Positions 1 through 64,000 of a stretch of DNA of 64,000 nucleotides are shown piece after piece. This stretch comes from Halomonas sp. (GTDB lineage: Bacteria; Pseudomonadota; Gammaproteobacteria; Pseudomonadales; Halomonadaceae): the NCBI RefSeq assembly GCF_020832045.1, contig NZ_JAFIFK010000047.1, positions 62,001-126,000 on the forward strand. The letters run 5' to 3'. Position numbers and translations under genes: made by a program. Numbering within the stretch: the first letter of the stretch is position 1; every line of letters starts with the position of its first letter. Under the pieces are notes generated by a model that was not told the DNA's origin, searched no databases, and worked only from the letters and a program-made list of their open reading frames with translations.

Positions 1-1361
1 AACAGCCCGCCGCTGCCCGCCGTCGGGAAGCGCCGCAGGCCGAAGGCGAAGCCGTCAGCGTCGAGCGATTGGCGCACGACGGTCGCGGCGTAGCGCGCAC
101 CGCCAGCGGCAAGACCCTGTTCATCGAGGCGGCACTACCGGGCGAGAAGGTTGCCGTCGCCGTGCATCGTACCCGCAAGCGCTTCGATGAAGCGCATGTG
201 CGTGAACTGATCGAGCCGGCGGCCGAGCGGGTCAGTCCGCCATGCCCCCACTATGGCCATTGTGGCGGCTGCGACCTGCAACATCAGGCGGTCGCGGCTC
301 AGCGCGAGCACAAGCGTGCGGTGCTTGCCGAGCTGCTGGCCCGCGAGGGAATCGCACTTGCCGAGCCGCCGGGGCTGTTGCAGGGGGAAGCGCTCGGCTA
401 CCGTCGTCGTGCCCGCATGGGAGTCAGAGTGGATGCCGAGGGGGGTATACATCTGGGTTTTCGTGCGCGTCACGCCAGCCGCCTGATCGATATCCACTCC
501 TGCGCAGTGCTGGTACCCGAACTCTCGGCGCTGATAGAACCGCTGCGAGAGCTGTTGGCCGAGCTCGAGGTGCCCCGCCTGGTGGGTCACCTGGAGCTCA
601 TGGCTGCCGACGCCATCAGAGTGGTGGTGGTGAGACAGCTGCGCGACAACCGGGCCGATCTTCAGCGCTGGCGTGACTTCGGTCAGGCTCATGGCGTGGC
701 CGTGGCGTGTCTGCTGGGTCGCGAGGAGCCTGATCTGACGTGGCTGGGCGATACGCCGCGACTCAGCTACCGGTTGCCGACCTCACGGCGGGAGCTCCAG
801 CTCGGCTTTGCGCCGGGCGATTTCATCCAGGTGAACGAGCAGATCAACCGGCTACTGGTCGCCACGGCGCAGGAGTGGTTGGCCCCGGTTGCCGGCCAGC
901 GCGTGCTGGACCTATTCGCCGGTATCGGCAACTTCAGCCTGCCGCTGGCTGCCGATGGCGCTCGGGTCGTGGCGGTGGAGGGGAGCGCAGCCATGGTGAA
1001 GCGGCTTGACGCCAATGCCCGGTGTAACGCGCTCGACATCGAGGCGCGGCAGGCCGACCTCAACGACGAGGCCGCGGTTCTGGCGCTGTTGAAGCAATAT
1101 ATCCCCGACCTGGCAGTGTTGGACCCGCCCCGCGATGGTGCCGATGCGGTATGCCGCGCCCTGGTCGAACGCCCGGTCTCGCGGCTGGTCTACATAGCTT
1201 GCGACCCCGCCACGCTGGCGCGCGATGCGGCACGACTCGTGCATGGTGGTTATCGCATCGTCCGGGTGTCGATAGCCGACATGTTTGTGCACACTTCACA
1301 CCTGGAGTCCCTGCTACTGTTCGAACATGGTGCAGAGCAGCCGTCATCGCAAGGAGTCTAG
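1..1361 (+). CDS. rlmD: 23S rRNA (uracil-1939-C5)-methyltransferase RlmD, 5' partial
   Basis: SAM-dependent enzyme that makes m5U1939 in 23S rRNA. The reading frame is open from base 3, and residues matching a TRAM domain (VSVERLAHDGRGVAR) lie partly before the first possible in-window start (TTG at 69), so the true start is upstream of this window. Visible motifs are the [4Fe-4S] cysteine cluster CPHYGHCGGC, the SAM-binding loop VLDLFAGIGNFSLPLA, DPPRDGA, and the catalytic cysteine in IACDPATLARD. These are the hallmarks of the RlmD/RumA family rather than TrmA. It ends 4 bases before relA, as in many gammaproteobacteria where rlmD-relA-mazG are adjacent. Confidence 0.93.
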   Translation, partial: QPAAARRREAPQAEGEAVSVERLAHDGRGVARTASGKTLFIEAALPGEKVAVAVHRTRKRFDEAHVRELIEPAAERVSPPCPHYGHCGGCDLQHQAVAAQREHKRAVLAELLAREGIALAEPPGLLQGEALGYRRRARMGVRVDAEGGIHLGFRARHASRLIDIHSCAVLVPELSALIEPLRELLAELEVPRLVGHLELMAADAIRVVVVRQLRDNRADLQRWRDFGQAHGVAVACLLGREEPDLTWLGDTPRLSYRLPTSRRELQLGFAPGDFIQVNEQINRLLVATAQEWLAPVAGQRVLDLFAGIGNFSLPLAADGARVVAVEGSAAMVKRLDANARCNALDIEARQADLNDEAAVLALLKQYIPDLAVLDPPRDGADAVCRALVERPVSRLVYIACDPATLARDAARLVHGGYRIVRVSIADMFVHTSHLESLLLFEHGAEQPSSQGV

Positions 1362-1365
1362 AGAG

Positions 1366-3639
1366 ATGGTGAAAGTCCGCGACGACCAGCCGTTGAACGA
1401 CAATGGCGACGTCGATATCGGCCACTGGCTGGAGCGACTCCAGGAAGACGTCAAGTTGCGCGATCCCGGCGAGATGCGTGAGGCCTGCGATCTTGCCAAG
1501 CGCCTTGCCCTTGAAGCCGACCGCCCCCACAAGGCCTGGCTGCCGCAAGATACTACCTACCGAATGGGTCTGGAGATGGCGGACATCCTGGCCTTGCTCA
1601 AGCTCGACCAGTCAGCGCTGGAAGCGGCGGTTCTGTATCGCGCCGTACGCGAGGGCTTGATCTCCATCGATGCCGTGGGTCGTCGGTTCGGCAAGGAAGT
1701 GGCTGAGCTGATCGACGGCGTATTGCAGATGGCTGCCATCAGCAATGCTCAGGTACCGAGTCAGGGCCTGGTGCAGCACGATCAGCAGGACAACCTGCGC
1801 AAGATGCTCGTCACCATGATCGACGATGTGCGCGTGGCGCTGATCAAGATTGCCGAGCGCACCTGTGCCCTGCGCCAGGTCAAGGATGCACCCCGCGAGA
1901 AGCGCCTGCAGGTGGCCCGCGAGGTGTTCGACATTTATGCCCCGTTGGCCCATCGGCTGGGCATCGGCCAGGTGAAGTGGGAGCTGGAGGACCTCTCCTT
2001 CCGCTATCTGCACGAGGACGACTACAAGGCGATTGCCCGGCAGCTTGCCGAAAAGCGCCTGGATCGAGACCGCTACATCCATGACGTAGTGGAGGTGCTC
2101 AAGGGTATGCTGGAAGCCCAGGGCATCAACCAGTACGAGGTCAGCGGGCGGGCAAAGCATATCTACTCGATCTGGCGCAAGATGAAGCGCAAGCGGATCG
2201 ATTTCTCGCAGGTCAACGACGTACGGGCGGTACGTCTGCTGGTACCTGAGGTGGCCGACTGCTACACCGCGCTGGGGCTGGTTCACTCGCGCTGGCATCA
2301 CGTACCCAACGAGTTCGACGACTACATCGCCAACCCCAAGAAGAACGGCTATCAGTCGCTTCACACCGCCGTGCTGGGGCCGGAGAACAAGGTACTTGAA
2401 ATACAGATTCGCACCTTCGCCATGCACGACGAAGCCGAGCTCGGTGTCTGTGCCCACTGGCGGTACAAGGGGCACGACACCGGTGGAAAAAGCTCAAGCT
2501 ACGAGGAAAAGATCGCCTGGCTGCGCCAGGTCCTCGAGTGGCAGGACGAAGTGGGCGACTTCGGCGACCTGCGCGAAGGACTCTCCAGCGACGTGGCGCC
2601 GGACCGCATCTATGTGTTCACACCCGATGGCCACGTCATCGACCTGCCGCGCATCGCCACGCCCATCGATTTCGGTTACCGCGTGCATACCGAGGTAGGC
2701 CACCGCTGTCGCGGGGCCAAGGTCGACGGCCGCATCGTGCCGCTGACCTACAAACTGAAAACCGGCCAGCAGGTCGAGATCCTCACTGCCAGCAAGGGCG
2801 GACCCAGTCGCGACTGGCTCAACCCCAGCCTCGGCTACGTGCGCACCTCGCGGGCGCGGGCCAAGATCCAGTCCTGGTTCAAGCATCAGGCCCGCGAACA
2901 GAACGTGGAGGAGGGCAAGGCGCTGTTCGATCGTGAAATGCGGCGCCTGGACGTGGAGGACATGGACCTCGACACCCTGGCCCACAAGGTCAACTATCAG
3001 ACCCCCGAGGACATGTACGCAGCGCTTGGGGCGGGCGATCTGCGGATCGGCCAGGTGCTGCACCAGGCTCAGCAGCTGTTCGGCGAAACTGACGATCAGG
3101 AGCAGCTCGACCGCCTGCTGGCAAAGCCCAAGCGTGACCAAGCCAAGGGCGGTGCCAGTGACATTACCGTGCTGGGCGTGGGCAATCTCAAGACCAACAT
3201 GGCCAACTGCTGCCATCCGGTACCCGGCGAGCCGATCGTCGGCTTCATCACCCAGGGACGCGGCGTTACCGTTCACCGCCAGGATTGTCCCAATATCCTG
3301 CAGCTGCGCATCGACGAGCCACAGCGGGTGATCGAGGTGGAATGGGGGCAGCGCGCGCGCACCCAGTATCCGGTGGACATCGAGATCCAGGCGTGGGACC
3401 GCTCCGGCCTGCTGCGTGACGTTACCGGCATCCTCAGCAATGAGAAGGTCAACGTCCTGTCGGTCAACACCCTGACCGACACCAGCGACGGCATCGCGCG
3501 AATGCGCATTACGGTGGAAGTCGACGGGCTCGAGACCCTGGGCAGGCTTTTCTCACGCATTCAGCAGCTGTCCAACGTGATCGAGGTGCAGCGTCTGCGC
3601 ACCGGCGCCAAAGGCATGAAACGCAAGGGGAGCGGTTGA
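1366..3639 (+). CDS. relA: GTP pyrophosphokinase RelA, (p)ppGpp synthetase I
   Basis: Ribosome-associated synthetase that transfers pyrophosphate from ATP to GTP or GDP during amino-acid starvation. Start ATG 1366 (MVKVRDD, 757 aa) is chosen over the longer frame because it follows AAGGAG at 1351 and matches the family N-terminus. Order: a pseudo-hydrolase domain in which the HD pair is replaced (AAVLYRAVREG), so hydrolase activity is not expected; the synthetase domain (YSIWRKMKRK, then YIANPKKNGYQSLHT); a TGS domain (DRIYVFTPDGHVIDLP); a zinc-finger/conserved-Cys region (ANCCHPVPG); and a C-terminal ACT domain. It is read through directly into mazG. Confidence 0.96.
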   Translation: MVKVRDDQPLNDNGDVDIGHWLERLQEDVKLRDPGEMREACDLAKRLALEADRPHKAWLPQDTTYRMGLEMADILALLKLDQSALEAAVLYRAVREGLISIDAVGRRFGKEVAELIDGVLQMAAISNAQVPSQGLVQHDQQDNLRKMLVTMIDDVRVALIKIAERTCALRQVKDAPREKRLQVAREVFDIYAPLAHRLGIGQVKWELEDLSFRYLHEDDYKAIARQLAEKRLDRDRYIHDVVEVLKGMLEAQGINQYEVSGRAKHIYSIWRKMKRKRIDFSQVNDVRAVRLLVPEVADCYTALGLVHSRWHHVPNEFDDYIANPKKNGYQSLHTAVLGPENKVLEIQIRTFAMHDEAELGVCAHWRYKGHDTGGKSSSYEEKIAWLRQVLEWQDEVGDFGDLREGLSSDVAPDRIYVFTPDGHVIDLPRIATPIDFGYRVHTEVGHRCRGAKVDGRIVPLTYKLKTGQQVEILTASKGGPSRDWLNPSLGYVRTSRARAKIQSWFKHQAREQNVEEGKALFDREMRRLDVEDMDLDTLAHKVNYQTPEDMYAALGAGDLRIGQVLHQAQQLFGETDDQEQLDRLLAKPKRDQAKGGASDITVLGVGNLKTNMANCCHPVPGEPIVGFITQGRGVTVHRQDCPNILQLRIDEPQRVIEVEWGQRARTQYPVDIEIQAWDRSGLLRDVTGILSNEKVNVLSVNTLTDTSDGIARMRITVEVDGLETLGRLFSRIQQLSNVIEVQRLRTGAKGMKRKGSG

Positions 3640-4532
3640 TGAGCGAAGCTCGCCACGGTATCGACGATCTACTGACGTTGATGGAAGTGCTGCGCGACCC
3701 CGAGCATGGCTGTCCCTGGGACCTCAAGCAGAGCTGGGACAGCATCGTGCCGCACACGCTCGAAGAGGCTTACGAAGTCGCCGATGCCATCGAACGCCGG
3801 GCCTGGAACGAACTTCCCGGCGAGCTCGGCGATCTGCTGTTTCAGGTGGTGTACTACAGCCAGTTCGCCGACGAGGAAGAACGCTTCGACTTTCACGACG
3901 TCGTGCATGTCCTGACGGCAAAGATGATACGCCGCCACCCCCATGTCTTCCCCGACGGCACGCTGGCGTCGCGCCGGCCACCCGGGGTTAGCGCCGAAGA
4001 GGTCGAAATACAGCAGGCTGAGCTTGAAAACGTGAGCAGCCGCTGGGAGTCGCTCAAGGCCGAGGAGCGTGCCGACCGGGCCGTCGAGCCGGTATCGGCT
4101 TCTGTGCTCGACGATGTGCCGCGCACGCTGCCGGCGCTGTCGCGTGCTGCAAAGCTTTCCAAGCGTGCCGCCCGGGTCGGCTTCGACTGGCCCGATACCC
4201 ATGGTGTCATTGCCAAGATTCGTGAGGAGCTCGACGAGGTCGAGCAAGCCCTGGCCGAAGGTGACCGGCAGCACGCCGCCGAGGAAGTCGGCGACCTGTT
4301 GTTCGCGGTGACCAATCTGGCCCGCTCCCTCGAGGCCGATCCCGAACGGTGTCTACGCGACACCAATGCCAAGTTCGAGCGGCGCTTCAGGCATGTAGAA
4401 AAGGCCCTGGCTGAGCGCGGCATGACGACACGTGACGTCGACCTGAACACCATGGAGCGGCATTGGCAGGACGCCAAGCGGCTCGAGAGCACCGTTTTCT
4501 CAACGTCTGTCGAACCAACAGAACCGTCTTAA
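3639..4532 (+). CDS. mazG: Nucleoside triphosphate pyrophosphohydrolase MazG
   Basis: Hydrolyses (d)NTPs to NMP and PPi; in E. coli it also lowers ppGpp accumulation. The 297-residue protein has the two tandem MazG domains: CPWDLKQSWDSIVPHTLEEAYE with EEAYE and ELGDLLFQV in the first, and REELDEVEQAL with EEVGDLLFAV in the second, the acidic residues being the Mg2+ ligands. The start ATG at 3639 overlaps the relA stop (TGATG), so translational coupling to relA is likely. A TTG codon directly upstream (3636) is the only alternative start. Length is slightly longer than the E. coli protein (263 aa). Confidence 0.95.
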   Translation: MSEARHGIDDLLTLMEVLRDPEHGCPWDLKQSWDSIVPHTLEEAYEVADAIERRAWNELPGELGDLLFQVVYYSQFADEEERFDFHDVVHVLTAKMIRRHPHVFPDGTLASRRPPGVSAEEVEIQQAELENVSSRWESLKAEERADRAVEPVSASVLDDVPRTLPALSRAAKLSKRAARVGFDWPDTHGVIAKIREELDEVEQALAEGDRQHAAEEVGDLLFAVTNLARSLEADPERCLRDTNAKFERRFRHVEKALAERGMTTRDVDLNTMERHWQDAKRLESTVFSTSVEPTEPS

Positions 4533-4546
4533 GGAGGAGATCGACC

Positions 4547-7195
4547 ATGAGCGGCGATCTGCATGAGTCTCTACGCGACAACGTACGCATTCTCGGCGAC
4601 AGCCTGGGCCGCACCATCGCCGATGACCTTGGCCAAGGCTTCGTCGATCGTATCGAGACCATTCGCGGCCTGGCCAAGAGCGGCCGTCAGGGAGACGTCC
4701 AGAGCAGTCGCGACCTAATCGAATACCTGCGCAAGCTGCCTGATCGCGACCTGCTGCCGGTCACCCGCGCATTCAATCAGTTTCTCAATCTGGCCAATAT
4801 CGCCGAGCAGCACTACCGGGCCCGCTTTCGCCGCGTGGAGGATTACAAGCCGGGCTCCCAACCGGTGCTCTCGGAGCTCATGAAGCGCGCCCGCGGCGCC
4901 GGCCATACGCCACGCAAGCTGGTGGAGAGCCTCGCCGGCATGCGCGTCGAACTGGTACTCACCGCGCATCCCACCGAGGTGATTCGGCGTACGTTGATCC
5001 AGAAGTACGACGCCATCGACGAATGTCTCACCGTCATCGAGTCGTCGCTGGACTATCCCGAGCGGGCCAGCCGCGCTCGCGGACGTCTCGAGGAGCTGAT
5101 CAGCCAGGCCTGGCACACCGACGAGATTCGCCATGAGCGACCCACGCCGGTGGACGAGGCGAAGTGGGGCTTCGCGGTCATCGAGAACTCGCTGTGGCAG
5201 GCGGTGCCGGCCTTTCATCGCGATCTCGACAATCTGCTGCTCGAATCCGCCGGCGAGCGGCTGCCGCTGGATGCCGCACCGATCGTGTTCGCCTCCTGGA
5301 TGGGGGGCGACCGTGACGGCAACCCCAACGTGACCTCAAAGGTGACGCGGGAAGTGCTGCTGCTGGGCCGCTGGATGGCGGCGGACCTCTACCTTCGCGA
5401 TCTGGAACAGCTCAAAGCCGAGCTCTCCATGTGGAAGTGCAACAGCGCACTGCGCGCCGAAGTGGGTAACGTCGCCGAACCCTACCGCGAGTTGCTCAAA
5501 CGCCTGGTGCAGCGGGTCGAGGCGACTCGCGACTGGGCCAAAGCGCAGCTCGACGGGCGCAGTTACGAAGCCGGACCGATAATCGAGAGCAGCGACCAGC
5601 TATATGCGCCGCTGCTTACCTGCTACCGTTCGCTGTGTGACGTAGGCCTCGACACCATCGCCAACGGGGCACTGCTCGATACCCTGCGCCGTGTCGCGGT
5701 ATTCGGCGTCACCCTGACCAAGCTCGACATCCGCCAAGAGGCGAGTCGTCATGCGATGGTCATGGAGGAGCTGACCCAAACCCTGGGGCTCGGCCACTAT
5801 CGTGAATGGAGCGAAGAGCAGCGTCAGACCTTCCTGCTGGCCGAACTCGAGTCGCGCCGACCGCTTATCCCGCGGCGTTGGGAGTGTTCACCCGAGACCC
5901 GCGAGGTGCTGGACACCTTTCTGGTGATTGCCAATGAGCAGTCCGAGGCACTCGGCACCTACGTCATTTCCATGGCCGGCCAGCCTTCCGACGTGCTCAC
6001 CGTTGCGCTGCTGATGAAAGAGGTGGGGGGCGTGGTCTCGCTGCCCATTGCCCCGCTGTTCGAGACGCTCGACGATCTCAACCGTTCCGGCGACGTCATC
6101 GATCGCCTGCTGGCGCTGCCGGGCTACCGTGCTCTGGTCGGCGACCGTCAGGAAGTGATGATCGGTTATTCCGATTCGGCCAAGGATGCCGGTCAGCTGG
6201 CGGCGGCCTGGGCGCAGTACCGTGCTCAGGAGCGCCTGGTGGAAGTGTGTCGTAGCCATGGCGTAGACCTGACGTTGTTCCATGGCCGTGGCGGTGCCGT
6301 CGGTCGCGGTGGCGGCCCGGCCTACGCGGCCATTTTATCGCAGCCCCCGGGGTCGGTGAACGGCAGTCTACGGGTTACCGAACAGGGGGAGATGATCCGG
6401 TTCAAGTTCGGACAGCCCGATATCGCCCTGCGCTCCATGGAGATCTACGCCTGTGCCGTGCTCGAGGCGAGTCTGTTGCCACCGCCGGCCCCAGAGCCCC
6501 ACTGGCGAGAGGAGATGGATCGGCTGGCCGATATCGCCCACAGCGCTTATGTCAATGTGGTGCGTGAGGATCCCGACTTCGTGCCTTATTTCCGCGCGGT
6601 GACGCCGGAAGGGGTGCTCGGGCACTTGCCACTGGGTTCGCGCCCTACCAAGCGTCGTCAGGATGGCGGCGTCGAGACCCTGCGGGCGATTCCGTGGATT
6701 TTTGCCTGGACCCAAATCCGCCTCATGCTTCCGGCCTGGCTGGGGAGCGGGGAGGCTTTCGTCACTCGGCTGGAAGAAGAGGGTGGACTCGAGGTGCTGC
6801 GTGAAATGCGCGACCGCTGGCCCTTCTTCGGCACCTATCTCGATATGCTCGAAATGCTGCTGGCCAAGGCCGATGTCGGCATCGCTTCCTACTATGAACA
6901 GCGGCTGGTCGACGAACCGGCGCTCAAGGAGCTGGGAGCGCAATTACGTGAGCGTTTTACGCGTCTGCAATCGGTACTGTTGACGATTCTCGATCAGCCT
7001 CAACTGCTGGATCAGACGCCGCTGATCCGCCAGGCCATCGAGGTGCGCAATCCCTATATCGATCCGCTGCATGGCCTGCAAGCGGAGCTGCTGCAGCGTA
7101 ACCGCGATGCCGATGGCGCCATCAGCGGTGAGCTGTCACGTGCTCTGATGGTCACCATGGCGGGCATCGCAGCGGGTCTGCGCAATACGGGTTGA
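4547..7195 (+). CDS. ppc: Phosphoenolpyruvate carboxylase
   Basis: Anaplerotic enzyme carboxylating PEP to oxaloacetate in the cytoplasm. The 882 aa from ATG 4547 match the usual bacterial length, and the start follows AAGGAGGA at 4531. Signature segments: AHPTEV with the catalytic His, GGDRDGNPNVT, GYSDSAKDAGQLAAAWAQY, the active-site FHGRGGAVGRGGGP, LRVTEQGEMI, and the C-terminal RNTG that contributes to the allosteric aspartate/malate site. It lies 14 bases after mazG, so it may share the relA-mazG transcript; the strong Shine-Dalgarno suggests efficient independent translation. Confidence 0.97.
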   Translation: MSGDLHESLRDNVRILGDSLGRTIADDLGQGFVDRIETIRGLAKSGRQGDVQSSRDLIEYLRKLPDRDLLPVTRAFNQFLNLANIAEQHYRARFRRVEDYKPGSQPVLSELMKRARGAGHTPRKLVESLAGMRVELVLTAHPTEVIRRTLIQKYDAIDECLTVIESSLDYPERASRARGRLEELISQAWHTDEIRHERPTPVDEAKWGFAVIENSLWQAVPAFHRDLDNLLLESAGERLPLDAAPIVFASWMGGDRDGNPNVTSKVTREVLLLGRWMAADLYLRDLEQLKAELSMWKCNSALRAEVGNVAEPYRELLKRLVQRVEATRDWAKAQLDGRSYEAGPIIESSDQLYAPLLTCYRSLCDVGLDTIANGALLDTLRRVAVFGVTLTKLDIRQEASRHAMVMEELTQTLGLGHYREWSEEQRQTFLLAELESRRPLIPRRWECSPETREVLDTFLVIANEQSEALGTYVISMAGQPSDVLTVALLMKEVGGVVSLPIAPLFETLDDLNRSGDVIDRLLALPGYRALVGDRQEVMIGYSDSAKDAGQLAAAWAQYRAQERLVEVCRSHGVDLTLFHGRGGAVGRGGGPAYAAILSQPPGSVNGSLRVTEQGEMIRFKFGQPDIALRSMEIYACAVLEASLLPPPAPEPHWREEMDRLADIAHSAYVNVVREDPDFVPYFRAVTPEGVLGHLPLGSRPTKRRQDGGVETLRAIPWIFAWTQIRLMLPAWLGSGEAFVTRLEEEGGLEVLREMRDRWPFFGTYLDMLEMLLAKADVGIASYYEQRLVDEPALKELGAQLRERFTRLQSVLLTILDQPQLLDQTPLIRQAIEVRNPYIDPLHGLQAELLQRNRDADGAISGELSRALMVTMAGIAAGLRNTG

Positions 7196-7295
7196 GCGGA
7201 AAATCCTGTCGTGCCGCACCGTCGCCTGAAATGGCGGCGGTGGTCGTCGCGGCCGGTACCGGCTCTGCGACATTGGCGAGTAAGACGGAAGCGGT

Positions 7296-7961
7296 TTAGA
7301 AAGTGAAATGCAATGACGCCGTGATGAGGTTCAGGTGCGCCATATTGGGTGCGTCGATCTCTTCGAATTCCAATCGACTCACGAAGCGGTTGTGCTGCAA
7401 GCGCGCGCCAAAGCCCTGGACTCTTGCGGTACCGGTAGTGGCCATGTAGAGCGTTTCGCTCTGAGTGACCGGGTCGCCTTCCCACTCGGCAATACCCGAC
7501 TTGGCATAGAGACCGAGCTGACCAAGTCGTACCCCGGCTACCAGGCTGCCGCCCACTGTAGTCGTATTGACCAGCAAAGCCTGATCAGCATGACGGGTCG
7601 GTACCTCATCGCTTTCGCGATAAGTGAACTCGGCGCCAAGGTCTAGCTGGGGCATGTTGGCCGGTGAGAAGCCCGCCGTGACTCGAAAGCCGGTGGTATA
7701 GCCATCCGGCGTATGGAGGTCGCTGCCCTCAAGTACCAGGCCATTGTCGAGGTACATCAAATCGCTGGTTTTTCCGGCATAGGAAGGGGCCGTCAATGGA
7801 GATAATGTCAGAGAGGCCAGCAGATCTTGTGATGCCTGGGAATAGGCAAGCGGCTGCTCAATGGGAGATGCAGGAGGCGTTCGTGCTTCGGCCATGGCCG
7901 AGAGAGGCAACAGCGTCAGGCTGGCAACCATGCCGATGGCAACACTGAAACACGTTTTCAT
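7296..7961 (-). CDS. YfaZ-like outer-membrane beta-barrel protein
   Basis: A 221-residue exported protein. The start is placed at ATG 7961 (MKTCFSVAIGMVASLTLLPLSAMAEA), which gives a clean signal peptide cleaved after AMA and a GGGGAT-type ribosome site. The mature part is made of short alternating strands (GYTTGFRVTAGF, LDLGAEFTYR, VGGSLVAGVRLGQLGLYAKSG) and ends in an aromatic residue (LHFTF), the usual C-terminal signal for barrel insertion. The strand pattern resembles the YfaZ family of small barrels, but I cannot confirm the family. Function unknown. It converges on ppc and is read away from the ketopantoate reductase-like gene. Confidence 0.62.
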   Translation of the reverse strand: MKTCFSVAIGMVASLTLLPLSAMAEARTPPASPIEQPLAYSQASQDLLASLTLSPLTAPSYAGKTSDLMYLDNGLVLEGSDLHTPDGYTTGFRVTAGFSPANMPQLDLGAEFTYRESDEVPTRHADQALLVNTTTVGGSLVAGVRLGQLGLYAKSGIAEWEGDPVTQSETLYMATTGTARVQGFGARLQHNRFVSRLEFEEIDAPNMAHLNLITASLHFTF

Positions 7962-8040
7962 CCCCTTTCCCACAATCCCTTTAGATGGTCTTTCGTCAAT
8001 CAAGCCTAGCAGCATGACCAGCCCATCGCCAGGCCGACCA

Positions 8041-8946
8041 TCAACGCAGCGGCCGCGTGGCGCCGCGTAGATGCTCGTCGAGTTGCCTGAGGCATGGGGC
8101 GTCGAGATCGTGGCGGCGGGCCGCTGCCAGCAGTGGCGACAGTATCGCCTCGCCTTCCGTGGGCCTTCCCGCCAGCACGTCCTGCAGCATCGAGGCTCGA
8201 TTGTTTGCGGTTCCCTTCACCACCTGCCATACCAGGCCATGCCAGCCTGAAGGTGGTGGAGAAATGCCTTCTTTTTCGAGGATCTCGGCGACTTCATCGA
8301 CGATACGCTCCACCATGGGGCGAAAGGGAAGGTCGCGTAGCTGGCCGTTGCGGATACGAAAGCGTGCCACCAGCGGATTGATTGCGGCGTTGATCGCGAC
8401 TTTGTGCCATAGCCGCGTCTCGATATCTGCCACCGCCTCGGCGGCCAGGCCTGCCCGATTCAGTAAATCGGCAATAGCCTGGGAGTCCTCGCCCGCGCGG
8501 TCGGTCAGCGGGCCAAGATAGGTCATGCCGCGGCCGGCATGGGTCACGCCGGCATCGTTTTCCAGCCAGGCTCCTTCGGTCGTGGTGGCGCACACCACCG
8601 GCCCGGGATGCCGGCGGTCGAGTTCGGGCTGTATCAGGAAACCGTTTTGCCACAGCACCAGCGTGGGTATGTCGCTCAGCCGAGCCATGGCGCTTTCATA
8701 GGCGGCGACGGCATCATACGCTTTGGTGGTCAGGTGCAGATACGTTGGCGAGCTCAAGGGCATGTCGGAAAGTGTCGTCACGTTCAACAGCCTGGAGTGC
8801 CGTGTTCCTTCCGGGGTCACCAGCGTCTGCTCGCTGGGTAAAGGACGTCTGCCGGCCAGTACGACCGGGGCCACGCCCGCCAGGTGAAGGGCCAGAAGCC
8901 GGCCCAGGGCACCGGGTCCGACGATCAGGTGGGTCTGCTCGTTCAT
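8041..8946 (-). CDS. Ketopantoate reductase-like protein (ApbA/PanE family)
   Basis: A 301-residue NADPH-binding reductase starting at ATG 8946 (MNEQTHLIVGPGALG). The N-terminal GPGALGRLLALHLA is the Rossmann dinucleotide motif; KAYDAVAAYE and LWQNGFL follow the PanE pattern. The C-terminal helical domain has the catalytic-region HKVAINAAINPLVA and the closing segment GRPTEGEAILSPL typical of 2-dehydropantoate 2-reductases. Expected reaction: ketopantoate to pantoate in coenzyme A synthesis. Sequence is divergent enough that a related 2-oxoacid reductase activity is possible. It follows topB on the same strand with a 68-base gap. Confidence 0.72.
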   Translation of the reverse strand: MNEQTHLIVGPGALGRLLALHLAGVAPVVLAGRRPLPSEQTLVTPEGTRHSRLLNVTTLSDMPLSSPTYLHLTTKAYDAVAAYESAMARLSDIPTLVLWQNGFLIQPELDRRHPGPVVCATTTEGAWLENDAGVTHAGRGMTYLGPLTDRAGEDSQAIADLLNRAGLAAEAVADIETRLWHKVAINAAINPLVARFRIRNGQLRDLPFRPMVERIVDEVAEILEKEGISPPPSGWHGLVWQVVKGTANNRASMLQDVLAGRPTEGEAILSPLLAAARRHDLDAPCLRQLDEHLRGATRPLR

Positions 8947-9014
8947 GGTACGCCTTGATAGTGGAGTAAGGCAGCATACCGATGCCGTGCCAGAGGGCGC
9001 CAGCCTGCAGCTGC

Positions 9015-10937
9015 TCAAGCCTGAGTACGCGGCTTGCGCTGCCTGCTCCTCTTGGTCGTCCGGCTGCGCTGCGGCTTGCGTTGCGGTGAGCGGGCGCTGC
9101 TTGCGGCCTCCCCCTGGGCGGTCGCCATGGCCTGGCGCAACCGGTTCGTATCGGCACTGCCCAGCAGGCCGTGAAGATCGTCGACAAGAGCCGCCAGGAA
9201 GGGGGCCGGGTCATCGGCGCGTTCGGCGATGGCAGTCAGCCGCTGTTCCCAGACTGCCGTGCGTTCGGGCCGAGCGGCAGCCTCGGGCAGCGAGGCAATC
9301 AGCCCGCTGCCCAGCCGAGTGGCGCGCAACGCCTTGTTCTTTCGCACCAGGTAGCCACGTTCGAGCAACGTCTCGATGATGCCGGCCCGGGTCGCTTCGG
9401 TACCCAGACCGTCATGCTCACGCAAGGTACGTTTGACGTCGGGGTCATCGACGTAGCGTGCAATGTTCATCATCGCCTTGATAAGGCTGGCATCGGTGAA
9501 GGGCTCAGGAGGACGAGTCTCACGGTCCTCCACGGCACTTGCCGTCACGCGACAGCTTTCCCCCTCGCTGAGAGGCGGAGGCGGCGGGGCTTCGTCGCGG
9601 GTAGTGAAGAGCGGCTTCCAGCCAGGCTGGAGAAGTTCCTGGCCGCTGGCACGGAAACGCTCGTCCAGGATCGTGAATTCCGCCTTGACCTCGCAAGTGA
9701 TCAGCGACGGATAGAACTGCGCCAGCACATTACGAGCGATCAACCGGTATACGTCGGCCTCTGCACGTTCCAGCCGTTCCAGCTCGGCCGGTTTGCCGGT
9801 GGGGGCGAGGGCATGGTGGGCGCCCACTTTCTTATCGTCCCAAGCCTTGGAGTGCAGTCTGAAATCGGCACCGGCCAGCCAGCCGCGCAGTGTCTCGTCC
9901 AGAGCGCAGGCGCTCGTCAGTACGGAGCGCGCCTGGGTCAGGTGCTCTTCGGGCAGGTAACGACAGTCCGAACGCGGGTAGGTGATCAGTTTGTGGCGTT
10001 CGTATAGACGCTGGCAAATGTCCAGCACCGCCTTGGCGGAGAGGCCGAAGCGTCGGGCCGCATCTACCTGCAGCGCCGAGAGTGAGTAGGGCAGCGGGGC
10101 GGCCTGGCGCTTCTGTCGGCTTTCGAGCGAGGTCAGCTGCCCCTCGGCGCCCGGCAGGCGTGACGCCAGCGCCTCGGCCGGGGTGCGCTCGAGCAGGCGG
10201 CCCTGTTCGTCGAGACGGTGCTGTTCGCCGGGTTGCCACCAGGCGCGCAGGCTGCCGTTGGCGACCGCCAGATCGGCCCATAGCACGTGAAAGGGGTAGG
10301 GTTGAAAATTACGGATCTCGGCGTCGCGACGTACCACCAGGCCAAGCACCGGGGTCTGCACTCGGCCCACCGAGAGCACCCCGTCGTGGCCGGCTTGACG
10401 GCCGGTCAGGGTCCAGGCGCGGGTGAGGTTGATACCATACAGCCAATCGGCCCGGGAGCGAGACTCGGCGGCACGGTAGAGCGGCTGGTAGCGGGCGTTG
10501 TCTTCCAGGCGAGACAAGGCGCGCTGAACGGCGGGGCGGTTGAGATCGTTGATCAGCAGGCGTGATACCGGCCCCTTCCAGCCCAGATGTTCGATTACCT
10601 CCTGCACCAGCAGCTGCCCCTCGCGATCCGGGTCGCCGGCGTGGACGACCTCGCGGGCCTGTTTGAGCAGCTTGCGTATGACGGCGAGCTGGCCTCTGGC
10701 CTTGGGGCGTGGAGTCAACCGCCACCGTGTCGGCAGGATGGGCAGGTGGTCCAGACGCCACTGCTTGTAGGCGGGGTCGTAGGCATCAGGAGGCGCCTGC
10801 TCCAGCAGATGGCCCAGGCACCAGGTTACGACGGTGTCGCCGCTTCGCAAGGCGCCATCCTCGCGCTGTGCACCGCCTGGCAACGCATCGGAAATGGCTC
10901 GGGCGAGGCTGGGTTTCTCGGCAATGATCAGACGCAT
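9015..10937 (-). CDS. topB: DNA topoisomerase III
   Basis: Type IA topoisomerase that decatenates and relaxes DNA through a 5'-phosphotyrosine intermediate. The TOPRIM domain at the N-terminus has MRLIIAEKPSLA and DPDREGQ (about residues 101-107). The active-site tyrosine sits in LITYPRSDCRYLP, at about residue 320. GLGTEATRAGIIE is the conserved C-terminal part of the type IA core. The 640-aa length is near that of E. coli TopB (653). The tail after residue 610 is strongly basic (repeated RKPQRSR-type runs) and probably binds DNA. Divergent from the ABC1 kinase gene across a 140-base intergenic region. Confidence 0.95.
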   Translation of the reverse strand: MRLIIAEKPSLARAISDALPGGAQREDGALRSGDTVVTWCLGHLLEQAPPDAYDPAYKQWRLDHLPILPTRWRLTPRPKARGQLAVIRKLLKQAREVVHAGDPDREGQLLVQEVIEHLGWKGPVSRLLINDLNRPAVQRALSRLEDNARYQPLYRAAESRSRADWLYGINLTRAWTLTGRQAGHDGVLSVGRVQTPVLGLVVRRDAEIRNFQPYPFHVLWADLAVANGSLRAWWQPGEQHRLDEQGRLLERTPAEALASRLPGAEGQLTSLESRQKRQAAPLPYSLSALQVDAARRFGLSAKAVLDICQRLYERHKLITYPRSDCRYLPEEHLTQARSVLTSACALDETLRGWLAGADFRLHSKAWDDKKVGAHHALAPTGKPAELERLERAEADVYRLIARNVLAQFYPSLITCEVKAEFTILDERFRASGQELLQPGWKPLFTTRDEAPPPPPLSEGESCRVTASAVEDRETRPPEPFTDASLIKAMMNIARYVDDPDVKRTLREHDGLGTEATRAGIIETLLERGYLVRKNKALRATRLGSGLIASLPEAAARPERTAVWEQRLTAIAERADDPAPFLAALVDDLHGLLGSADTNRLRQAMATAQGEAASSARSPQRKPQRSRTTKRSRQRKPRTQA

Positions 10938-11077
10938 GTAAAGATCTGGCCTTAAGAGAGATGCTGTAATGGATATTCTTACAGTAACGTGCCGACAAGA
11001 CCAGATCCCGCTGACGGAAAAAGCTGTACAATTCCTGTATCGTGGTATGCCATGGCGGGCGAGGGGAGAGCAGTAAC

Positions 11078-12322
11078 ATGCGTGAACGAGGAAGAACGCG
11101 ACGCCTGTTCGGGCTCGGTGTGCGAACCGGTGGAGCCATGCTTCGCAGCCGTCTTGGCGGTGAGGCCGACTGGCGCGCCCTGGGGGAGGCCTTGTTCGAA
11201 GGGCTCTCGGAACTCAAGGGCCCCGCCATGAAACTGGCGCAGATCGTGGCTCAGTGGGACGACCTGCTGCCCCCCGACCTCGTCGATGAGCTGGCACGCC
11301 TGCAGCGCCAGGCCGAACCGATGCCTTGGGAAAGCATTCGTCGCACCCTGGTCGAACAATATGGCGAGCTGGAACGCCATTTCCGCGAGATCGAGCCCCG
11401 TCCCTTCGCCAGCGCCTCCATGGGGCAGGTGCACCGTGCGGTGACCCATGACGGCGTACCTCTAGTGCTCAAGGTGCAGTATCCGGGCCTTGTCGACACC
11501 CTGGAAAGCGATCTGGTACAGCTGCGTCGCATCATGCGCCTGGGGCGCTGGTTCAAGGTGCCTCAGGCGCGCCTGGATGCTCTGTTCGAGGAGCTTGCGG
11601 CCAGCTTGCGTAGCGAACTCGACTATCACGCCGAGGCCAGGGCGTTGGCACGCTACCGGTTACGCTATGCGCATCTCGAAGACCTGCTTATTCCGGAACC
11701 TTTGCCCGAGCTTTGCGGACCACGGGTACTGGCCATGCGCTATGTCGCCGGCACGCCATTGCGTGAGCTGGAAGCAGCCAGCGATGCCGTGCGCCAGCGT
11801 GTCGCTGCCACCTTGGCCGACTGGCTCACCGAAGAGCTTTTCACTCATGGTGAATTGCACGCCGACCCCCACGCCGGCAACTTTGCCGTGGATGACGAGG
11901 GGCGGCTCGTGGTCTACGACCTGGGCGCCGTGATTCCGGTACCTGAGAGGCATCTCCAGGCGATGATGCAACTGCTCGACGCCACCCTGGCGGGCGATCC
12001 AATGGCCATGGACGACGCCATGCGTCGGCTGGGCGGCCGCCAAGGGCAGGGGGCGCCGCTGGCGCTCTATCGTGAATCCGCCGAAGCGGTGGCGCCGCTG
12101 TTCGAACCCGGCCCGCAGGATTTCTCCGATGTCAGAGTGCACCGTCGCCTGCGCGATCTTTCGCCGAAAGTATGGGCGGCCATGGACCGCCTGCAGCCCC
12201 CGGCCGACGTTTTACTGCTCTCCCGCACGCTCAACGGGCACTACTGGAATCTGGTGCGACTGGGCGCCCGCCTGGACATGTACGCTAGAACCGAGCCGTT
12301 GCTGGAGGGAGTGCGCCGCTGA
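11078..12322 (+). CDS. ABC1/AarF (UbiB-family) atypical kinase, cytosolic form
   Basis: A 414-residue protein of the ABC1/COQ8/UbiB family, starting at ATG 11078 behind GAGGGGAG. Visible motifs: KGPAMKLAQ at residues 48-55, corresponding to the family's KxGQ motif but with Ala for Gly; the Ala-rich nucleotide loop PFASASMGQVHRA (109-121); Lys132 in VLKVQYPG; the catalytic loop HADPHAGN (261-268); and DLG (281-283) in the metal-binding position. No C-terminal membrane helices are seen, unlike UbiB proper, so a direct role in ubiquinone synthesis is not shown. Members act as atypical kinases or ATPases in lipid metabolism. Divergent from topB. Confidence 0.8.
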   Translation: MRERGRTRRLFGLGVRTGGAMLRSRLGGEADWRALGEALFEGLSELKGPAMKLAQIVAQWDDLLPPDLVDELARLQRQAEPMPWESIRRTLVEQYGELERHFREIEPRPFASASMGQVHRAVTHDGVPLVLKVQYPGLVDTLESDLVQLRRIMRLGRWFKVPQARLDALFEELAASLRSELDYHAEARALARYRLRYAHLEDLLIPEPLPELCGPRVLAMRYVAGTPLRELEAASDAVRQRVAATLADWLTEELFTHGELHADPHAGNFAVDDEGRLVVYDLGAVIPVPERHLQAMMQLLDATLAGDPMAMDDAMRRLGGRQGQGAPLALYRESAEAVAPLFEPGPQDFSDVRVHRRLRDLSPKVWAAMDRLQPPADVLLLSRTLNGHYWNLVRLGARLDMYARTEPLLEGVRR

Positions 12323-12414
12323 GCCCTGACGCACATGCCGAGCGTTCTTGCGCACAACACCAAATCACGCTTCCCTGTTACTATATGCGCCATTTGAACT
12401 GGCGGAGAGAGTGA

Positions 12415-14232
12415 ATGCTGGCAGTATGGGTCGAGCAGCTGCTGGGCTTTGCTTCGGGTGCCTTGGCAGCCATCCGAGAGGAAGAGCGCTATCCGGCGTT
12501 CATGGCCTGGGCGCGCGACGAGGGAGTCGAGCTGATGGGGGGCGACCTGGCCATGGCCCAGGCGCTGGCGCCCATCCTCTGGAGCCAGACCCCGCTCGAG
12601 CGTGCCGGCTTCACCAGTGAGCCCTTGGCGCGTCCCGGCCGCAATGAACCCTGCTGGTGCGATTCCGGCCTCAAGCTGAAGCACTGCTGCGGGGCCGTCT
12701 CGATGCCCGCCGAAGTTCCCGATCATCTGATGTGGATGCTCTCGCTGCGTGACTGGAAGGGGCCGACCCTGAAGGGGGCGCTGGAGAGTGGCAATGCCCC
12801 CGCCCAGGCCCTGCTCGAGGCCGGCCTTATCGCTGCCGAGACGGGCCAGCGCGGGCGTGCGCAACAGATCCTGGAATCGCTGTTTCAGCGAGCCGACTGG
12901 TCGCGACTGCCGGTTCAGGCCGAGCCTGCATTCGAACTGCTGATCGATCTGTACCAGGAGCGCGGTTTCATCCGCAAACGGGCCGAGCTACTCGACGAGG
13001 TGCTCGATCGCGGCCCGCTGTTCCTGCGGGGCGTGGCGCTGGAGCGCCTGTGTCTGATGCACTTGGACAGCGACGATCTGGACAGTGCCCGGGCCGCCTT
13101 CGTGCGCGCTCAGCAGGCGCTTCCCGACTCGCCGACGCTGGCCTATATCGAAGCCATGCTGCTGCTACACGAAGGGCACGAAGAGGAGGCCGCCGAGCGA
13201 GCCCGCTTCTGGTTCCGCCGCCTGTCCCGCAAGGGTGAGCTGGAGCCCGATCAGCTACAGTTTCTGGCCGATCTGGCGGAGAACCCCGGGGCTACCCTGG
13301 CCGACCAACTGCTCAATGCCGAAGAGGACCTGGCGGAGCCGCTGGCTTCGCTTCAGGCGCTTTTGGCGGAGCTCCCGCCGGCCCCCGGACTGAGCGTGAG
13401 CCTGACGGATAGCGGAGAGCTGGAGTATCACAGCAGCGCCAGGGAAGACACCCTGTTTGCCGCCTGGCATAAGCAGTTTCAAGTTGATGTGGACGACGAA
13501 AGCGCGCTTGGCCTCAAGGGCGACCCCTGGATGCAGGCCGGCGACTGGCTGCGTGAGCTCTGTGCTCACCCGGAATGGCTCGATTCGCCACGGGTGGTGC
13601 AGGCGCTCACCCTGGCTCTGACCAGCCGTTTCGGCAGCCTGCCGTGGATGTCGCCCAGCCTGTTCGAACCGCTGTCCAACCGCCTGGAGAGGTGGCTCGA
13701 GCGAATTCGTGGCGAGGGCGATGGTCCCTTCCTGTGGGACAGCGCCGACAATGCCGTGCTGCTGCGTACTGGCCTGGCACTGGTGGTCGGCATGGAGCGG
13801 GGCGCCCGCGAACGCTCTCGGCGACTTGCCGAACGGCTGCTGACGCTCGACGACCAGGATAGCCTGGGCCTGCAAGAGCTGGTTCTGGACCAGCTGCTGC
13901 GCGAAGGGCGCGACCGTGAGGCGCTGGCGGTGACCGAAACCCAGCGCGACGACGGCCCGGTGCTGGGCATTCTGATGGGAAGGGCGCTGGCGCTGTTCCG
14001 CCTGGAGCGCATCGACGAGGCCAACGAAGCGCTACGCGACGTGCGCCGTCACAATCCCCATGCGCTGGCCATGCTGTGTGCCGAGCAGACACGGCCGATC
14101 CACGTGGGTGGGGATAACGTTGCCGAGCCCGGCACCCGCGCCGAGGCCTGGCAGTATCGCACGCTGATGCGCGACCAGTGGCGTGCCACATCGGGTGCGC
14201 TGAGCTGGCTGCAGAGCCAGATCGATCGCTGA
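12415..14232 (+). CDS. SEC-C motif protein with helical-repeat body
   Basis: A 605-residue soluble protein. Residues 80-92 (CWCDSGLKLKHCC) form a SEC-C zinc-binding motif of the CxC-x8-CC type first seen at the SecA C-terminus. Before it is a short helical domain; after it, several hundred residues of alpha-helical, acidic sequence with TPR-like character (ALLEAGLIAAETGQRGRAQ, LCLMHLDSDDLDSARAAF). The motif usually lies at a terminus, so its place near the N-terminus followed by a long repeat body is notable. No catalytic residues are evident. Function unknown; a zinc-dependent scaffold is a guess. It starts behind GGCGGAGAG and is convergent with the AmpG gene. Confidence 0.68.
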   Translation: MLAVWVEQLLGFASGALAAIREEERYPAFMAWARDEGVELMGGDLAMAQALAPILWSQTPLERAGFTSEPLARPGRNEPCWCDSGLKLKHCCGAVSMPAEVPDHLMWMLSLRDWKGPTLKGALESGNAPAQALLEAGLIAAETGQRGRAQQILESLFQRADWSRLPVQAEPAFELLIDLYQERGFIRKRAELLDEVLDRGPLFLRGVALERLCLMHLDSDDLDSARAAFVRAQQALPDSPTLAYIEAMLLLHEGHEEEAAERARFWFRRLSRKGELEPDQLQFLADLAENPGATLADQLLNAEEDLAEPLASLQALLAELPPAPGLSVSLTDSGELEYHSSAREDTLFAAWHKQFQVDVDDESALGLKGDPWMQAGDWLRELCAHPEWLDSPRVVQALTLALTSRFGSLPWMSPSLFEPLSNRLERWLERIRGEGDGPFLWDSADNAVLLRTGLALVVGMERGARERSRRLAERLLTLDDQDSLGLQELVLDQLLREGRDREALAVTETQRDDGPVLGILMGRALALFRLERIDEANEALRDVRRHNPHALAMLCAEQTRPIHVGGDNVAEPGTRAEAWQYRTLMRDQWRATSGALSWLQSQIDR

Positions 14233-14240
14233 GTCGCGAG

Positions 14241-15608
14241 TCACACGGTGCGCGGGGTGGGCGGCGGCACCAGTTCCTTGTCGCGGCTGATCCAGATCGC
14301 CAGAGCGATGGCCGGCAGTCCCAGCGCGGTGGCAATGACGAAGAACGTCGCGTAGCCCTCGGCAGCCACCACTAGCCCACCGAAGCCACTCAGGAACTTG
14401 CCTGGAAGCGTCATCAACGACGAGAACAGCGCGTACTGGGTCGCGGTATAGGCGCGCGACGTCAGGCTCGACAGGAAAGCGATGAACACCGCGCTGGCCA
14501 GGCCATTGGCCAGGTTGTCACCGACGATGGCCATGATCAGCATCGGCAGGCTCTGGCCCGCCAGCGCAAGTGCGGCGAACAGCAAGTTGGTCAGGGTTGC
14601 GGCTGCCGCCCCCAGAACCAGTATCGGGCCGATGCCGTAGCGGGCCACCAGCAGACCGCCGAGAATCCCTCCGCTGATGCTCATGGCGATGCCGAAGACG
14701 TTGGTCACATTGGCGATGGTAGCCAGCGAGAAGCCCAGGTCGATGTAGAGCGGATTGGCCATCGAGGCCATAGCCAGATCGCTGATCCGGAACACGGCAA
14801 CGAATACCAGCAGCCACAGCGCCTTGAGCCGATGACGCGAAAGGAAATCGGTGAAAGGACACACAACCGCACCGATCAGCCAGGCCCCCAAGCGTCGCAA
14901 CACGCGCGGCTTGCCGCGGCTGGCACGGATGAAAGCGCGCACCTTGGGCTCATGAATCAACTGCGTAGTGAGTGACAGCCTCTCGGGCTCAGGGCGCAAC
15001 AGCACGGTAATCACCCCGATACCGACGAGCAGGGCCATAGTCAGGTAGGCGGCTTGCCAGGAGAGCCAGGACGCAACGTAGAGCGCCCCGGCGCCAGCGG
15101 CCAGCAGGCCACCGCGATAGCCGATGATATAAGTGGAAGCCATGGCGGCCTGAATGTCGTCGGGCGCCGACTCGATGCGAAAGGCGTCGATGGCGATATC
15201 CTGGGTAGCCGAGCCGAAGGCGACCAGCAGAGCGAAGGCGGCCACCAGCGCCAGGTTCTGCTGTGGGTCAAGGGTCGATAACCCCACCAGGCCACAAGCG
15301 ATCATGGCCTGTGCCAGCAGCATCCAGCCGCGGCGTTGGCCAAAGGTGCGGGTCAGCACCGGCAGGGCAAGACGGTCGACGATGGGAGCCCAGAAGAACT
15401 TGATCGAATAGAGTATGCCGATCCAGGAGAAGAAGCCGATGGCGGCGACTTGAACACCGTCGCTGCGAAGCCAGGCCGACAGGGTCGAAAACACCAGGAG
15501 AAAGGGCAGTCCGGCCGAAAAGCCCAGAAACAGCATGGTAATCACGGGGGCTCGCAAATAAATGGCCAGGGCGGCTCCCCAGCTGCGCTGAGCGGTTGGG
15601 ATGGACAT
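14241..15608 (-). CDS. ampG: AmpG-family muropeptide permease (MFS)
   Basis: Inner-membrane MFS transporter that in enterobacteria imports GlcNAc-anhydroMurNAc peptides for cell-wall recycling. The start is ATG 15608 (MSIPTAQRSW, 455 aa); the longer open frame upstream is antisense to rfaH. The first helix region APVITMLFLGFSAGLPFLLVF is characteristic of AmpG, as are AIDAFRIES and IAVACG-like turns (QDIAIDAFRIE, GYRGGLLAAGAG). Twelve or more hydrophobic segments are visible. Divergent from rfaH across 177 bases. AmiD and the lytic transglycosylase elsewhere in the window belong to the same turnover pathway. Confidence 0.87.
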   Translation of the reverse strand: MSIPTAQRSWGAALAIYLRAPVITMLFLGFSAGLPFLLVFSTLSAWLRSDGVQVAAIGFFSWIGILYSIKFFWAPIVDRLALPVLTRTFGQRRGWMLLAQAMIACGLVGLSTLDPQQNLALVAAFALLVAFGSATQDIAIDAFRIESAPDDIQAAMASTYIIGYRGGLLAAGAGALYVASWLSWQAAYLTMALLVGIGVITVLLRPEPERLSLTTQLIHEPKVRAFIRASRGKPRVLRRLGAWLIGAVVCPFTDFLSRHRLKALWLLVFVAVFRISDLAMASMANPLYIDLGFSLATIANVTNVFGIAMSISGGILGGLLVARYGIGPILVLGAAAATLTNLLFAALALAGQSLPMLIMAIVGDNLANGLASAVFIAFLSSLTSRAYTATQYALFSSLMTLPGKFLSGFGGLVVAAEGYATFFVIATALGLPAIALAIWISRDKELVPPPTPRTV

Positions 15609-15665
15609 GCGTGGTGTGACTCCTCGATGGTCGATGTCCGAGAGGCGGCTCGGGGCCGGCAACGA

Positions 15666-15674
15666 TGTTAGAAT
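15666..15674 (+). promoter_or_regulatory. Extended -10 promoter for rfaH
   Basis: TGTTAGAAT has the TGn extension followed by a -10 hexamer TAGAAT (15669-15674), five of six bases matching the sigma-70 consensus. No good -35 hexamer is seen at the expected distance, which an extended -10 can tolerate. Transcription would begin near 15681 and give a leader of about 105 bases before the rfaH ATG. Not tested. Confidence 0.4.
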
Positions 15675-15785
15675 GGCCCCGCAAGGCGCTGGTGGGCGGT
15701 CCAGGAGGACCCATCGTCCGGCCGCTCGATTGTTGCAGAGCACCGGCAGCGATGCCAGCAGGTTATTCTCGATCAGGAGGCCTTC

Positions 15786-16328
15786 ATGAGCCACGGCGAA
15801 CGTCAGCCGTACGAAGACAAGGACGATAACCTGCCACGCTGGTACGTCGTTCAATGCAAGGGCGGTGAGTCCTTTCGCGCCGCGCAGCATCTGGCCAACC
15901 AAGGCTATGAACTCTTCCACCCGATACTGCAGGTGCAGAAGAAGCGCGGTGGCAAGCTGGTGTGGATCGATGAGCCGCTGTTTCCCCACTATCTGTTCAT
16001 TCGGCTCGACCGAATAGCCAGCAATTGGCGACCGATTCGCTCCACTCGAGGCGTGCTCAAAATCGTCACCTTCGGCAATCGTCCGCTGCCGGTAGATGAC
16101 GAACTGGTAGTGCTGTTGCGTGAGCAAGGCACCGTCGAGCTGGAGAGTGCCGCCAATGTCTATTTTCGCGCCGGGGAAAAGGTCGAGATCACCGAAGGGC
16201 CGTTCAAGGATCTTCAAGCCGTTTTTGCCGGCCACAAAGGCGATGAGCGCGCGGTCGTGCTGCTCAATCTTCTCAATCGCCAGCAGCAGCTGGAAATGCC
16301 CGTAGCAAGCTTGCGCCCGGGCACATGA
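15786..16328 (+). CDS. rfaH: Transcription elongation/antitermination factor RfaH
   Basis: A 180-residue NusG paralogue. The N-terminal NGN domain begins with WYVVQCKGGESFRAAQHLANQGYELFHP and contains FPHYLFIRLD and WRPIRSTRGVLKIV, matching RfaH more closely than NusG (it lacks the NusG-type Gly-rich variant). The C-terminal KOW-like domain has GEKVEITEGPFKDLQAVFAGHKGDERAVVLLNLL; in E. coli RfaH this part switches between helical and barrel folds. It recruits to ops sites in the leaders of long surface-polysaccharide operons, none of which is in this window. Good ribosome site CAGGAGG nine bases upstream. Confidence 0.86.
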   Translation: MSHGERQPYEDKDDNLPRWYVVQCKGGESFRAAQHLANQGYELFHPILQVQKKRGGKLVWIDEPLFPHYLFIRLDRIASNWRPIRSTRGVLKIVTFGNRPLPVDDELVVLLREQGTVELESAANVYFRAGEKVEITEGPFKDLQAVFAGHKGDERAVVLLNLLNRQQQLEMPVASLRPGT

Positions 16329-16365
16329 CTGCTGGCTGCCTCGTCATTCGTCCACGGGAGTTCGC

Positions 16366-16872
16366 ATGAACATTGCCCCCCAGCGGGTCGTGACCCTGCA
16401 TTACGTGCTAAGCGACGCACAGGGCCAGGTGCTCGACGATTCGCGGGCGCGTGCCACGCCCCTCGAGTATTTGCATGGCCATGACAACATCATGATCGGC
16501 CTGGAACGTGAGCTGGCGGGCCACGTGCCGGGTGACAGGCTGACCGTTACCTTGGCGCCTGTAGATGCCTATGGTGAGCGTAACGAGAACCTGATTCAGT
16601 CGTTCGGTCGCAGTGCATTTCCTCAACGCGATCTGGCATCCGGTATGCGCTTTCAAACGCCGGGAGATGACGGGCCTCAGGTCATTACCGTCATCGAGGT
16701 GCGGGATGACTCGGTGATGGTCGATACCAACCACCCCTTGGCTGGGCAAACCCTGAGCTATGCGCTCGAGGTATTGCAAGTACGCGAGGCAAGTCGTGCC
16801 GAGCTGGCCAAAGGCCACCCCCTCCCTGCCGATGTCGCGCCATCCCAGGTGGAAGATCGCAAGCTTCCTTGA
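16366..16872 (+). CDS. FKBP-type peptidyl-prolyl isomerase, SlyD-like
   Basis: A 168-residue folding helper. The FKBP half-domains VVTLHYVLSDAQGQVLDDS and PLEYLHGHDNIMIGLERELAGHVPGDRLTVTLAPVDAYGERNENLIQ flank an insert-in-flap region (residues 75-125), as in SlyD, giving chaperone plus prolyl isomerase activity. The metal-binding His/Cys-rich tail of E. coli SlyD is missing; the protein ends after a short charged tail. FkpB is an alternative family. Located 37 bases after rfaH, so cotranscription is possible. Confidence 0.82.
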   Translation: MNIAPQRVVTLHYVLSDAQGQVLDDSRARATPLEYLHGHDNIMIGLERELAGHVPGDRLTVTLAPVDAYGERNENLIQSFGRSAFPQRDLASGMRFQTPGDDGPQVITVIEVRDDSVMVDTNHPLAGQTLSYALEVLQVREASRAELAKGHPLPADVAPSQVEDRKLP

Positions 16873-16897
16873 CCCGGCAGTGCATCGAACTTCCCGA

Positions 16898-16969
16898 AAA
16901 ACTGACCTGCATCAATTTGCCGAATTCCTTGCAACGGGCCCGAGGCGAAATTTGATGCAGGTCAGTTTT
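16898..16969 (+). promoter_or_regulatory. Two FNR/ANR-type boxes in an inverted 18-bp repeat
   Basis: A perfect 18-bp inverted repeat has arms at 16898-16915 and 16952-16969 (AAAACTGACCTGCATCAA and its complement). Each arm contains TTGATGCAGGTCAG, which fits the FNR/ANR box TTGAT-N4-(A/G)TCAA at all but the last position. The box centres are 16908.5 and 16958.5, exactly 50 bp apart. The downstream box lies 29.5 bp before a TAGAGT hexamer, the spacing of a class II FNR promoter (centre at -41.5), which puts the second box near -91.5. The target is the small membrane protein at 17029. Confidence 0.72.
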
Positions 16970-16987
16970 CCCATGTCTTCAACAGGC

Positions 16988-16993
16988 TAGAGT
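16988..16993 (+). promoter_or_regulatory. -10 hexamer of the predicted FNR-dependent promoter
   Basis: TAGAGT matches four of six bases of TATAAT and sits at the distance from the proximal FNR-type box that class II activation requires. Predicted transcription start is near 17000, leaving a leader of about 29 bases that includes GGGGAG at 17015-17020, eight bases before the ATG. There is no recognisable -35 hexamer, as expected for an activator-dependent promoter. Confidence 0.55.
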
Positions 16994-17028
16994 GAACTCA
17001 TCGCATCAGGTGACGGGGAGAAACCACT

Positions 17029-17145
17029 ATGTACTGGGATGAGGCAGTAATTTTCGGGCTGGTAACCGTCGCGATGATGATCGCATTCATGGCAGGTTGG
17101 GTCGGCTTCGTGGTCCGCGACCATCGTCGCAAGCGCAAGCACTGA
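17029..17145 (+). CDS. CcoM-like 38-residue single-pass membrane protein
   Basis: ATG 17029 to TGA 17145 encodes 38 residues beginning MYWDEAVIFGLVTVAMM. A single hydrophobic helix (about residues 6-29) ends in VVRDHRRKRKH, so the positive tail should be cytoplasmic. Length, layout and the MYWD/VTV/AF pattern resemble CcoM, the small accessory subunit of cbb3 cytochrome oxidase described in Pseudomonas stutzeri, which is also encoded away from the ccoNOPQ genes. The upstream FNR/ANR-type promoter fits low-oxygen expression. It has its own promoter and its own terminator, so it is a single-gene unit. The assignment rests on resemblance by eye. Confidence 0.62.
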   Translation: MYWDEAVIFGLVTVAMMIAFMAGWVGFVVRDHRRKRKH

Positions 17146-17196
17146 GTCAGCCTAGTTAGCAAGTCGTCAGGGGAGGGGGGAGTTTTCCCCCCAGTA

Positions 17197-17223
17197 GCCG
17201 GCCCAATTGGGCCGGCATTTTTT
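17197..17223 (+). terminator. Rho-independent terminator after the CcoM-like gene
   Basis: An 8-bp GC-rich stem GCCGGCCC / GGGCCGGC closes on AATT and is followed by ATTTTTTC. It ends the small-protein transcript about 50 bases after the stop codon. A second short hairpin (GGGGGGAG/TTTTCCCCCC-like) lies just upstream. Confidence 0.88.
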
Positions 17224-17297
17224 CGTGGTAGACTCCGCTTGAAATACTACGTCGATGGTTCAGTCGACACCATAAGAAGAACGAGGGAGTCTTGACC

Positions 17298-17783
17298 ATG
17301 CTCAACCTTGGTCACAAGGTGCGTTTCCCTGCTCCAGGGCTGCTGATTGTCGGTTTGCTGTTGGGTTCTACCGCCCAGGCCAATCCTGACACGCTGCAGC
17401 TGCGCGACGGTGACAGAGACATTACGCTCTCGGTCGAAGCGCTGCGAGAGCGAGCGGATGTCGAGTTTCGCTTCTACGAACCTTATCTGACGGAAGACAC
17501 CGAGATGCGGGGGCTGGTCTTCCGCGACTTGCTCATCGAACATTTCGGTCGTGTGCCGCCTCAGCTTCATTTCCAGGCCTGGGATGACTACGACGTGACC
17601 TTGGCAGGCTGGGACGACCCCAACTGGATTCTCGTGACTCACCAGAACGGCGAGCCCATCAGCCTGCGCGACCGTGGCCCTCTGCGCCTGGTCGAGCGTG
17701 ATTACGGCAATCGCGACCCCGACAACCTACGCAACTTCAACGACTGGGTTTGGATGATCCGCAGCATCGAGGCGGTATGGTAG
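17298..17783 (+). CDS. Exported SUOX-like-fold protein without Moco cysteine, partner of diguanylate cyclase
   Basis: A 161-residue protein from ATG 17298 with a signal peptide (LLIVGLLLGSTAQA). The mature part (EMRGLVFRDLLIEHFG, DDYDVTLAGWDDPNWILVTHQNGE, RGPLRLVERD, NDWVWMIRSIEAVW) resembles small members of the sulfite-oxidase-type molybdopterin-binding fold. It contains no cysteine at all, so it cannot ligate molybdenum in the canonical way and is more likely a binding protein. Its stop overlaps the start region of the next gene, a membrane diguanylate cyclase with a periplasmic domain, which suggests a periplasmic sensor-partner. The fold assignment is tentative. Confidence 0.55.
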   Translation: MLNLGHKVRFPAPGLLIVGLLLGSTAQANPDTLQLRDGDRDITLSVEALRERADVEFRFYEPYLTEDTEMRGLVFRDLLIEHFGRVPPQLHFQAWDDYDVTLAGWDDPNWILVTHQNGEPISLRDRGPLRLVERDYGNRDPDNLRNFNDWVWMIRSIEAVW

Positions 17784-18907
17784 AACCGGGTCGCCCATGG
17801 CGGCGTCATGTGCATTGGCTATGGCTCAGCCTGATGAGCTTCACGGCCTTGATGCTGTTGATCGCGTACCAGACTCGCTGGGTCTATCCCGAAATACAGG
17901 CGTACTTCAGCCAGTCGGGCAACCTGACCGGCCAGCAGTTGGCGACGCGTTCACGTGATTATCTGCAGCTGGGGCTCGACCAGCTGTTACAGGCACCGGA
18001 TGAGCCCGAAACCCGTGAGAGTGCGCACTTTCAGATAAAGCTTGCCTACAGCCTTTTCGATATCGGCCTGTATCGTCGCGAGTACGATTGCACGGTGCCG
18101 AGCCTGGCGGCCATCGATGACCTGCTGCTGCGTCTTGAAGGAGCAGCGCCTGTGGCAGCATCGCACCTGCGTGAGAGCCTGCTGGCCCCTATGCGTTGTC
18201 TCACCAGGATCGAAATGCACCAGTTGGACCGGCGTAGCGCCATCACGGCAGAGTTCGTCGACAAGACGCGGCGTCATCAGGGGCAGGTGCTGGCCGGTAG
18301 TCTGGTCATTTTCGCGCTGGGGCTCGGCTTCTGGCTGATGCACGAGCTTCAGCGGCGCCGTGCCGACCGTTCCGCTCGCGAAAGCCTCGAGTGGATGAGT
18401 CGCGCCCTGCGCGATCCTCTGACCGGGGTGGGCAACCGCAGCGCCCTGCATGATGACGTAGTAGCGGCACGGGGTCGCTCCTTGGGCCTGCTGCTCGTCG
18501 ATATCGATTATTTCAAGCAGTACAACGATAGCCTTGGGCATCCCGCAGGCGATCGACTGCTGCGTCGACTCGTTGAGTTGATCGAATTCAATCACGGCCA
18601 GAAGGCGAGCCTCTATCGGCTGGGTGGCGATGAATTTGCCGTGCTGTTCGAGTGCCAGGATGACCAGATCCTGTTTCACAGTTGTCGTCAGCTCGTCGAA
18701 GCGCTGCGTTCTGCCACCATTCCTCATCCCTCCCACCCCCATGCAGACCACGTTACCTTCAGTGTGGGGGCTGCGCGATTCACGGCGGGGCATGCCAGGT
18801 TCGAAGCCGGTTATGCCGCCGCCGATGCAGCGCTCTATGAAGTCAAGGCACAGGGGCGTGACGGGTGGCGAGTGGCCAATTTGGATACGTCAATCGTCGC
18901 TGGCTAG
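17777..18907 (+). CDS. Membrane-bound diguanylate cyclase (GGDEF), no inhibitory site
   Basis: A 376-residue protein. One transmembrane helix near residues 14-34 and a second near 170-190 bracket a periplasmic sensor region of about 135 residues; a cytoplasmic GGDEF domain follows, with the intact active site RLGGDEFAVLFE and DIDYFKQYNDSLGH. The position of the allosteric RxxD I-site is G...A (HGQKASLYRLGGDEF), so product inhibition through that site is not expected. ATG 17777 overlaps the preceding gene's stop by 7 bases and follows GAGGCGG; an upstream ATG at 17750 is the alternative. The pair probably senses a periplasmic ligand and raises c-di-GMP. Confidence 0.85.
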   Translation: MVEPGRPWRRHVHWLWLSLMSFTALMLLIAYQTRWVYPEIQAYFSQSGNLTGQQLATRSRDYLQLGLDQLLQAPDEPETRESAHFQIKLAYSLFDIGLYRREYDCTVPSLAAIDDLLLRLEGAAPVAASHLRESLLAPMRCLTRIEMHQLDRRSAITAEFVDKTRRHQGQVLAGSLVIFALGLGFWLMHELQRRRADRSARESLEWMSRALRDPLTGVGNRSALHDDVVAARGRSLGLLLVDIDYFKQYNDSLGHPAGDRLLRRLVELIEFNHGQKASLYRLGGDEFAVLFECQDDQILFHSCRQLVEALRSATIPHPSHPHADHVTFSVGAARFTAGHARFEAGYAAADAALYEVKAQGRDGWRVANLDTSIVAG

Positions 18908-18944
18908 GATGGTAAGAGAGCTTCGGCGCAGCTTGGCGTAAAGG

Positions 18945-19592
18945 TCAACGTGCGAGCCACCAATTGTCGCTCCAGGCCCGCATCACCCTTTCGGGATACC
19001 AGGTCTGCCCCAAGCTACCGTTGTAGCGAGCGAGTGCACGGGTGAGGTCGCCGTTCTCCACTGCAAGGTAGTGGGCGAGTATCGTGCAGCCGTAACGCAG
19101 GTTGAGCCAAGGGTCCATGAGATCGTCTGCGCTGCGGCCCAGTTCATCGATCCAGAATGGCATGATCTGCATCAGCCCCACGGCCCCGGCCGAAGAAACG
19201 GCTTGCGCTTGGAAAGCGCTCTCCACCTGAATGACAGCAAGCACGATCTCCGGGGCAAGCCCTGCCAGGCGGGCCTCATGGTAGATACGCGTAAGGAGTT
19301 CACCGCGCATGGCGTCATCACGCACGAAGCGAGCCAGGCGCGGTTCCATCTCGCTCTTCCAGTGTCGCGCTGCCCATACCTGATCCGGTGAAGGCGGTGT
19401 GGCCACCAGCGTATCGAGGGTTTGACGCAATGACGAAGGGATATCGGACCCCCCCCGCATGCGTTGAGCAGGGGGCGTTTGCAGAGCAACGGGAAGGGCG
19501 CCAAGCAAGTGCGCTCGCTCGGCGCTAGCAGGGACGTTCGGGCGCTCTTGGCCCGCCACCGGGGCAGCGAAAAGGCAGGCCGCCGCCAGCAT
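18945..19592 (-). CDS. Lytic transglycosylase, SLT (Slt70/MltC-like) domain
   Basis: Cleaves the MurNAc-GlcNAc bond of peptidoglycan with formation of 1,6-anhydromuropeptides. The SLT domain contains the catalytic Glu in VIQVESAFQAQAVSSAGAVGLMQIMP and the later ALARYNGSLG. An N-terminal hydrophobic segment MLAAACLFAAPVAGQE looks like a signal peptide. ATG 19592 gives 215 aa, but this signal lacks a basic start, so the true start may lie a few codons upstream, overlapping the proS end; the reading frame stays open that way. proS followed by an SLT gene is also seen in pseudomonads. Confidence 0.82.
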   Translation of the reverse strand: MLAAACLFAAPVAGQERPNVPASAERAHLLGALPVALQTPPAQRMRGGSDIPSSLRQTLDTLVATPPSPDQVWAARHWKSEMEPRLARFVRDDAMRGELLTRIYHEARLAGLAPEIVLAVIQVESAFQAQAVSSAGAVGLMQIMPFWIDELGRSADDLMDPWLNLRYGCTILAHYLAVENGDLTRALARYNGSLGQTWYPERVMRAWSDNWWLAR

Positions 19593-19611
19593 GGCGGCAG
19601 CCAGCCGGTGC

Positions 19612-21333
19612 TCAGGCGTTGATCTGCGCCAGCAGGAATTCGACGATGCTATCGGCCGGAACCATGGTCGCCTCACTGTCACGCCGCCCTTTGTACTCCA
19701 GTTCGCCATTGTCCAGTCCCCGGTCTCCCACCACCAGCCGATGAGGAATACCGATCAGTTCCTGATCGGCGAACTTCACCCCCGGGCGCAGGTCACGGTC
19801 GTCCAGCAGCACGTCGATGCCGGCCGCCGTCAGCGCCTGGTAGAGACGCTCTGACTCCTCGCGCACGCGCTGGGACTTGTGAGCGTTCATCGGCACCAGG
19901 GCGACCTGGAAGGGGGCGATGGCGTTGGGCCAGATGATGCCGCCAGCGTCATGATTCTGCTCGATGGCGGCGGCTACCACGCGGGTTACGCCGATGCCAT
20001 AGCAGCCCATCCAGGTGTGGGCGGCCTTGCCGTTATCGTCGAGTACCGTGGCGTTCATTGCCTCGGAATACTTCTTGCCCAGCTGGAAAACGTGGCCGAC
20101 CTCGATGCCGCGTTTGATTGAAAGCGTTCCCTTGCCGTCCGGTGACGGGTCGCCCTCCACCACGTTGCGGATGTCGGCCACCTTGGGCAGCGCCACGTCA
20201 CGCTCCCAGTTGATTCCGAAATAGTGCTTTCCATCGATATTGGCACCGGCGCCAAAATCGCTCATCAATGCCACGCTGTGGTCGACGATGATCGGCATGT
20301 TCAGCTTCACCGGGCCCAGCGAACCGGGGCCGGCACCCACCGCGGCACGGATCTCTTCTTCCGTGGCCATGGTGAGAGGAGCGGCTACCTCGGCCAGGTT
20401 CTCGGCCTTGATTTCGTTCAGCTCGTGATCGCCGCGCACCAGCAGAGCGATCAGGCCGCCTTCGGTGGCACGTACCATCAGAGTCTTGATGGTCTTTTCA
20501 ATGGGCAGGCCGTGCTGCTCGACCAGAGCAGCGATGGTCTTGGCATTGGGCGTGTCGACTAGGCGCAGCTCCTCGCTGGGTGCAGCGCGCTCCAACGAGG
20601 TGCCCAGAGGGGCAGGCAGCGCCTCGGCCTTTTCGATATTGGCCGCGTAGTCGGACTCGGTGGAGAAGACGATATCGTCCTCACCGGAATCGGCCAGCAC
20701 GTGGAATTCATGGGAGCCGGTACCGCCGATGGCGCCGTTGTCTGCCAGCACCGGGCGGAAATCGAGGCCCAGACGGGTGAAGATACGCACATAGGCGTCG
20801 TACATGGCCTGGTAGGTTTCCTTGAGGGAATCCTGGTCCAGGTGGAAGGAGTAGGCATCCTTCATGATGAACTCGCGTGAGCGCATCACGCCGAAACGCG
20901 GGCGGATCTCGTCGCGGAACTTGGTCTGTATCTGGTAGAAATTGGCCGGCAGCTGCTTGTAGCTGGAAAGCTCGCGGCGCATCAGATCGGTGATCACTTC
21001 TTCATGGGTGGGTCCGACGCAGTAGTCGCGCTCATGGCGATCCTTGAGGCGCAGAAGTTCGGGCCCGTACTGCTCCCAGCGGCCGGACTCTTGCCACAGC
21101 TCGGCGGGCTGTACTGCCGGCATCAAGACCTCCTGGGCCCCGGCGCGATCCATCTCTTCGCGCACGATACGCTCTACCTTGCGCAGGGTGCGCAGACCGA
21201 TCGGCAGCCAGGTGTACAAGCCCGAGGTGAGGCGGCGGATCATTCCGGCACGCAGCATCAGCTGGTGGCTGATGACCTCAGCGTCGGACGGAGTTTCCTT
21301 GAGAGTGGCGATCAACAGTTGAGTGGCGCGCAT
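19612..21333 (-). CDS. proS: Prolyl-tRNA synthetase
   Basis: Charges tRNA-Pro. The start at ATG 21333 ([30 protein letters not shown], 573 aa) matches the E. coli-type ProS N-terminus and length (572); the open frame extends further upstream without support. Class II motifs: [15 protein letters not shown] (motif 2 region), [18 protein letters not shown], and motif 3 [14 protein letters not shown]. Between motifs 2 and 3 lies the long INS editing domain that removes alanine ([10 protein letters not shown] through ADFGANIDGK). An anticodon-binding domain closes the protein. The SLT gene starts close to its stop. Confidence 0.96.
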
Positions 21334-21503
21334 GGGTCCGGCGTTTCCTTCCAGCATGGGCTGACATGTGTCGAGGTGCCGCGGTGAGCGGCGTTCGTGG
21401 CATTGTACGGCCAACGAGGAACGGCGGCAAAAGCGTTGCTCAACCTGGCATGGCTGCTCGCCACCGCGAACGAGGGGCGCCGGGGACAGGGCGCAGAGGA
21501 GGT

Positions 21504-21525
21504 CTTTTGCCATGGATGGCAAAAG
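21504..21525. repeat. Perfect 10-bp inverted repeat upstream of proS
   Basis: CTTTTGCCAT, two bases, then its exact complement. It lies 171 bases upstream of the proS start and 76 bases beyond the stop of the acetyltransferase gene read towards it. There is no T-run on either side, so a terminator is not convincing; a protein-binding palindrome is possible. The 267-base gap around it holds no other feature I can support. Confidence 0.4.
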
Positions 21526-21600
21526 TAGCGCCCAGGGATGGGTTTACAGCGCCTCCTCGGAGCCCTGTCGACGGATAAGCCCCGAGGCTTGTTGTGCAGG

Positions 21601-22194
21601 TCACTGCAGCGATTTCAACCAGAACACCATCGGCTTGTCGCTCTCCGCCGGCTCGCCGATATCCTTCCAGCGAAAGGTGGTGGCAAGCTGGGGATGGCGC
21701 TCATAACCTTGGGAGCGCCAGAAACCGTGCAGCGGCACGTAGCCTTCGGGTTTCAGCGCATGGTCGTCTGGGCGCTCCACGGCACAGAAGGCCACGGTGG
21801 AATAGCCATGCTTGGTAGCGTGAGCCTCACGCTTGGCAAGAAACGCCTTACCGATACCGCAGCCGCGATAGCCCGGCAGCAGTACCGATTCGCCGTAATA
21901 GAACACGCTATCGATATCGAAGCCGGCTTCCTCGAAGGGAGCGCGGAATTCCGCCACATCTTCACTTAGCGGCATACCCGTAGCGGCTCCCACGAGGGCA
22001 TCGCCATCCTCAGCCAGTACGAACAGGCTGGCGGGGCATTCGGCGTAGCGGCGCAGATAGCTAGCTTCGTACTCGAGGCTGCCGTCGTAGAGATAAGGAA
22101 AGTCTCGGAAGACGGTGATCCTCAGGTGGGCCAGCTCCTCGAGTCTAGGGGCGATGGCATTGCCCTGACAGGTGTGAAGTGCAATCTCGCTCAT
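21601..22194 (-). CDS. GNAT-family N-acetyltransferase
   Basis: A 197-residue acetyl-CoA-dependent transferase starting at ATG 22194 behind GGAG. The acetyl-CoA-binding loop is LPGYRGCGIGKAFLAKREAHA (RGxGIG). Preceding strands VLAEDGDALVGAATGMPL and a C-terminal YVPLHGFWRSQGYERHPQLATTFRWKDIGE follow the GNAT layout. Substrate unknown. It is divergent from the lipoprotein gene. Confidence 0.78.
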   Translation of the reverse strand: MSEIALHTCQGNAIAPRLEELAHLRITVFRDFPYLYDGSLEYEASYLRRYAECPASLFVLAEDGDALVGAATGMPLSEDVAEFRAPFEEAGFDIDSVFYYGESVLLPGYRGCGIGKAFLAKREAHATKHGYSTVAFCAVERPDDHALKPEGYVPLHGFWRSQGYERHPQLATTFRWKDIGEPAESDKPMVFWLKSLQ

Positions 22195-22377
22195 GGCCAC
22201 TCCTTCATTTCTTCCATCCAGCTCGTGACGACCTGCGAGCGCATGGTTGCTTACGTGAGATATGTAAACGTTCGTATCACTCTGCGCTGTGGTAATCTCC
22301 CGCCATTCTCCATGGCGGTGTGCGAGGCGACAATGGCTCGCTACCGATACCTCTATCTTAACCGGAGCATCCTTTTC

Positions 22378-22815
22378 ATGAGGACTCGATTCCGTCGTGC
22401 CTTGACAGGACTGGTGCTTGGACTGTCCATCACCGCCCTGGTGGGCTGCGGTACCGTCTTTCACCCCGAACGCAAAGGCCAGATGAGCGGACGTATCGAT
22501 CCGGCGGTGGCAATTGCCAATGGCGTGGGTCTGCTGTTCTTCATTTTACCGGGCGTTATCGCCTATGCCGTGGACTTCTCCAATGGCACGATCTATCTAC
22601 CTGGCACCCAGGACCATGCCAGTGTCGATACCCTCTACCTGGAAGAGAGTATGGACGTTGCCACCCTCGAGAAGCTGCTTTCCGAGAAGACCGGCAAGCG
22701 GGTCCGTCTTGACAGTGAGCTGCTACGAGTCGAAGAGGTGGAAAGTCTCGATGAGGCTCTGGCGCTGGTACGCATGGCCGGTATCAACGATCAGGAGCGT
22801 TTGGCCACCCTGTAA
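22378..22815 (+). CDS. Small lipoprotein of unknown function (YceK/YidQ-like layout)
   Basis: A 145-residue protein from ATG 22378 with a lipoprotein signal: MRTRFRRALTG, a hydrophobic stretch and the lipobox LVGC, so Cys24 should be lipidated. The following GTVFHPERKGQ and a short hydrophobic segment (NGVGLLFFILPGVIAYAVDF) then IYLPG resemble the YceK/YidQ group of small envelope lipoproteins. The C-terminal 60 residues are acidic and probably helical. A start further upstream (22333) is open but would hide the signal. Function unknown. Confidence 0.6.
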   Translation: MRTRFRRALTGLVLGLSITALVGCGTVFHPERKGQMSGRIDPAVAIANGVGLLFFILPGVIAYAVDFSNGTIYLPGTQDHASVDTLYLEESMDVATLEKLLSEKTGKRVRLDSELLRVEEVESLDEALALVRMAGINDQERLATL

Positions 22816-22830
22816 TCCCTCCACTGCTCG

Positions 22831-23748
22831 CTAGGTTGCCGGCTCGGTCGTCGCCTCCGCCAACCGTTCCATTTCATGGGGGCGGTACTTTTCCAGCAAT
22901 GCCCAGAGAATGGCGGCAGACTCGGTGTCGGGGTTGCCGCGATAGTCGGCGGGCCGGAAGCGCATCTGGAAGGCGCGCAGCACGGCGCGTGTTTCACGAT
23001 CCAGCTCGCCCGTTTCCTGCTGCGGATACCCCCACGTCTTCAGCGCCTTCTGCAAGGTGGCGAGTGTCGGTGGCTGCATGTCGAAGTGAGTCTGCCAGCG
23101 TGCCACGGAGTCTTCTTCCGGCCATACGCCGATACCGGCCTCATACAGCTCGCGCCAGGGAAAGCGAGGGCCGGGGTCGACTTTGCGTGACGGTGCGATG
23201 TCGGAGTGGGCTACCACGTCGGTAGGGTGAATGCCGTGGCGCTCGATGATGTCCCGCGACAGCGCGATCAGCGCTTCTATTTGCCCCTGGGGATACGGTG
23301 CCCAGTCGATTTTCACCTCCGCTTCAGCGTTGCGTTCCAGCAACCGCTCCACCTCGGCGTAAGGGCGGTCGGGACCGAGATTGACGATCTCGATGCCGAT
23401 CGAAGTGTCGTTGATGTTGGTACGACTCTTCCAGGCGCTGGCACCTGCATGCCATGCCCGGCGCTCCTCGTCGACCAGTTGGTAGATCCGCGGCGCACCG
23501 TGGTGGTACTGCGGTGGCAGTGGCAGCACGTAATGGGCGCTCACGTGGGGGCCGGTAAGCACGGCCAGCGATTCGGCCTCGTCGATATCGGTGTAGTGAA
23601 TCACCAGATGACGTACCCGGCTATTGTGCGATGGGGCCGCGTATGAGCGATCTACCACGTAGCCCTGGCGCCGCTCCAGCGGTTCCGGAGCGGCACAGCC
23701 GGCCAGCACGAGAGCAAGGGTGAGCGCGACAATGAACGGATGCCACAT
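22831..23748 (-). CDS. N-acetylmuramoyl-L-alanine amidase AmiD-like lipoprotein
   Basis: Zinc amidase that cuts the MurNAc-peptide bond, likely attached to the outer membrane. The signal peptide ends in a lipobox (LVLAGC). The Amidase_2 fold has the zinc His in VIHYTDI, a second in HAGASAWKS, the core SIGIEIVN, and the metal-binding H-S-D segment VVAHSDIAPSRKVDPGPRF. The C-terminal third (TLATLQKALKTWGYPQQETGELDRETRAVLRAFQ) is a peptidoglycan-binding domain. Length (305 aa) is a little above E. coli AmiD (276). It lies just downstream of the SatD-DUF3307 pair on the same strand. Confidence 0.88.
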   Translation of the reverse strand: MWHPFIVALTLALVLAGCAAPEPLERRQGYVVDRSYAAPSHNSRVRHLVIHYTDIDEAESLAVLTGPHVSAHYVLPLPPQYHHGAPRIYQLVDEERRAWHAGASAWKSRTNINDTSIGIEIVNLGPDRPYAEVERLLERNAEAEVKIDWAPYPQGQIEALIALSRDIIERHGIHPTDVVAHSDIAPSRKVDPGPRFPWRELYEAGIGVWPEEDSVARWQTHFDMQPPTLATLQKALKTWGYPQQETGELDRETRAVLRAFQMRFRPADYRGNPDTESAAILWALLEKYRPHEMERLAEATTEPAT

Positions 23749-23752
23749 TGAA

Positions 23753-24508
23753 TCAATATCCCAACAGCAGTCGTAGAATCAGTCCCAGCACCATGGCGGT
23801 CGAGACGCTGAGCAGGGTGCCCATCAGCACGTATTCGGTCAGCTTGCGATCCTGTGCGCCTCGCAGTTCACCGAAGCGCAGCACCGACTTGGCGGCCAGC
23901 AGGAAGCCGATGGCGGTCAACTGATCGAATAGCACCAGGGTCAGTACCAGTACTCGTTCGGCCATGCCGATGCGCGCCCCGGCAGCAATCAGCGTTCCCG
24001 GATTGTCGATCTGGGCGCTCCAGCGCTGAATGATCAAGGCGATGACGATGGATAATGGCCGGCTCACGATCAGATAGGCAACGAGGATGCCGAGCACCGA
24101 CGGTGTGAAAGACCTCTCCCAGAATTCAATCAGCGGCTGCCAGGTACCCAGCCAGGCGAGCCAGATTCCCAGCAGCACCAGTAGATGCAGCATCTGGTCG
24201 AGCATGAACCAGCGCAGCCTGGCCGGTGACAGGTAGGATTTGCCCAGATCGATCAGCGCATGGCTCACCGCCACGGCAGCCGCAGCGAGCAGCACCAGCA
24301 TCCATGACGGCGGGGAGGGATGGGTGAGCGCGGCCGCCCCCAGCACCAGGAAGGCCAGGACGCCGTGTATCGAGGCGTGCAGGTAGAGCTGAGGGGAGTG
24401 CACCTTGTCCACGAACCGGGCTTCGACCCAGTGCCTCGGTTGCAGCACGAAGTCGCCAATCAGATGGACCAGCACCAGTCCCAGCAATAGCGAGAGGTCT
24501 ACGTTCAT
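23753..24508 (-). CDS. DUF3307 membrane protein
   Basis: A 251-residue integral membrane protein with about seven hydrophobic segments. LLLGLVLVHLIGDFVLQPRHW and LHASIHGVLAF are the conserved N-terminal histidine-containing signature of the DUF3307 family, and SHALIDLGKSY follows. ATG 24508 overlaps the SatD stop by one base (TGATG), so the two are probably translationally coupled; a GTG just before it is less likely. SatD and DUF3307 genes are often paired. Function unknown, perhaps a membrane response to stress or nucleotide signals. Confidence 0.75.
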   Translation of the reverse strand: MNVDLSLLLGLVLVHLIGDFVLQPRHWVEARFVDKVHSPQLYLHASIHGVLAFLVLGAAALTHPSPPSWMLVLLAAAAVAVSHALIDLGKSYLSPARLRWFMLDQMLHLLVLLGIWLAWLGTWQPLIEFWERSFTPSVLGILVAYLIVSRPLSIVIALIIQRWSAQIDNPGTLIAAGARIGMAERVLVLTLVLFDQLTAIGFLLAAKSVLRFGELRGAQDRKLTEYVLMGTLLSVSTAMVLGLILRLLLGY

Positions 24509-25146
24509 CACGGATCATCCTTGAGCCGCTGTTCCACATGGCTCAGATAGGCGTCGAGCAGCGGCCAGCGGGCGGCCCTCAGGCGCTTGTGTATGCTGGG
24601 CTGGCTAATGCCGAGTCGTTTGGCCAGCGCCTGCTGAGATTCCGAGTACCACAGGCAGAGATAAACGGCTTCGGCAGAATAGCGCGACCAGCCGTCGATC
24701 AGGTTGTCGACAAAGCGTGATAGCAGGGTCAAGCATTCGCTCTCGCCTTGCTCGCCCAAGCTCAAACGCAGGTGTTCGGTACCATCGCTCATGGTGTCCA
24801 GGGCCTGACCGGAGCGCACGAAGACCTCGCCACTGGACTCGGTTACCTTGTACTGCGGTTGCCAGTTGCTTTCGCCGATAGCTACCGCGATACGCGCGTC
24901 CCAGCGCTGGTGCTCCTCCGAATGGCGAATCAGTGAGGCGCGCAGCAGCACTGCGACGAGCGGTGCCTTGGAGGGGTCGGGCAGGGCAATCTGGAACCCG
25001 TCGCCACGGTAACGCTCACCTTGGCCCCCAAAGCGTTCGCAGATCGCCTCGAGTGCACTGTCGAGCACCGAGAAGAGTCGCTGCGGGTCGTTGGCCTTGC
25101 GGGATTCGACAAGGTCGCCCGTGAGTACGGCTATACGCTGCGCCAT
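24508..25146 (-). CDS. SatD family protein with C-terminal HTH
   Basis: A 212-residue protein starting at ATG 25146 (MAQRIAVLTGDLVESRK). The N-terminal AVLTGDLVESRKA and GERYRGDGFQIALPDPS are SatD-family features, reminiscent of nucleotidyl-cyclase-like folds with an acidic metal site. The C-terminus carries a helix-turn-helix, QQALAKRLGISQPSIHKRLRAARW, suited to DNA binding. Together this suggests a regulator that controls its own operon; the two 16-bp dyads in the promoter support that. The upstream TTG at 25161 is a less likely start. Confidence 0.78.
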   Translation of the reverse strand: MAQRIAVLTGDLVESRKANDPQRLFSVLDSALEAICERFGGQGERYRGDGFQIALPDPSKAPLVAVLLRASLIRHSEEHQRWDARIAVAIGESNWQPQYKVTESSGEVFVRSGQALDTMSDGTEHLRLSLGEQGESECLTLLSRFVDNLIDGWSRYSAEAVYLCLWYSESQQALAKRLGISQPSIHKRLRAARWPLLDAYLSHVEQRLKDDP

Positions 25147-25176
25147 TGGCCTGTTCTGCAAGAGGGTATGGAAAGA

Positions 25177-25225
25177 ATAATAGCCCCGGAGGGTTATTAT
25201 TCAAGAAAATAACCAGAGAGGGCTA
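25177..25225 (-). promoter_or_regulatory. SatD-DUF3307 promoter with two operator copies
   Basis: On the minus strand TTGAAT (25204-25199) and TATTAT (25182-25177) are separated by 16 bases, a good sigma-70 promoter. A 16-bp dyad of form TARCC-N6-GGYTA occurs twice in the same orientation: 25181-25196, filling the -35/-10 spacer, and 25210-25225, just upstream of -35; starts are 29 bp apart. AT-rich sequence joins them. A protein bound at the first copy would block RNA polymerase. SatD, with its HTH, is the obvious candidate for binding. Confidence 0.65.
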
Positions 25226-25273
25226 TGGCAAGCCGCTCTCTGCCACTACCGCATTGAGCGAGGCCACCTTTAT

Positions 25274-25293
25274 TACTGTTTATATGTACAGTA
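25274..25293. promoter_or_regulatory. LexA-type SOS box without an evident target gene
   Basis: TACTGTTTATATGTACAGTA contains CTGT-N8-ACAG and matches the gammaproteobacterial LexA consensus almost perfectly. On the + strand it fills the 17-base spacer of a TTTATT (25269-25274) / TATAGG (25292-25297) promoter. No start codon with a ribosome site follows before the 3' end of the minus-strand VWA gene at 25352. On the other side, the satD promoter is about 70 bases away. Confidence 0.6.
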
Positions 25294-25351
25294 TAGGGAG
25301 CCGTAAAGCGCTGGGCAAGTCCATCACTACCAGAAAAGTCGTTATCGTTGG

Positions 25352-26533
25352 CTACCTTCGCGCCAGCTCGCGCATGGCATTTTCCAGTCCTGTCAGGGTC
25401 ATGGGATACATGCGGTCATCGATCAACTGGCGAATCAGCTGGGTCGAATGGGTGTATTCCCAAGCACGTGGCGGCATGGGGTTGAGCCAGGCCAGGCGAG
25501 GGAATTTGTCGACAAGCCGCTTGAGCCATACGGCACCGGCCTCTTGGTTGAAGTGCTCCACGCTGCCGCCGGGGTGCGTCACTTCATAAGGCGACATGGC
25601 GGCATCGCCGACGATCACCACCTGGTAATCGCTGCCGTAGGTGTGCAAGACATCCATGGTAGGCATGCGTTCGCTGGTACGGCGGTGATTGTTGCGCCAG
25701 ACACCTTCATACAAGCAGTTGTGAAAGTAGTAGTGTTCCAGATGTTTGAACTCGGAGCGGGCGGCGGAGAACAACTCCTCGCAGACGCGAATGTGGTCGT
25801 CCATGGAGCCGCCTACATCCAGGAACAGTAATACCTTCACCGTATTGTGGCGCTCCGGTCGCATGCGCACGTTGAGGAGACCGGCGTCGCGGGCTGTGTC
25901 GCGTATGGTGGCATCGACATCGAACTCTTCCGCCGCCCCCTGGCGGGCGAACTTACGCAGCCGGCGTAGCGCCATCTTGATATTGCGCGTACCCAGCTCG
26001 AGCGAATCGTCGTAGTCGCGGAAGCGGCGCTCGTCCCACACCTTGATCGCCCGGCGGTGACGTGAGCCCTCCTGGCCGATACGAATGCCTTCCGGATTGT
26101 AGCCGTAGGCACCGAAGGGGCTGGTACCGCCGGTACCGATCCACTTGTTGCCGCCGGCGTGGCGCTCCTTTTGCTCCTCTAAGCGCTTCTTGAAGGTCTC
26201 GATCAATTTTTCCAAGCCGCCCAGCGATTCGATCTGCGCTTTCTCCTCGTCGCTCAGTTGCTTCTCGAATTCGCGTCGCAGCCAGTCGTCCGGAATTAGT
26301 GCCTCAATGGCGGCATCGAGGTTTTCCAGCCCATCGAACCAGGCGGCAAAGGCGCGATCGAAGCGGTCGAAGTGGCGTTCGTCCTTCACCATCACGGTCC
26401 GAGCCACTTGATAAAACGCCTCCATATCGGCGAATACCACGCCGTGATCGACCACTGCATGGAGGTCGAGCAGTTCACGCAGCGATACCGGTACACCGGC
26501 GCGCTTGAGCGTTTCGAACAGGCCGATGAACAT
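25352..26533 (-). CDS. VWA domain protein, MoxR partner (CoxE-like)
   Basis: A 393-residue protein of the MoxR-associated VWA class. The C-terminal half has the metal-ion-dependent adhesion site in VKVLLFLDVGGSMDDHIRV (DxGxS) and YQVVIVGDAAMSPYE. The N-terminal third is charged and helical (LSDEEKAQIESLGGLEKLIETFKKRLEEQ, a possible coiled coil) followed by a glycine-rich link. Such proteins act with a MoxR ATPase to assemble or activate metalloenzymes or complexes. It follows the moxR gene by 3 bases. Target unknown. Confidence 0.82.
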   Translation of the reverse strand: MFIGLFETLKRAGVPVSLRELLDLHAVVDHGVVFADMEAFYQVARTVMVKDERHFDRFDRAFAAWFDGLENLDAAIEALIPDDWLRREFEKQLSDEEKAQIESLGGLEKLIETFKKRLEEQKERHAGGNKWIGTGGTSPFGAYGYNPEGIRIGQEGSRHRRAIKVWDERRFRDYDDSLELGTRNIKMALRRLRKFARQGAAEEFDVDATIRDTARDAGLLNVRMRPERHNTVKVLLFLDVGGSMDDHIRVCEELFSAARSEFKHLEHYYFHNCLYEGVWRNNHRRTSERMPTMDVLHTYGSDYQVVIVGDAAMSPYEVTHPGGSVEHFNQEAGAVWLKRLVDKFPRLAWLNPMPPRAWEYTHSTQLIRQLIDDRMYPMTLTGLENAMRELARR

Positions 26534-26536
26534 GGC

Positions 26537-27391
26537 TCAGCGCCTCTGGTTGCCTTGGCGGCGCAGCATGAATGCCAACCGTTCCAGTAGATGGGTATCC
26601 TGCTCGTTCTTGACCAGCGCACCGGCCAGCGGTGGAATCGCCTTCACCGGGTCACGCTGATAAAGCGCTTCCCGCGCCAGCTCGTCGGCCATCAACAGCT
26701 TGAGCCAATCGACCAGCTCCGATGTGGAAGGCTTCTTTTTCAATCCCGGCGCTTGGCGCAGATCGAAGAATACTTCCAGTGCCTCGCCCACCAGCTTCGG
26801 TGCGATGTCGGGAAAGTGGACGTCGACGATGGCCTGCATGGTTTCGCGGTCGGGAAATTCGATGTAATGGAAAAAGCAGCGGCGCAGAAAAGCGTCGGGA
26901 AGCTCCTTCTCGTTATTGGAAGTGATCACGATGATCGGCCGGTGCCTGGCGGAGACGGTCTCGCCGGTTTCGTAGACGTGGAATTCCATGCGATCCAGCT
27001 CCTGGAGCAGGTCGTTGGGGAATTCGATATCGGCCTTGTCGATCTCATCGATCAAAAGCACTACCCGCTCGTCGGCGGTGAAGGCTTCCCACAGCTTGCC
27101 GGGCTTGATGTAGTTTTCGACGTTCTCCACTCCCTCGACGCCGAGCTGGGAGTCGCGCAGGCGGCTCACTGCGTCATATTCGTAGAGCCCCTGGGCGGCC
27201 TTGGTGGTGGATTTGATGTGCCAGGTAATGAGCCTGGTGTCCAGCGAGCGGGCGAGCTCCTCGGCCAGCAGGGTTTTGCCGGTGCCAGGTTCGCCCTTGA
27301 TCAAAAGGGGGCGTTGCAGCGTCACGGCGGCATTTACCGCCTGCTTCAAGGCATCGGTAGCCACATAAGAAGAGGTTGAATCGAAAGCCAT
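26537..27391 (-). CDS. MoxR-family AAA+ ATPase
   Basis: A 284-residue AAA+ ATPase. Walker A is GEPGTGKTLLAEELA, Walker B LLIDEIDKADIEFPNDLLQELD, and sensor 1 lies in IVITSNNEKELPDAFLRRCFFHYIEF with the arginine finger region RRC. The MoxR helix-2 insert is present around YEYDAVSRLRD. It probably remodels substrates together with the VWA protein encoded 3 bases downstream. Both are on the minus strand and form a two-gene unit. Confidence 0.88.
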   Translation of the reverse strand: MAFDSTSSYVATDALKQAVNAAVTLQRPLLIKGEPGTGKTLLAEELARSLDTRLITWHIKSTTKAAQGLYEYDAVSRLRDSQLGVEGVENVENYIKPGKLWEAFTADERVVLLIDEIDKADIEFPNDLLQELDRMEFHVYETGETVSARHRPIIVITSNNEKELPDAFLRRCFFHYIEFPDRETMQAIVDVHFPDIAPKLVGEALEVFFDLRQAPGLKKKPSTSELVDWLKLLMADELAREALYQRDPVKAIPPLAGALVKNEQDTHLLERLAFMLRRQGNQRR

Positions 27392-27485
27392 GGGGTGCCT
27401 CGGCGATAGCTCGTGAAGGGGATATCAAACGAGTGTACGGAAGGGCGGGGCGAGGAACAAATGGCCCCGCGCCTTGCTACCGCCG

Positions 27486-28367
27486 TCACGTCCTATGGCG
27501 GTAGGTTTCCACCAGCGTCGCCGGGTCATGCTCGGCATGGCCGTGGCTGGCGTGGGCACGTATCAGCTGGGCGGCCAGGCCGCTCATCGGGGTGGCACTC
27601 CCGGCACGCTGACTTTGGGCCAGCGCCATGTCGAGATCCTTGAGCAGAGTTCGCAAATGCCAGGCAGGGTTATCGAATTCGCTTGCCGCCATGCGCGGTG
27701 TGAGGATCTGAAAGGGCTTTGAGTCGGCAAAGCCGCCCGCCAGCGCTTCGGTCAAACGCAAGGCATCGACACCGCTGGCTTCGGCCAGGGCGACCATTTC
27801 GGCAATGGCTGCGACCTGACAGCCGACGATCATCTGATTGCATACCTTGGTGACCTGGCCGGCACCCACCGGCCCCATGTGGGTGACACGCGCGGCGAGT
27901 GGTGCGAGCAGAGGGCGCACGGTTTCGACGTCTGCTTCATCGCCGCCACACATGATCGCCAAGGTGCCGGTCTCGGCACCCATCACGCCACCTGATACCG
28001 GTGCATCCACCCAGTGCATGCCGCAGCTCTTCTCCAGGCGCTCGGCAAACTCCCGCGTCGCGGCTGGATCGCTGCTCGAAAGATCGATCAAGCACTGCCC
28101 CTGGCGACCGTAAGCCGCCACGCCATCCTCGCCGAAAACGATATCTTCCACCACATCGGTGTTGGCCAGGCAGAGCATCACCATATCGACACTCTGCACT
28201 AGTTGGGCAATGGAGGGGGCCATTCGAGCGCCTGCCTCGTGGAGAGGTCGACATTTCTCTCGGGTACGGTTCCACACCGTGACCTCAAAGCCGGCGTCCA
28301 GCAGGCGGCGGCTCATGGGGTCACCCATCAGGCCGATGCCGATGAAGCCGAGGCGAGGCGTTGTCAT
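27486..28367 (-). CDS. 3-hydroxyisobutyrate dehydrogenase-like oxidoreductase
   Basis: A 293-residue NAD(P)-dependent beta-hydroxyacid dehydrogenase starting at ATG 28367. The Rossmann motif is RLGFIGIGLMGDPMSRRLL; the substrate segment DAPVSGGVMGAETGTLAIMCGG and the catalytic lysine in GAGQVTKVCNQM are conserved in 3-hydroxyisobutyrate dehydrogenase, tartronate semialdehyde reductase (GarR/GlxR) and their relatives. The exact substrate cannot be read from the sequence; a C-terminal segment SGLAAQLIRAHASHGH fits either. Confidence 0.8.
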   Translation of the reverse strand: MTTPRLGFIGIGLMGDPMSRRLLDAGFEVTVWNRTREKCRPLHEAGARMAPSIAQLVQSVDMVMLCLANTDVVEDIVFGEDGVAAYGRQGQCLIDLSSSDPAATREFAERLEKSCGMHWVDAPVSGGVMGAETGTLAIMCGGDEADVETVRPLLAPLAARVTHMGPVGAGQVTKVCNQMIVGCQVAAIAEMVALAEASGVDALRLTEALAGGFADSKPFQILTPRMAASEFDNPAWHLRTLLKDLDMALAQSQRAGSATPMSGLAAQLIRAHASHGHAEHDPATLVETYRHRT

Positions 28368-28575
28368 GTCGTGTCTCCGTTGAGTGGTGCTGGAAGCGGG
28401 CTTTTCCTTGCATGCGTGAGGAAAGAGCTTACACACAACTTATATGCCTTACATCGTATTAGCTAACATTGATAAAGTATGCACCAAGCGGCCACGTCGC
28501 TGGCTGACAGCTACCTCATATAATAAGCACAGCGTGCCGGCTTTGACTCTCGCAGCGGTCACAGAGGAAGTTTTC

Positions 28576-29046
28576 GTGAATATCCGAGTCGATAATCTAG
28601 AAGGGCCAGAGGTCATCGCGCTGCTCCAGGAGCATCTCGGCTCAATGGAGCACACCGCGCCGGCAGAAAGCCGTCATGCCCTGGATTTGAGCGGCCTTAG
28701 TAGCCCCGACGTTACCTTCTGGAGCATCTGGGACGGTTCGGAGCTGGCAGGATTTGGTGCACTCAAGCACATGACTGATACGCATGCCGAAATCAAGTCG
28801 ATGCGGACTGCCGCCACCCATCAACGGAAGGGCGTTGCCTCAAGGCTGTTGCAGCACATCATCCAAGAGGCGACCGGCCGAGGCTATTCGAGGCTGAGCC
28901 TGGAAACGGGTTCAATGGAGTATTTTCAAGCTGCGCGCAGCTTATATGCATCGTTCGGTTTTACCCCTTGTCCCCCTTTTGGAGACTATCGGCCAGATCC
29001 GAACAGCATCTTCATGACGCTGGAAATTGCGAGCGAGGGTACATAA
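28576..29046 (+). CDS. GNAT-family N-acetyltransferase
   Basis: A 156-residue acetyltransferase with a GTG start at 28576 behind AGAGGAAG; the longer frame upstream has no ribosome site and an odd, AT-richer composition. The acetyl-CoA site is MRTAATHQRKGVASRLLQHIIQEA, and LSLETGSMEYFQAARSLYASFGF is the usual beta-5/alpha-4 part. YHL-like ending ...FGDYRPDPNSIFMTLEI resembles PhnO/YedL-type small acetyltransferases. Convergent with the hemerythrin gene. Confidence 0.78.
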   Translation: MNIRVDNLEGPEVIALLQEHLGSMEHTAPAESRHALDLSGLSSPDVTFWSIWDGSELAGFGALKHMTDTHAEIKSMRTAATHQRKGVASRLLQHIIQEATGRGYSRLSLETGSMEYFQAARSLYASFGFTPCPPFGDYRPDPNSIFMTLEIASEGT

Positions 29047-29048
29047 AC

Positions 29049-29075
29049 CCGGGCGCCTCTTCGTCAGGCGCCCGG
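29049..29075. terminator. Bidirectional hairpin between convergent genes
   Basis: A perfect 10-bp stem CCGGGCGCCT / AGGCGCCCGG with a 7-base loop lies in the 53-base gap between the convergent acetyltransferase and hemerythrin genes. There is no long T-run, so efficiency as an intrinsic terminator is uncertain. Confidence 0.6.
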
Positions 29076-29099
29076 ATATGAAGCGAAGGGTGAGCGTTA

Positions 29100-29672
29100 T
29101 CAACCCGTCATGCGGCCGCTGAGCTTGTCGCGCAGGCGGTCGACCATACCCACGCCCGGACCAACGGTCTTGTGGAACAGCTCGGAGTGGGGCGCGCTGG
29201 GGTGTGGGCGGGTCGGTGCGAGCTGCTTGGCTTTTTCTACCTTCCTTCCCAGCTCCACGAGATCCTCGTGGGAGATGCGTTGGCGAAGCTGGGGAAACTG
29301 GTCGTCTTCCTCGTCCTTGGCGTGGTGACGCAGCAGCTCGTCCAGCTTGTGCACGCGATCCATGAAGGCCGGCTCGGCGGCGTCGGCATCTTCCAGTTGT
29401 TTCATCACCTGCACGATTTCGTCATGTTCCTTCTTGTCGTGCTCGGATTCCTCCTCCCCACCGGGTATACGCTTCTCCATGACCGGGTAGAGGTGCATCT
29501 CCTCGGCGACAGCGTGACGCACAACCTCTGCAATCAGCGTGTCGGTAAGGTCGCGGCGCTGCTCGGCGTCCGGCGCACTCTTTATCTGTTCGAGTAGCGC
29601 TTCCATTTCGCGGTGATCGCGAGTGAGAATATCGACGACATCATGTTCGGATACACTGTCATGTTGATTCAT
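29100..29672 (-). CDS. Hemerythrin HHE domain protein
   Basis: A 190-residue cytoplasmic protein from ATG 29672 (MNQHDSVSEHDVVDILTRDHREMEALLEQ). The HHE helices contribute H in TRDHREM, HAVAEEMHLYP and HDKKEHDEIV, then LLRHHAKDEEDDQFP, a full set for a non-haem di-iron centre. Such proteins bind O2 or NO or help in iron and nitrosative stress handling. The C-terminal 55 residues (VEKAKQLAPTRPHPSAPHSELFHKTVGPGVG) are a linker-like tail found in related stand-alone members. Divergent from a glutathione transferase gene. Confidence 0.86.
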   Translation of the reverse strand: MNQHDSVSEHDVVDILTRDHREMEALLEQIKSAPDAEQRRDLTDTLIAEVVRHAVAEEMHLYPVMEKRIPGGEEESEHDKKEHDEIVQVMKQLEDADAAEPAFMDRVHKLDELLRHHAKDEEDDQFPQLRQRISHEDLVELGRKVEKAKQLAPTRPHPSAPHSELFHKTVGPGVGMVDRLRDKLSGRMTG

Positions 29673-29770
29673 GAGACTCCCTCCATTGAGTCGTTGCGCC
29701 CTTTGCAACAGGCCATCTCAACATAGACCCGAGTTGGCGTCTGAGCCAGACCCCAAAAAATGAGGCAGAC

Positions 29771-30370
29771 ATGTTCAAGCTCTACGGCGATCGCCAATCC
29801 GGGAACTGCTACAAGGTGCAGTTGTTGATGAGCCACTTGGATATCGACCACGAGTGGGTCGATATCGACATTCTTGCCGGCGATACGCAAACAGCGGCGT
29901 TCCGGGACAAGAATCGCAACGGCAAGATTCCCCTGCTGGAGCTGCCTTCGGGCGGGTATCTGTCCGAGTCCAACGCCATTCTCGACTATCTTGCTCATGG
30001 AACTGCCTATCTGCCCAGCGAACCGCTGGCGATGGCGCAGGTGTTGAGCTGGCAATTCTTCGAACAATATAGCCACGAGCCCTATATCGCCGTTGCGCGT
30101 TTCATTGCCCGTTACCTAGGCTTGCCCGAGGAGCGTCGTGCCGAATACGAAGCCAAGCAGGCGGGTGGCCATAAGGCTCTTGCGGTAATGGAAGAAACGC
30201 TGGCGACTTCGCCCTATCTCGTAGGCGCGGGGCCCACCGTGGCGGACATAGCCCTGTATGCCTATACCCATGTGGCAGATGAGGGCGGTTTCTCTCTCGC
30301 TGGCTATCCTGCCGTGCAGGCTTGGCTCGCCAGGGTGGCTGCCCATCCACGACATGTTCCAATGGGGTAG
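29771..30370 (+). CDS. Glutathione S-transferase family protein
   Basis: A 199-residue protein. The thioredoxin-like N-terminal domain starts MFKLYGDRQSGNCYKVQLLMSHL and has GKIPLLEL (cis-Pro) and LSESNAILDYLA (the glutathione Glu-Ser motif). The helical C-terminal domain has the capping GPTVADIALYAYTHVADEGGF. The active residue near the N-terminus is Ser/Cys (SGNCYK). Substrate unknown. It begins 98 bases from the hemerythrin gene, reading the opposite way. Confidence 0.85.
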   Translation: MFKLYGDRQSGNCYKVQLLMSHLDIDHEWVDIDILAGDTQTAAFRDKNRNGKIPLLELPSGGYLSESNAILDYLAHGTAYLPSEPLAMAQVLSWQFFEQYSHEPYIAVARFIARYLGLPEERRAEYEAKQAGGHKALAVMEETLATSPYLVGAGPTVADIALYAYTHVADEGGFSLAGYPAVQAWLARVAAHPRHVPMG

Positions 30371-30631
30371 AAGAATTCGTGACGCAGCCCAATCAAAGCT
30401 AGTACCCATGTGTCCGATTTGGTGCCATAAAGAAAAGGCGTACCCATGGTACGTGGTTGCGCCGTTTCAGCATTTGCAGCGCAGCCTGTCACTACCCTGA
30501 CAATAACGATACCAACCCATCGACGGCAGGCGGTCTGCGCTGTCCTGTCCTCATGGAGACTCAACATACTCCATCGAGGCCATGGCCGAACCGAAGTTGC
30601 CTGCTGAGCACGGGTTAGTGGGAGAACGACA

Positions 30632-31054
30632 ATGGCCGGTGCAATGGCAGACAAGAAAATGGCCCTTATGTGGCTGAAAATCGCGGTGGTATATCTCTTG
30701 GTTGGCGTCATTTACGGCATCGTGATGGCTGCCAGTCATCAATATGTCTTCCGAAGCGTGCATGCACATATCAACCTGCTGGGTTGGGCTAGCCTTGCCC
30801 TGGCCGGTCTGATGTATCACTTGTATCCGGCTGCCGCGCGCAGCCTTCTCGGGAGACTTCACTTCTATCTGCACAACGGAGGCCTCCCGGTGCTGTTGGT
30901 ATGCCTGCACTTCTACGCGGGCGGCATGCGGCAGCTCGAGCCAGTGGTGGCATTGGCCTCGGTGATCGTTGGCTTGGGCATCCTGGCGTTTGCGGTAAAC
31001 GTGATGATGAACATGAAGGTGGCGTTGCCGATGGGCAACGTCGATAGCGCCTAA
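30632..31054 (+). CDS. Small four-helix membrane protein resembling haem-copper oxidase subunit I
   Basis: A 140-residue membrane protein behind GGGAG with four hydrophobic helices. The segment VHAHINLLGWASLALAGLMYHLYP resembles the helix of CcoN/NorB-type subunit I that carries a haem-ligand histidine (HAHxNLLGW). Further histidines occur in SHQY, LHFYLHNGG and LHFYAGG. The protein corresponds to only the first few helices of a 12-helix subunit, so it is a stand-alone family, not a working oxidase. Haem binding is an inference. It lies about 1 kb from the hemerythrin gene. A 261-base gap before it shows only a weak dyad ATGGAG-N10-CTCCAT. Confidence 0.66.
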   Translation: MAGAMADKKMALMWLKIAVVYLLVGVIYGIVMAASHQYVFRSVHAHINLLGWASLALAGLMYHLYPAAARSLLGRLHFYLHNGGLPVLLVCLHFYAGGMRQLEPVVALASVIVGLGILAFAVNVMMNMKVALPMGNVDSA

Positions 31055-31164
31055 AGCGCCAGGGCTTCCGGTTGAAAGAGGGCTGCCTGAGCCTAATCTG
31101 AATGGGTGAACCCGCATCGCTATACTGGCCCAGGCAGCCATCCACCGACAGGAACCTTACTCTC

Positions 31165-31446
31165 ATGTACATAGCCGTATTGACAATCGAGGTGTCCCTG
31201 CCGGGCTGCGGGTCGCTAAAGGAGAAGCGCCAGCGGATGGGCGGGGTTCACGAACGCTTCGGTCGCAATCCGGCGGTCGCGGTGTGCGAGAGCGGGCAAC
31301 GAGATCGTCTGGAAGCGAGTGAGTGGACCTTCGTGGTAGCTGGCAATGAGCGGCCGAAGGTGGAGTCTCTCTGCAGCGAGATCGAAGATAAGGTGCAGCG
31401 GACGGTGGATGGCCGTGTGATGAGCGTGGCTCGTGAAATGCTCTAG
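31165..31446 (+). CDS. DUF503 family protein
   Basis: A 93-residue soluble protein. The start MYIAVLTIEVSLPGCGSLKEKRQRMGGVHERFGRNPAVAVCES is the DUF503 (YlxP-like) signature, in particular SLKEKR. In Firmicutes the homologue lies with translation-factor genes; here it stands alone after the oxidase-like gene. Function unresolved, possibly related to ribosome biogenesis. Confidence 0.8.
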   Translation: MYIAVLTIEVSLPGCGSLKEKRQRMGGVHERFGRNPAVAVCESGQRDRLEASEWTFVVAGNERPKVESLCSEIEDKVQRTVDGRVMSVAREML

Positions 31447-31568
31447 CCTCGGAATCCATCATGTTGGCCTTGTGTATTATGCCTTGCTGTTTTTGCAGTG
31501 CATCAATATGCGGCGTCGAGGCTTTTTTATGAGCATCTTTGGTGCAGAAAGGAATGAGCTGGCGGCGT

Positions 31569-31685
31569 ATGGCACAAAACCTGCGTACTGTTTTTCTTGC
31601 AGGTCTTTGTTTTCTAATTGATTCTGTAATTGTTGGCGCGGCTATCGCATTGTATTTGGTAATGAGGCAAGAAACTCAGAATTGA
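31569..31685 (+). CDS. Possible 38-residue single-pass membrane protein
   Basis: ATG 31569 to TGA 31685 encodes 38 residues beginning MAQNLRTVFLAGLCFLIDSV, with one hydrophobic helix to about residue 32 and a polar tail RQETQN. A weak AAAGGA lies 14 bases or more upstream. The surrounding 31447-31790 is AT-richer than the neighbours. The frame encodes an uninterrupted transmembrane segment, which supports a real gene, but nothing else does. Unknown function. Confidence 0.3.
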   Translation: MAQNLRTVFLAGLCFLIDSVIVGAAIALYLVMRQETQN

Positions 31686-31802
31686 GTTACCGATCAACGC
31701 TCCGGAAGGTCGGCAATACAGTAACACGGCCTTCCCGAGCAACGTCGCCACAGGCTGACCTACAGCAGGCGATATACCGATGTGAGCTGGCGTGCTCCAC
31801 CT
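31686..31802 (+). ncRNA. Possible structured RNA upstream of a strong terminator
   Basis: No gene is seen from 31447 to 31959 apart from the small frame at 31569. Within it, GGAAGGTCG and CGGCCTTCC (starting near 31703) can pair over nine bases with one wobble around a 14-base loop, and the sequence then runs into the UUCG-loop terminator at 31803. That arrangement could be a small RNA or the 3' end of the small-protein transcript. No clear promoter was found, and it matches no RNA family I recognise. Confidence 0.25.
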
Positions 31803-31833
31803 GACCCCCTTCGGGGGGTCTTTTTTATTTTTT
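31803..31833 (+). terminator. Rho-independent terminator with UUCG loop
   Basis: GACCCCC, loop TTCG, GGGGGTC, then TTTTTTATTTTTT. A textbook strong terminator on the + strand. It lies 357 bases after the DUF503 stop and 118 after the small frame at 31569, so an extra transcript in this gap is likely. Confidence 0.9.
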
Positions 31834-31959
31834 CGAGCTTGGGCGATAGTCGGGGCTAAGGCAATGCGACCTTGGTCGGCCGACGCTGTCCCAATTCGTT
31901 TGGCATGGTCTACCCTTGCGGAGCAGTATCCACTTAGAAGCGAGTCGCAGGGAGGGGAC

Positions 31960-32919
31960 ATGCAGGAAAGGATCTTGCTCGTACTCAATGGTGGTGGCGC
32001 ACTGGGAGCCTATCAATATGGCGTTTATCGCACTCTGGTCCGCTGCCTTGATGAACGTGCCAGACGTGACATGGTCGTGGTAGGTGCCTCGATCGGTGCG
32101 GTCAACGGCTATCTGATCGCAGCGCACCAGAAGGCCCACTATGCTGGCCTTGATGTATTGGAGCGCTTTTGGCGTGAGGTTGCCCAGCCTTCACTTCCGT
32201 TCGTTCCGCTCTTCAATGTCAACAGTCAACGCCTGAGTGCCAGTCTGACCGGGCTGGCATTCGGTAATCCATCTGTCTTCTCGGCAGTGCCTGGAGGCAT
32301 GTTGGCAGGTCTTGAATTTTATCCTGCTACGGCTGGCTATGATAACCGCAGGCTAGTCGAAACGGTGATGCGCTATGTCGAGCGCTATGACGGTGGCGAT
32401 TCCGGACCACGACTGATGATACGTGCCATTGACATCGAGGCGGCTGCGCCAGCCTGGTTCGACAGCGCGGAACAGCCCATAGTCCCCAGCATGATCGGTG
32501 CTAGCAGTGCCATTCCCCTGTTGTTCAAACCGGGGTGGCACGAGGGGCGGGCCTACTGGGATGGCGACATTTGGCATCGCGGATTACTGCAGCCGGCCCT
32601 TGAGCGGCTTGAACCTTTAACGCCTGGACAGCGATGGCACGTGATCACAGTGGAACTGTTCAAGCGCACGCCGAAGATGCCGAAGGGTTTCGCTGAAAAT
32701 CTTGACCACTTCCGGCGACTTTTTTTCGGGGCGCGTAGTGACGATGAAGCCCATGAAGCAATGGAGGCTTACCCCGGGTTGCGTATGACGCGCATCCGGC
32801 GCGAGCCGCACCCTGGGGAGAGCACCTCACTTTGGCTGATGGACTGGGCACCGGAACATTTGGCTTACCTGATCGAGCAGGGCGAAGCCGATGCCGAAGA
32901 GGCACTTGTCCAACGTTGA
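31960..32919 (+). CDS. Patatin-like phospholipase/esterase
   Basis: A 319-residue serine hydrolase starting at ATG 31960 behind GGAGGGG. The oxyanion loop is NGGGALGAYQYG (residues 10-21), the nucleophile Ser44 sits in GASIG, and the dyad Asp is at 201 in YWDGDIWHRG. This is the Ser-Asp catalytic dyad of patatins, which remove acyl groups from lipids. No signal peptide is seen, so it is probably cytoplasmic or peripheral. Substrate unknown. The frame is open further upstream, but across the terminator. Confidence 0.86.
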   Translation: MQERILLVLNGGGALGAYQYGVYRTLVRCLDERARRDMVVVGASIGAVNGYLIAAHQKAHYAGLDVLERFWREVAQPSLPFVPLFNVNSQRLSASLTGLAFGNPSVFSAVPGGMLAGLEFYPATAGYDNRRLVETVMRYVERYDGGDSGPRLMIRAIDIEAAAPAWFDSAEQPIVPSMIGASSAIPLLFKPGWHEGRAYWDGDIWHRGLLQPALERLEPLTPGQRWHVITVELFKRTPKMPKGFAENLDHFRRLFFGARSDDEAHEAMEAYPGLRMTRIRREPHPGESTSLWLMDWAPEHLAYLIEQGEADAEEALVQR

Positions 32920-32999
32920 GATTAGGAAAAGAAGAGCTGCCAAGGCTCAGCTTGACAGCTCATGGACCTGACCGGCTGTGTTTTCCCTGGCTGGCCGGA

Positions 33000-33230
33000 T
33001 TAGTGGCCTTGGTTCTTGCCGCCTTTTTGCCCAGCCTCGGATGCGCGCTGCGGATCGTTGGCAAAGTTGCCGCCGCTGTTCCGGCCACCCTTCTGACCGG
33101 CTTCAGAGGCACGCTGCGGGTCGTTGGCGAAGTTGCCGCTGCTTTGCTTGCCGCCTTTCTGTCCGGCTTCGGCAGCCTTCTTGGGGTCATTGGCAAAGTT
33201 GCCCGGATTCTGGTTTTTTTGCTGTGCCAT
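33000..33230 (-). CDS. KGG-repeat stress protein (con-10 type)
   Basis: A 76-residue, very hydrophilic protein made of three near-identical repeats, each GNFANDPxxAxEAGQKGG plus a short spacer. This is the KGG/stress-induced acidophilic repeat also seen in GsiB and fungal CON-10. Such proteins are thought to be disordered and to protect against desiccation or osmotic stress. The start has AAGGAG eight bases upstream. The adjacent reading frames on both strands are long only because of the repeat. Confidence 0.88.
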   Translation of the reverse strand: MAQQKNQNPGNFANDPKKAAEAGQKGGKQSSGNFANDPQRASEAGQKGGRNSGGNFANDPQRASEAGQKGGKNQGH

Positions 33231-33602
33231 GTCAGAACTCCTTCATCCGTGTTGCCTGTTAATGAAAACAAGCAGTGTCGTATTTCCATTTACCGGCTTT
33301 CCGGCACTTCTGGCGTCTGCCAGCACGTTAACCGTAGGTATGGACAACTCACTCATCAAGCCAAGACGGGTTTACTAATGCTAAGAATGGTTATCGTTCC
33401 TCAGGAAAGATATCCCATCCACGATGCAATATAACGGCGCGTAACAACGCTTCGCTTCAACCCTCTGATTCACGTCGGTGCACTTTTGTTTGATGACGTT
33501 CTGACAACATATGTCAGCGCTCGACCATCATGAGAGGGGAGGATACTTGCCCATTAGCCGACATGAGGAGAGGATGAAGCAGGTGACAGAAGGAGCCTAG
33601 TC
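33231..33602. other. Intergenic region between KGG protein and DUF523 gene
   Basis: About 370 bases with no convincing gene, serving two divergent genes. It contains a dyad CTGACA-N5-TGTCAG at 33501-33517 that could be an operator. A tiny frame ATG 33574 to TAG 33600 (8 residues) precedes the DUF523 start, but its ribosome site is badly spaced. Otherwise nothing distinctive. Confidence 0.45.
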
Positions 33603-34571
33603 TTGGTTGACACCACATCGTCGAAGGCCATTCCGGTGGGTATCAGTGCCTGTCTGATGGGAGAACAGGTGCGCTACAACGGTGGCCATAAGCGCTCTCG
33701 TTACTGCCTGGAAGTGTTGCAGGAGTGTTTCGCCTTCGAGCCGTTCTGCCCTGAACTCGAGGCTGGATTGGGTGTGCCGCGCGAACCGATTCGACTGGTT
33801 GGCGCTCCTGGCGAAACACCGCGGGTCAAGGGCACCGTAGACCCTGAGCTCGACGTCACTGAGCGCTTGAGAGAGGTTGCTGAAGCGTTCGTGACACGCC
33901 ACCGCCATCTGCGTGGCTTCATACTGATGAAGGGTTCGCCGAGCTGTGGGCTCGAGCGGGTCAAGGTCTATCACGAGAACGGCATGCCGAGCCATGCCGA
34001 CTCCGGCCTTTTCGTGCAGGTCCTGCGCGAGCACTTCCCCGAGCTGCCGCTGGAAGAGGAGGCGCGCATGAACGATGCCGTGCTGCGCGAGAATTTCATC
34101 ACGCGTGTGTTCGCCTTCGATGACTGGAAGCGCAACGTCGAAGGCGCCGGCGGGTTTCATGCCTTGATCCAATTCCACAGCCGTCAGAAATACCTGTTGA
34201 TGGCCCACCACGTCGAAGCCTACCGTGAACTGGGCCGCTACCTGGGCAGCGACGCCCATGCCTTGCCGCTGGAAGTGGTCAAGACTTCCTACTTGCGGCG
34301 TTTCATGGCCGCGCTGTCGCGTCCGGCCACCCGCAAGACGCACACCAATGCGCTGATGCATGTCATGGGCTATCTGAAGCAGGAGCTGGATAGCGAGGTC
34401 AAGCAGGACCTGCTGCAAGCGATAGAAGAGTACCGCCTGGGGCACGTGCACCTGGCGGTACCATTGAGACTGCTAAACCATTACATGAAGCGCCACGGCT
34501 CGGACTATATCCGCCAGCAGACCTACCTGGACCCGCATCCCTACGAGCTGGGGCTGCGAAACGCTATCTGA
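33603..34571 (+). CDS. DUF523-DUF1722 protein (TudS-type fusion, YbgA-like)
   Basis: A 322-residue two-domain protein. The N-terminal DUF523 domain (VGISACLMGEQVRYNGGHKR, PFCPELEAGLGVPR, LMKGSPSCGLERVK) has the three conserved cysteines that in TudS hold a [4Fe-4S] cluster used to desulfurise thiouracil. The C-terminal half (FHALIQFHSRQKYLLMAHHVEAYRELGR) is DUF1722, as in E. coli YbgA. Start is TTG 33603, nine bases after AAGGAG; no suitable ATG exists. Activity of fused forms is not certain; degradation of modified tRNA bases is an inference. Confidence 0.84.
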   Translation: MVDTTSSKAIPVGISACLMGEQVRYNGGHKRSRYCLEVLQECFAFEPFCPELEAGLGVPREPIRLVGAPGETPRVKGTVDPELDVTERLREVAEAFVTRHRHLRGFILMKGSPSCGLERVKVYHENGMPSHADSGLFVQVLREHFPELPLEEEARMNDAVLRENFITRVFAFDDWKRNVEGAGGFHALIQFHSRQKYLLMAHHVEAYRELGRYLGSDAHALPLEVVKTSYLRRFMAALSRPATRKTHTNALMHVMGYLKQELDSEVKQDLLQAIEEYRLGHVHLAVPLRLLNHYMKRHGSDYIRQQTYLDPHPYELGLRNAI

Positions 34572-34585
34572 GCCGACATGTCCGT

Positions 34586-36388
34586 CTAAAGCACGGGGTG
34601 GTGCCGGCCGAACTGAAGCTCCGCCAGGTGGCGGTATAGAGGGCTCTTTTCGAGCAGCTCGGCATGGCGGCCGGCGGCAACGAGCTTCCCTTCATCGAAC
34701 ACCAGCAGGCGGTCGGCGGCGGTCACCGTGGCCAGGCGATGGGCGATGACCAGACTGGTACGCCCGGCCATGAGCCGGTCCAGCGCTTGTTGTACCAGGC
34801 GCTCGCTTTCGGCGTCGAGCGCGCTCGTGGCCTCGTCGAGCAGCAGCACGCTCGGGTCCTTGAGCAGCGCACGGGCGATTGCCAGGCGCTGGCGTTGACC
34901 GCCGGAGAGCTGGACGCCGCCGGGTCCGAGTTCAGTATCGAAGCCGGCGGGCAAGGACTCGACGAAGGCAAGAGCGTTGGCATCCCGGGCGGCAGCGCGT
35001 AGCTCCTCCAGCGTGGCGTCTGGCTTGCCGTAGCGCAGATTGTCCGCCACCGTGCCGGTGAAAAGCACCGGCTCCTGCGACACCAGGCCCATGCCTGCGC
35101 GCAGTGCCTTCGGATCGAACTCACGCAGATCGATGCCGTCCAGGGTGACACGGCCCCGGTCGGGGTCGTGAAAGCGCAGCAGCAGTGTGAACAGCGTGCT
35201 CTTGCCGGCACCTGAAGGGCCCACCAACGCCACACGCTCCCCGGATCGAATCTGCAGATCGAGCGTATCCAGGGCTGGGATCTCGCGCCCCGGATAGGCG
35301 AAGCTGACGCCTTCAAGGCCGATTTCGCCGCGCAGCGGTGAAGGCAGGGGAATAGGCGCTCCCGGCGGGGCAATGGCCGGCTCGGCATCGAGCAGTTCGA
35401 GCAGCCGTTCGGCGGCACCAGCGGCACGCTGCACATCGCCGGCCACTTCGGCCAGCGTCGCTACGGCCCCGGCCGCCAGTACCGCATAAAAGACGAAGGC
35501 GGAAAGCTCGCCGGCACTTATCTCACCGGCCAGAACCGCCTGGCCTCCTTGCCACAGCATAAGGCCCACGGCGGCGAACACCGCCAGCATGGCGATCCCC
35601 GTCAGCCAGGCACGTTGCCGCGTGCGCACCACGGCGGTAGCAAAGGCCTGCTCGGCTCGCTCGCCGTAGTCCCGCCTGTCGAGCGCTTCATGGGAGAACG
35701 CTTGCACCGTACGAATGCCATCCAGCGCCTCGCTGGCGTAGCGTCCCAGTTCGGCCACCTTGTCCTGGCTGTGGCGGGAAAGACGGCGTACGCGTCTGCC
35801 GAACCAAACGATGGGTAGCAGTGTGGCGGGTATGCCGATCAGTACCAGCGCCGAAAGCCATGGCTGGGTTACCAGCATGAGGGTTACCGTGCCAAGCAGC
35901 ATGACGATGTTGCGTAGCGCCAGCGAGATCGAGGAGCCGAACAGCGTCTGCAGCACGCTGGTATCGGCCGTCAGGCGCGAGGCAATTTCGGCAGCGCCAC
36001 GGTCGCGCCGGGTGGCGCTCTCGAAGTAGGCTGGCTCGAGCTCAAGCAGGTGGTCGAATACCTGACGTCTCAAGTCGGCAGCCAGGCGCTCGCCGATCCA
36101 GCTCACCTGGTAATAGCGCAGCGCCGAGGCAGCCGCCAGCACGCTCACCACCGCGAGCATGGCGGCCAAGGTCTGGTTGAGTTGGGTGGCGTCGGCGGCC
36201 AGAAAGCCGCGATCGATCACCACGCGCAACCCCTGGCCCAACAGCAGCACACTGCTGGAGGCCACCAGCAGGGCCAGGGCGGCGATGGCAAGGCGGCCGC
36301 GATAAGGGGCGAGTAGCGCCAGCAGGCGTAACAGTACCCGGGGGTCGGGGCGGGTGGTCATGGTTGAGGCATCACTCAAGGCAGGCAT
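34586..36388 (-). CDS. MsbA-like ABC exporter (fused permease-ATPase)
   Basis: A 600-residue half-transporter that would work as a dimer. The N-terminal domain has six membrane helices (residues about 20-320). The nucleotide-binding domain has Walker A GPSGAGKST, signature LSGGQRQRLAIARAL, Walker B VLLLDEATSALD and the switch His in VIAHRL. It matches the MsbA-related subgroup of proteobacterial exporters rather than MsbA itself, as no lipid A gene is nearby. Alternative start ATG 36361. It is convergent with the DUF523 gene, 14 bases apart. Confidence 0.86.
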   Translation of the reverse strand: MPALSDASTMTTRPDPRVLLRLLALLAPYRGRLAIAALALLVASSSVLLLGQGLRVVIDRGFLAADATQLNQTLAAMLAVVSVLAAASALRYYQVSWIGERLAADLRRQVFDHLLELEPAYFESATRRDRGAAEIASRLTADTSVLQTLFGSSISLALRNIVMLLGTVTLMLVTQPWLSALVLIGIPATLLPIVWFGRRVRRLSRHSQDKVAELGRYASEALDGIRTVQAFSHEALDRRDYGERAEQAFATAVVRTRQRAWLTGIAMLAVFAAVGLMLWQGGQAVLAGEISAGELSAFVFYAVLAAGAVATLAEVAGDVQRAAGAAERLLELLDAEPAIAPPGAPIPLPSPLRGEIGLEGVSFAYPGREIPALDTLDLQIRSGERVALVGPSGAGKSTLFTLLLRFHDPDRGRVTLDGIDLREFDPKALRAGMGLVSQEPVLFTGTVADNLRYGKPDATLEELRAAARDANALAFVESLPAGFDTELGPGGVQLSGGQRQRLAIARALLKDPSVLLLDEATSALDAESERLVQQALDRLMAGRTSLVIAHRLATVTAADRLLVFDEGKLVAAGRHAELLEKSPLYRHLAELQFGRHHPVL

Positions 36389-36463
36389 GGGAACACGATA
36401 TCAGCGCTGCGTCATGAGCGCATGAACCAGCCGGGGGCCCCAAGGGCGCGCCCCGGCAATCCA

Positions 36464-38938
36464 TCATGCCAGTAGCCGGCTCCAACTGCCGTATTCACCA
36501 TGGATCGGCCCGCGACGCAGGCTCAGCGCAATCACTGCCACACCGCATACCAGGCTGTTGATCATGGCTGCCGTACCGGCTCCGTAGAGGAACGGGATGA
36601 GCAGGAGAATGACGGCCAGCGGTATCATCAGCCAGCGCACCGGGCGTGCCGATTCGGCCATGGCGATGACACCCATGGTAATGATCAGCGCCCCGACCAG
36701 ATGATCCCAGTTGGCCAGGGTGCCCTCGGCGCCAAAGGTAACTCGGGTAAGCATCAGCCAGGCGCCGATCACAATGCACAACGCCAGGTTCCAGGGCAGA
36801 TTGACACCGGTGCCCAGCGCATCGCGGACAATAGTCGTGGGTTTGCGCTGGAAGTTCTCGTCCGGCGACTCGCTGGGGCCTTCGTCGGTGTCGCCGGTGA
36901 AGAAGATCTTGAGCACGGGGGCACCGGCCTTGTGGCGCCGTTTGAGGAATTCGCCGGTGGCGACGAATTCATTGAAGGCATAGGCGATCTGCAGCAGCAT
37001 CGCACCGGCCTGAATCAGGCACAGAGTGCACCAGGTGCCGATCAGGATCGGTTGGATGATGATGAAAGTCACCGATACCACGCCGAGCGGTACGATCAGG
37101 ACGCCGAACGAGGCCACCACCCAGGGCATGGTGCGCCAACGATTGGCCGCGCCCATCAAGCCGAGCATGATCTCGAGCATGTAGACCATGCCACCCAGAC
37201 CGGCATCGGGCACCGGCCACGCTTCCGAGGCCTCCGAAGTGATGATGTCCTCGGTGCCGTTGAGGCCTTCCCGCGTGCCGGCGAAGAAGGGGTCCCATAC
37301 CGCATCGATGTGGCCGAGCTGATAGGCGGCGAGGTAGCGCGAGACGAAGAAGCCGACGAAAGCGAGCGCGATGATCGGCATGCGCTGAAACCAGCTCGAA
37401 GGGTTATTGTTCCAGCCCGGCGGTGTGGTAGGGCCGGTCATTGCCGCTGCAGGCGAGATACCGGGGGCGGGACGCACTACCGCGGCGAAACCAATGGCCA
37501 AGGTGCCGATGAGTGTGCCGTTAAGGTAGGCCGCAGCACTATCGCTCCAGAACACCAGCGGAGCGAACAGCACCCACAGGCCGATCACGGCGCACACCCA
37601 GCGCGCCCAGATGAGCTTCATCGAAAGTGAAAGCGCGCCGAACAGGGCGAGCAAGAGGCCCGAGGCCATATCGCTGTAGGCCAAGGCGCCGTCATAGCCC
37701 AGCGTGGCGGGGGAGACCACCAGCCAGGCGCCGAGCGCTATGTTGAAGAAGTGCGCCCACAGGAAGCGATAGTGTTCACGCTGGGTATGATCCTGATGGT
37801 CTTCCAGCACGCGCTCCGCATTCACCCCCTTCTCTTCGGCTTCCTCGATCCAGTCCGGCGGGGTGATACCGTTGGCCTCGTACCATTCGTGGGGGTCGCT
37901 GAGCAGGTGGTCGACCATGGCTTCCAGGGTATCGAAGAGCTCATGGCGCGGCGCCCAGCCGAGCTGCTCACGAGCACGTCGATTGTCGAGCTCGTAGTGA
38001 TCGTCGGCCATGTCGATCATGAAAGGCCGGATGAAGGGCTTTTCACCCTTGTCGAAGTCGTCCGGCACCAGCGGTTCGCTTTTCTCCTCCAGTAGCGCAC
38101 CGGTTTTGGCCAGCGCCTTGGGCATGACCACGGTTTTCCATTTCTTCTTGCCGTGAATCAGTTCGCCCAGGCGGTTCTGCAGCGCTTCATAGCTGACGGC
38201 GTGCTCCTCGCCGATAAGAATTTCATTCTTCTCGGGCAGTTCGCCACGCCGGTCGATGGTGCGACGAAAGGCATCGATCATGTCCTCCTTGTGTACGCAG
38301 GCCTGGCCGGCGTTAGTGTTGCCAGAATAGAAGTGGCTCTTGAAGGTGTGCTCGTAGATGCGCGCAATCTGGTGCGCCAGGGTGGGTACGCTGGTTTTCT
38401 CGTCATACATCCCGGCCAGCCGCAGTAGGGTGTAGGGCATACTGGCATGCTTGCGAATCACCTCTTCGGTACGCGCCTTGGACTTGGGGTAGGCCCAGGT
38501 GGGGCCGATAGGCGTCTGCTCGTCAATCCGATGCCCCGGCACCTGGGGCTCATGCACGAGCATGGTGCTGGAGTAGATGAAGCGCTCTACACTCATCTCC
38601 GCAAGCGCTTCGAGTAGGTTCTGCGTGCCCTGCTCGTTGACCTTTTCATAGAGCGGCGACTCTTCGCCGGTGAAGTCGAAATAGGCGGCAAGATGGACGA
38701 CCGCGGCGATATCGCGCCCGTGCCGTTCGGCGATTTTCTCCATCGTTTGCTTGATGGATTCGGCATCGGTAAGGTCGAACTCGTAGCTCTCGTCGGCCTC
38801 TTCCCCCGCACTCCTGTCCAGCCCGATGATGAAGTAATCCTGCTTGAGGCTCTGGGATAGTGCCGTGCCGACTCCGCCCGATGCCCCCGTGATCACGACC
38901 AGCGGTTTCTCCTGGTTTGCCACTTCCTTGTCCTGCAT
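36464..38938 (-). CDS. Fusion of NAD-dependent epimerase, SPW repeats and VKOR domain
   Basis: An 824-residue protein with an unusual order. Residues 1-350 are an extended SDR/NAD-epimerase (VVITGASGGVGTAL glycine motif; catalytic YPKSK in AYPKSKARTEEVI). After a charged linker come paired membrane helices of SPW-repeat type (LGAWLVVSPATLGYDGALAYSD, ALGAWL). Residues about 510-680 form a vitamin K epoxide reductase-like domain with VWDPFFAGTREG and CTLC at Cys637-Cys640. A last SPW-like pair follows. The loop-cysteine pair of classical VKOR is absent. Starts behind AAGGGAG. Function unknown; perhaps couples quinone redox with a cytoplasmic dehydrogenase. Confidence 0.78.
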   Translation of the reverse strand: MQDKEVANQEKPLVVITGASGGVGTALSQSLKQDYFIIGLDRSAGEEADESYEFDLTDAESIKQTMEKIAERHGRDIAAVVHLAAYFDFTGEESPLYEKVNEQGTQNLLEALAEMSVERFIYSSTMLVHEPQVPGHRIDEQTPIGPTWAYPKSKARTEEVIRKHASMPYTLLRLAGMYDEKTSVPTLAHQIARIYEHTFKSHFYSGNTNAGQACVHKEDMIDAFRRTIDRRGELPEKNEILIGEEHAVSYEALQNRLGELIHGKKKWKTVVMPKALAKTGALLEEKSEPLVPDDFDKGEKPFIRPFMIDMADDHYELDNRRAREQLGWAPRHELFDTLEAMVDHLLSDPHEWYEANGITPPDWIEEAEEKGVNAERVLEDHQDHTQREHYRFLWAHFFNIALGAWLVVSPATLGYDGALAYSDMASGLLLALFGALSLSMKLIWARWVCAVIGLWVLFAPLVFWSDSAAAYLNGTLIGTLAIGFAAVVRPAPGISPAAAMTGPTTPPGWNNNPSSWFQRMPIIALAFVGFFVSRYLAAYQLGHIDAVWDPFFAGTREGLNGTEDIITSEASEAWPVPDAGLGGMVYMLEIMLGLMGAANRWRTMPWVVASFGVLIVPLGVVSVTFIIIQPILIGTWCTLCLIQAGAMLLQIAYAFNEFVATGEFLKRRHKAGAPVLKIFFTGDTDEGPSESPDENFQRKPTTIVRDALGTGVNLPWNLALCIVIGAWLMLTRVTFGAEGTLANWDHLVGALIITMGVIAMAESARPVRWLMIPLAVILLLIPFLYGAGTAAMINSLVCGVAVIALSLRRGPIHGEYGSWSRLLA

Positions 38939-39119
38939 GACCGGGCTCCCTTGTCACGACTCCATTAAAGCGCTTCGCGCTGCTGCACATTCAAGCTAGT
39001 CCGCTTTTCGGCATCACGGCAACCGCACGGGTTCCTTCCACCATGCACGATTGGCTATGCTGCCAGGGTAGTTTCTTTCGCTTGCAGACCGTCAGTACAG
39101 GAAAAGGAGTTTCTTGCGC

Positions 39120-39845
39120 ATGAAGAGTGTCGTTGCCATCCGTCACGTCGCCTTCGAGGATCTGGGTATCTTCGAACCGATTCTCGAGGAGTTCGGCTAT
39201 CGGATCCGCTATCTCGACCCAGGCTTGTTGGGGCCGGATGCGCTGGAAGCGCTGGATGACGACAGTCCCGAGCTGATGGTGATACTGGGGGGGCCGATCG
39301 GGGCCAACGACGATGCGCTCTATCCCTTCCTCGGCGCTGAACTCGATGCCATCCGTCATCGACTCGATTCGGGGCGCCCGCTGCTAGGCATCTGTCTGGG
39401 GGCGCAGCTCATCGCTCGTGCCATGGGAGGGCGGGTCTTTCCCATGCCGGAGAAGGAGATCGGCTTTGACGACGTCTACCTGACTCGTGAAGGGCAGGAA
39501 GGACCGCTGCGGCACATCGGCAATCCCGATCTGGTCCTGCACTGGCACGGCGATATGTTCGAAACACCACCCGGCGCTACGCGGCTGGCATACAGCCACC
39601 CCTGTTCCCATCAGGCCTTTTCCGTCGGTGCTCGGGTGTTGGGCCTGCAGTTTCACCTCGAGGTGGATTCGGCCCGGATCGAGCCCTGGTTGATCGGCCA
39701 TGCTGCCGAGCTTGCCGAGGCAGAGGTCGATCCGGTCGAGCTACGCGAACAGGCGCTGCGCCATGGCGCGGATCTTACCCGCCGCGGCCAACAGGTCTTT
39801 CGTGAATGGCTGACCAATGCCGAGGCCGCTTTCGGTATCGAGTAG
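39120..39845 (+). CDS. Class I glutamine amidotransferase
   Basis: A 241-residue GATase1 protein from ATG 39120, ten bases after AAGGAG (an upstream TTG at 39114 is less likely). The triad is visible: Cys in LLGICLGAQLIARAMGG, and His and Glu in LGLQFHLEVDS. The oxyanion part is LMVILGGPIGAND. It resembles stand-alone amidotransferases such as the GuaA-like YfeJ/YLR126C group, which act on gamma-glutamyl compounds. Substrate unknown. Confidence 0.83.
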   Translation: MKSVVAIRHVAFEDLGIFEPILEEFGYRIRYLDPGLLGPDALEALDDDSPELMVILGGPIGANDDALYPFLGAELDAIRHRLDSGRPLLGICLGAQLIARAMGGRVFPMPEKEIGFDDVYLTREGQEGPLRHIGNPDLVLHWHGDMFETPPGATRLAYSHPCSHQAFSVGARVLGLQFHLEVDSARIEPWLIGHAAELAEAEVDPVELREQALRHGADLTRRGQQVFREWLTNAEAAFGIE

Positions 39846-39858
39846 CCTGTGGTGAAGG

Positions 39859-40875
39859 TCACTCCTTGCGCTGTTTCAACTGCTCCTTGAGCTGCTTCGG
39901 GACCTGCTTGATGATCAGCCTGTCCTGGCTCTCGTCGTACTCGATGCTCGAACCGAGCAGGTGCGAGTCGAAGCTGATCGAGACGCCACCGGCACGACCG
40001 GTAAAGCGACGAAACTGCCTGAGCGTGCGTTTGTCCGGCGGAATTTCGGGCGAGAGGCCGTAATCGGCGTTGCGGATGTGGTCGTAAAACGCTTTGGGCT
40101 GCTGCTCATCGAGCAGCTCGGAGAGTTCTTCGAGGGTGATCGGCTCACCGCGGCTGGCCTGTTCGTTGGCGTAGTCGATGAGAACCTCGGTTTTCTCCCG
40201 GCTCTGCTCTTCGCCGACGTCCTCCTGTTCCACGTAGTCGCTGAAGGCCTTGAGCAGCGTACGGGTCTCGCCGGTGGCGTCGATGCCCTCGGCAGCGCCC
40301 AGCAGGGCAGCGAGGTCTTCCGAGAGCTTCCTACCGCCGCGGTCGTGAATCCAGGAGACGTAGTGGCGTGAGGCTTCACCGCTACGCCACTGCGTGAGGT
40401 TGATGCGCAGGCCCAGGCTCATGCGTGCCAGGTTGAGCTGGGCGGCTGGCACTACCTTGAGGGCATTATCGATGCCGAAACCGTCACGCTGATGCAGAAG
40501 AGCGAGCCCCAGGTAGTGAGTCTCCCCCTGGCGGTAGTCGATACACAGCAGGTGGCCGGAAGTTGAGAGGTGGGCATCGACTAGCGTCAGCAACCGCTCG
40601 GCGACGCTCCGGCTGAAGGCAACGAAATCGAGCCGGCCGTCCAGATAATCGGCCAGTCCAGCGGCGAAGGTGGGGGTTGAACCGGTCTCGTCGGCCTCTT
40701 GCGTGAGGAAATGACCCCAAGCCTTGGTCTTGGCATGGTAAGCATCGTTGAAGCCCGACAGCAGCTCTTCCAGCAGTGCCGATGCGCTCAGTTCAGCATT
40801 TGCCACTCTCAGGCTTGCCGGTTGCTCGCCGTTGGCCTTGTCGATGTCGTGAACGATGCAGTGCTGTATCGGCAT
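39859..40875 (-). CDS. yejK: Nucleoid-associated protein YejK/NdpA
   Basis: A 338-residue protein homologous to E. coli YejK (335 aa). The start MPIQHCIVHDIDKANGEQPASLRVANAELSASALLEELLSGFNDAYHAKTKAWGHF is diagnostic, as is GDFAAFSRxVAE-like LDFVAFSRSVAERLLTLVDAHLSTSGHLLCIDYRQG. It binds the nucleoid and has been linked to topoisomerase activity. The C-terminal helix is strongly charged (QVPKQLKEQLKQRKE). Convergent with the GATase gene. Confidence 0.93.
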   Translation of the reverse strand: MPIQHCIVHDIDKANGEQPASLRVANAELSASALLEELLSGFNDAYHAKTKAWGHFLTQEADETGSTPTFAAGLADYLDGRLDFVAFSRSVAERLLTLVDAHLSTSGHLLCIDYRQGETHYLGLALLHQRDGFGIDNALKVVPAAQLNLARMSLGLRINLTQWRSGEASRHYVSWIHDRGGRKLSEDLAALLGAAEGIDATGETRTLLKAFSDYVEQEDVGEEQSREKTEVLIDYANEQASRGEPITLEELSELLDEQQPKAFYDHIRNADYGLSPEIPPDKRTLRQFRRFTGRAGGVSISFDSHLLGSSIEYDESQDRLIIKQVPKQLKEQLKQRKE

Positions 40876-41015
40876 GGCCGTCTCCGCCTTCAGGGGCGCT
40901 ATATCGAGCGCTGGGTGAGCTGTGGCAAGAGGCGAATCATACCGGGGCCGCCGCCGAGTTCAACCCACGCCTGTGTAGGCCCTTGCGACGTTGAGCGGCG
41001 GCCTGATTGCGCCGC

Positions 41016-42242
41016 TCATGCCCTGGCGGTCATGGCGGAGGGAGCCTCTTCTGCGACGACCACACAATTTCGCCCGCGAGACTTGCCGACGTAGAGCGCC
41101 TCGTCGGCCCGCTGGAGAGCCGGTTCGAGCCTCATTTCCCCCGGGGCAACCCGGCTGATGCCCACCGTTACCGAGAGCCGATGGCCAGCAGGGAGCATGG
41201 GCAGCTGCAGCGAACTCACCTTGTGGCGCAGGCGCTCGGCAATGTCCAGTGCGGTTTCGGGATCGGCCTGAGGGAGGGCGATGACGAACTCCTCGCCGCC
41301 ATAGCGTCCGATGAGGTCCGTCTCGCGCAGCACCGAGGCGCAGCAGGAAGCTACGGTCGTCAGTACCAGGTCGCCAACGGCATGACCGTGATGATCGTTG
41401 AGCGTCTTGAACAGGTCAATGTCGACCATGCAGAGGGACAGCGGCGTGAGCTCCCGGTCGGCGCGCAGGACCTCGCGCTCCGCCAGTTCGAAGAAATGTC
41501 GCCTGTTGGCAATGCCGGTCAACGGGTCGGTACTGGCCATGTGACGCAGCTGAGCCTCCAGCAACCGTCGCTCCTCGATCTCGCTTTGCAGCTTGCGATT
41601 GACATCCCGCTCATCCATCAGCAGGGCGAACTGCTTGCGCTGCAGCCGGTTCAACCGGCTGAAGGTAAGCCAGCCCATCAGGTTGGAGAAAACCAGGATG
41701 ATCAAGGTGCTGGCAAGCATGCCGGGAGGCAGAGACTTCCATAGTAGCGATACCATGACGAAGCCGAACGACAGATAGCCGGTCCAGGTAAGAATCCACG
41801 GCAATCGGTTGGGTAGCAGCAGGTAGATGGTAAGGCTCGATACCACGATGATGGAAACATGCAAGCCGATACTGCCGGGATGAAAGAAGATCGTTACCAA
41901 CAAGCCGGTGATGGTCGTAAAGCACACCAGGTTGAGAGGTAGCGGCTGATGGGCCTGGGCGGGGTGGCGGCCGATGAAGCGTGCCAACGCCAGGCAGCAG
42001 AACGTCACGAAAGTACGAATGGCCGCCAGAATCACGAACTCGCTATCATCGCCAAGCAGAGCGTAGTCCGCAAGGATGAACATCAGGAAAACGGCAGCGA
42101 CCATCCACAACACGTAGCGTAATTGCTGTGCGTCCTGTAGCCGCATGGTGCGGCGATAAAGCGCTTCCAGCGCAGCGTCGTCGAATTCGGCGCGCCAATT
42201 GAGCGAAGCCCCCTCCCTGGCCTCGTTCTTGCCAGCAGCCAT
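41016..42242 (-). CDS. Membrane diguanylate cyclase (GGEEF) with I-site
   Basis: A 408-residue protein from ATG 42242. Six or so N-terminal hydrophobic helices (residues 40-200) make a membrane sensor, followed by a coiled-coil region (RKQFALLMDERDVNRKLQSEIEERRLLEAQLRH) and a GGDEF domain. The active site is RYGGEEFVIALPQ with VDIDLFKTLNDHHGHAVGD, and the inhibitory I-site RETD is in place five residues before it. So it should make c-di-GMP subject to product inhibition, in contrast to the cyclase at 17777. The 247-base upstream region has an AGTACG-N3-CGTACT dyad and a GCGCGCT hairpin, but no gene. Confidence 0.88.
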   Translation of the reverse strand: MAAGKNEAREGASLNWRAEFDDAALEALYRRTMRLQDAQQLRYVLWMVAAVFLMFILADYALLGDDSEFVILAAIRTFVTFCCLALARFIGRHPAQAHQPLPLNLVCFTTITGLLVTIFFHPGSIGLHVSIIVVSSLTIYLLLPNRLPWILTWTGYLSFGFVMVSLLWKSLPPGMLASTLIILVFSNLMGWLTFSRLNRLQRKQFALLMDERDVNRKLQSEIEERRLLEAQLRHMASTDPLTGIANRRHFFELAEREVLRADRELTPLSLCMVDIDLFKTLNDHHGHAVGDLVLTTVASCCASVLRETDLIGRYGGEEFVIALPQADPETALDIAERLRHKVSSLQLPMLPAGHRLSVTVGISRVAPGEMRLEPALQRADEALYVGKSRGRNCVVVAEEAPSAMTARA

Positions 42243-42489
42243 TGCAGTTCCCTTGTGATGAGTCGCCAGGAGCGGCGGGCGGTGGTTCACCCGTGTTCTA
42301 GGTATTCTCGATTCCTGCTCATCCAATTAGTACGTCGCGTACTCCTTTTGCCGTGCGCGCTGTCGCAAGCGCGCGTGACTTGAAGAATGGTCAAGAAAGT
42401 TGGAAAGTGCCAGTCGCAACTGTGCCGTGGCGCTAATACTGCGACTGGCCCGACTGATACTACTTTTTCATATCGGGCTGAGACCACGC

Positions 42490-43251
42490 TCAGGGCTTGA
42501 GCCGATAACCGGTGCGAAAGATTCTGCTGATCACCGCTAGCGCCACGCCGAGAAACAGCATGATGATGAATAGACTGGCCCAGATACTGACGTCGCCCGT
42601 ACCGTAAAAGCTCCAACGAAAACCGCTAACCAGATAGACCACTGGGTTGAGTAGCGTGACGGCCTGCCAGAAGGGCGGCAGCATGTCGATGGAGTAGAAG
42701 GTACCGCCGAGGAAGGTCAGCGGCGTCACGATCAGCAGCGGTACCAGCTGCAACTTCTCGAAGCCGTCGGCCCAGATGCCGATGATGAACCCGAGCAGGC
42801 TGAAGGTCACGGCGGTGAGCATCAGAAACAGCAGCATCATCAAGGGGTACTGGATGGTAAAGGGTACGAAGAGTCGTGCCGTAGCCAGTACGATCAAGCC
42901 CAGGATGATCGACTTGGTAGCCGCTGCGCCGACATAGCCGAGCACTATCTCGAAATAAGAGATCGGTGCCGAGAGAATCTCGTAGATGGCCCCCGAGAAG
43001 CGTGGGAAGAAGATGCCGAACGAGGCGGTCGACACGCTCTGAGTCAAGAGCATCAGCATGATCAACCCGGGTACGATGAAGGCGCCGTAGCTCACGCCGT
43101 CCACTTCGCTGATGCGCGAGCCGATGGCGGCGCCGAACACCACGAAATAGAGGGAGGTGGAGACTACCGGCGAGACGATGCTCTGCAGAACGGTGCGCAG
43201 GCTGCGGGACATTTCGGCCAGATAGATGGTTTTCACCGATTGCAGGTTCAT
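42490..43251 (-). CDS. ABC-2 type permease
   Basis: A 253-residue membrane protein with six hydrophobic segments and the ABC-2 signature near the C-terminus, [49 protein letters not shown]. Its start overlaps the end of the ATPase gene upstream by four bases. The pair resembles E. coli YadG-YadH, an exporter of unknown substrate. Confidence 0.88.
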
Positions 43252-44255
43252 GCGCTCTCCCTGACCAGGTTGACGAAGATCTCCTCGAGCGAGCTCTGGC
43301 GCGTATGCAAATCCTTGACCCTGATTCCCGTGGCTTCGAGATCCGCCAGCAGCCCGGCGATGCCGGTCCCTTCGTCCTGACGGGTGACGTCGTAGGTGTA
43401 GACCAATGCATGCCCCTCCTCCGCCAGCACCAGGTCGTGGCCAGCCAGGGCAGGGGGGACGCCGTCTAGGGGCGTATCGAGGTGCAGGGTCAGCTCCTTG
43501 CGTCCGAGTTGCTGCATCAGGGTGGCCTTGTTTTCTACCAACACCAATTCTCCGCGGCGAATCACGCCGATACGGTCGGCCATCTCCTCGGCTTCCTCGA
43601 TGTAGTGGGTGGTGAGAATGATGGTCACCCCCTGGTCACGGAGACCACGAACCACTTCCCACATCTCACGTCGCAGCTCCACGTCGACACCCGCCGTAGG
43701 CTCGTCGAGGAACAGCACCTGTGGCTGGTGTGACAGTGCCTTGGCGATCAGCACCCGCCGCTTCATGCCGCCGGAAAGCTCCAGCAGCCGATTGTCTCGC
43801 TTTTCCCATAGGGTCAGCGCGCGCAGCACGTTCTCGATGTGCGTCGGGTCGCTGGGCTTGCCGAACAGTCCGCGGCTGAAACTGACCGTGTCCCATACCG
43901 TGGTGAATGCCTCGTTGGTCAGCTCCTGGGGGACCAGGCCAATACGCTCACGCGCTTCACGATAAGCGCTGACGTTGTCGAATCCGTCGACCCTGACATT
44001 GCCGGCAGTGGCATTGACCAGCCCGCATATCACGCTGATCAGCGTGGTCTTGCCGGCTCCGTTGGGCCCCAGCAGGGCGAAAATCTCCCCGCGGCGAATG
44101 GTCAGGTTCACCTCCTTGAGCGCCTGAAAGCCGCTGCCATAGATCTTGGAGAGGTTTTCTACCTGGATGATCGGCGCGCCGGCCTCGATGCCACTGCCCG
44201 AAGCGCTGCCATGTTTGGCCATGGTGAGAGGCAGGGGGGGAGTTGAAAGGGTCAT
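43248..44255 (-). CDS. ABC-2 exporter ATP-binding protein
   Basis: A 335-residue ATPase: Walker [10 protein letters not shown], signature [15 protein letters not shown], Walker [13 protein letters not shown] and switch His in [16 protein letters not shown]. An N-terminal extension of about 25 residues ([20 protein letters not shown]) precedes the ABC domain; ATG at residue 12 is an alternative start. The C-terminal 90 residues form the regulatory domain common to YadG-type proteins. Overlaps the permease gene by ATGA. Confidence 0.9.
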
Positions 44256-44285
44256 GCAGCGTCCTTCTTGGCAAGCATGCGTAAC

Positions 44286-44317
44286 GAAAAAGCCGCCGTG
44301 GCAGGCACGAGCGGCTT
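44286..44317 (-). terminator. Rho-independent terminator of ppiC
   Basis: Read on the minus strand: AAGCCGC, then CGTG and CACG around CCTGC, then GCGGCTT followed by TTTCG, a stem with a single bulged T. It follows the ppiC stop by about 40 bases and separates it from the ABC operon. Confidence 0.85.
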
Positions 44318-44359
44318 ATCCTGACGGGCGGCGATGCGCTGACGTCCGGTCGGCTGGCC

Positions 44360-44638
44360 TCAGCTGCGGCTGGTAATTTCCAGCAGGTGATAGCCGAACT
44401 GGGTCTTCACCGGGCCATGGACCTTGTTCAGCTCGCCCGAGAACACCACTTCGTCGAACTCGCGCACCATTTGTCCGGGGCCGAAGCTACCGAGGTCGCC
44501 GCCCTGGCGGCTGGACGGGCAAGACGAGTGCTCGCGTGCCACTTCGGCAAAGTCGCGGCCGCCCTCGATCTCGGCCTTGAGGGCCTCACACTTCTCTTCG
44601 CTGCTTACCAGAATATGCCGCGCAGTTGCCTTGGCCAT
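44360..44638 (-). CDS. ppiC: Peptidyl-prolyl isomerase C (parvulin)
   Basis: A 92-residue single-domain parvulin matching E. coli PpiC (93 aa). It has ARHILVSSEEKCEALKAEI, DFAEVAREHSSCPSSRQGGDLGSFGPGQMVREFDEVVF and the final VKTQFGYHLLEI with the active-site histidines. Catalyses cis-trans isomerisation of Xaa-Pro bonds; cytoplasmic, with no signal peptide. Start has AAAGGAG nine bases upstream. Confidence 0.95.
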   Translation of the reverse strand: MAKATARHILVSSEEKCEALKAEIEGGRDFAEVAREHSSCPSSRQGGDLGSFGPGQMVREFDEVVFSGELNKVHGPVKTQFGYHLLEITSRS

Positions 44639-44661
44639 GTCGTGCTCCTTTCATGATGGTG

Positions 44662-44699
44662 GGCGAATGTCGTACCAGCCAGTACGGCCATCATTCGCC
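44662..44699. repeat. Nested inverted repeats upstream of ppiC
   Basis: Outer arms GGCGAATG and CATTCGCC (8 bp) enclose GTAC-N6-GTAC. It lies 24 to 61 bases before the ppiC start and would form part of its mRNA leader on the minus strand. A role in control of translation is possible but not shown. Confidence 0.4.
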
Positions 44700-44742
44700 G
44701 ATAAAACGCGAATCATACCATGCGGCTCGCCTGTGCCGAAGG

Positions 44743-45030
44743 CTATGCCTGGTAGGCGGCTAGGTCGACCTGGGCTGCCGAGTCGCGCAGCGCTACCAGG
44801 GCCTGGTATTCAGCAGAGGCGTGCCACTGCTCCACGGCTGCCCGGTCGGGAAACCTGAGTACCACGATGTTGGGATGGCCCGGCTCACCTGCCAGCATGT
44901 CCGTGCGTTGACCGCGCATCACCACTTCGCCGCCCCATGGCGCGAGGGTTGCGGGCACGCGCTCGACATACTCCATCCAGCGTTCCGGGTCGTGCACGGT
45001 CACTTGACCGATGACATAGGCACTGCACAT
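44743..45030 (-). CDS. DUF1330 family protein
   Basis: A 95-residue ferredoxin-like-fold protein with the DUF1330 pattern: AYVIGQVTVHDPERWMEYVERVPATLAPWGGEVVMRG and PNIVVLRFPDRAAVEQWHASAEYQALVALR. Starts behind AGGAGGTG. Function unknown; related folds are dimeric and some are monooxygenase-like. Confidence 0.86.
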   Translation of the reverse strand: MCSAYVIGQVTVHDPERWMEYVERVPATLAPWGGEVVMRGQRTDMLAGEPGHPNIVVLRFPDRAAVEQWHASAEYQALVALRDSAAQVDLAAYQA

Positions 45031-45074
45031 GGGTCTACACCTCCTGTTTCATCCGCCCTGTTCGATCCATTCGT

Positions 45075-45395
45075 TCAACCACCCACGCCAAACCTTAGCC
45101 GCAGGTTCTGCAGGCCGTCGAGCTCCAGGCGTACCTCGTCGGAGAATACCGGGTGGCCGTGGAGGCGAACGGTGACGGTGGCATCCGCACCGCGGTAGCT
45201 GACTTCGGCGCGAATGGTGGCCTGGGTGCTCAGCGGTGCCAGCGGGTCGTACTCGATGCTCTGTACTTCCACTGCGGAGAGCCCGTGTGCCTCCAACTGC
45301 TGGTCGATGGCCTGTCTGACGACATGGCCGTAATAAAGATAGAGGCCGCCATAGGCCATGGCGGCGATGAATAGCAGCGAGATGAGTCGGCTCAA
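45075..45395 (-). CDS. Hypothetical single-pass membrane protein
   Basis: A 106-residue protein with a TTG start at 45395, six bases after AAGGAG. An N-terminal helix (LSRLISLLFIAAMAYGGLYLYYG) anchors a soluble domain rich in strands (VEVQSIEYDPLAPLSTQATIRAEVSYRGADATVTVRLHG), which should face the periplasm. The SDR stop lies one base before this start, so the two are probably cotranscribed. No family recognised. Confidence 0.6.
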   Translation of the reverse strand: MSRLISLLFIAAMAYGGLYLYYGHVVRQAIDQQLEAHGLSAVEVQSIEYDPLAPLSTQATIRAEVSYRGADATVTVRLHGHPVFSDEVRLELDGLQNLRLRFGVGG

Positions 45396-45396
45396 G

Positions 45397-46287
45397 TCAG
45401 TCTCCTTTACGTTCGTCGCGTGTCGATGCCAACAGTACCCGGTCCATGCCGCGCGTGGTGAGCAGGCGTTTGAGCAAGCCGAACAGGTGAGTGGGCAAGG
45501 TGACATGATAGCGTGCCTTCGGACGACGGCTCTCCAACGCATGGATCAGCTTGTCGACCACGGCGTCTGGGCCCAGCGTGAAGGCGCCGCCGGAGGAAGC
45601 GCCTTTGCCTGACAGGCGCGTCTCGACCGTACGGTAAATATGGCGATGATAGCTGCCGTCGGTGTCGATGTGCTCGCGAAAGGCACGGTAGGCGTTTTCG
45701 CGGAAGCGGCTGGCGATCGGGCCGGGTTCGATCAGACTGACGTGAATGCCGCTACCGAGCAGTTCCTGACGCAGTGCATCGGTGAGCCCTTCCAGGGCGA
45801 ACTTTGAGCACACGTAGGCGCCGCGATACGGCAGGGCAGCGAAACCGAGCACCGAGCTGTTCTGCACGATTCGCCCGAAGCCCTGTTCACGCATGATGGG
45901 AATGATTCGATTGGTGAGCTCGTGCGTACCGAGCAAGTTGACTTCCAGCTGGGCGCGCAGTGCTGTGCGGGTCAAGTCCTCGACGGCGCCGGGTTGGCCA
46001 TAGGCGGCGTTGTTGAACAGCGCATCCAGGCGGCCGCCGGTGTGTTCCAGCAGCCGAGTCACACAGGCGTCGATGGAGGCGCTCGAGGTCAGCTCCAGCG
46101 GCAGCGGCACGAGCCCCTCCTCATGAAGGCGGGCAAGGTCCTCCTCGCGGCGTGCGGTGGCAAACACTTGCCAGCCCCGCTGGGCCAGGGCAAGAGCGGC
46201 GGCATGACCGATACCGCTGGAACATCCCGTCACCAGCACGCTGCGTGTCACCGCCCTCTGTGAGCTCGCCATGTCGTGCTGACTCAT
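45397..46287 (-). CDS. Short-chain dehydrogenase/reductase (SDR)
   Basis: A 296-residue classical SDR from ATG 46287. The cofactor loop is VTGCSSGIGHAAALALA, with NNAAYGQPG and the catalytic Tyr-Lys in GAYVCSKFALEGL. The 45-residue C-terminal extension (ESRRPKARYHVTLPTHLFGLLKRLL) is typical of a subgroup annotated as short-chain oxidoreductases near glutathione transferases. ATGA overlap with the upstream GST gene implies coupling. Substrate unknown. Confidence 0.85.
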   Translation of the reverse strand: MSQHDMASSQRAVTRSVLVTGCSSGIGHAAALALAQRGWQVFATARREEDLARLHEEGLVPLPLELTSSASIDACVTRLLEHTGGRLDALFNNAAYGQPGAVEDLTRTALRAQLEVNLLGTHELTNRIIPIMREQGFGRIVQNSSVLGFAALPYRGAYVCSKFALEGLTDALRQELLGSGIHVSLIEPGPIASRFRENAYRAFREHIDTDGSYHRHIYRTVETRLSGKGASSGGAFTLGPDAVVDKLIHALESRRPKARYHVTLPTHLFGLLKRLLTTRGMDRVLLASTRDERKGD

Positions 46288-46916
46288 GGAAGAGGAATCT
46301 CGTTGACCTTCTTCGGTACGTGGTAGCCGCGCTGTACTGCCGGGCGTCCGGCAATCTCGAGGTACCAGCGCCTCACGTTGGGATAGTCGACAAGCTCGAT
46401 ACGCTGCCACTCGTAGCGTGACACCCATGGCCAGCAAGCCATGTCGGCTATGGTGTACTCGTCGCCGGCCAGGTAGGCATTGTCGGCCAGGCGGGCGTCC
46501 AGCACACGGTAGAGGCGCTCGGCCTCGGCATGAAAGCGCTGCTCGGCATAGGGCGCCTGGCCGGCGTTGAACCTCAGAAAATGGTGGGCCTGGCCAAGAA
46601 TGGGGCCTAGCCCGCCCATCTGCCACATCAGCCATTCCAGGGTGCGGTAGCGCTTTTCCGGGTCACTGGGGAGAAAACGACCTGCTTTCTCAGCCAGGTA
46701 GATCAGAATCGCCCCCGACTCCATCAGCACGGTGTCGGTCTCGTCGTCACGAATGGCGGGAATCTTGTTGTTGGGGCTTATCTCGAGGAAGGCCGGCTCG
46801 AACTGCTCCCCCTGGGTGATATCCACGCTGTGGACACGGTAGGGAAGGCCGAGCTCCTCCAGCAGGATGGAGACTTTACGGCCGTTGGGGGTCGTCCAGG
46901 TCCAGAAGTCGATCAT
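46284..46916 (-). CDS. Glutathione S-transferase, YfcG/nu-class-like
   Basis: A 210-residue protein from ATG 46916 behind AAGGAGA. The N-terminal FWTWTTPNGRKVSILLEELGLPYRVHSVDITQGEQFEPAFLEISPNNKIPAIRD matches YfcG and YghU, whose TxN motif binds GSSG or two GSH. MESGAILIYLAEKAG is the Glu-Ser glutathione motif. E. coli YfcG is a disulfide reductase, a reasonable guess here. Overlaps the SDR gene by four bases. Confidence 0.87.
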   Translation of the reverse strand: MIDFWTWTTPNGRKVSILLEELGLPYRVHSVDITQGEQFEPAFLEISPNNKIPAIRDDETDTVLMESGAILIYLAEKAGRFLPSDPEKRYRTLEWLMWQMGGLGPILGQAHHFLRFNAGQAPYAEQRFHAEAERLYRVLDARLADNAYLAGDEYTIADMACWPWVSRYEWQRIELVDYPNVRRWYLEIAGRPAVQRGYHVPKKVNEIPLP

Positions 46917-47196
46917 GGTGTTCTCCTTCACCTGAGAAACAGGCCGGATGGTCGGGTGGTGGGCAGACCATACCACTACGTCGCTTGCCGGGGTAACGCT
47001 CGGCCGCGTGCCTGGCTCGACGGTTCCGTGCGTCGCCAAGCCAGCTATGCTGAGGTAGCCCCGCTGGAATTCCTGCGAGCCGTCAGCATGGCCTGCCCGT
47101 GTCCGTAGAGATAGATGCGCGGGGCTTGTCACCCAGCCGAGGTGGCGGGAGAATGAGCCGGCTGCCAATGTGCCGAAGTCACGGCAAGGGGGAACA

Positions 47197-47727
47197 ATGC
47201 GCAGGAAAGTGACGCTGACGTTTTGGCGATGGCCATTGGCTCTGCTGGCCCTGTCCGGTCTGGCGCATGGCCAGGAGCCAGCGGAGATGGTGGGCAACAT
47301 GACCGGCGTGCTCGATGGCCAAGAGAAAGAGTGGTTCATCCTGAGCCAGGGTGCCGACTCCAACGCCACCTTTACTGTAGCGGGCGACCGAACCGTGATC
47401 GACCTTGTCGGTTTCATCGAACCGGATAGCTGGCGAGTCCGCGACTCCCTCTCTCTCAGCATTACCCTCATTGAGGGAGAGGTCGTCGATTTCGACCTGC
47501 TGCACCCCATCGGAGCCAGTGCCATGCCGCCCGTCTTCACCTCTGACGAGGCCGATGTTTCCCTCGTGCTGGATACTTTCGAAGTGACAGGGGGCAAGGC
47601 CCATGTGGCGGGCAGGGTAGAGGGCACGTTGGCCCTGCAGCAGGCGCTAGGTGAGGAGGCAACGTTGGAAGAGGGCATCCGGATAGCGGTGGAGTTCGAT
47701 GCTGAAGCATCCCGCATCGAATATTGA
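47197..47727 (+). CDS. Exported hypothetical protein
   Basis: A 176-residue protein with a signal peptide (MRRKVTLTFWRWPLALLALSGLAHGQ), starting at ATG 47197 behind AAGGGGGAA. The mature part is acidic and mostly beta: MTGVLDGQEKEWFILSQG, RTVIDLVGFIEPDSW, SLSLSITLIEGEVVDFDLL. No catalytic motif. Its last 29 bases overlap the methyltransferase gene in another frame. Unknown function; probably periplasmic. Confidence 0.66.
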   Translation: MRRKVTLTFWRWPLALLALSGLAHGQEPAEMVGNMTGVLDGQEKEWFILSQGADSNATFTVAGDRTVIDLVGFIEPDSWRVRDSLSLSITLIEGEVVDFDLLHPIGASAMPPVFTSDEADVSLVLDTFEVTGGKAHVAGRVEGTLALQQALGEEATLEEGIRIAVEFDAEASRIEY

Positions 47728-48910
47728 TACCCGCTTCGAACGCCTTACCGCCCTGCTGGCCAAATGGCAGCCTGTCTGGCGTTCCTCTCCGTTCATTTAC
47801 GGGCGGGCGACACTGCATGGGTTCTCGCCCGCATTGACCGACACGCTGCTCGGACTGAGCGAAGCCCAGGTGAAGAGCCTGCAGAGCAATCCCTGGCAAG
47901 ACTCGCCCCTCGCTGAATGGTTGCCGGTGGCTGAGTTGGCCGAGCTGGTGTCGTTGCCGGCGCTGCCGCTAGAGCTCGTTGCGCTGCCTCCGGCGTGGGC
48001 TCAGCATGTGGGTGGCCGAAAATGGCAGCAGATCGAGGCCTTCGTTCGGTATTTGAAAGTGGTTCCCCACGAGCGACTGGTGGAATGGTGTGCCGGCAAG
48101 GGGCATCTGTCACGAGCCCTTGCGCGCTGGCATGGCCGCGAGGTTACCGCCTTGGAGTGGCAGGCCGCCCTGTGCCAAGAAGGGGAGCACTTGGCCACGG
48201 TGCAGCAGGCCCCGGTGAGGCTGCATCAACAGGACGTCCTGGCCCCGGACGTGGGCCGCTTTCTTACAGCGCAGTCTCACGTCGTAGCGCTGCATGCGTG
48301 TGGTGACCTTCATCTGAGCCTGATCGAGCAGGCCGTGGCATCGGGCAGCAGCGTCTCTCTGGCGCCATGTTGCTATCACCGCACCGAGGCGGCCGACTAT
48401 CGGCCCGTGTCGCAGTGCGGCCGTGCGCTTTGCCGCAGCCACGCTTTCTCGCTCGTTCGCAGCGACCTGACGCTGGCGGTTCAGGAGACGGTCACGGCAC
48501 CACGGGGAGTACGGCGACGACGCGAGCAGGCCAACGCCTGGCGGCTGGGCTTCGATGAGCTCCAGCGTGAACTGAGGGGTGTCGACAGCTACCTGCCCGT
48601 TCCCAGCCTGGCATACGGGCAACTGCCCGAGCGCTTTACGGATTTCTGTGCCTGGGCGGCTCGGAGGAAGGGGCTGGACTTGCCGTCATCGCTCGATTAC
48701 GCCCGCCATGAAGCCTCAGGTTGGCACAGGCTGTGGGAAGTGGAACGTCTGGAATTGGTTCGCCATCTGTTTCGTCGCCCCCTGGAGATATGGCTGGCGC
48801 TGGATCGCGCGAAGCGCTTGGAGGAGGCCGGCTTCAGCGTGGAAGTCGGCACCTTCTGTGCCCATCAATTGACCCCGCGCAATCTCTTCATCCATGCCAA
48901 GAGGTCGTGA
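47699..48910 (+). CDS. METTL25/GSTCD-like methyltransferase
   Basis: A 403-residue SAM-dependent methyltransferase. The key segments are VEWCAGKGHLSRALARWHGREVTALEW (SAM loop), VVALHACGDLHLSLIEQAV and SVSLAPCCYHRTE, the ACGD/PCCYH combination shared with eukaryotic METTL25 and GSTCD proteins. The C-terminal part has FTDFCAWAARRKGLDLPSS. The substrate is not known; a ribosomal or RNA target is a possibility. Start overlaps the previous gene, so the two are probably coexpressed. Confidence 0.8.
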   Translation: MLKHPASNIDTRFERLTALLAKWQPVWRSSPFIYGRATLHGFSPALTDTLLGLSEAQVKSLQSNPWQDSPLAEWLPVAELAELVSLPALPLELVALPPAWAQHVGGRKWQQIEAFVRYLKVVPHERLVEWCAGKGHLSRALARWHGREVTALEWQAALCQEGEHLATVQQAPVRLHQQDVLAPDVGRFLTAQSHVVALHACGDLHLSLIEQAVASGSSVSLAPCCYHRTEAADYRPVSQCGRALCRSHAFSLVRSDLTLAVQETVTAPRGVRRRREQANAWRLGFDELQRELRGVDSYLPVPSLAYGQLPERFTDFCAWAARRKGLDLPSSLDYARHEASGWHRLWEVERLELVRHLFRRPLEIWLALDRAKRLEEAGFSVEVGTFCAHQLTPRNLFIHAKRS

Positions 48911-49019
48911 TCTCGCCGATGCAACTGCGTGAGGTCGAAGTGCTGGCCTGCTGAGGTGCAAGGAAACCGAAGCGCAGTGCTTCGATCAAGCCCTCTGCCG
49001 CGTCAAGGGCGTCGCAGGC

Positions 49020-49985
49020 TCATAGGCCCTGGGCGCCTCGGCGCAGCCAGTCGTGCACGAAGACCAACTTGCGGAGTGCCACCTCGGAAAGTACGAAGGG
49101 ATAAAGATCCGAATACCCCATTGAGCGATTGATGTGGTTGACCCCCATGGCAAGCACCGCTGCGACATGGATCAAACGCTCGGCATCCGCTTCCATATAG
49201 GGATCCCAGCCATCGTGTGGCACCTCACGCGAGGTCAGGCCGGCGGCAACGAAGCTATCGGTGATATCGGTCAGATGTAGCAAATGGGCGGCTGTTTCGG
49301 CCCAGTCCTCGTGGGGGTGAGCGGAAGCATAGGTGGTAATGAAATGCGAACGCCAACCGGAAGGGGGGCCTTCGCGATAATGCCGCTGCAAGGCGTCGGC
49401 ATAATTTTCACGTTCATCGCCGAACATGGCCCTGAAGGCATCCAGAAAATCCTCTCTCTGGCTGAGTCTCCACCAGAGCATGTGCGAAATTTCGTGGCGC
49501 ATGTGGCCGATCATCGTGCGATATGGCTCTTCGAGCGCCTCGCGCCGGGTGGTACTCAGCACCGGATCCGCTTCCGCCACGCTGATGGTCACCACCCCCC
49601 CTACATGTCCCATGGCGACGGGCGTCGGCCCTTCAGCCAGCATGTTGAAGGCCGGTGGGGGGCCGGGATCTTCCGGCCTAAACCAGTTCCATCGACCAAG
49701 GTTGTCGATCACCCAGCGCTTGGCAGCTTCGGTCTTGGCCCAGTGGGGGATGGCATTGGCAATGCTGGGATCCGGCGCGAGTGCCGTCATTGCACAGGAA
49801 CGGCAGAAGGTGCCCGGTTCGGGGGCGATCCAGTTGCAGCTGATGACATCTCGATTGATGCAATAAGGTGACGAGGCCAGAAAAGCCCTGGCCTGCGGGT
49901 CATAGGCAACAGGCGTGCCGTTGGCAGTGGCAAGATTGTCGAACCAGAGAGAGCCAGGACCGACCGGATTGGCAAAAACACGCAT
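49020..49985 (-). CDS. Putative zinc-binding metallopeptidase with zinc ribbon
   Basis: A 321-residue protein starting at ATG 49985 behind AAGGAG. The N-terminus is a zinc ribbon with Cys42, Cys50, Cys61 and Cys64 (YCINRDVISC and FCRSC). The catalytic-like motif HEISH is at 164-168 (MIGHMRHEISHMLWW), with a downstream ENYADALQRHY and HPHEDWAETAAHLLHL. This matches the zinc-ribbon plus Mx-type peptidase family. No signal peptide, so probably cytoplasmic. Substrate unknown. Convergent with the methyltransferase gene. Confidence 0.8.
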   Translation of the reverse strand: MRVFANPVGPGSLWFDNLATANGTPVAYDPQARAFLASSPYCINRDVISCNWIAPEPGTFCRSCAMTALAPDPSIANAIPHWAKTEAAKRWVIDNLGRWNWFRPEDPGPPPAFNMLAEGPTPVAMGHVGGVVTISVAEADPVLSTTRREALEEPYRTMIGHMRHEISHMLWWRLSQREDFLDAFRAMFGDERENYADALQRHYREGPPSGWRSHFITTYASAHPHEDWAETAAHLLHLTDITDSFVAAGLTSREVPHDGWDPYMEADAERLIHVAAVLAMGVNHINRSMGYSDLYPFVLSEVALRKLVFVHDWLRRGAQGL

Positions 49986-50084
49986 GACAGTGGCTCCTTG
50001 GCGACACCAGAGCGCAGCGCCCTTGGTACGACGGCAGCTGAATGCTGCCGTTCCTCCCGTCACTGTAGCAGCCTGAGCCCAGTT

Positions 50085-50108
50085 ACCTAGGGTGGTGACC
50101 TAGGGTGG
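50085..50108 (+). repeat. Tandem 11-bp direct repeat
   Basis: ACCTAGGGTGG occurs twice, 13 bp apart, in the 244-base gap between the divergent zinc-peptidase and M28 peptidase genes. It may be a binding site or a chance duplication. Confidence 0.5.
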
Positions 50109-50229
50109 CCCAAAAGAAACATGAGACGGGTTCCCTTTGCCTGTCGGCAGGGTATCGCCCTTTTCACTGGCAGGGGGTACACCTATCTTGAGCAGGGTAG
50201 GGAAGATTCCAGGGAAGGGGAGAACCAGT

Positions 50230-50292
50230 ATGAAAGCCGGCAGCGAACATCATCGTATCGTCCATCAGGGCGCCGGGCGTGACCTCACATGA
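50230..50292 (+). CDS. 20-residue leader ORF overlapping the M28 peptidase start
   Basis: ATG 50230 follows GGGGAG with seven bases between, a far better ribosome site than any before the next gene. It encodes a 20-residue, His-rich peptide beginning MKAGSEHHRIVH and ends at TGA 50292, overlapping the peptidase ATG (50289) as ATGA. This is the layout of translational coupling. The peptide may have no function of its own. It matches no known leader peptide that I recognise. Confidence 0.45.
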   Translation: MKAGSEHHRIVHQGAGRDLT

Positions 50293-51299
50293 GGCAAAAG
50301 CGAATATCGTTTATTACCGTGGTGGGTGCCCTCGGACTACTGATGACGATGTTTCTGGGAGGTGGCTACTGGTTGATGCTTAACATGCCCGGGTCCTCCT
50401 TTCGCGATGAGCCGTCACCCCTGGGGGAGCAGGGCGAGTTGCTCAGTGAACGGCTATACCGACACGTGACGGTCCTGGCCGACGACATCGGCGAACGCCA
50501 TTACTGGCGGCCGGAAGCGCTGCAAGCGGCGGGCGACTACATTGAACATGCCTTTCAAGAAGCGGGGCATCGGCCACGCCGTCATGACGTGCCCACCGGC
50601 AGCCGGGTCTTCCACAACATTGAAGTCGTTCTACCCGGTGGCCGCCTGGCCGACGAAGTGCTCGTGGTAGGCGCCCATTACGATACGGTGCGCGGCAGTC
50701 CGGGCGCCGACGACAACGCATCCGGCGTCGCCGTGTTGATCGAGCTGGCGCGTCAGTTGCGGGAGGTCGAGCTCGACCGAACCCTGCGTCTGGTGGCCTT
50801 CGTCAATGAGGAAGCGCCCTTCTTCGGCAGCCATGCCATGGGCAGCCTGCGCTATGCGCGGCAAGCCAAGGCCGAAGAGTGGAACATCGTCGGCATGATC
50901 TCGCTGGAGATGCTGGGCTACTACAGCGACGAGCCCGGGTCCCAGCACTATCCCTTTCCCCTCGACCTGTTCTATCCGGACACCGGGAATTTTCTCGCCT
51001 TCGTCAGCAATCTGGAGTCGCGTGGCTTGCTGCATCAGGCGATCGGCACCTTTCGCCGCCATGCTGAGGTTCCCTCCGAAGGCATGGCGGCGCCCCCTCA
51101 ACTGGGCGATATCAACCGCTCGGATCATTGGGCCTTCTGGGAAATGGGTTTTCCCGCCATGATGCTTACGGACACGGCCAATTTCCGTAATCCTTATTAC
51201 CATGGGCCCGGCGACACTCCAGAGCGCCTCGACTATGCCACCATGGCCAGGCTGACCGAGGCCCTGGCGGCAATGCTCGAGAGCATGGCCCGGCACTAA
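50289..51299 (+). CDS. M28 family zinc aminopeptidase
   Basis: A 336-residue metallopeptidase. Residues 1-32 hold a signal anchor (ITVVGALGLLMTMFLGGGYW), so the enzyme probably faces the periplasm. The M28 zinc and catalytic residues are seen in VGAHYDTVRGSPGADDNASG (His130, Asp142) and VNEEAPFF (Glu174 catalytic, Glu175 ligand), and the last ligand near YYHGPGDTPERL. ATG 50289 has no ribosome site of its own but overlaps a leader ORF stop. Confidence 0.86.
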   Translation: MRQKRISFITVVGALGLLMTMFLGGGYWLMLNMPGSSFRDEPSPLGEQGELLSERLYRHVTVLADDIGERHYWRPEALQAAGDYIEHAFQEAGHRPRRHDVPTGSRVFHNIEVVLPGGRLADEVLVVGAHYDTVRGSPGADDNASGVAVLIELARQLREVELDRTLRLVAFVNEEAPFFGSHAMGSLRYARQAKAEEWNIVGMISLEMLGYYSDEPGSQHYPFPLDLFYPDTGNFLAFVSNLESRGLLHQAIGTFRRHAEVPSEGMAAPPQLGDINRSDHWAFWEMGFPAMMLTDTANFRNPYYHGPGDTPERLDYATMARLTEALAAMLESMARH

Positions 51300-51324
51300 T
51301 CCGAGACACGACGAAGGAGCCCGA

Positions 51325-51864
51325 GTGTCGTTCACCAATGACTCGCTGGACCCTCAGCATCTGCCGACCCTCGCGGATGCGCGACTCGCGCCCGTTTCTG
51401 CCCGCCTGGCGCCTTGCCAGGCAGTGCTGCGCGCCTTGCATTGGCTGTTCCTCACGGCTTTGGCGGCCGCGTTACCCTTTCTGCACGAAGACTTTGCCGC
51501 CTGGCAGCCGTGGCCGGCACTTGGCATTGCCGCTCTGGGTACGGTCGCCATTGCCCTGGGGTGGTGGGAGGCGCGACGTCGGGCCTATGGCTTGCGGCAG
51601 CATGACGTGATCTATCGGCGCGGCTTGCTGGTTCAGCGCACCCAGGTGCTGCCATTGGCGCGTTTGCAGCATATCGAGACCTTGAGCAATCCCGTCGAAC
51701 GTGCCTTCGGGCTGGTGCGCCTGGTTTGCTTCACAGCGGGTGGCAGGGGGGCAGACATGGTATTGGAGGGGATGACGGCCGCCCAGGCCCGTGCGATTCG
51801 TCAGCATCTCCTGGCCCATTTGGAGAGTACCGCCTCCGAGCGGATAGAGTCGGACCTGCCATGA
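51325..51864 (+). CDS. bPH2 domain membrane protein, YdbS-like
   Basis: A 179-residue protein with a GTG start at 51325 six bases after AAGGAG. Two hydrophobic helices (LHWLFLTALAAALPFL and ALGIAALGTVAIALGWW) are followed by a bacterial pleckstrin-homology-like domain (YGLRQHDVIYRRGLLVQRTQVLPLARLQHIE, RAFGLVRLVCFTAGG). The stop overlaps the next gene's start by ATGA. With its neighbour it forms the YdbS-YdbT pair found in many bacteria. Confidence 0.82.
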   Translation: MSFTNDSLDPQHLPTLADARLAPVSARLAPCQAVLRALHWLFLTALAAALPFLHEDFAAWQPWPALGIAALGTVAIALGWWEARRRAYGLRQHDVIYRRGLLVQRTQVLPLARLQHIETLSNPVERAFGLVRLVCFTAGGRGADMVLEGMTAAQARAIRQHLLAHLESTASERIESDLP

Positions 51865-53396
51865 GCGAAGCATTGCGGCCAACCAGGAAGAACGAACAAA
51901 AACAGCCTGGGTGGCAGCGGCTTTCGCCCTGGGCGGTACTCCTGCTGTTGCTCAGCGGTGGTGTCACTCTGGTACGCCAGCACTTGCCCCTGGTGCTCGG
52001 TGCCGGGGCGGGGCTGACGATGTTGGAGCGCCTGGGGTTGCGGGAGCTGGCGCTGGGGGGCGCGACACTTTTGGGTCTGGCGATGTTGTGCAGCCTGCTG
52101 TATTACCGTCGGTTTCGCTATCGCTGCGACGGCGATGTACTTATCGTGCAAAAAGGGCTGCTGGAGCATCGCGAGTTCAAGGTGGCGGCACGCCACGTGC
52201 AAAGTATCGTTACCCACCAGCCGGTCTACATGCGTCCTTTCGGGCTGGTGCTATGGGAAGTGGAGACCCAGGCCGGCGAGGCCTCCCGTATTGCCTTGCC
52301 CGGTATTCGGCGCGAATGCGCCGAAGCCCTCGAGCGTGAGCTTCGCTCATCCACAGATCTGGCTCCGTCGTTACAAGGGCAGCGCAATGCCACACCGTCC
52401 GAGGATAGGGCTAGCGCGAGGCGCGCGGCGCCGCATTTTACTCTCAACGGCAAGGCGATCGTACTTCACGGCCTGGCCAGCCGTTCGATCTTCGTCATTG
52501 CGGCCATGCTGTCGCCCTTCGTTCGGCCGCTGGAACGCTGGGTGCATGACGTTCTGCCCCAGCTCGACCTTGCTGCCTGGCAGCCGGCTTCACCCTGGGT
52601 GACCATCGCGCTAGGCATCCTGCTCGTGGTGGCTACCTTGAGCGTGTTGGCCATACTAGCCGCCTGGTGGCGCTTTCATGGCTATGAGCTGTTCGATGAG
52701 GGGGATCGCCAGGTACAGCGCAGCGGCTTGGTCCATCGTCAGGAGCAGACACTGAGCTTGTCTCGCTTGCAGGTGGTGGAGTGGGTGCAGACGGGGCTCG
52801 GTCGGCTGCTTGGGCGAGGCTATCTAGTGTGTCATCAGTATGGTTCATCGGGCGGCGATGCCGCCGAGTCGCGTCGCTTCCTGGTGCCGGGGCTTACCGA
52901 GGCACAGCATGAATGGCTGACGGTTCGATTCTGGCCGGGCTACGCTGCGGGCCAACCTTTGCAGCGAGTGGATTCGAGCTATCGGCGCGTCCTGCTGCTG
53001 CGCCATGTGTTGCTGTCTACCGGGGCGGCCGTGCTAGTGGAAGTGCTCGCGCCTGGTCAGCTGTCGTTACTGGCTTGGGGCGGCTTGGCTGGGGGGCTTC
53101 TGCTCCTGTCCTCCGCCCTGGCCCAGTGGCGATGGATAGCGACAGGCTGGGCCAAAGAGAATAGCTACCTGCGTATTCGCCGCGGGATCCTGGGGCAGCG
53201 CACCGGTGTCTTCCCCCTGCAGCACCTGATTTCGCTACGCGTTCAGCAGAGCTGGCTGCAACGCCGACGAGGCGTTGCCACGCTGCACCTTGAGCTGGCC
53301 AATGGTCGTCAGACCCTGCCGTATCTGAACGCGAAGGAGGCACACCGGCTGGCAGATGCGCTGTTGTTCAGCGCCGAAAACGCTCAGCTGGCCTGA
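51861..53396 (+). CDS. bPH2 domain membrane protein, YdbT-like
   Basis: A 511-residue protein with several membrane helices and about three bPH2 units: near 80-150 (VLIVQKGLLEHREFKVAARHVQSIVTHQPV), near 290-350 (YELFDEGDRQVQRSGLVHRQEQTLSLSRLQVVEW) and near 430-500 (YLRIRRGILGQRTGVFPLQHLISLRVQQSW). ATG 51861 overlaps the stop of the YdbS-like gene. Bacillus homologues of the pair resist certain bacteriocins and antimicrobial stress; function here is unproven. Confidence 0.82.
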   Translation: MSEALRPTRKNEQKQPGWQRLSPWAVLLLLLSGGVTLVRQHLPLVLGAGAGLTMLERLGLRELALGGATLLGLAMLCSLLYYRRFRYRCDGDVLIVQKGLLEHREFKVAARHVQSIVTHQPVYMRPFGLVLWEVETQAGEASRIALPGIRRECAEALERELRSSTDLAPSLQGQRNATPSEDRASARRAAPHFTLNGKAIVLHGLASRSIFVIAAMLSPFVRPLERWVHDVLPQLDLAAWQPASPWVTIALGILLVVATLSVLAILAAWWRFHGYELFDEGDRQVQRSGLVHRQEQTLSLSRLQVVEWVQTGLGRLLGRGYLVCHQYGSSGGDAAESRRFLVPGLTEAQHEWLTVRFWPGYAAGQPLQRVDSSYRRVLLLRHVLLSTGAAVLVEVLAPGQLSLLAWGGLAGGLLLLSSALAQWRWIATGWAKENSYLRIRRGILGQRTGVFPLQHLISLRVQQSWLQRRRGVATLHLELANGRQTLPYLNAKEAHRLADALLFSAENAQLA

Positions 53397-53788
53397 CCGG
53401 CCTGGCCGAAATGACGATGCAGCCATGTATTGATCGTATCGGACTCATACATCCACTCTTCACGTCCGTCTTCGTGCTTTATCAGCAGGCACGGCACCTT
53501 TACTCGGCCGCCACCTTCTTCCAGTTCTCGACGGCGATCCGGGACGAGCTGGGCGTCGCGAATTTCGATCTTGAGCCCCAGCCGAGCCATTTCCTTGCGC
53601 ACTTTGATACAGAAAGGACAGGAGCGAAACTGGTAGAGCGCGAGCTTGCGGCAAGCTTCGTCGACGCGAGCCTGCTCCTCGTCGCTGCGCTCGATGCTCT
53701 GTGGCGTCGAGAGTTTTTCGGCAACCAGCATGACCGGCGACAGCACCAGCCGAACGCCCCGAAAGAAATAGCGCAACACGATTCTCAT
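53384..53788 (-). CDS. Glutaredoxin-like membrane-associated protein (CPFC)
   Basis: A 134-residue protein from ATG 53788. The first 30 residues are hydrophobic and basic (MRIVLRYFFRGVRLVLSPVMLVAEKL), followed by a glutaredoxin fold with the active site RSCPFCIKVRKEM, VKVPCLLIKHEDGREEWMYESDTINTWL (cis-Pro and glutathione-binding TINTWL). Its 3' end overlaps the YdbT-like gene by 13 bases in convergent orientation. Confidence 0.82.
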   Translation of the reverse strand: MRIVLRYFFRGVRLVLSPVMLVAEKLSTPQSIERSDEEQARVDEACRKLALYQFRSCPFCIKVRKEMARLGLKIEIRDAQLVPDRRRELEEGGGRVKVPCLLIKHEDGREEWMYESDTINTWLHRHFGQAGQAS

Positions 53789-53934
53789 GGTGACCCCAAG
53801 GGTGGATGAGTTTGCAGGGGCCTCATGATGCCGTGCCCAGCGCCGAGTTCCAAGGTAGAAAACATGCCGCCACCCCTCGGCTGGCGGCAGCTGCCGTTTT
53901 AGGTCAGGCTTATGAAACCGTAAAGTCGGCAGAT

Positions 53935-54294
53935 ATGGCGATGACAACGAAGCAGAAGCGATACGGCATAATGGCGGGGCTGGCCTTGCTTGGACTCGCG
54001 GCCTGTTCGGGCCAGGAAAATGACGTGCGGGACGTCTCCTTGGCGGTGCTGGTCAATCAGGCCGGACAGCTCGACGGTTCCAGCGTGGCGACCCAGGGGG
54101 TGGTCAGGCACTTCGAGGACCCGCTGCATTACTGGATCGAGGATGAGGATCTCAACCGGGTTGAAATCTTTCCCCACGAGCTCATCGAGCCACACCTGGG
54201 TGAGACGGTGCGCGTCGTTGGCGACTTCGAGTACTCTCCCACTGAAGGGCGTCGCTTGACGCTCGCCAGCGTGGAGCCGGTCGTACGACCCTAG
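53935..54294 (+). CDS. Small lipoprotein with OB-like fold
   Basis: A 119-residue protein from ATG 53935 (or 53941) with a lipoprotein signal ending in LGLAAC. The mature part looks like a small beta-barrel: SSVATQGVVRHFEDPLHYWIEDEDLNRVEIFPHEL and GETVRVVGDFEYSPTEGRRLTLASVEPV, in keeping with an OB fold. No function recognised. It precedes the acyltransferase gene. Confidence 0.6.
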   Translation: MAMTTKQKRYGIMAGLALLGLAACSGQENDVRDVSLAVLVNQAGQLDGSSVATQGVVRHFEDPLHYWIEDEDLNRVEIFPHELIEPHLGETVRVVGDFEYSPTEGRRLTLASVEPVVRP

Positions 54295-54329
54295 GCTTCG
54301 TCTGAATAGCGTAGAGCGAGGGAATCGCC

Positions 54330-55436
54330 ATGATCAGGCTAAGCCAGACGCCCCAGCTGCCATCTCTGCCCGCCAGAGTGGACGCCATCGATCTCGCCCG
54401 CGGCATTGCCATCGCCCTGATGATCCTCAGCCATGCCGTCAGTGGCCTGCTGGGCATTCGCCAGGTTCCCGAGTGGGGCATGGTGCCGATCCATCTCATC
54501 ACCAAGTTTTCTTCATCGTTGTTCATTCTTGTCTTCGGCATCGCGCTGGCGGTCGCCTTCCTGCCGAAGGTAGGGTCCGCCGACTGGCCGCAGCGAAGGT
54601 TGAAGCTGATGCTGCGGGGCCTGGAAGTGCTGTTCTGGTACAAGGCACTGACTATCGTCGAGATGTTGCCGATGTTCACGACCCAGGACATCGTCGATGC
54701 GCTGCTCTACCAGCGCTTTGCCATCTGGGTCGAAATTCTCGGATTCTATGCCCTGGCGTTGCTGTGGATTCCCTGGGTGCTTCCGCTTTGGTTTCGCATG
54801 CCGCTGTGGTCGCGCCTGCTGGCACCGGTCGCGGTCGGCGTGCTGTCGGTGATGCTGGAGCGTCATTTCCATTTCTGGGGCAGCGACACTCTCAAGGCGC
54901 TGCTGGTGGAGGATGCGGACCACTACACTTGGGGCCAACTGGCACGGCTGCCGCTGGTGATGCTGGGGCTGCTGGTGGGTGAGGCCATCCTGCGCTGGTA
55001 TGGCGAGCCGCTCACGCGGCGTCGGCTGATCCTGTGCCTGGCCGGACTGGGCACGCTGTTGCTTCTCGGTTTCGTGGCGCTCTCGCTGCCCGAACTCGAT
55101 GCAGCGCTGATGGCGGTGGCCTGGAACGTGGGCAAGCACCCACCCGAAGTGCCTTTCATGGCGTTCAGCGTCGGCGGTGCGCTGCTGATCCTCGCGCTCT
55201 GCCTGCTGGGGGGGCGTTCGGCTGCCACTTGGCTCAAGCCGCTCAGCGTAATCGGCACCGACGCCTTGCGCGCCTTCATTTTCCATATCGTGGTCATCTT
55301 TCTGGTGCTGCGCTTGTTGTCGGACGCCTGGCAGGTCTACAGCTATCCTCAGGTGCTGGGCATCGGCCTGACCTTGATACTTCTTACGGCGGGCTGGATC
55401 GCCTTTCTGCGCTGGTTCAGGGAGCACAGCAAATGA
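54330..55436 (+). CDS. Membrane acyltransferase, DUF1624/HGSNAT-like
   Basis: A 368-residue polytopic protein with nine or ten hydrophobic segments. The N-terminal RVDAIDLARGIAIALMILSHAVSGLLG is the signature of the DUF1624 (heparan-alpha-glucosaminide N-acetyltransferase-like) superfamily, with a likely active His in SHAV. It would transfer acyl groups across the membrane to an unknown acceptor. Overlaps the serine-hydrolase gene downstream by ATGA. Confidence 0.72.
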   Translation: MIRLSQTPQLPSLPARVDAIDLARGIAIALMILSHAVSGLLGIRQVPEWGMVPIHLITKFSSSLFILVFGIALAVAFLPKVGSADWPQRRLKLMLRGLEVLFWYKALTIVEMLPMFTTQDIVDALLYQRFAIWVEILGFYALALLWIPWVLPLWFRMPLWSRLLAPVAVGVLSVMLERHFHFWGSDTLKALLVEDADHYTWGQLARLPLVMLGLLVGEAILRWYGEPLTRRRLILCLAGLGTLLLLGFVALSLPELDAALMAVAWNVGKHPPEVPFMAFSVGGALLILALCLLGGRSAATWLKPLSVIGTDALRAFIFHIVVIFLVLRLLSDAWQVYSYPQVLGIGLTLILLTAGWIAFLRWFREHSK

Positions 55437-56527
55437 TCTCTCCATGGATTGCACGCACGCTGTTGCTGCTGGTCATGTTGTTGCCATCGATGGCCATGGC
55501 CCAGACGAGCTGGGCAGCACAGGTGGAAGCGCGCCAGGACCCGCCCTGGGCCGAGCGCTTGAAGGCGAGACTGGCGCTGCTCGACGCCGGTTTCAAGGGG
55601 GAAATCGGCGTGCATGTACGTGAGCTTGGCAGCGGGGCGCGTTTCGGTTGGCGCGATGACGAATACTGGTACCTGGCCTCGCTGGTGAAGGTGCCTGTCG
55701 CCATCGAGTTGCTGTCCAGGATCGAGGCAGGGGAGATGTCACTCCAGGACCGCTTGACGCTGGCGCGCAGCGATTACGTCGATGGGGCCGGCACCACCAA
55801 CTGGGCGGCGCCGGGCAGCGGCTTGCCACTGAGCCAGCTGCTGGAGTCGATGCTGACCATGAGTGACAACACGGCCAGCGACATGCTGATTCGCCACTTG
55901 GGACTCGAGAGCGTCAATCGTCGGGCGCGACAGCTAGCGCCAGCCGGTGGCTTGGGGCCGATTACGTCCCTGGTTGACGTGCGACGTCACGCCTATGCCA
56001 ACCTGCATCCCGATGCCTTCAGTCTGAGCGGTTTGGATTTCATCGAGTTGCGTAAGCGTCGTGGCGATGGAGAGCGAGTGGCATGGCTCCGCGAGCGACT
56101 CGAACTCGAACCGCAGGACCTGCTGCTGCCCAGCGTCGACGACGCCTTCCATCTCTACTATGCCACGGACCTCAATAGCGGCAGGCTCGACGCTTTCGCC
56201 GATGGACTAGAGATGCTGGCCGAGGGCCAGGCGCTGGGGGCGTGGGGCACCGGTGAGATGCTTGCGGTCATGGCGCGTACCAGCAGCGGCGAGCGGCGAC
56301 TCAGGGCCGGCTTGGGGCGTGACATCCGCTTGGCTCACAAGACGGGCACCCAGCACCGACAAGTCTGCGATGCCGGTATCGCCACTCAAGGGCAGGGCGA
56401 TGACGCCCGCCGTGTCGTGATCGTGGCGTGCGTACGCGGAGAACTCGACCTGGCACGTAACGAGCAGATCGTGGCGGCGATAGGGCGTGCCGTGAGGGAG
56501 GCGGGGGTGTTCGAGGATGCTCGATAG
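55433..56527 (+). CDS. Class A beta-lactamase-like serine hydrolase
   Basis: A 364-residue exported protein from ATG 55433 with a signal peptide (RTLLLLVMLLPSMAMAQ). The serine penicillin-recognising motifs are in order: S83-x-x-K86 in YLASLVKVPVAIELL, S144DN in MLTMSDNTASDML and K303TG in LAHKTGTQHRQVCDAG. The domain is longer than a standard class A enzyme, and the usual Glu166 segment is not clear, so resistance cannot be inferred; it may act on peptidoglycan. Translation is coupled to the acyltransferase gene. Confidence 0.78.
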   Translation: MISPWIARTLLLLVMLLPSMAMAQTSWAAQVEARQDPPWAERLKARLALLDAGFKGEIGVHVRELGSGARFGWRDDEYWYLASLVKVPVAIELLSRIEAGEMSLQDRLTLARSDYVDGAGTTNWAAPGSGLPLSQLLESMLTMSDNTASDMLIRHLGLESVNRRARQLAPAGGLGPITSLVDVRRHAYANLHPDAFSLSGLDFIELRKRRGDGERVAWLRERLELEPQDLLLPSVDDAFHLYYATDLNSGRLDAFADGLEMLAEGQALGAWGTGEMLAVMARTSSGERRLRAGLGRDIRLAHKTGTQHRQVCDAGIATQGQGDDARRVVIVACVRGELDLARNEQIVAAIGRAVREAGVFEDAR

Positions 56528-56601
56528 CGGCTGCGACTAACGTCTATGCGTTATGCATGGCTTCCTGATTGACTCTTTGTCTAGGTATGGCTAGCCTTTC
56601 A

Positions 56602-56642
56602 GCATCGAATGTTACCGGTAACAATATGCTGGCATTCGATGC
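56602..56642 (+). promoter_or_regulatory. GntR operator within a larger inverted repeat
   Basis: TGTTACCGGTAACA (56610-56623) is a perfect 14-bp palindrome and matches the E. coli GntR box ATGTTA-N4-TAACAT. It is enclosed by a 10-bp inverted repeat, GCATCGAATG (56602-56611) and CATTCGATGC (56633-56642). A weak promoter TTGACT (56569) and TAGCCT (56592) lies just upstream, so a bound repressor would block early transcription of the TRAP genes. GntR is encoded at the end of the same cluster. Confidence 0.72.
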
Positions 56643-56720
56643 CCCATGAGGAGCTTCCAAGCCCCTCGGGAAGACACCACGACCTGCCTACTCACAATGA
56701 TAAATCGACGGGAGTCTGCC

Positions 56721-57791
56721 ATGACCGCCATATGGCGCAACACCCTCACGCTAGCCGGTGCCGTTACCCTTTCACTAAGCATTGCTCATGCCCAGAGCCC
56801 AGATCTATCCGACCCTCCCGCCATTGAGGGCGAGGCGGTGGGAGACCACGGCAGCCATACCCTGCGCATGGGGCTCGGCCTGTCCGATACCTCGCCGCAA
56901 TACCTCTCAAGCCGCTATTTCGCCGATATCCTCGAACAGCGCACCGAAGGGCGCATCACCGTCAATATTTTCCCCAACAGCCAGTTGGGGGACGACGTGC
57001 AGATGATGGAAATGCTCCAGACCGGTTCACTGGACATGAGCTACCCATCGTCGTCACCGGCGACCACCTACGTATCGGAGTTGGCGGTGTTCGACTTGCC
57101 GTTCCTGTTACCGACGCGTGAAGCGGCCATCGCGGTCATGCAGAGTGATACCGCTCAGCGCATGCTCGATGCTTTCGAGGGCACCGGTATCAAGGCATTG
57201 ACCTTCTCCGAGAACGGCTATCGTCAGCTCACCAACAGCGCGCGCCCGGTGGAGTCGCCTGAGGATGTGGCGGGGCTCGACGTGCGCGGTCTGAGTGTGC
57301 GTACCATGGAGAACCCGGTGCACCTGGCGATCTGGGAGGCACTGGGCGCCAACCCGACCCCGATGGCCTTCGGCGAGCTGTTTTCCGCCATGGAGCAGGG
57401 GGTGGTCGATGGCCAGGAGAATCCCTGGAGCACTATCCTGACCTCCAATTTTCACGAGGTGCAGGACTATGGCTCAGAGACCCGCCACGTCTACACACCG
57501 TTCATCATGATGATGTCTCAGCGCACCTGGGATCGGATGGCACCGGAGTATCAGGAACTGGTGCAGGAAGCGGCACGTCTGTCGGCCGAGTATGAGATCC
57601 AATTGGCGACTGAATATGACGACTGGTCCCGCGAGCAGCTCGAAGCACGCGGTATGCAGATCTCGCGGCTGGATGACGAGCAGGTCGCTGCCTTCCAGGA
57701 AGCCGTGCAGCCGGTTTACGACCAGTGGGCGCCGCGTATCGGCGAGGATCTGATTGCCGAAATCCAGGCTATCGTTGAGTCCACTCAGTAA
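56721..57791 (+). CDS. TRAP transporter substrate-binding protein DctP
   Basis: A 356-residue periplasmic binding protein from ATG 56721 with a signal peptide (ending SIAHAQ). TRAP DctP features: LRMGLGLSDTSPQYLSSRYFADILEQRTEGRITVNIFPNSQLGDDVQMMEMLQTGSLDM, and a central VRTMENPVHLAIWEALGANPTPMAFGELFSAMEQGVVDGQENPWSTI, in which the conserved Arg binds the substrate carboxylate. The gluconokinase and GntR genes downstream, and the GntR operator upstream, point to gluconate or a related sugar acid. Confidence 0.88.
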   Translation: MTAIWRNTLTLAGAVTLSLSIAHAQSPDLSDPPAIEGEAVGDHGSHTLRMGLGLSDTSPQYLSSRYFADILEQRTEGRITVNIFPNSQLGDDVQMMEMLQTGSLDMSYPSSSPATTYVSELAVFDLPFLLPTREAAIAVMQSDTAQRMLDAFEGTGIKALTFSENGYRQLTNSARPVESPEDVAGLDVRGLSVRTMENPVHLAIWEALGANPTPMAFGELFSAMEQGVVDGQENPWSTILTSNFHEVQDYGSETRHVYTPFIMMMSQRTWDRMAPEYQELVQEAARLSAEYEIQLATEYDDWSREQLEARGMQISRLDDEQVAAFQEAVQPVYDQWAPRIGEDLIAEIQAIVESTQ

Positions 57792-57850
57792 TCATCCATC
57801 CGCTGATTTGTCAGGGCAGGGAGCATTCCTTGCCCTGCACGGAGTACTGC

Positions 57851-58441
57851 ATGATCTCTCCCAGCCCCCCGCCGGAAGATCCAAGCGCCTATCTGGATGA
57901 CCCTCGGCGAGAACCGCTCGAACTCGACCCCGAAGGGCGCCGTGGACCGTTGCTGTTTCGCCTGATCACACGACTGATGGAACACGTGATCGCAACGATA
58001 CTTGTCGCATTGATCGTTTCGGTATCCGCCAATGTGCTCGGCCGCGCCTTGCTCAATCGCTCGTTACCTTGGGCTGATGAGCTGGCAAGAATGTTATTCA
58101 TTTGGCTGATCTTCGTAGGTGCCGCTGCTGCATTCGCCCGCTATGAACATATCGCCGTCGATTTTCTGGTGCGTCGGCTCAAGCCACGCGCCGCCTATTC
58201 GCTCTACCTGTTGCAGCATCTCATTATCGCTACGCTGATGAGCATCATGGTGTGGGGTGGGTATCTCGTGATGTCGCGCTCTACAGGTCGCACGGCCATC
58301 CTTGGCGTGCCGTGGAACCTCATCAATCTGTCATTGGTGCTCTGTTCGCTGTTTATCGTTGCCGTGGCGCTGTGGCGGTCCTGGCTGTGTCTTCGGTTGA
58401 TCCTTCAATTGGGTCAACCCCACCGTCGAGCGGGAGGCTGA
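57851..58441 (+). CDS. TRAP transporter small permease DctQ
   Basis: A 196-residue membrane protein starting at ATG 57851 behind GGAG. After a 35-residue charged N-terminus come four hydrophobic helices. LPWADELARMLFIWLIFVGAAAAFARYEHIAVDFL is the DctQ signature. It pairs with the DctM subunit three bases downstream. Confidence 0.88.
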   Translation: MISPSPPPEDPSAYLDDPRREPLELDPEGRRGPLLFRLITRLMEHVIATILVALIVSVSANVLGRALLNRSLPWADELARMLFIWLIFVGAAAAFARYEHIAVDFLVRRLKPRAAYSLYLLQHLIIATLMSIMVWGGYLVMSRSTGRTAILGVPWNLINLSLVLCSLFIVAVALWRSWLCLRLILQLGQPHRRAGG

Positions 58442-58444
58442 TCC

Positions 58445-59728
58445 ATGCTGTGGATCTTTCTGGGTATCCTGTTTGCCTCCCTCACCATCGGGCTGCCTAT
58501 TGCCTTTGGGCTAGGCGTGGCCGCCGTAGTCATGGCTGTGCTTTCCGACATCCCGCTTTCAATCCTGATCGAGCAGTCGATCCGTGGCGTCAATAATTTC
58601 CCGCTTCTGGCCATTCCTTTCTTCATACTGGTGGGCGAGGTGATGAGCCACGGCGGTATCGCCCGGCGCCTGATGGAGCTAGCCGGGGCGCTGGTGGGAT
58701 TCGTTCGCGGCGGGTTGGGGCAAGTCGCCATCACCGGCTCGATGTTCTTCGGCGGAATCAGCGGCTCGGCGGTGGCGGATACTGCGGCCACCGGCGCGAT
58801 GATGATTCCCTCCATGAAGCAGCAGGGCTATTCGGCTCCGCATGCCACGGCGATCAATACCGTCTCCTCGGTGATCGGTATCATCATCCCGCCATCGATT
58901 CCGCTGATCCTGTTCGGCATCGTCACCGAAACCTCAATCAGTCGCCTGTTCATTGCCGGCATCGTGCCGGGCCTGTTGATCGGCTTCGCGCTGATGGTGA
59001 CTACCTTCATCATGGCCAGCATCGAACACGCCGGGCAGACCCGAAAATTCGACCTCGGCCGCCTGTGGCAGGCGTTCAAGGCGGCCTGGCTGGCGCTGGT
59101 GCTGCCGGTGATCGTGATCGGCGGCATTCTCGGCGGGGTGTTCACGGCTACCGAAGCTGCCGTGGCGGCTTTGCTGTTTTCGCTGTTCATTTCGCTGGTG
59201 GTCTATCGCGAGTTCCATCCCCGTGAGCTGTGGGGGATGCTGATCCGCACGGCGCGGCTGACCGGCATGGTATTGCTGCTGCTGGCTTTCGCCACCGTTA
59301 TCGCCTGGTTCCTGACCATCAACATGGTGCCCCAGACGCTGGTGCGCCAGGTACAGGCAATCACCCAGGAGCCGTTCCTGCTGTTGTTGATCGTAGCGGC
59401 TCTGCTGCTGCTGGTGGGCTTCGTCATGGACCTGACCCCGGCGATGGTGATCATGGCGCCCATGCTGACGCCTATCGTCACCTCAGTGGGGGTCGATCCG
59501 GTCTATTTCGGCGTGCTGATGGCCTTCATTCTCGGTATCGGTCTGCTGACGCCGCCTGTTGGCACCTGTCTTTACGTAGGCTGCGGTGTCGGGCGTGTGA
59601 GCATGGAGCAGTTGGTCAAGGCAATGCTCCCGTACTACGCAGCGCTCATCGTGGTGCTGGTAATACTCATCGCCTTTCCCGGCATCGTGACCTGGCTGCC
59701 CGACATGGCTGCTGTGCGCGGCAACTAA
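58445..59728 (+). CDS. TRAP transporter large permease DctM
   Basis: A 427-residue membrane protein with 11 to 12 helices. It has the DctM pattern: GLPIAFGLGVAAVVM, GGLGQVAITGSMFFGGISGSAVADTAATGAMMIPSMKQQGY, SVIGIIIPPSIPLILFG and the C-terminal GLLTPPVGTCLYVGCGVG. It couples the sodium gradient to uptake of the DctP ligand. Confidence 0.92.
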   Translation: MLWIFLGILFASLTIGLPIAFGLGVAAVVMAVLSDIPLSILIEQSIRGVNNFPLLAIPFFILVGEVMSHGGIARRLMELAGALVGFVRGGLGQVAITGSMFFGGISGSAVADTAATGAMMIPSMKQQGYSAPHATAINTVSSVIGIIIPPSIPLILFGIVTETSISRLFIAGIVPGLLIGFALMVTTFIMASIEHAGQTRKFDLGRLWQAFKAAWLALVLPVIVIGGILGGVFTATEAAVAALLFSLFISLVVYREFHPRELWGMLIRTARLTGMVLLLLAFATVIAWFLTINMVPQTLVRQVQAITQEPFLLLLIVAALLLLVGFVMDLTPAMVIMAPMLTPIVTSVGVDPVYFGVLMAFILGIGLLTPPVGTCLYVGCGVGRVSMEQLVKAMLPYYAALIVVLVILIAFPGIVTWLPDMAAVRGN

Positions 59729-59743
59729 ACACAGGGAGGTCTC

Positions 59744-60265
59744 GTGAAGGATGCTGCATGTCGTATCGTGGTGATGGGCGTGTCGGGGTCGGGCAAATCG
59801 TGCGTTGGCGCCTTGCTAGCCCAGCACCTTGGCGTCACATTCATCGATGGTGACGACTATCACTCACCCGCCAGTGTCGACAAGATGGCCAATGGCATTC
59901 CGCTCAATGACGAAGATCGGCGTGCATGGCTGGAAACACTGGCGAAGATAATCGAAGAATACCGCCTTCAAGGTGACTCGCTGGTGCTCGCCTGTTCGGC
60001 GCTCAAGCGACGCTACCGTGATCTCCTGCGGCGCGGCGACCCCGATCTCGCCTTTCTTTTTCTTGCCGGGACGCGGGACCAACTGCGCCAGCGCCTGGCG
60101 GCCAGGGAGGAGCACTTTTTTCGCGGTGATGCGATGTTGGACAGTCAGTTGCGCGATCTCGAAGCGCCGGGGGAGGGGGAGGCCGTAACTAGCGACATCG
60201 ACGACACCCCCGATATCATCGTCAAGAGATTCCTCATGTGGCTATCGGAGCGCCGGTGCCCTTAG
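59744..60265 (+). CDS. gntK: Gluconokinase
   Basis: A 173-residue P-loop kinase that phosphorylates gluconate to 6-phosphogluconate for the Entner-Doudoroff or pentose phosphate pathway. P-loop GVSGSGKS (12-19); FIDGDDYHSPASVDKMANGIPLNDEDRRAWL and LACSALKRRYRDLLR are diagnostic of GntK/IdnK. GTG start at 59744 behind AGGGAGG. Fifteen bases after dctM, so cotranscribed. Ends 117 bases before gntR. Confidence 0.93.
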   Translation: MKDAACRIVVMGVSGSGKSCVGALLAQHLGVTFIDGDDYHSPASVDKMANGIPLNDEDRRAWLETLAKIIEEYRLQGDSLVLACSALKRRYRDLLRRGDPDLAFLFLAGTRDQLRQRLAAREEHFFRGDAMLDSQLRDLEAPGEGEAVTSDIDDTPDIIVKRFLMWLSERRCP

Positions 60266-60382
60266 CCAGCGAAGCCGGGGGAGAGCCAGCATGACGCTGA
60301 CGAGTCCGGTATCATGCCGCCACGGGCCGGCAGTGGACATCGGCCGGTGTCCGTTAGGCTCAGCCACTGTCAGCGGGGAAAC

Positions 60383-61378
60383 GTGAAAAAGAAACGACCG
60401 ACACTCCAGGACATCGCCGATAAGGTCGGGGCCACCAAGATGACGGTCAGCCGCTGTCTTCGCGATCCCGACAGCGTGTCCGAGGGGCTGCGAGAGCGTA
60501 TCTTCAGCGTGGCGGAGCAGGTCGGCTACATTCCTAACCGGGCGCCCGATCTGCTCTCGCGCGCTACCAGCCACTCCATCGGCTTGCTGGTTCCATCGCT
60601 GACCAACCAGGTGTTCGCCGACGTGCTGGTGGGCATCGAGGAAGTGACTGGGCCGGCCGGTTATCATCTGATGCTTTCCCACTACGGCTACAGCCGGGAA
60701 CTGGAAGAACGCAGCCTGGCTTCGCTGCTCTCCTATAACGTCGACGGCGTGATTCTCTCCGATAGCCATCACACGCAACGCACCTGTCGTATGCTCGAAA
60801 CGGCGGGCATCCCCATCGTTGAGATAATGGACTCGCTTACCCAGCCGCTGCATCAGGCGGTGGGTTATGACAACGTCCGTGCCGCCTACGACATGGTCCG
60901 TGAGATGATTCGCCGCGGCAGGCGGCACATCGTCTATCTGGCGGTGCGCCTCGACGCGAGAACCCTGCAGCGGGAGCAGGGTTACCGTCAGGCCATGGAG
61001 GAACAGGGGCTGACGCCGCTGACCCTTCAGCGCAGTCAGCGCTCCTCGTATACCGTGGGGGCTTCGTTGCTCAGTGAGATACTCGCCGAGCATCCCGAGA
61101 CCGATGGCATCTTCTGCACCAATGACGACGTGGCGGTAGGCGCCTACTTCGAATGTTTGCGACGCGCGGTCGAGGTGCCGCGACAGATGGCCATTGCCGG
61201 CTTTCACGGACACGACGTGGGGCAGGTGATGACGCCACGCCTGGCGAGTGTGATCACCCCTCGCCAGGCGATCGGCCGGAGAGCCGCCAATGAACTGCTG
61301 CAACGCATCCGGGGCGAAGCGCTTGTGGAGCACACCATCGACCTTGGCTACCGGGTCGAGCCGGGAGACACGCTCTAG
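60383..61378 (+). CDS. gntR: LacI-family repressor GntR
   Basis: A 331-residue regulator with a GTG start at 60383. The LacI-type HTH is PTLQDIADKVGATKMTVSRCLRDPDSVSEGLRERI, and the ligand domain starts SIGLLVPSLTNQVFADVLVGIEE. It resembles GntR of E. coli, which releases its operator on binding gluconate. The palindrome at 56610 is the expected target, giving autoregulation of the whole cluster. Its end overlaps the convergent RidA gene by four bases. Confidence 0.88.
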   Translation: MKKKRPTLQDIADKVGATKMTVSRCLRDPDSVSEGLRERIFSVAEQVGYIPNRAPDLLSRATSHSIGLLVPSLTNQVFADVLVGIEEVTGPAGYHLMLSHYGYSRELEERSLASLLSYNVDGVILSDSHHTQRTCRMLETAGIPIVEIMDSLTQPLHQAVGYDNVRAAYDMVREMIRRGRRHIVYLAVRLDARTLQREQGYRQAMEEQGLTPLTLQRSQRSSYTVGASLLSEILAEHPETDGIFCTNDDVAVGAYFECLRRAVEVPRQMAIAGFHGHDVGQVMTPRLASVITPRQAIGRRAANELLQRIRGEALVEHTIDLGYRVEPGDTL

Positions 61379-61773
61379 CCGTCGCTGTTCTCGGGCTGGC
61401 GCGCCACCAGGGTTATCTCGACGTTGGAACCGCCACTCAGGCGTAACGATTCGGTGCAGGTGCGCGCCGGGTAGCGCTTTTCCTCGAAGAACTCGGCATA
61501 GGCCGCGTCCATGGTGTGTATGGTGTCCAGGTTGGTCAGGTGTATGTCCACCCGTACCACGTCGGCCATGGAGGCGCCGGCATACTCCAGCATGCGCGTG
61601 AGTCGGCGCATCACCCAACGAGTCTCCTCCGCAATGTCGCCGAGTACGGCTTCCCCCCCTTGAATGTCGGTCACCGTCAACCCGCAGAGAAATATGTAGT
61701 GTCCATCCGTTGCGATATGGCTGCCCGGAAAGACCGGCACGGCAAGCGTGGGATCGTTGCGGAAACGGTGCAT
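61375..61773 (-). CDS. RidA/YjgF family protein
   Basis: A 132-residue trimer-forming protein of the RidA family. Conserved parts include FLCGLTVTD, AEETRWVMRRLTRMLEYAGASMADVVRVDIHLTNLD and a C-terminal RTCTESLRLSGGSNVEITLVA, where the Arg that binds the imine carboxylate in RidA is present (YPARTC). It may hydrolyse reactive enamines. Divergent from the MaoC-Pta gene. Confidence 0.84.
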   Translation of the reverse strand: MHRFRNDPTLAVPVFPGSHIATDGHYIFLCGLTVTDIQGGEAVLGDIAEETRWVMRRLTRMLEYAGASMADVVRVDIHLTNLDTIHTMDAAYAEFFEEKRYPARTCTESLRLSGGSNVEITLVARQPENSDG

Positions 61774-61943
61774 GGCGCTGCCCCTGGCTGGTAAGTGAGC
61801 TCAACCTCATTGTGGTGGCATATGCCGGTGGTGCAAGGGCTTGCCATCGCCAAGAGCCTGACCGATGCTAACGGCTGAACTTGCTGCGTTGCAGTATCGG
61901 CGCCGCCCTGTTCCACCCACTCATTTCGATCAAGGCACAGCGC

Positions 61944-63362
61944 ATGGATAGTCAGGGCCAATGGGCGAACAGCGGTCATATCGAGAACCGCACATTCGAT
62001 GAGATAAAGGTCGGCGATACGGCGTCACTGGAAAAGCGGCTGACGCTCGACGATATCAAGCTCTTCGCGATCATGTCCGGCGATATCAACCCTTCCCACC
62101 TGGACGACGATTTCGCCAAGAGCACCCGCTTTCAGGAGGTCGTGGCCCACGGTATGTGGGGTGGGGCACTCATCTCTACCGTGCTCGGCACCGAGCTGCC
62201 CGGCCCCGGAACCATTTATCTGAGTCAGACGCTACGCTTCCGCAAGCCGGTCAGACTGGGCGACGTGCTTCGCGTCAGCGTCCGTGCCCAGACCAAGGAT
62301 GAATCGCTCAAACGCATCGTTTTCGAATGCCTGTGTACCAATCAGAACGATGAAACCGTCATCGAAGGGCAGGCGGAGGTGCAGGCGCCTACCGAGAAGA
62401 TACGCCGTCCGCGCACTCTGTTGCCGCGAATTCGGTTGGCCGAGCGAGCTCGCCTGCACGAAATGCTGAGCGCTGCCGAGCACCCTGCACCGGTGAACAT
62501 GGCGGTGGTACACCCGGTGGATGAAGTCTCGATCATGGGCGCCTTCGAATCGGCGCGCCAGGGGCTGATCATCCCGGTGTTGGTGGGGCCCAGCGCCAAG
62601 GTGCATGCCGCAGCCGAGGCAGCCGGCGTCGACATCTCGGAATTCGAGCTGATCGACGTACCCCATAGCCATGCTGCGGCAGCGGAAGCGGTGGCCCTGG
62701 CGCGGGCGGGCAGGGTCGAGGCCTTGATGAAGGGGGCGCTGCACACCAACGAGCTGCTGCACGAAGTGGTCAAGCGCGACACAGGGCTGCGCACCGAACG
62801 TTGCCTGAGCCACGTCATGGCTTTCGACGTGCCGACCTACCCGCGTCCGCTGTTCATCACCGATGCGGCGATCAATATCTATCCGACCTTGTCCGACAAG
62901 AAGGATATCGTGCAGAACGCTATCGACCTGGCTCATGCGTTGGGGAATGAGTCGCCTAAGGTAGCAATTCTCTCTGCGGTGGAAACGGTGAATCCCAAGA
63001 TAGCGTCGACGCTGGAGGCCGCTGCCCTGTGCAAGATGGCGGAGCGGGGACAAATTCAGGGTGGCGTGCTTGATGGCCCGCTGGCCTTCGACAACGCTGT
63101 CTCCGAGACGGCCGCAGCTGCCAAGGGCATCGTCTCGCCGGTGGCGGGGCGGGCCGACATTCTGGTGGCACCGGATCTCGAATCGGCCAATATGCTGATG
63201 AAGCAGCTCACCTACCTTGCCGATGCTACCGGCGCCGGGTTGGTGGTCGGCGCTCGGGTACCGATCGTGCTTACCAGCCGTGCCGACGATGCCATCACCC
63301 GTATGGCCTCCTGCGCCCTGGCCCTGCTGGCCTCGGATCAGCAGAAGCGAGCCCGCTCATGA
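61944..63362 (+). CDS. Bifunctional MaoC-like hydratase / phosphate acyltransferase
   Basis: A 472-residue fusion. Residues 1-150 are a MaoC-type hotdog domain (FAIMSGDINPSHLDDDFAKSTRFQEVVAHGMWGGALISTVLG), with the Asp-His catalytic pair of (R)-enoyl-CoA hydratases. Residues 165-472 are a phosphate acetyl/butyryltransferase (AFESARQGLIIPVLVGPSAKVHAAAE, VALARAGRVEALMKGALHTNELLHEV, ITDAAINIYPTL). It would convert acyl-CoA to acyl phosphate, which the acetate kinase encoded next (ATGA overlap) would use. Start ATG 61944. Confidence 0.86.
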   Translation: MDSQGQWANSGHIENRTFDEIKVGDTASLEKRLTLDDIKLFAIMSGDINPSHLDDDFAKSTRFQEVVAHGMWGGALISTVLGTELPGPGTIYLSQTLRFRKPVRLGDVLRVSVRAQTKDESLKRIVFECLCTNQNDETVIEGQAEVQAPTEKIRRPRTLLPRIRLAERARLHEMLSAAEHPAPVNMAVVHPVDEVSIMGAFESARQGLIIPVLVGPSAKVHAAAEAAGVDISEFELIDVPHSHAAAAEAVALARAGRVEALMKGALHTNELLHEVVKRDTGLRTERCLSHVMAFDVPTYPRPLFITDAAINIYPTLSDKKDIVQNAIDLAHALGNESPKVAILSAVETVNPKIASTLEAAALCKMAERGQIQGGVLDGPLAFDNAVSETAAAAKGIVSPVAGRADILVAPDLESANMLMKQLTYLADATGAGLVVGARVPIVLTSRADDAITRMASCALALLASDQQKRARS

Positions 63363-64000
63363 GCGGCGAGATTCTTGCGATCAATAGCGGCTCGTCGAGC
63401 CTCAAGTTCGCGCTGTTTTCTGCGGCGCCGACGGCTAGCCCCATGGCCATGCCGGTGCGCTATCGCGGCCACTTTTCCGGGCTAGGCAATCACGCTCGGG
63501 TCGAGCTGCAGGCCACCACTTCAGAGCAGCCGGATCTCACTGGGCTGGATGACGTACCGGCATCACTGGACCATGAGGGCGCTCTGAGCCGTCTGCTCGA
63601 CTGGATCGAGGCGAATCCTTCACTTGGTGACATCCAGGCTGTCGGTCATCGTATCGTCCATGGTGGGGCCCAGTTTCGTGAGCCCGTTGGCCTCGACGCC
63701 GAAAGGTTGAAGGCTCTGGAGTCCCTGGTCGACCTGGCGCCGCTGCATCAGCCGCATGGCCTGGCACCGGTGCGCGCGCTGGCCAGCCTACGCCCCGAGC
63801 TGCCGCAGTTCGCCTGCTTCGACACTGCCTTTCATGCCACTCAGCCATCGCTGGCGCAGACCTTTCCTCTGCCACGACGCTATCGCGAACAAGGCGTAAT
63901 CCGCTATGGCTTTCACGGGCTCTCTTTCGACTACGTCAGCCGCGCCCTGGCCGAACAGCTTCAGCACCGCCAAGCGAGACTGGGCGGCCGGGTAATCATC
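63359..64000 (+). CDS. Acetate (or short-chain carboxylate) kinase, 3' partial
   Basis: The first 214 residues of an acetokinase-family enzyme, cut by the window end. It starts MSGEILAINSGSSSLKFALF, has VGHRIVHGGAQF (catalytic-region His) and FACFDTAFHATQP, then RYGFHGLSFDYV, all typical of AckA. Starts at ATG 63359, overlapping the Pta stop as ATGA, so the two enzymes are coupled. It makes ATP from the acyl phosphate supplied by the preceding protein. Substrate could be acetate, propionate or butyrate. Confidence 0.9.
   Translation, partial: MSGEILAINSGSSSLKFALFSAAPTASPMAMPVRYRGHFSGLGNHARVELQATTSEQPDLTGLDDVPASLDHEGALSRLLDWIEANPSLGDIQAVGHRIVHGGAQFREPVGLDAERLKALESLVDLAPLHQPHGLAPVRALASLRPELPQFACFDTAFHATQPSLAQTFPLPRRYREQGVIRYGFHGLSFDYVSRALAEQLQHRQARLGGRVII

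Follow-up and report, generated by a model that had tools for sequence, protein, structure and literature searches.

In the passages cited here, the small RNA PhrS needs Anr in Pseudomonas aeruginosa, acts on pqsR and CRISPR RNA, lowers cyoAB, and encodes a conserved 37-aa peptide; a 12-nt creg element (nucleotides 169-182 of PhrS) is needed for the effects on both pqsR and CRISPR RNA, and the CRISPR effect was not recovered when only the PhrS open reading frame (ORF) was restored. The function of this peptide is listed as unknown in the cited portions of reviews from 2021 and 2022 as well as of a 2021 paper, and the peptide goes unnamed in those of a 2017 paper. CcoM, in turn, is called a subunit of the Pseudomonas stutzeri cbb3 oxidase in the text cited for it. 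Class II FNR promoters, PhrS and the CcoM family have all been described before; within the literature passages searched, no paper joined PhrS with CcoM or cbb3, and two papers outside the scope of that search (Kohlstaedt 2016 and Sonnleitner 2011) may do so. Here, we analyzed a 64-kb window (by which we mean the whole stretch of DNA studied) from a 4.08-Mb Halomonas draft genome, and sequence comparisons lead us to hold with considerable confidence that it contains the Halomonas-family phrS/ccoM gene: one Anr/FNR-activated transcript that would combine a CcoM ORF with a regulatory 3' end.

Promoter geometry and layout of the locus

The locus follows a gene for an FKBP-type prolyl isomerase (16366..16872, + strand; Pfam FKBP_C 4.7e-9; 119.6 bits against NCBIfam PRK10737, below the cut-off of 174). 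Past this gene lies a perfect 18-bp inverted repeat (16898..16969), whose arms at 16898-16915 and 16952-16969 contain two FNR/ANR-type boxes and which extends to 21 nt at 95%. Scored over 10 positions against TTGATNNNNATCAA, the distal box CTGACCTGCATCAA (16902..16915) and the proximal box TTGATGCAGGTCAG (16952..16965) each match at 8/10, with their centers 50 bp apart. The -10 hexamer TAGAGT (16988..16993, + strand), from which we predict a transcription start near 17000, begins 29 bp past the proximal box center; this is class II geometry, with the boxes at about -91.5 and -41.5 from the predicted start. These coordinates confirm the first-pass annotation of this DNA, which had described a perfect 18-bp inverted repeat carrying two FNR/ANR boxes 50 bp apart and had placed the proximal box at the class II distance from a -10. 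Searching the 64-kb window with the pattern TTGATNNNNRTCAR at zero mismatches returned only the two box sites, compared with a chance level of 0.29 expected per window and at least two matches in 4/100 shuffles. Rfam microRNA matches over the inverted repeat were set aside as a probable chance resemblance to a hairpin.

Downstream of the predicted start, a Shine-Dalgarno-like GGGGAG (17015..17020, + strand), read from the sequence and falling in a block that is purine-rich in aligned relatives too, precedes the 38-codon ccoM (17029..17145, + strand), which encodes a single membrane-spanning cbb3 oxidase subunit as judged by its family match, alignment and codon conservation (see below). An intrinsic terminator of 8 GC pairs and a T run follows at 17197..17223 (+ strand); the terminator scan by itself is not above chance (1 found vs. 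1.2 expected), and the structure recurs in relatives. The 38-codon ORF with a terminator of its own, also claimed earlier, is thus present. Further downstream are a 163-aa ORF (17292-17783), which is without an NCBIfam match and whose sole Pfam match, to molybdopterin oxidoreductase, is weak (E 0.23), and then a GGDEF protein.

We compared this arrangement across ccoM loci from whole genomes and from a scan of named genomes, with P. aeruginosa itself outside the fetched names; the two sets may overlap, as L015 and L059 share protein and boxes. Two boxes of at least 7/10 at a spacing of 49-51 bp were found at 28/30 whole-genome loci (the window's own included) and at 109/120 named-scan loci among those listed; at 3 of the 11 misses, the upstream sequence is no longer than 108 bp. 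The chance rate of such a pair, estimated from mononucleotide shuffles of the 30 whole-genome loci, is 0.0023 per sequence. Among the loci listed, all 43 Halomonas-type loci measured have this spacing (34 at exactly 50 bp), as do 94/104 other loci, the remainder comprising 3 at 47, 48 or 52 bp and 7 without a second box; at 143/147 of the loci listed, the distance from the proximal center to a -10-like hexamer is 28-29 bp. Outside these sets, departures from the common spacing include boxes 60 bp apart in G001 and 61 bp apart in three loci that lack a ccoM ORF, or approximately one helical turn more, and single boxes only at the ccoM of G033 and G035. A stricter paired pattern, CTGAYNNNNRTCAA-N35-37-TTGAYNNNNRTCAR, has a single occurrence in each of 26 genomes out of 58; that occurrence is at ccoM in 25 of them and at a ccoM-like locus without an ORF in the other (G022).

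Among the loci listed, fully complementary boxes were found at 7/43 Halomonas-type promoters vs. 0/97 others, and most Pseudomonas loci carry the distal box in the opposite orientation. The perfect inverted repeat is therefore local to the window and a few others, and the conserved feature is the box pair rather than the repeat. Across the loci compared, paired boxes and the position of the -10 are conserved from Halomonas to Pseudomonas, and the general occurrence of a second box some 50 bp farther upstream appears to be new when set against the PhrS and FNR passages cited.

The 38-residue peptide, its transcript and the cbb3 oxidase

The first-pass annotation had likened the peptide to CcoM, and comparison with CcoM sequences upholds this. 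Against the NCBIfam equivalog model NF041600, the peptide scores 59.5 bits (cut-off 40) over positions 1-34 of 34, and it aligns without gaps to chain N of PDB entry 5djq, with 16/35 residues identical; the entry names this chain 'putative uncharacterized protein', and we take it, after Kohlstaedt et al. 2016, to be P. stutzeri CcoM. Pfam returned only sub-threshold matches on the 38-aa protein. The gene is single-copy in the genome, and its codons are under purifying selection, with pN/pS of 0.18 across 27 Halomonas-type genes and 0.165 across 99 Pseudomonas-type genes among the loci listed. By homology, then, the 38-residue peptide is CcoM, and we would expect it to assemble into cbb3 in Halomonas as well. 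Named contigs with the same CcoM type (MYW/MYL...) are labeled Halomonas, Billgrantia or Vreelandella where a label was seen among the loci listed. Two CcoM matches per genome were observed in G061 (genus g24) and in G178-G182 (g36).

The same stretch also matches the RNA family PhrS. RF01673 aligns to 16992..17225 (+ strand) over model positions 1-212 of 212 with 32.4 bits (E 2.4e-6), a score that lies below the gathering threshold of 37 and much of which could stem from coding sequence. Across the 58 genomes searched (the window's own and its relatives), RF01673 matches in 34, 8 of them above gathering; 33 coincide with the place of CcoM, and one lies in a genome without a CcoM match (G046). 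A match below cut-off was also found in 1/14 control genomes (Bacillus subtilis). In the reverse direction, Rfam assigned every one of the 18 Pseudomonas-group ccoM loci submitted to it (from the 120 loci listed) to PhrS at gathering, and the ORF of the PhrS consensus is CcoM, scoring 67.2 bits on NF041600 and 9.9e-15 against 5djq chain N. A Stutzerimonas locus (L098) joins both identities, with a PhrS match of 156 bits and an ORF that matches 5djq chain N at 2.7e-19, differing from it at 2/35 residues. Since the PhrS consensus ORF is CcoM and every Pseudomonas-group ccoM locus given to Rfam is PhrS, PhrS appears to be the ccoM mRNA, and the PhrS peptide appears to be CcoM.

The window locus has what a phrS orthologue would be expected to have: an internal conserved ORF, an Anr-type promoter and a terminator. 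The earlier reading had recognized the promoter, the CcoM-like gene and the terminator, and these stand; what it had missed is the PhrS-type RNA with a conserved 3' element. Two individual loci merit mention. In Pseudomonas gingeri A8002 (L089), the ccoM/phrS frame ends after 21 codons and the promoter boxes are present. A contig labeled Pantoea sp. Cy-639 (L045) carries a Pseudomonas-type PhrS/ccoM (211.8 bits) together with the Pseudomonas sRNA P18, so that the record may be a mislabeled Pseudomonas.

The organism has a cbb3 oxidase, as its genome encodes ccoN (764.8 bits). A cluster on contig C11 brings ccoN together with ccoO and ccoG, hemN, a heavy-metal ATPase positioned where CcoI usually lies, and a gene of the Fnr family (NF008365, 284.9 bits, cut-off 228). 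Because ccoM lies on contig C20, apart from this cluster, it is an orphan, in agreement with the earlier description. Within the 58-genome set, CcoM was found in 35 genomes (34 above cut-off) and ccoN above cut-off in 50. CcoM is present in 34/51 genomes with full or partial ccoN vs. 1/7 without (p = 0.013), the sole ccoN-less carrier among the latter being an 85% complete genome (G003), and under strict cut-offs in 33/50 with ccoN vs. 2/8 without (p = 0.048); because the genomes are related, these p-values are only indicative. Within the genus, no CcoM match was obtained in five genomes that do carry ccoN (G014, G018, G021, G022 and G029), so CcoM seems dispensable there.

No box of 8/10 lies within 500 bp upstream of the genome's own ccoN, and two boxes of 7/10 do lie upstream of it, at L160:15541-15554 and L160:15626-15639. 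One ccoN-upstream box, CTGACCTGCATCAC, is close to the distal ccoM box, and another, TCGACACGCGTCAA, has a -10-like TATCCT at the class II distance of 29 bp. These boxes and hexamer make shared control of ccoN and ccoM possible, with that of ccoN being weaker on paper.

The 3' element and loci without a CcoM reading frame

Between the ccoM stop and the terminator, the window carries a 3'-UTR element, GTCGTCAGGGGAGGGG (17163..17178, + strand; +164 to +179), whose end overlaps a G-tract/C-tract hairpin seen in predicted folds (17175..17192, + strand). No creg was found downstream of the window ORF; the element sits instead at the same distance, in the place that creg takes in Pseudomonas PhrS. 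For this comparison, creg letters were derived from conservation together with the published position, and element positions are numbered relative to the -10-predicted start. Pseudomonas-type 3' UTRs hold GCACGCAAGGCA at 95/98 of the loci listed, and in 86 of the 93 measurable Pseudomonas-type loci among those listed, the start of CACGCAAGGC falls between +165 and +170. This position is close to the published creg at 169-182 and thereby also supports the start-site prediction. In Halomonas-type loci, GUCGUCAGGGGAGGGG is followed by the G/C-tract hairpin and then the terminator, and its start ranges from +160 to +175 across the 15 named Halomonas-type loci measured among those listed (+164 in the window). 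The 3' elements are, in other words, lineage-specific occupants of a shared position.

At 26/27 Halomonas-type whole-genome loci (counted by place), no more than 90 nt separate the ccoM stop from an exact 14-mer of this element, GTCAGGGGAGGGGG. Counted by genome rather than by place, the 14-mer occurs in 145/275 family genomes and in 126/165 of those with CcoM, leaving 39/165 CcoM-bearing family genomes without the exact 14-mer. The right arm of the hairpin varies in part of the sequences while the G-tract stays fixed; as the 14-mer was the search criterion for both the structure set and the ORF-less set described below, its invariance in those sets is no evidence. Elements with one mismatch also turned up in G018 and G021; the part of the stretch read that lies upstream of them lacks a pair of FNR-type boxes, and we regard these elements as probable chance matches.

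The 14-mer is also found in 19 family genomes that have no CcoM match. In 17 of these, which span four genera (g1, g23, g27 and g44), an FNR-type box of at least 7/10 is followed by a -10 at exactly 29 bp, then by the element, and then by a terminator; the remaining two (G148 and G160) have no box at the class II distance and were dropped from the ORF-less set. The element lies 17-221 nt past the predicted start, with two g23 genomes having it only 17 and 27 nt after. As controls, we used 8 14-mer copies among the matches listed, namely the other 2 of the 19 and 6 second copies, none of which (0/8) has such a promoter and 2/8 of which have some stem before a T run. Boxes at a spacing of 49-51 bp are retained in only 4/17 ORF-less loci. 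By eye, we found a recognizable ccoM remnant in G114 and a possible one in G239 and G247, and the predicted RNA of G059 is about 83 nt long with three hairpins (z -4.8). G022 and G029, the two ORF-less genomes examined for ccoN, still have it. In the g27 transcripts (L172-L176), further blocks that look conserved lie upstream of the element, a CCCCTTGGGG-type stem among them.

Taken as sequence evidence, the protein appears to be gone from several relatives that have kept the RNA; loss is called here from the absence of an NF041600 match together with a reading of the stretches (a very diverged ORF is conceivable), and the 17 are genomes counted rather than independent losses. The retention of an FNR-type promoter, element and terminator without CcoM in these 17 relatives suggests that the RNA probably has a job of its own, and selection acting on the RNA part of the ORF-less loci in its own right is the simplest interpretation.

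Proposed mechanism, alternatives and comparison with known systems

In the mechanism we propose, low oxygen would activate Anr, as is in print for Pseudomonas in the passages cited. Judging from the geometry, Anr bound at the proximal box at -41.5 would recruit RNA polymerase as a class II activator, with the second box about 50 bp upstream modulating activation in one direction or the other (the first-pass annotation had conjectured a different behavior at high FNR), and a single transcript of about 220 nt would run from the start near 17000. CcoM would thus be made as oxygen falls and, by homology, would join cbb3 as a small extra subunit, while the 3' element before the terminator may act as a regulatory RNA that pairs with other RNAs, with GUCAGGGGAGGGG as the candidate pairing stretch. 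In Pseudomonas, the same transcript would be the sRNA PhrS, from which it would follow that the PhrS peptide is CcoM. The FNR/ANR control proposed in the first-pass annotation is supported indirectly, by the conserved geometry, the Fnr-family gene in the cco cluster and the Anr-dependent homologue PhrS, and ccoM is probably switched on by an oxygen sensor.

Some of these observations can be read differently. The transcript may be a plain Anr-regulated ccoM mRNA, whose 3' element only stabilizes the message or aids termination and has no trans role in Halomonas; strong codon-level selection on ccoM, an element that adjoins hairpin and terminator, and the 39/165 CcoM genomes without the exact element would all fit. 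Such an account has difficulty, however, with the element and class II promoter kept in 17 genomes without a CcoM match, with the two g23 loci whose element lies 17 and 27 nt past the predicted start, and with the folding of the predicted 83-nt RNA of G059 (z -4.8). Given a promoter that is kept without an ORF, mRNA stabilization alone is hardly the reason, and we consider this account unlikely, if deserving of serious attention. The identity of the activator raises a separate question, as the genome has 7 CRP-type matches and an N-terminal CxxCx5C pattern was seen in 3/6 CRP-type sequences read, so that another CRP/FNR-family protein, such as a Dnr-like NO sensor, might bind the boxes instead of Anr. 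That homologous phrS needs Anr in P. aeruginosa, according to the passages cited, and that an Fnr-family gene sits within the cco cluster itself both make this improbable.

A further reading, to which we give very little credence, makes the inverted repeat primarily a hairpin with a long stem, serving to terminate or insulate the FKBP gene, with the FNR boxes as a by-product. The corresponding 76-nt RNA is predicted to be very stable (-38.5 kcal/mol, z -7.3), a short T run comes after it, and in 33/43 Halomonas-type loci among those listed, at least 3 of the 4 bases immediately flanking the boxes are complementary. Full box complementarity, however, is confined to 7/43 Halomonas-type loci and 0/97 others among those listed, box sequences, box spacing and -10 placement are retained regardless, and the distal box is in the other orientation in most Pseudomonas loci listed.

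Weighing these points, we lean, with some reserve, toward an interpretation in which PhrS is a cbb3-subunit mRNA, the ccoM 3' end is an exchangeable regulatory slot (creg vs. a G-rich element), and the protein was lost in several Halomonadaceae genera, leaving an Anr-activated sRNA. With the protein lost and a non-coding sRNA remaining, a coding gene would have turned into a regulatory RNA gene, and the ORF-less relatives would offer a natural experiment on that transition. As far as the literature was searched, the equation of the PhrS peptide with CcoM, the Halomonadaceae 3' element and the ORF-less derivatives appear to be new. The PhrS peptide, listed without a function in the cited passages of the 2021 and 2022 reviews, would gain an identity. 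If this interpretation is true, oxygen-controlled quorum sensing and CRISPR regulation in Pseudomonas would be tied directly to the high-affinity oxidase, and phrS deletion phenotypes would mix RNA and oxidase-subunit effects; the drop in cyoAB under PhrS, reported in the passages cited, merits re-examination.

Set beside known systems, the locus shares features with each. E. coli FnrS is an FNR-activated sRNA, and FNR-type activation of a short RNA is common to it, to other such sRNAs and to the locus described here; to our knowledge, FnrS does not carry an oxidase subunit. The E. coli yfiD promoter has two FNR sites, the second about 50 bp upstream, and shares the class II site with ccoM, the yfiD gene itself being unrelated; the part of a published table cited here enters one FNR site for yfiD, at -40.5. 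Compared with P. stutzeri CcoM (5djq chain N), the Halomonas peptide is of the same length class, with 16/35 identical residues and a single membrane helix, and differs in a GW-containing helix variant and an H/R/K-rich C-terminus. Compared with Pseudomonas PhrS (RF01673), the window scores 32.4, below the Rfam threshold of 37, and by homology has the same gene, with an Anr-type promoter, a CcoM ORF, a 3' element at about +165 and a terminator; where the Pseudomonas transcript has creg (GCACGCAAGGCA), the Halomonas-type transcript has GUCGUCAGGGGAGGGG and an extra hairpin.
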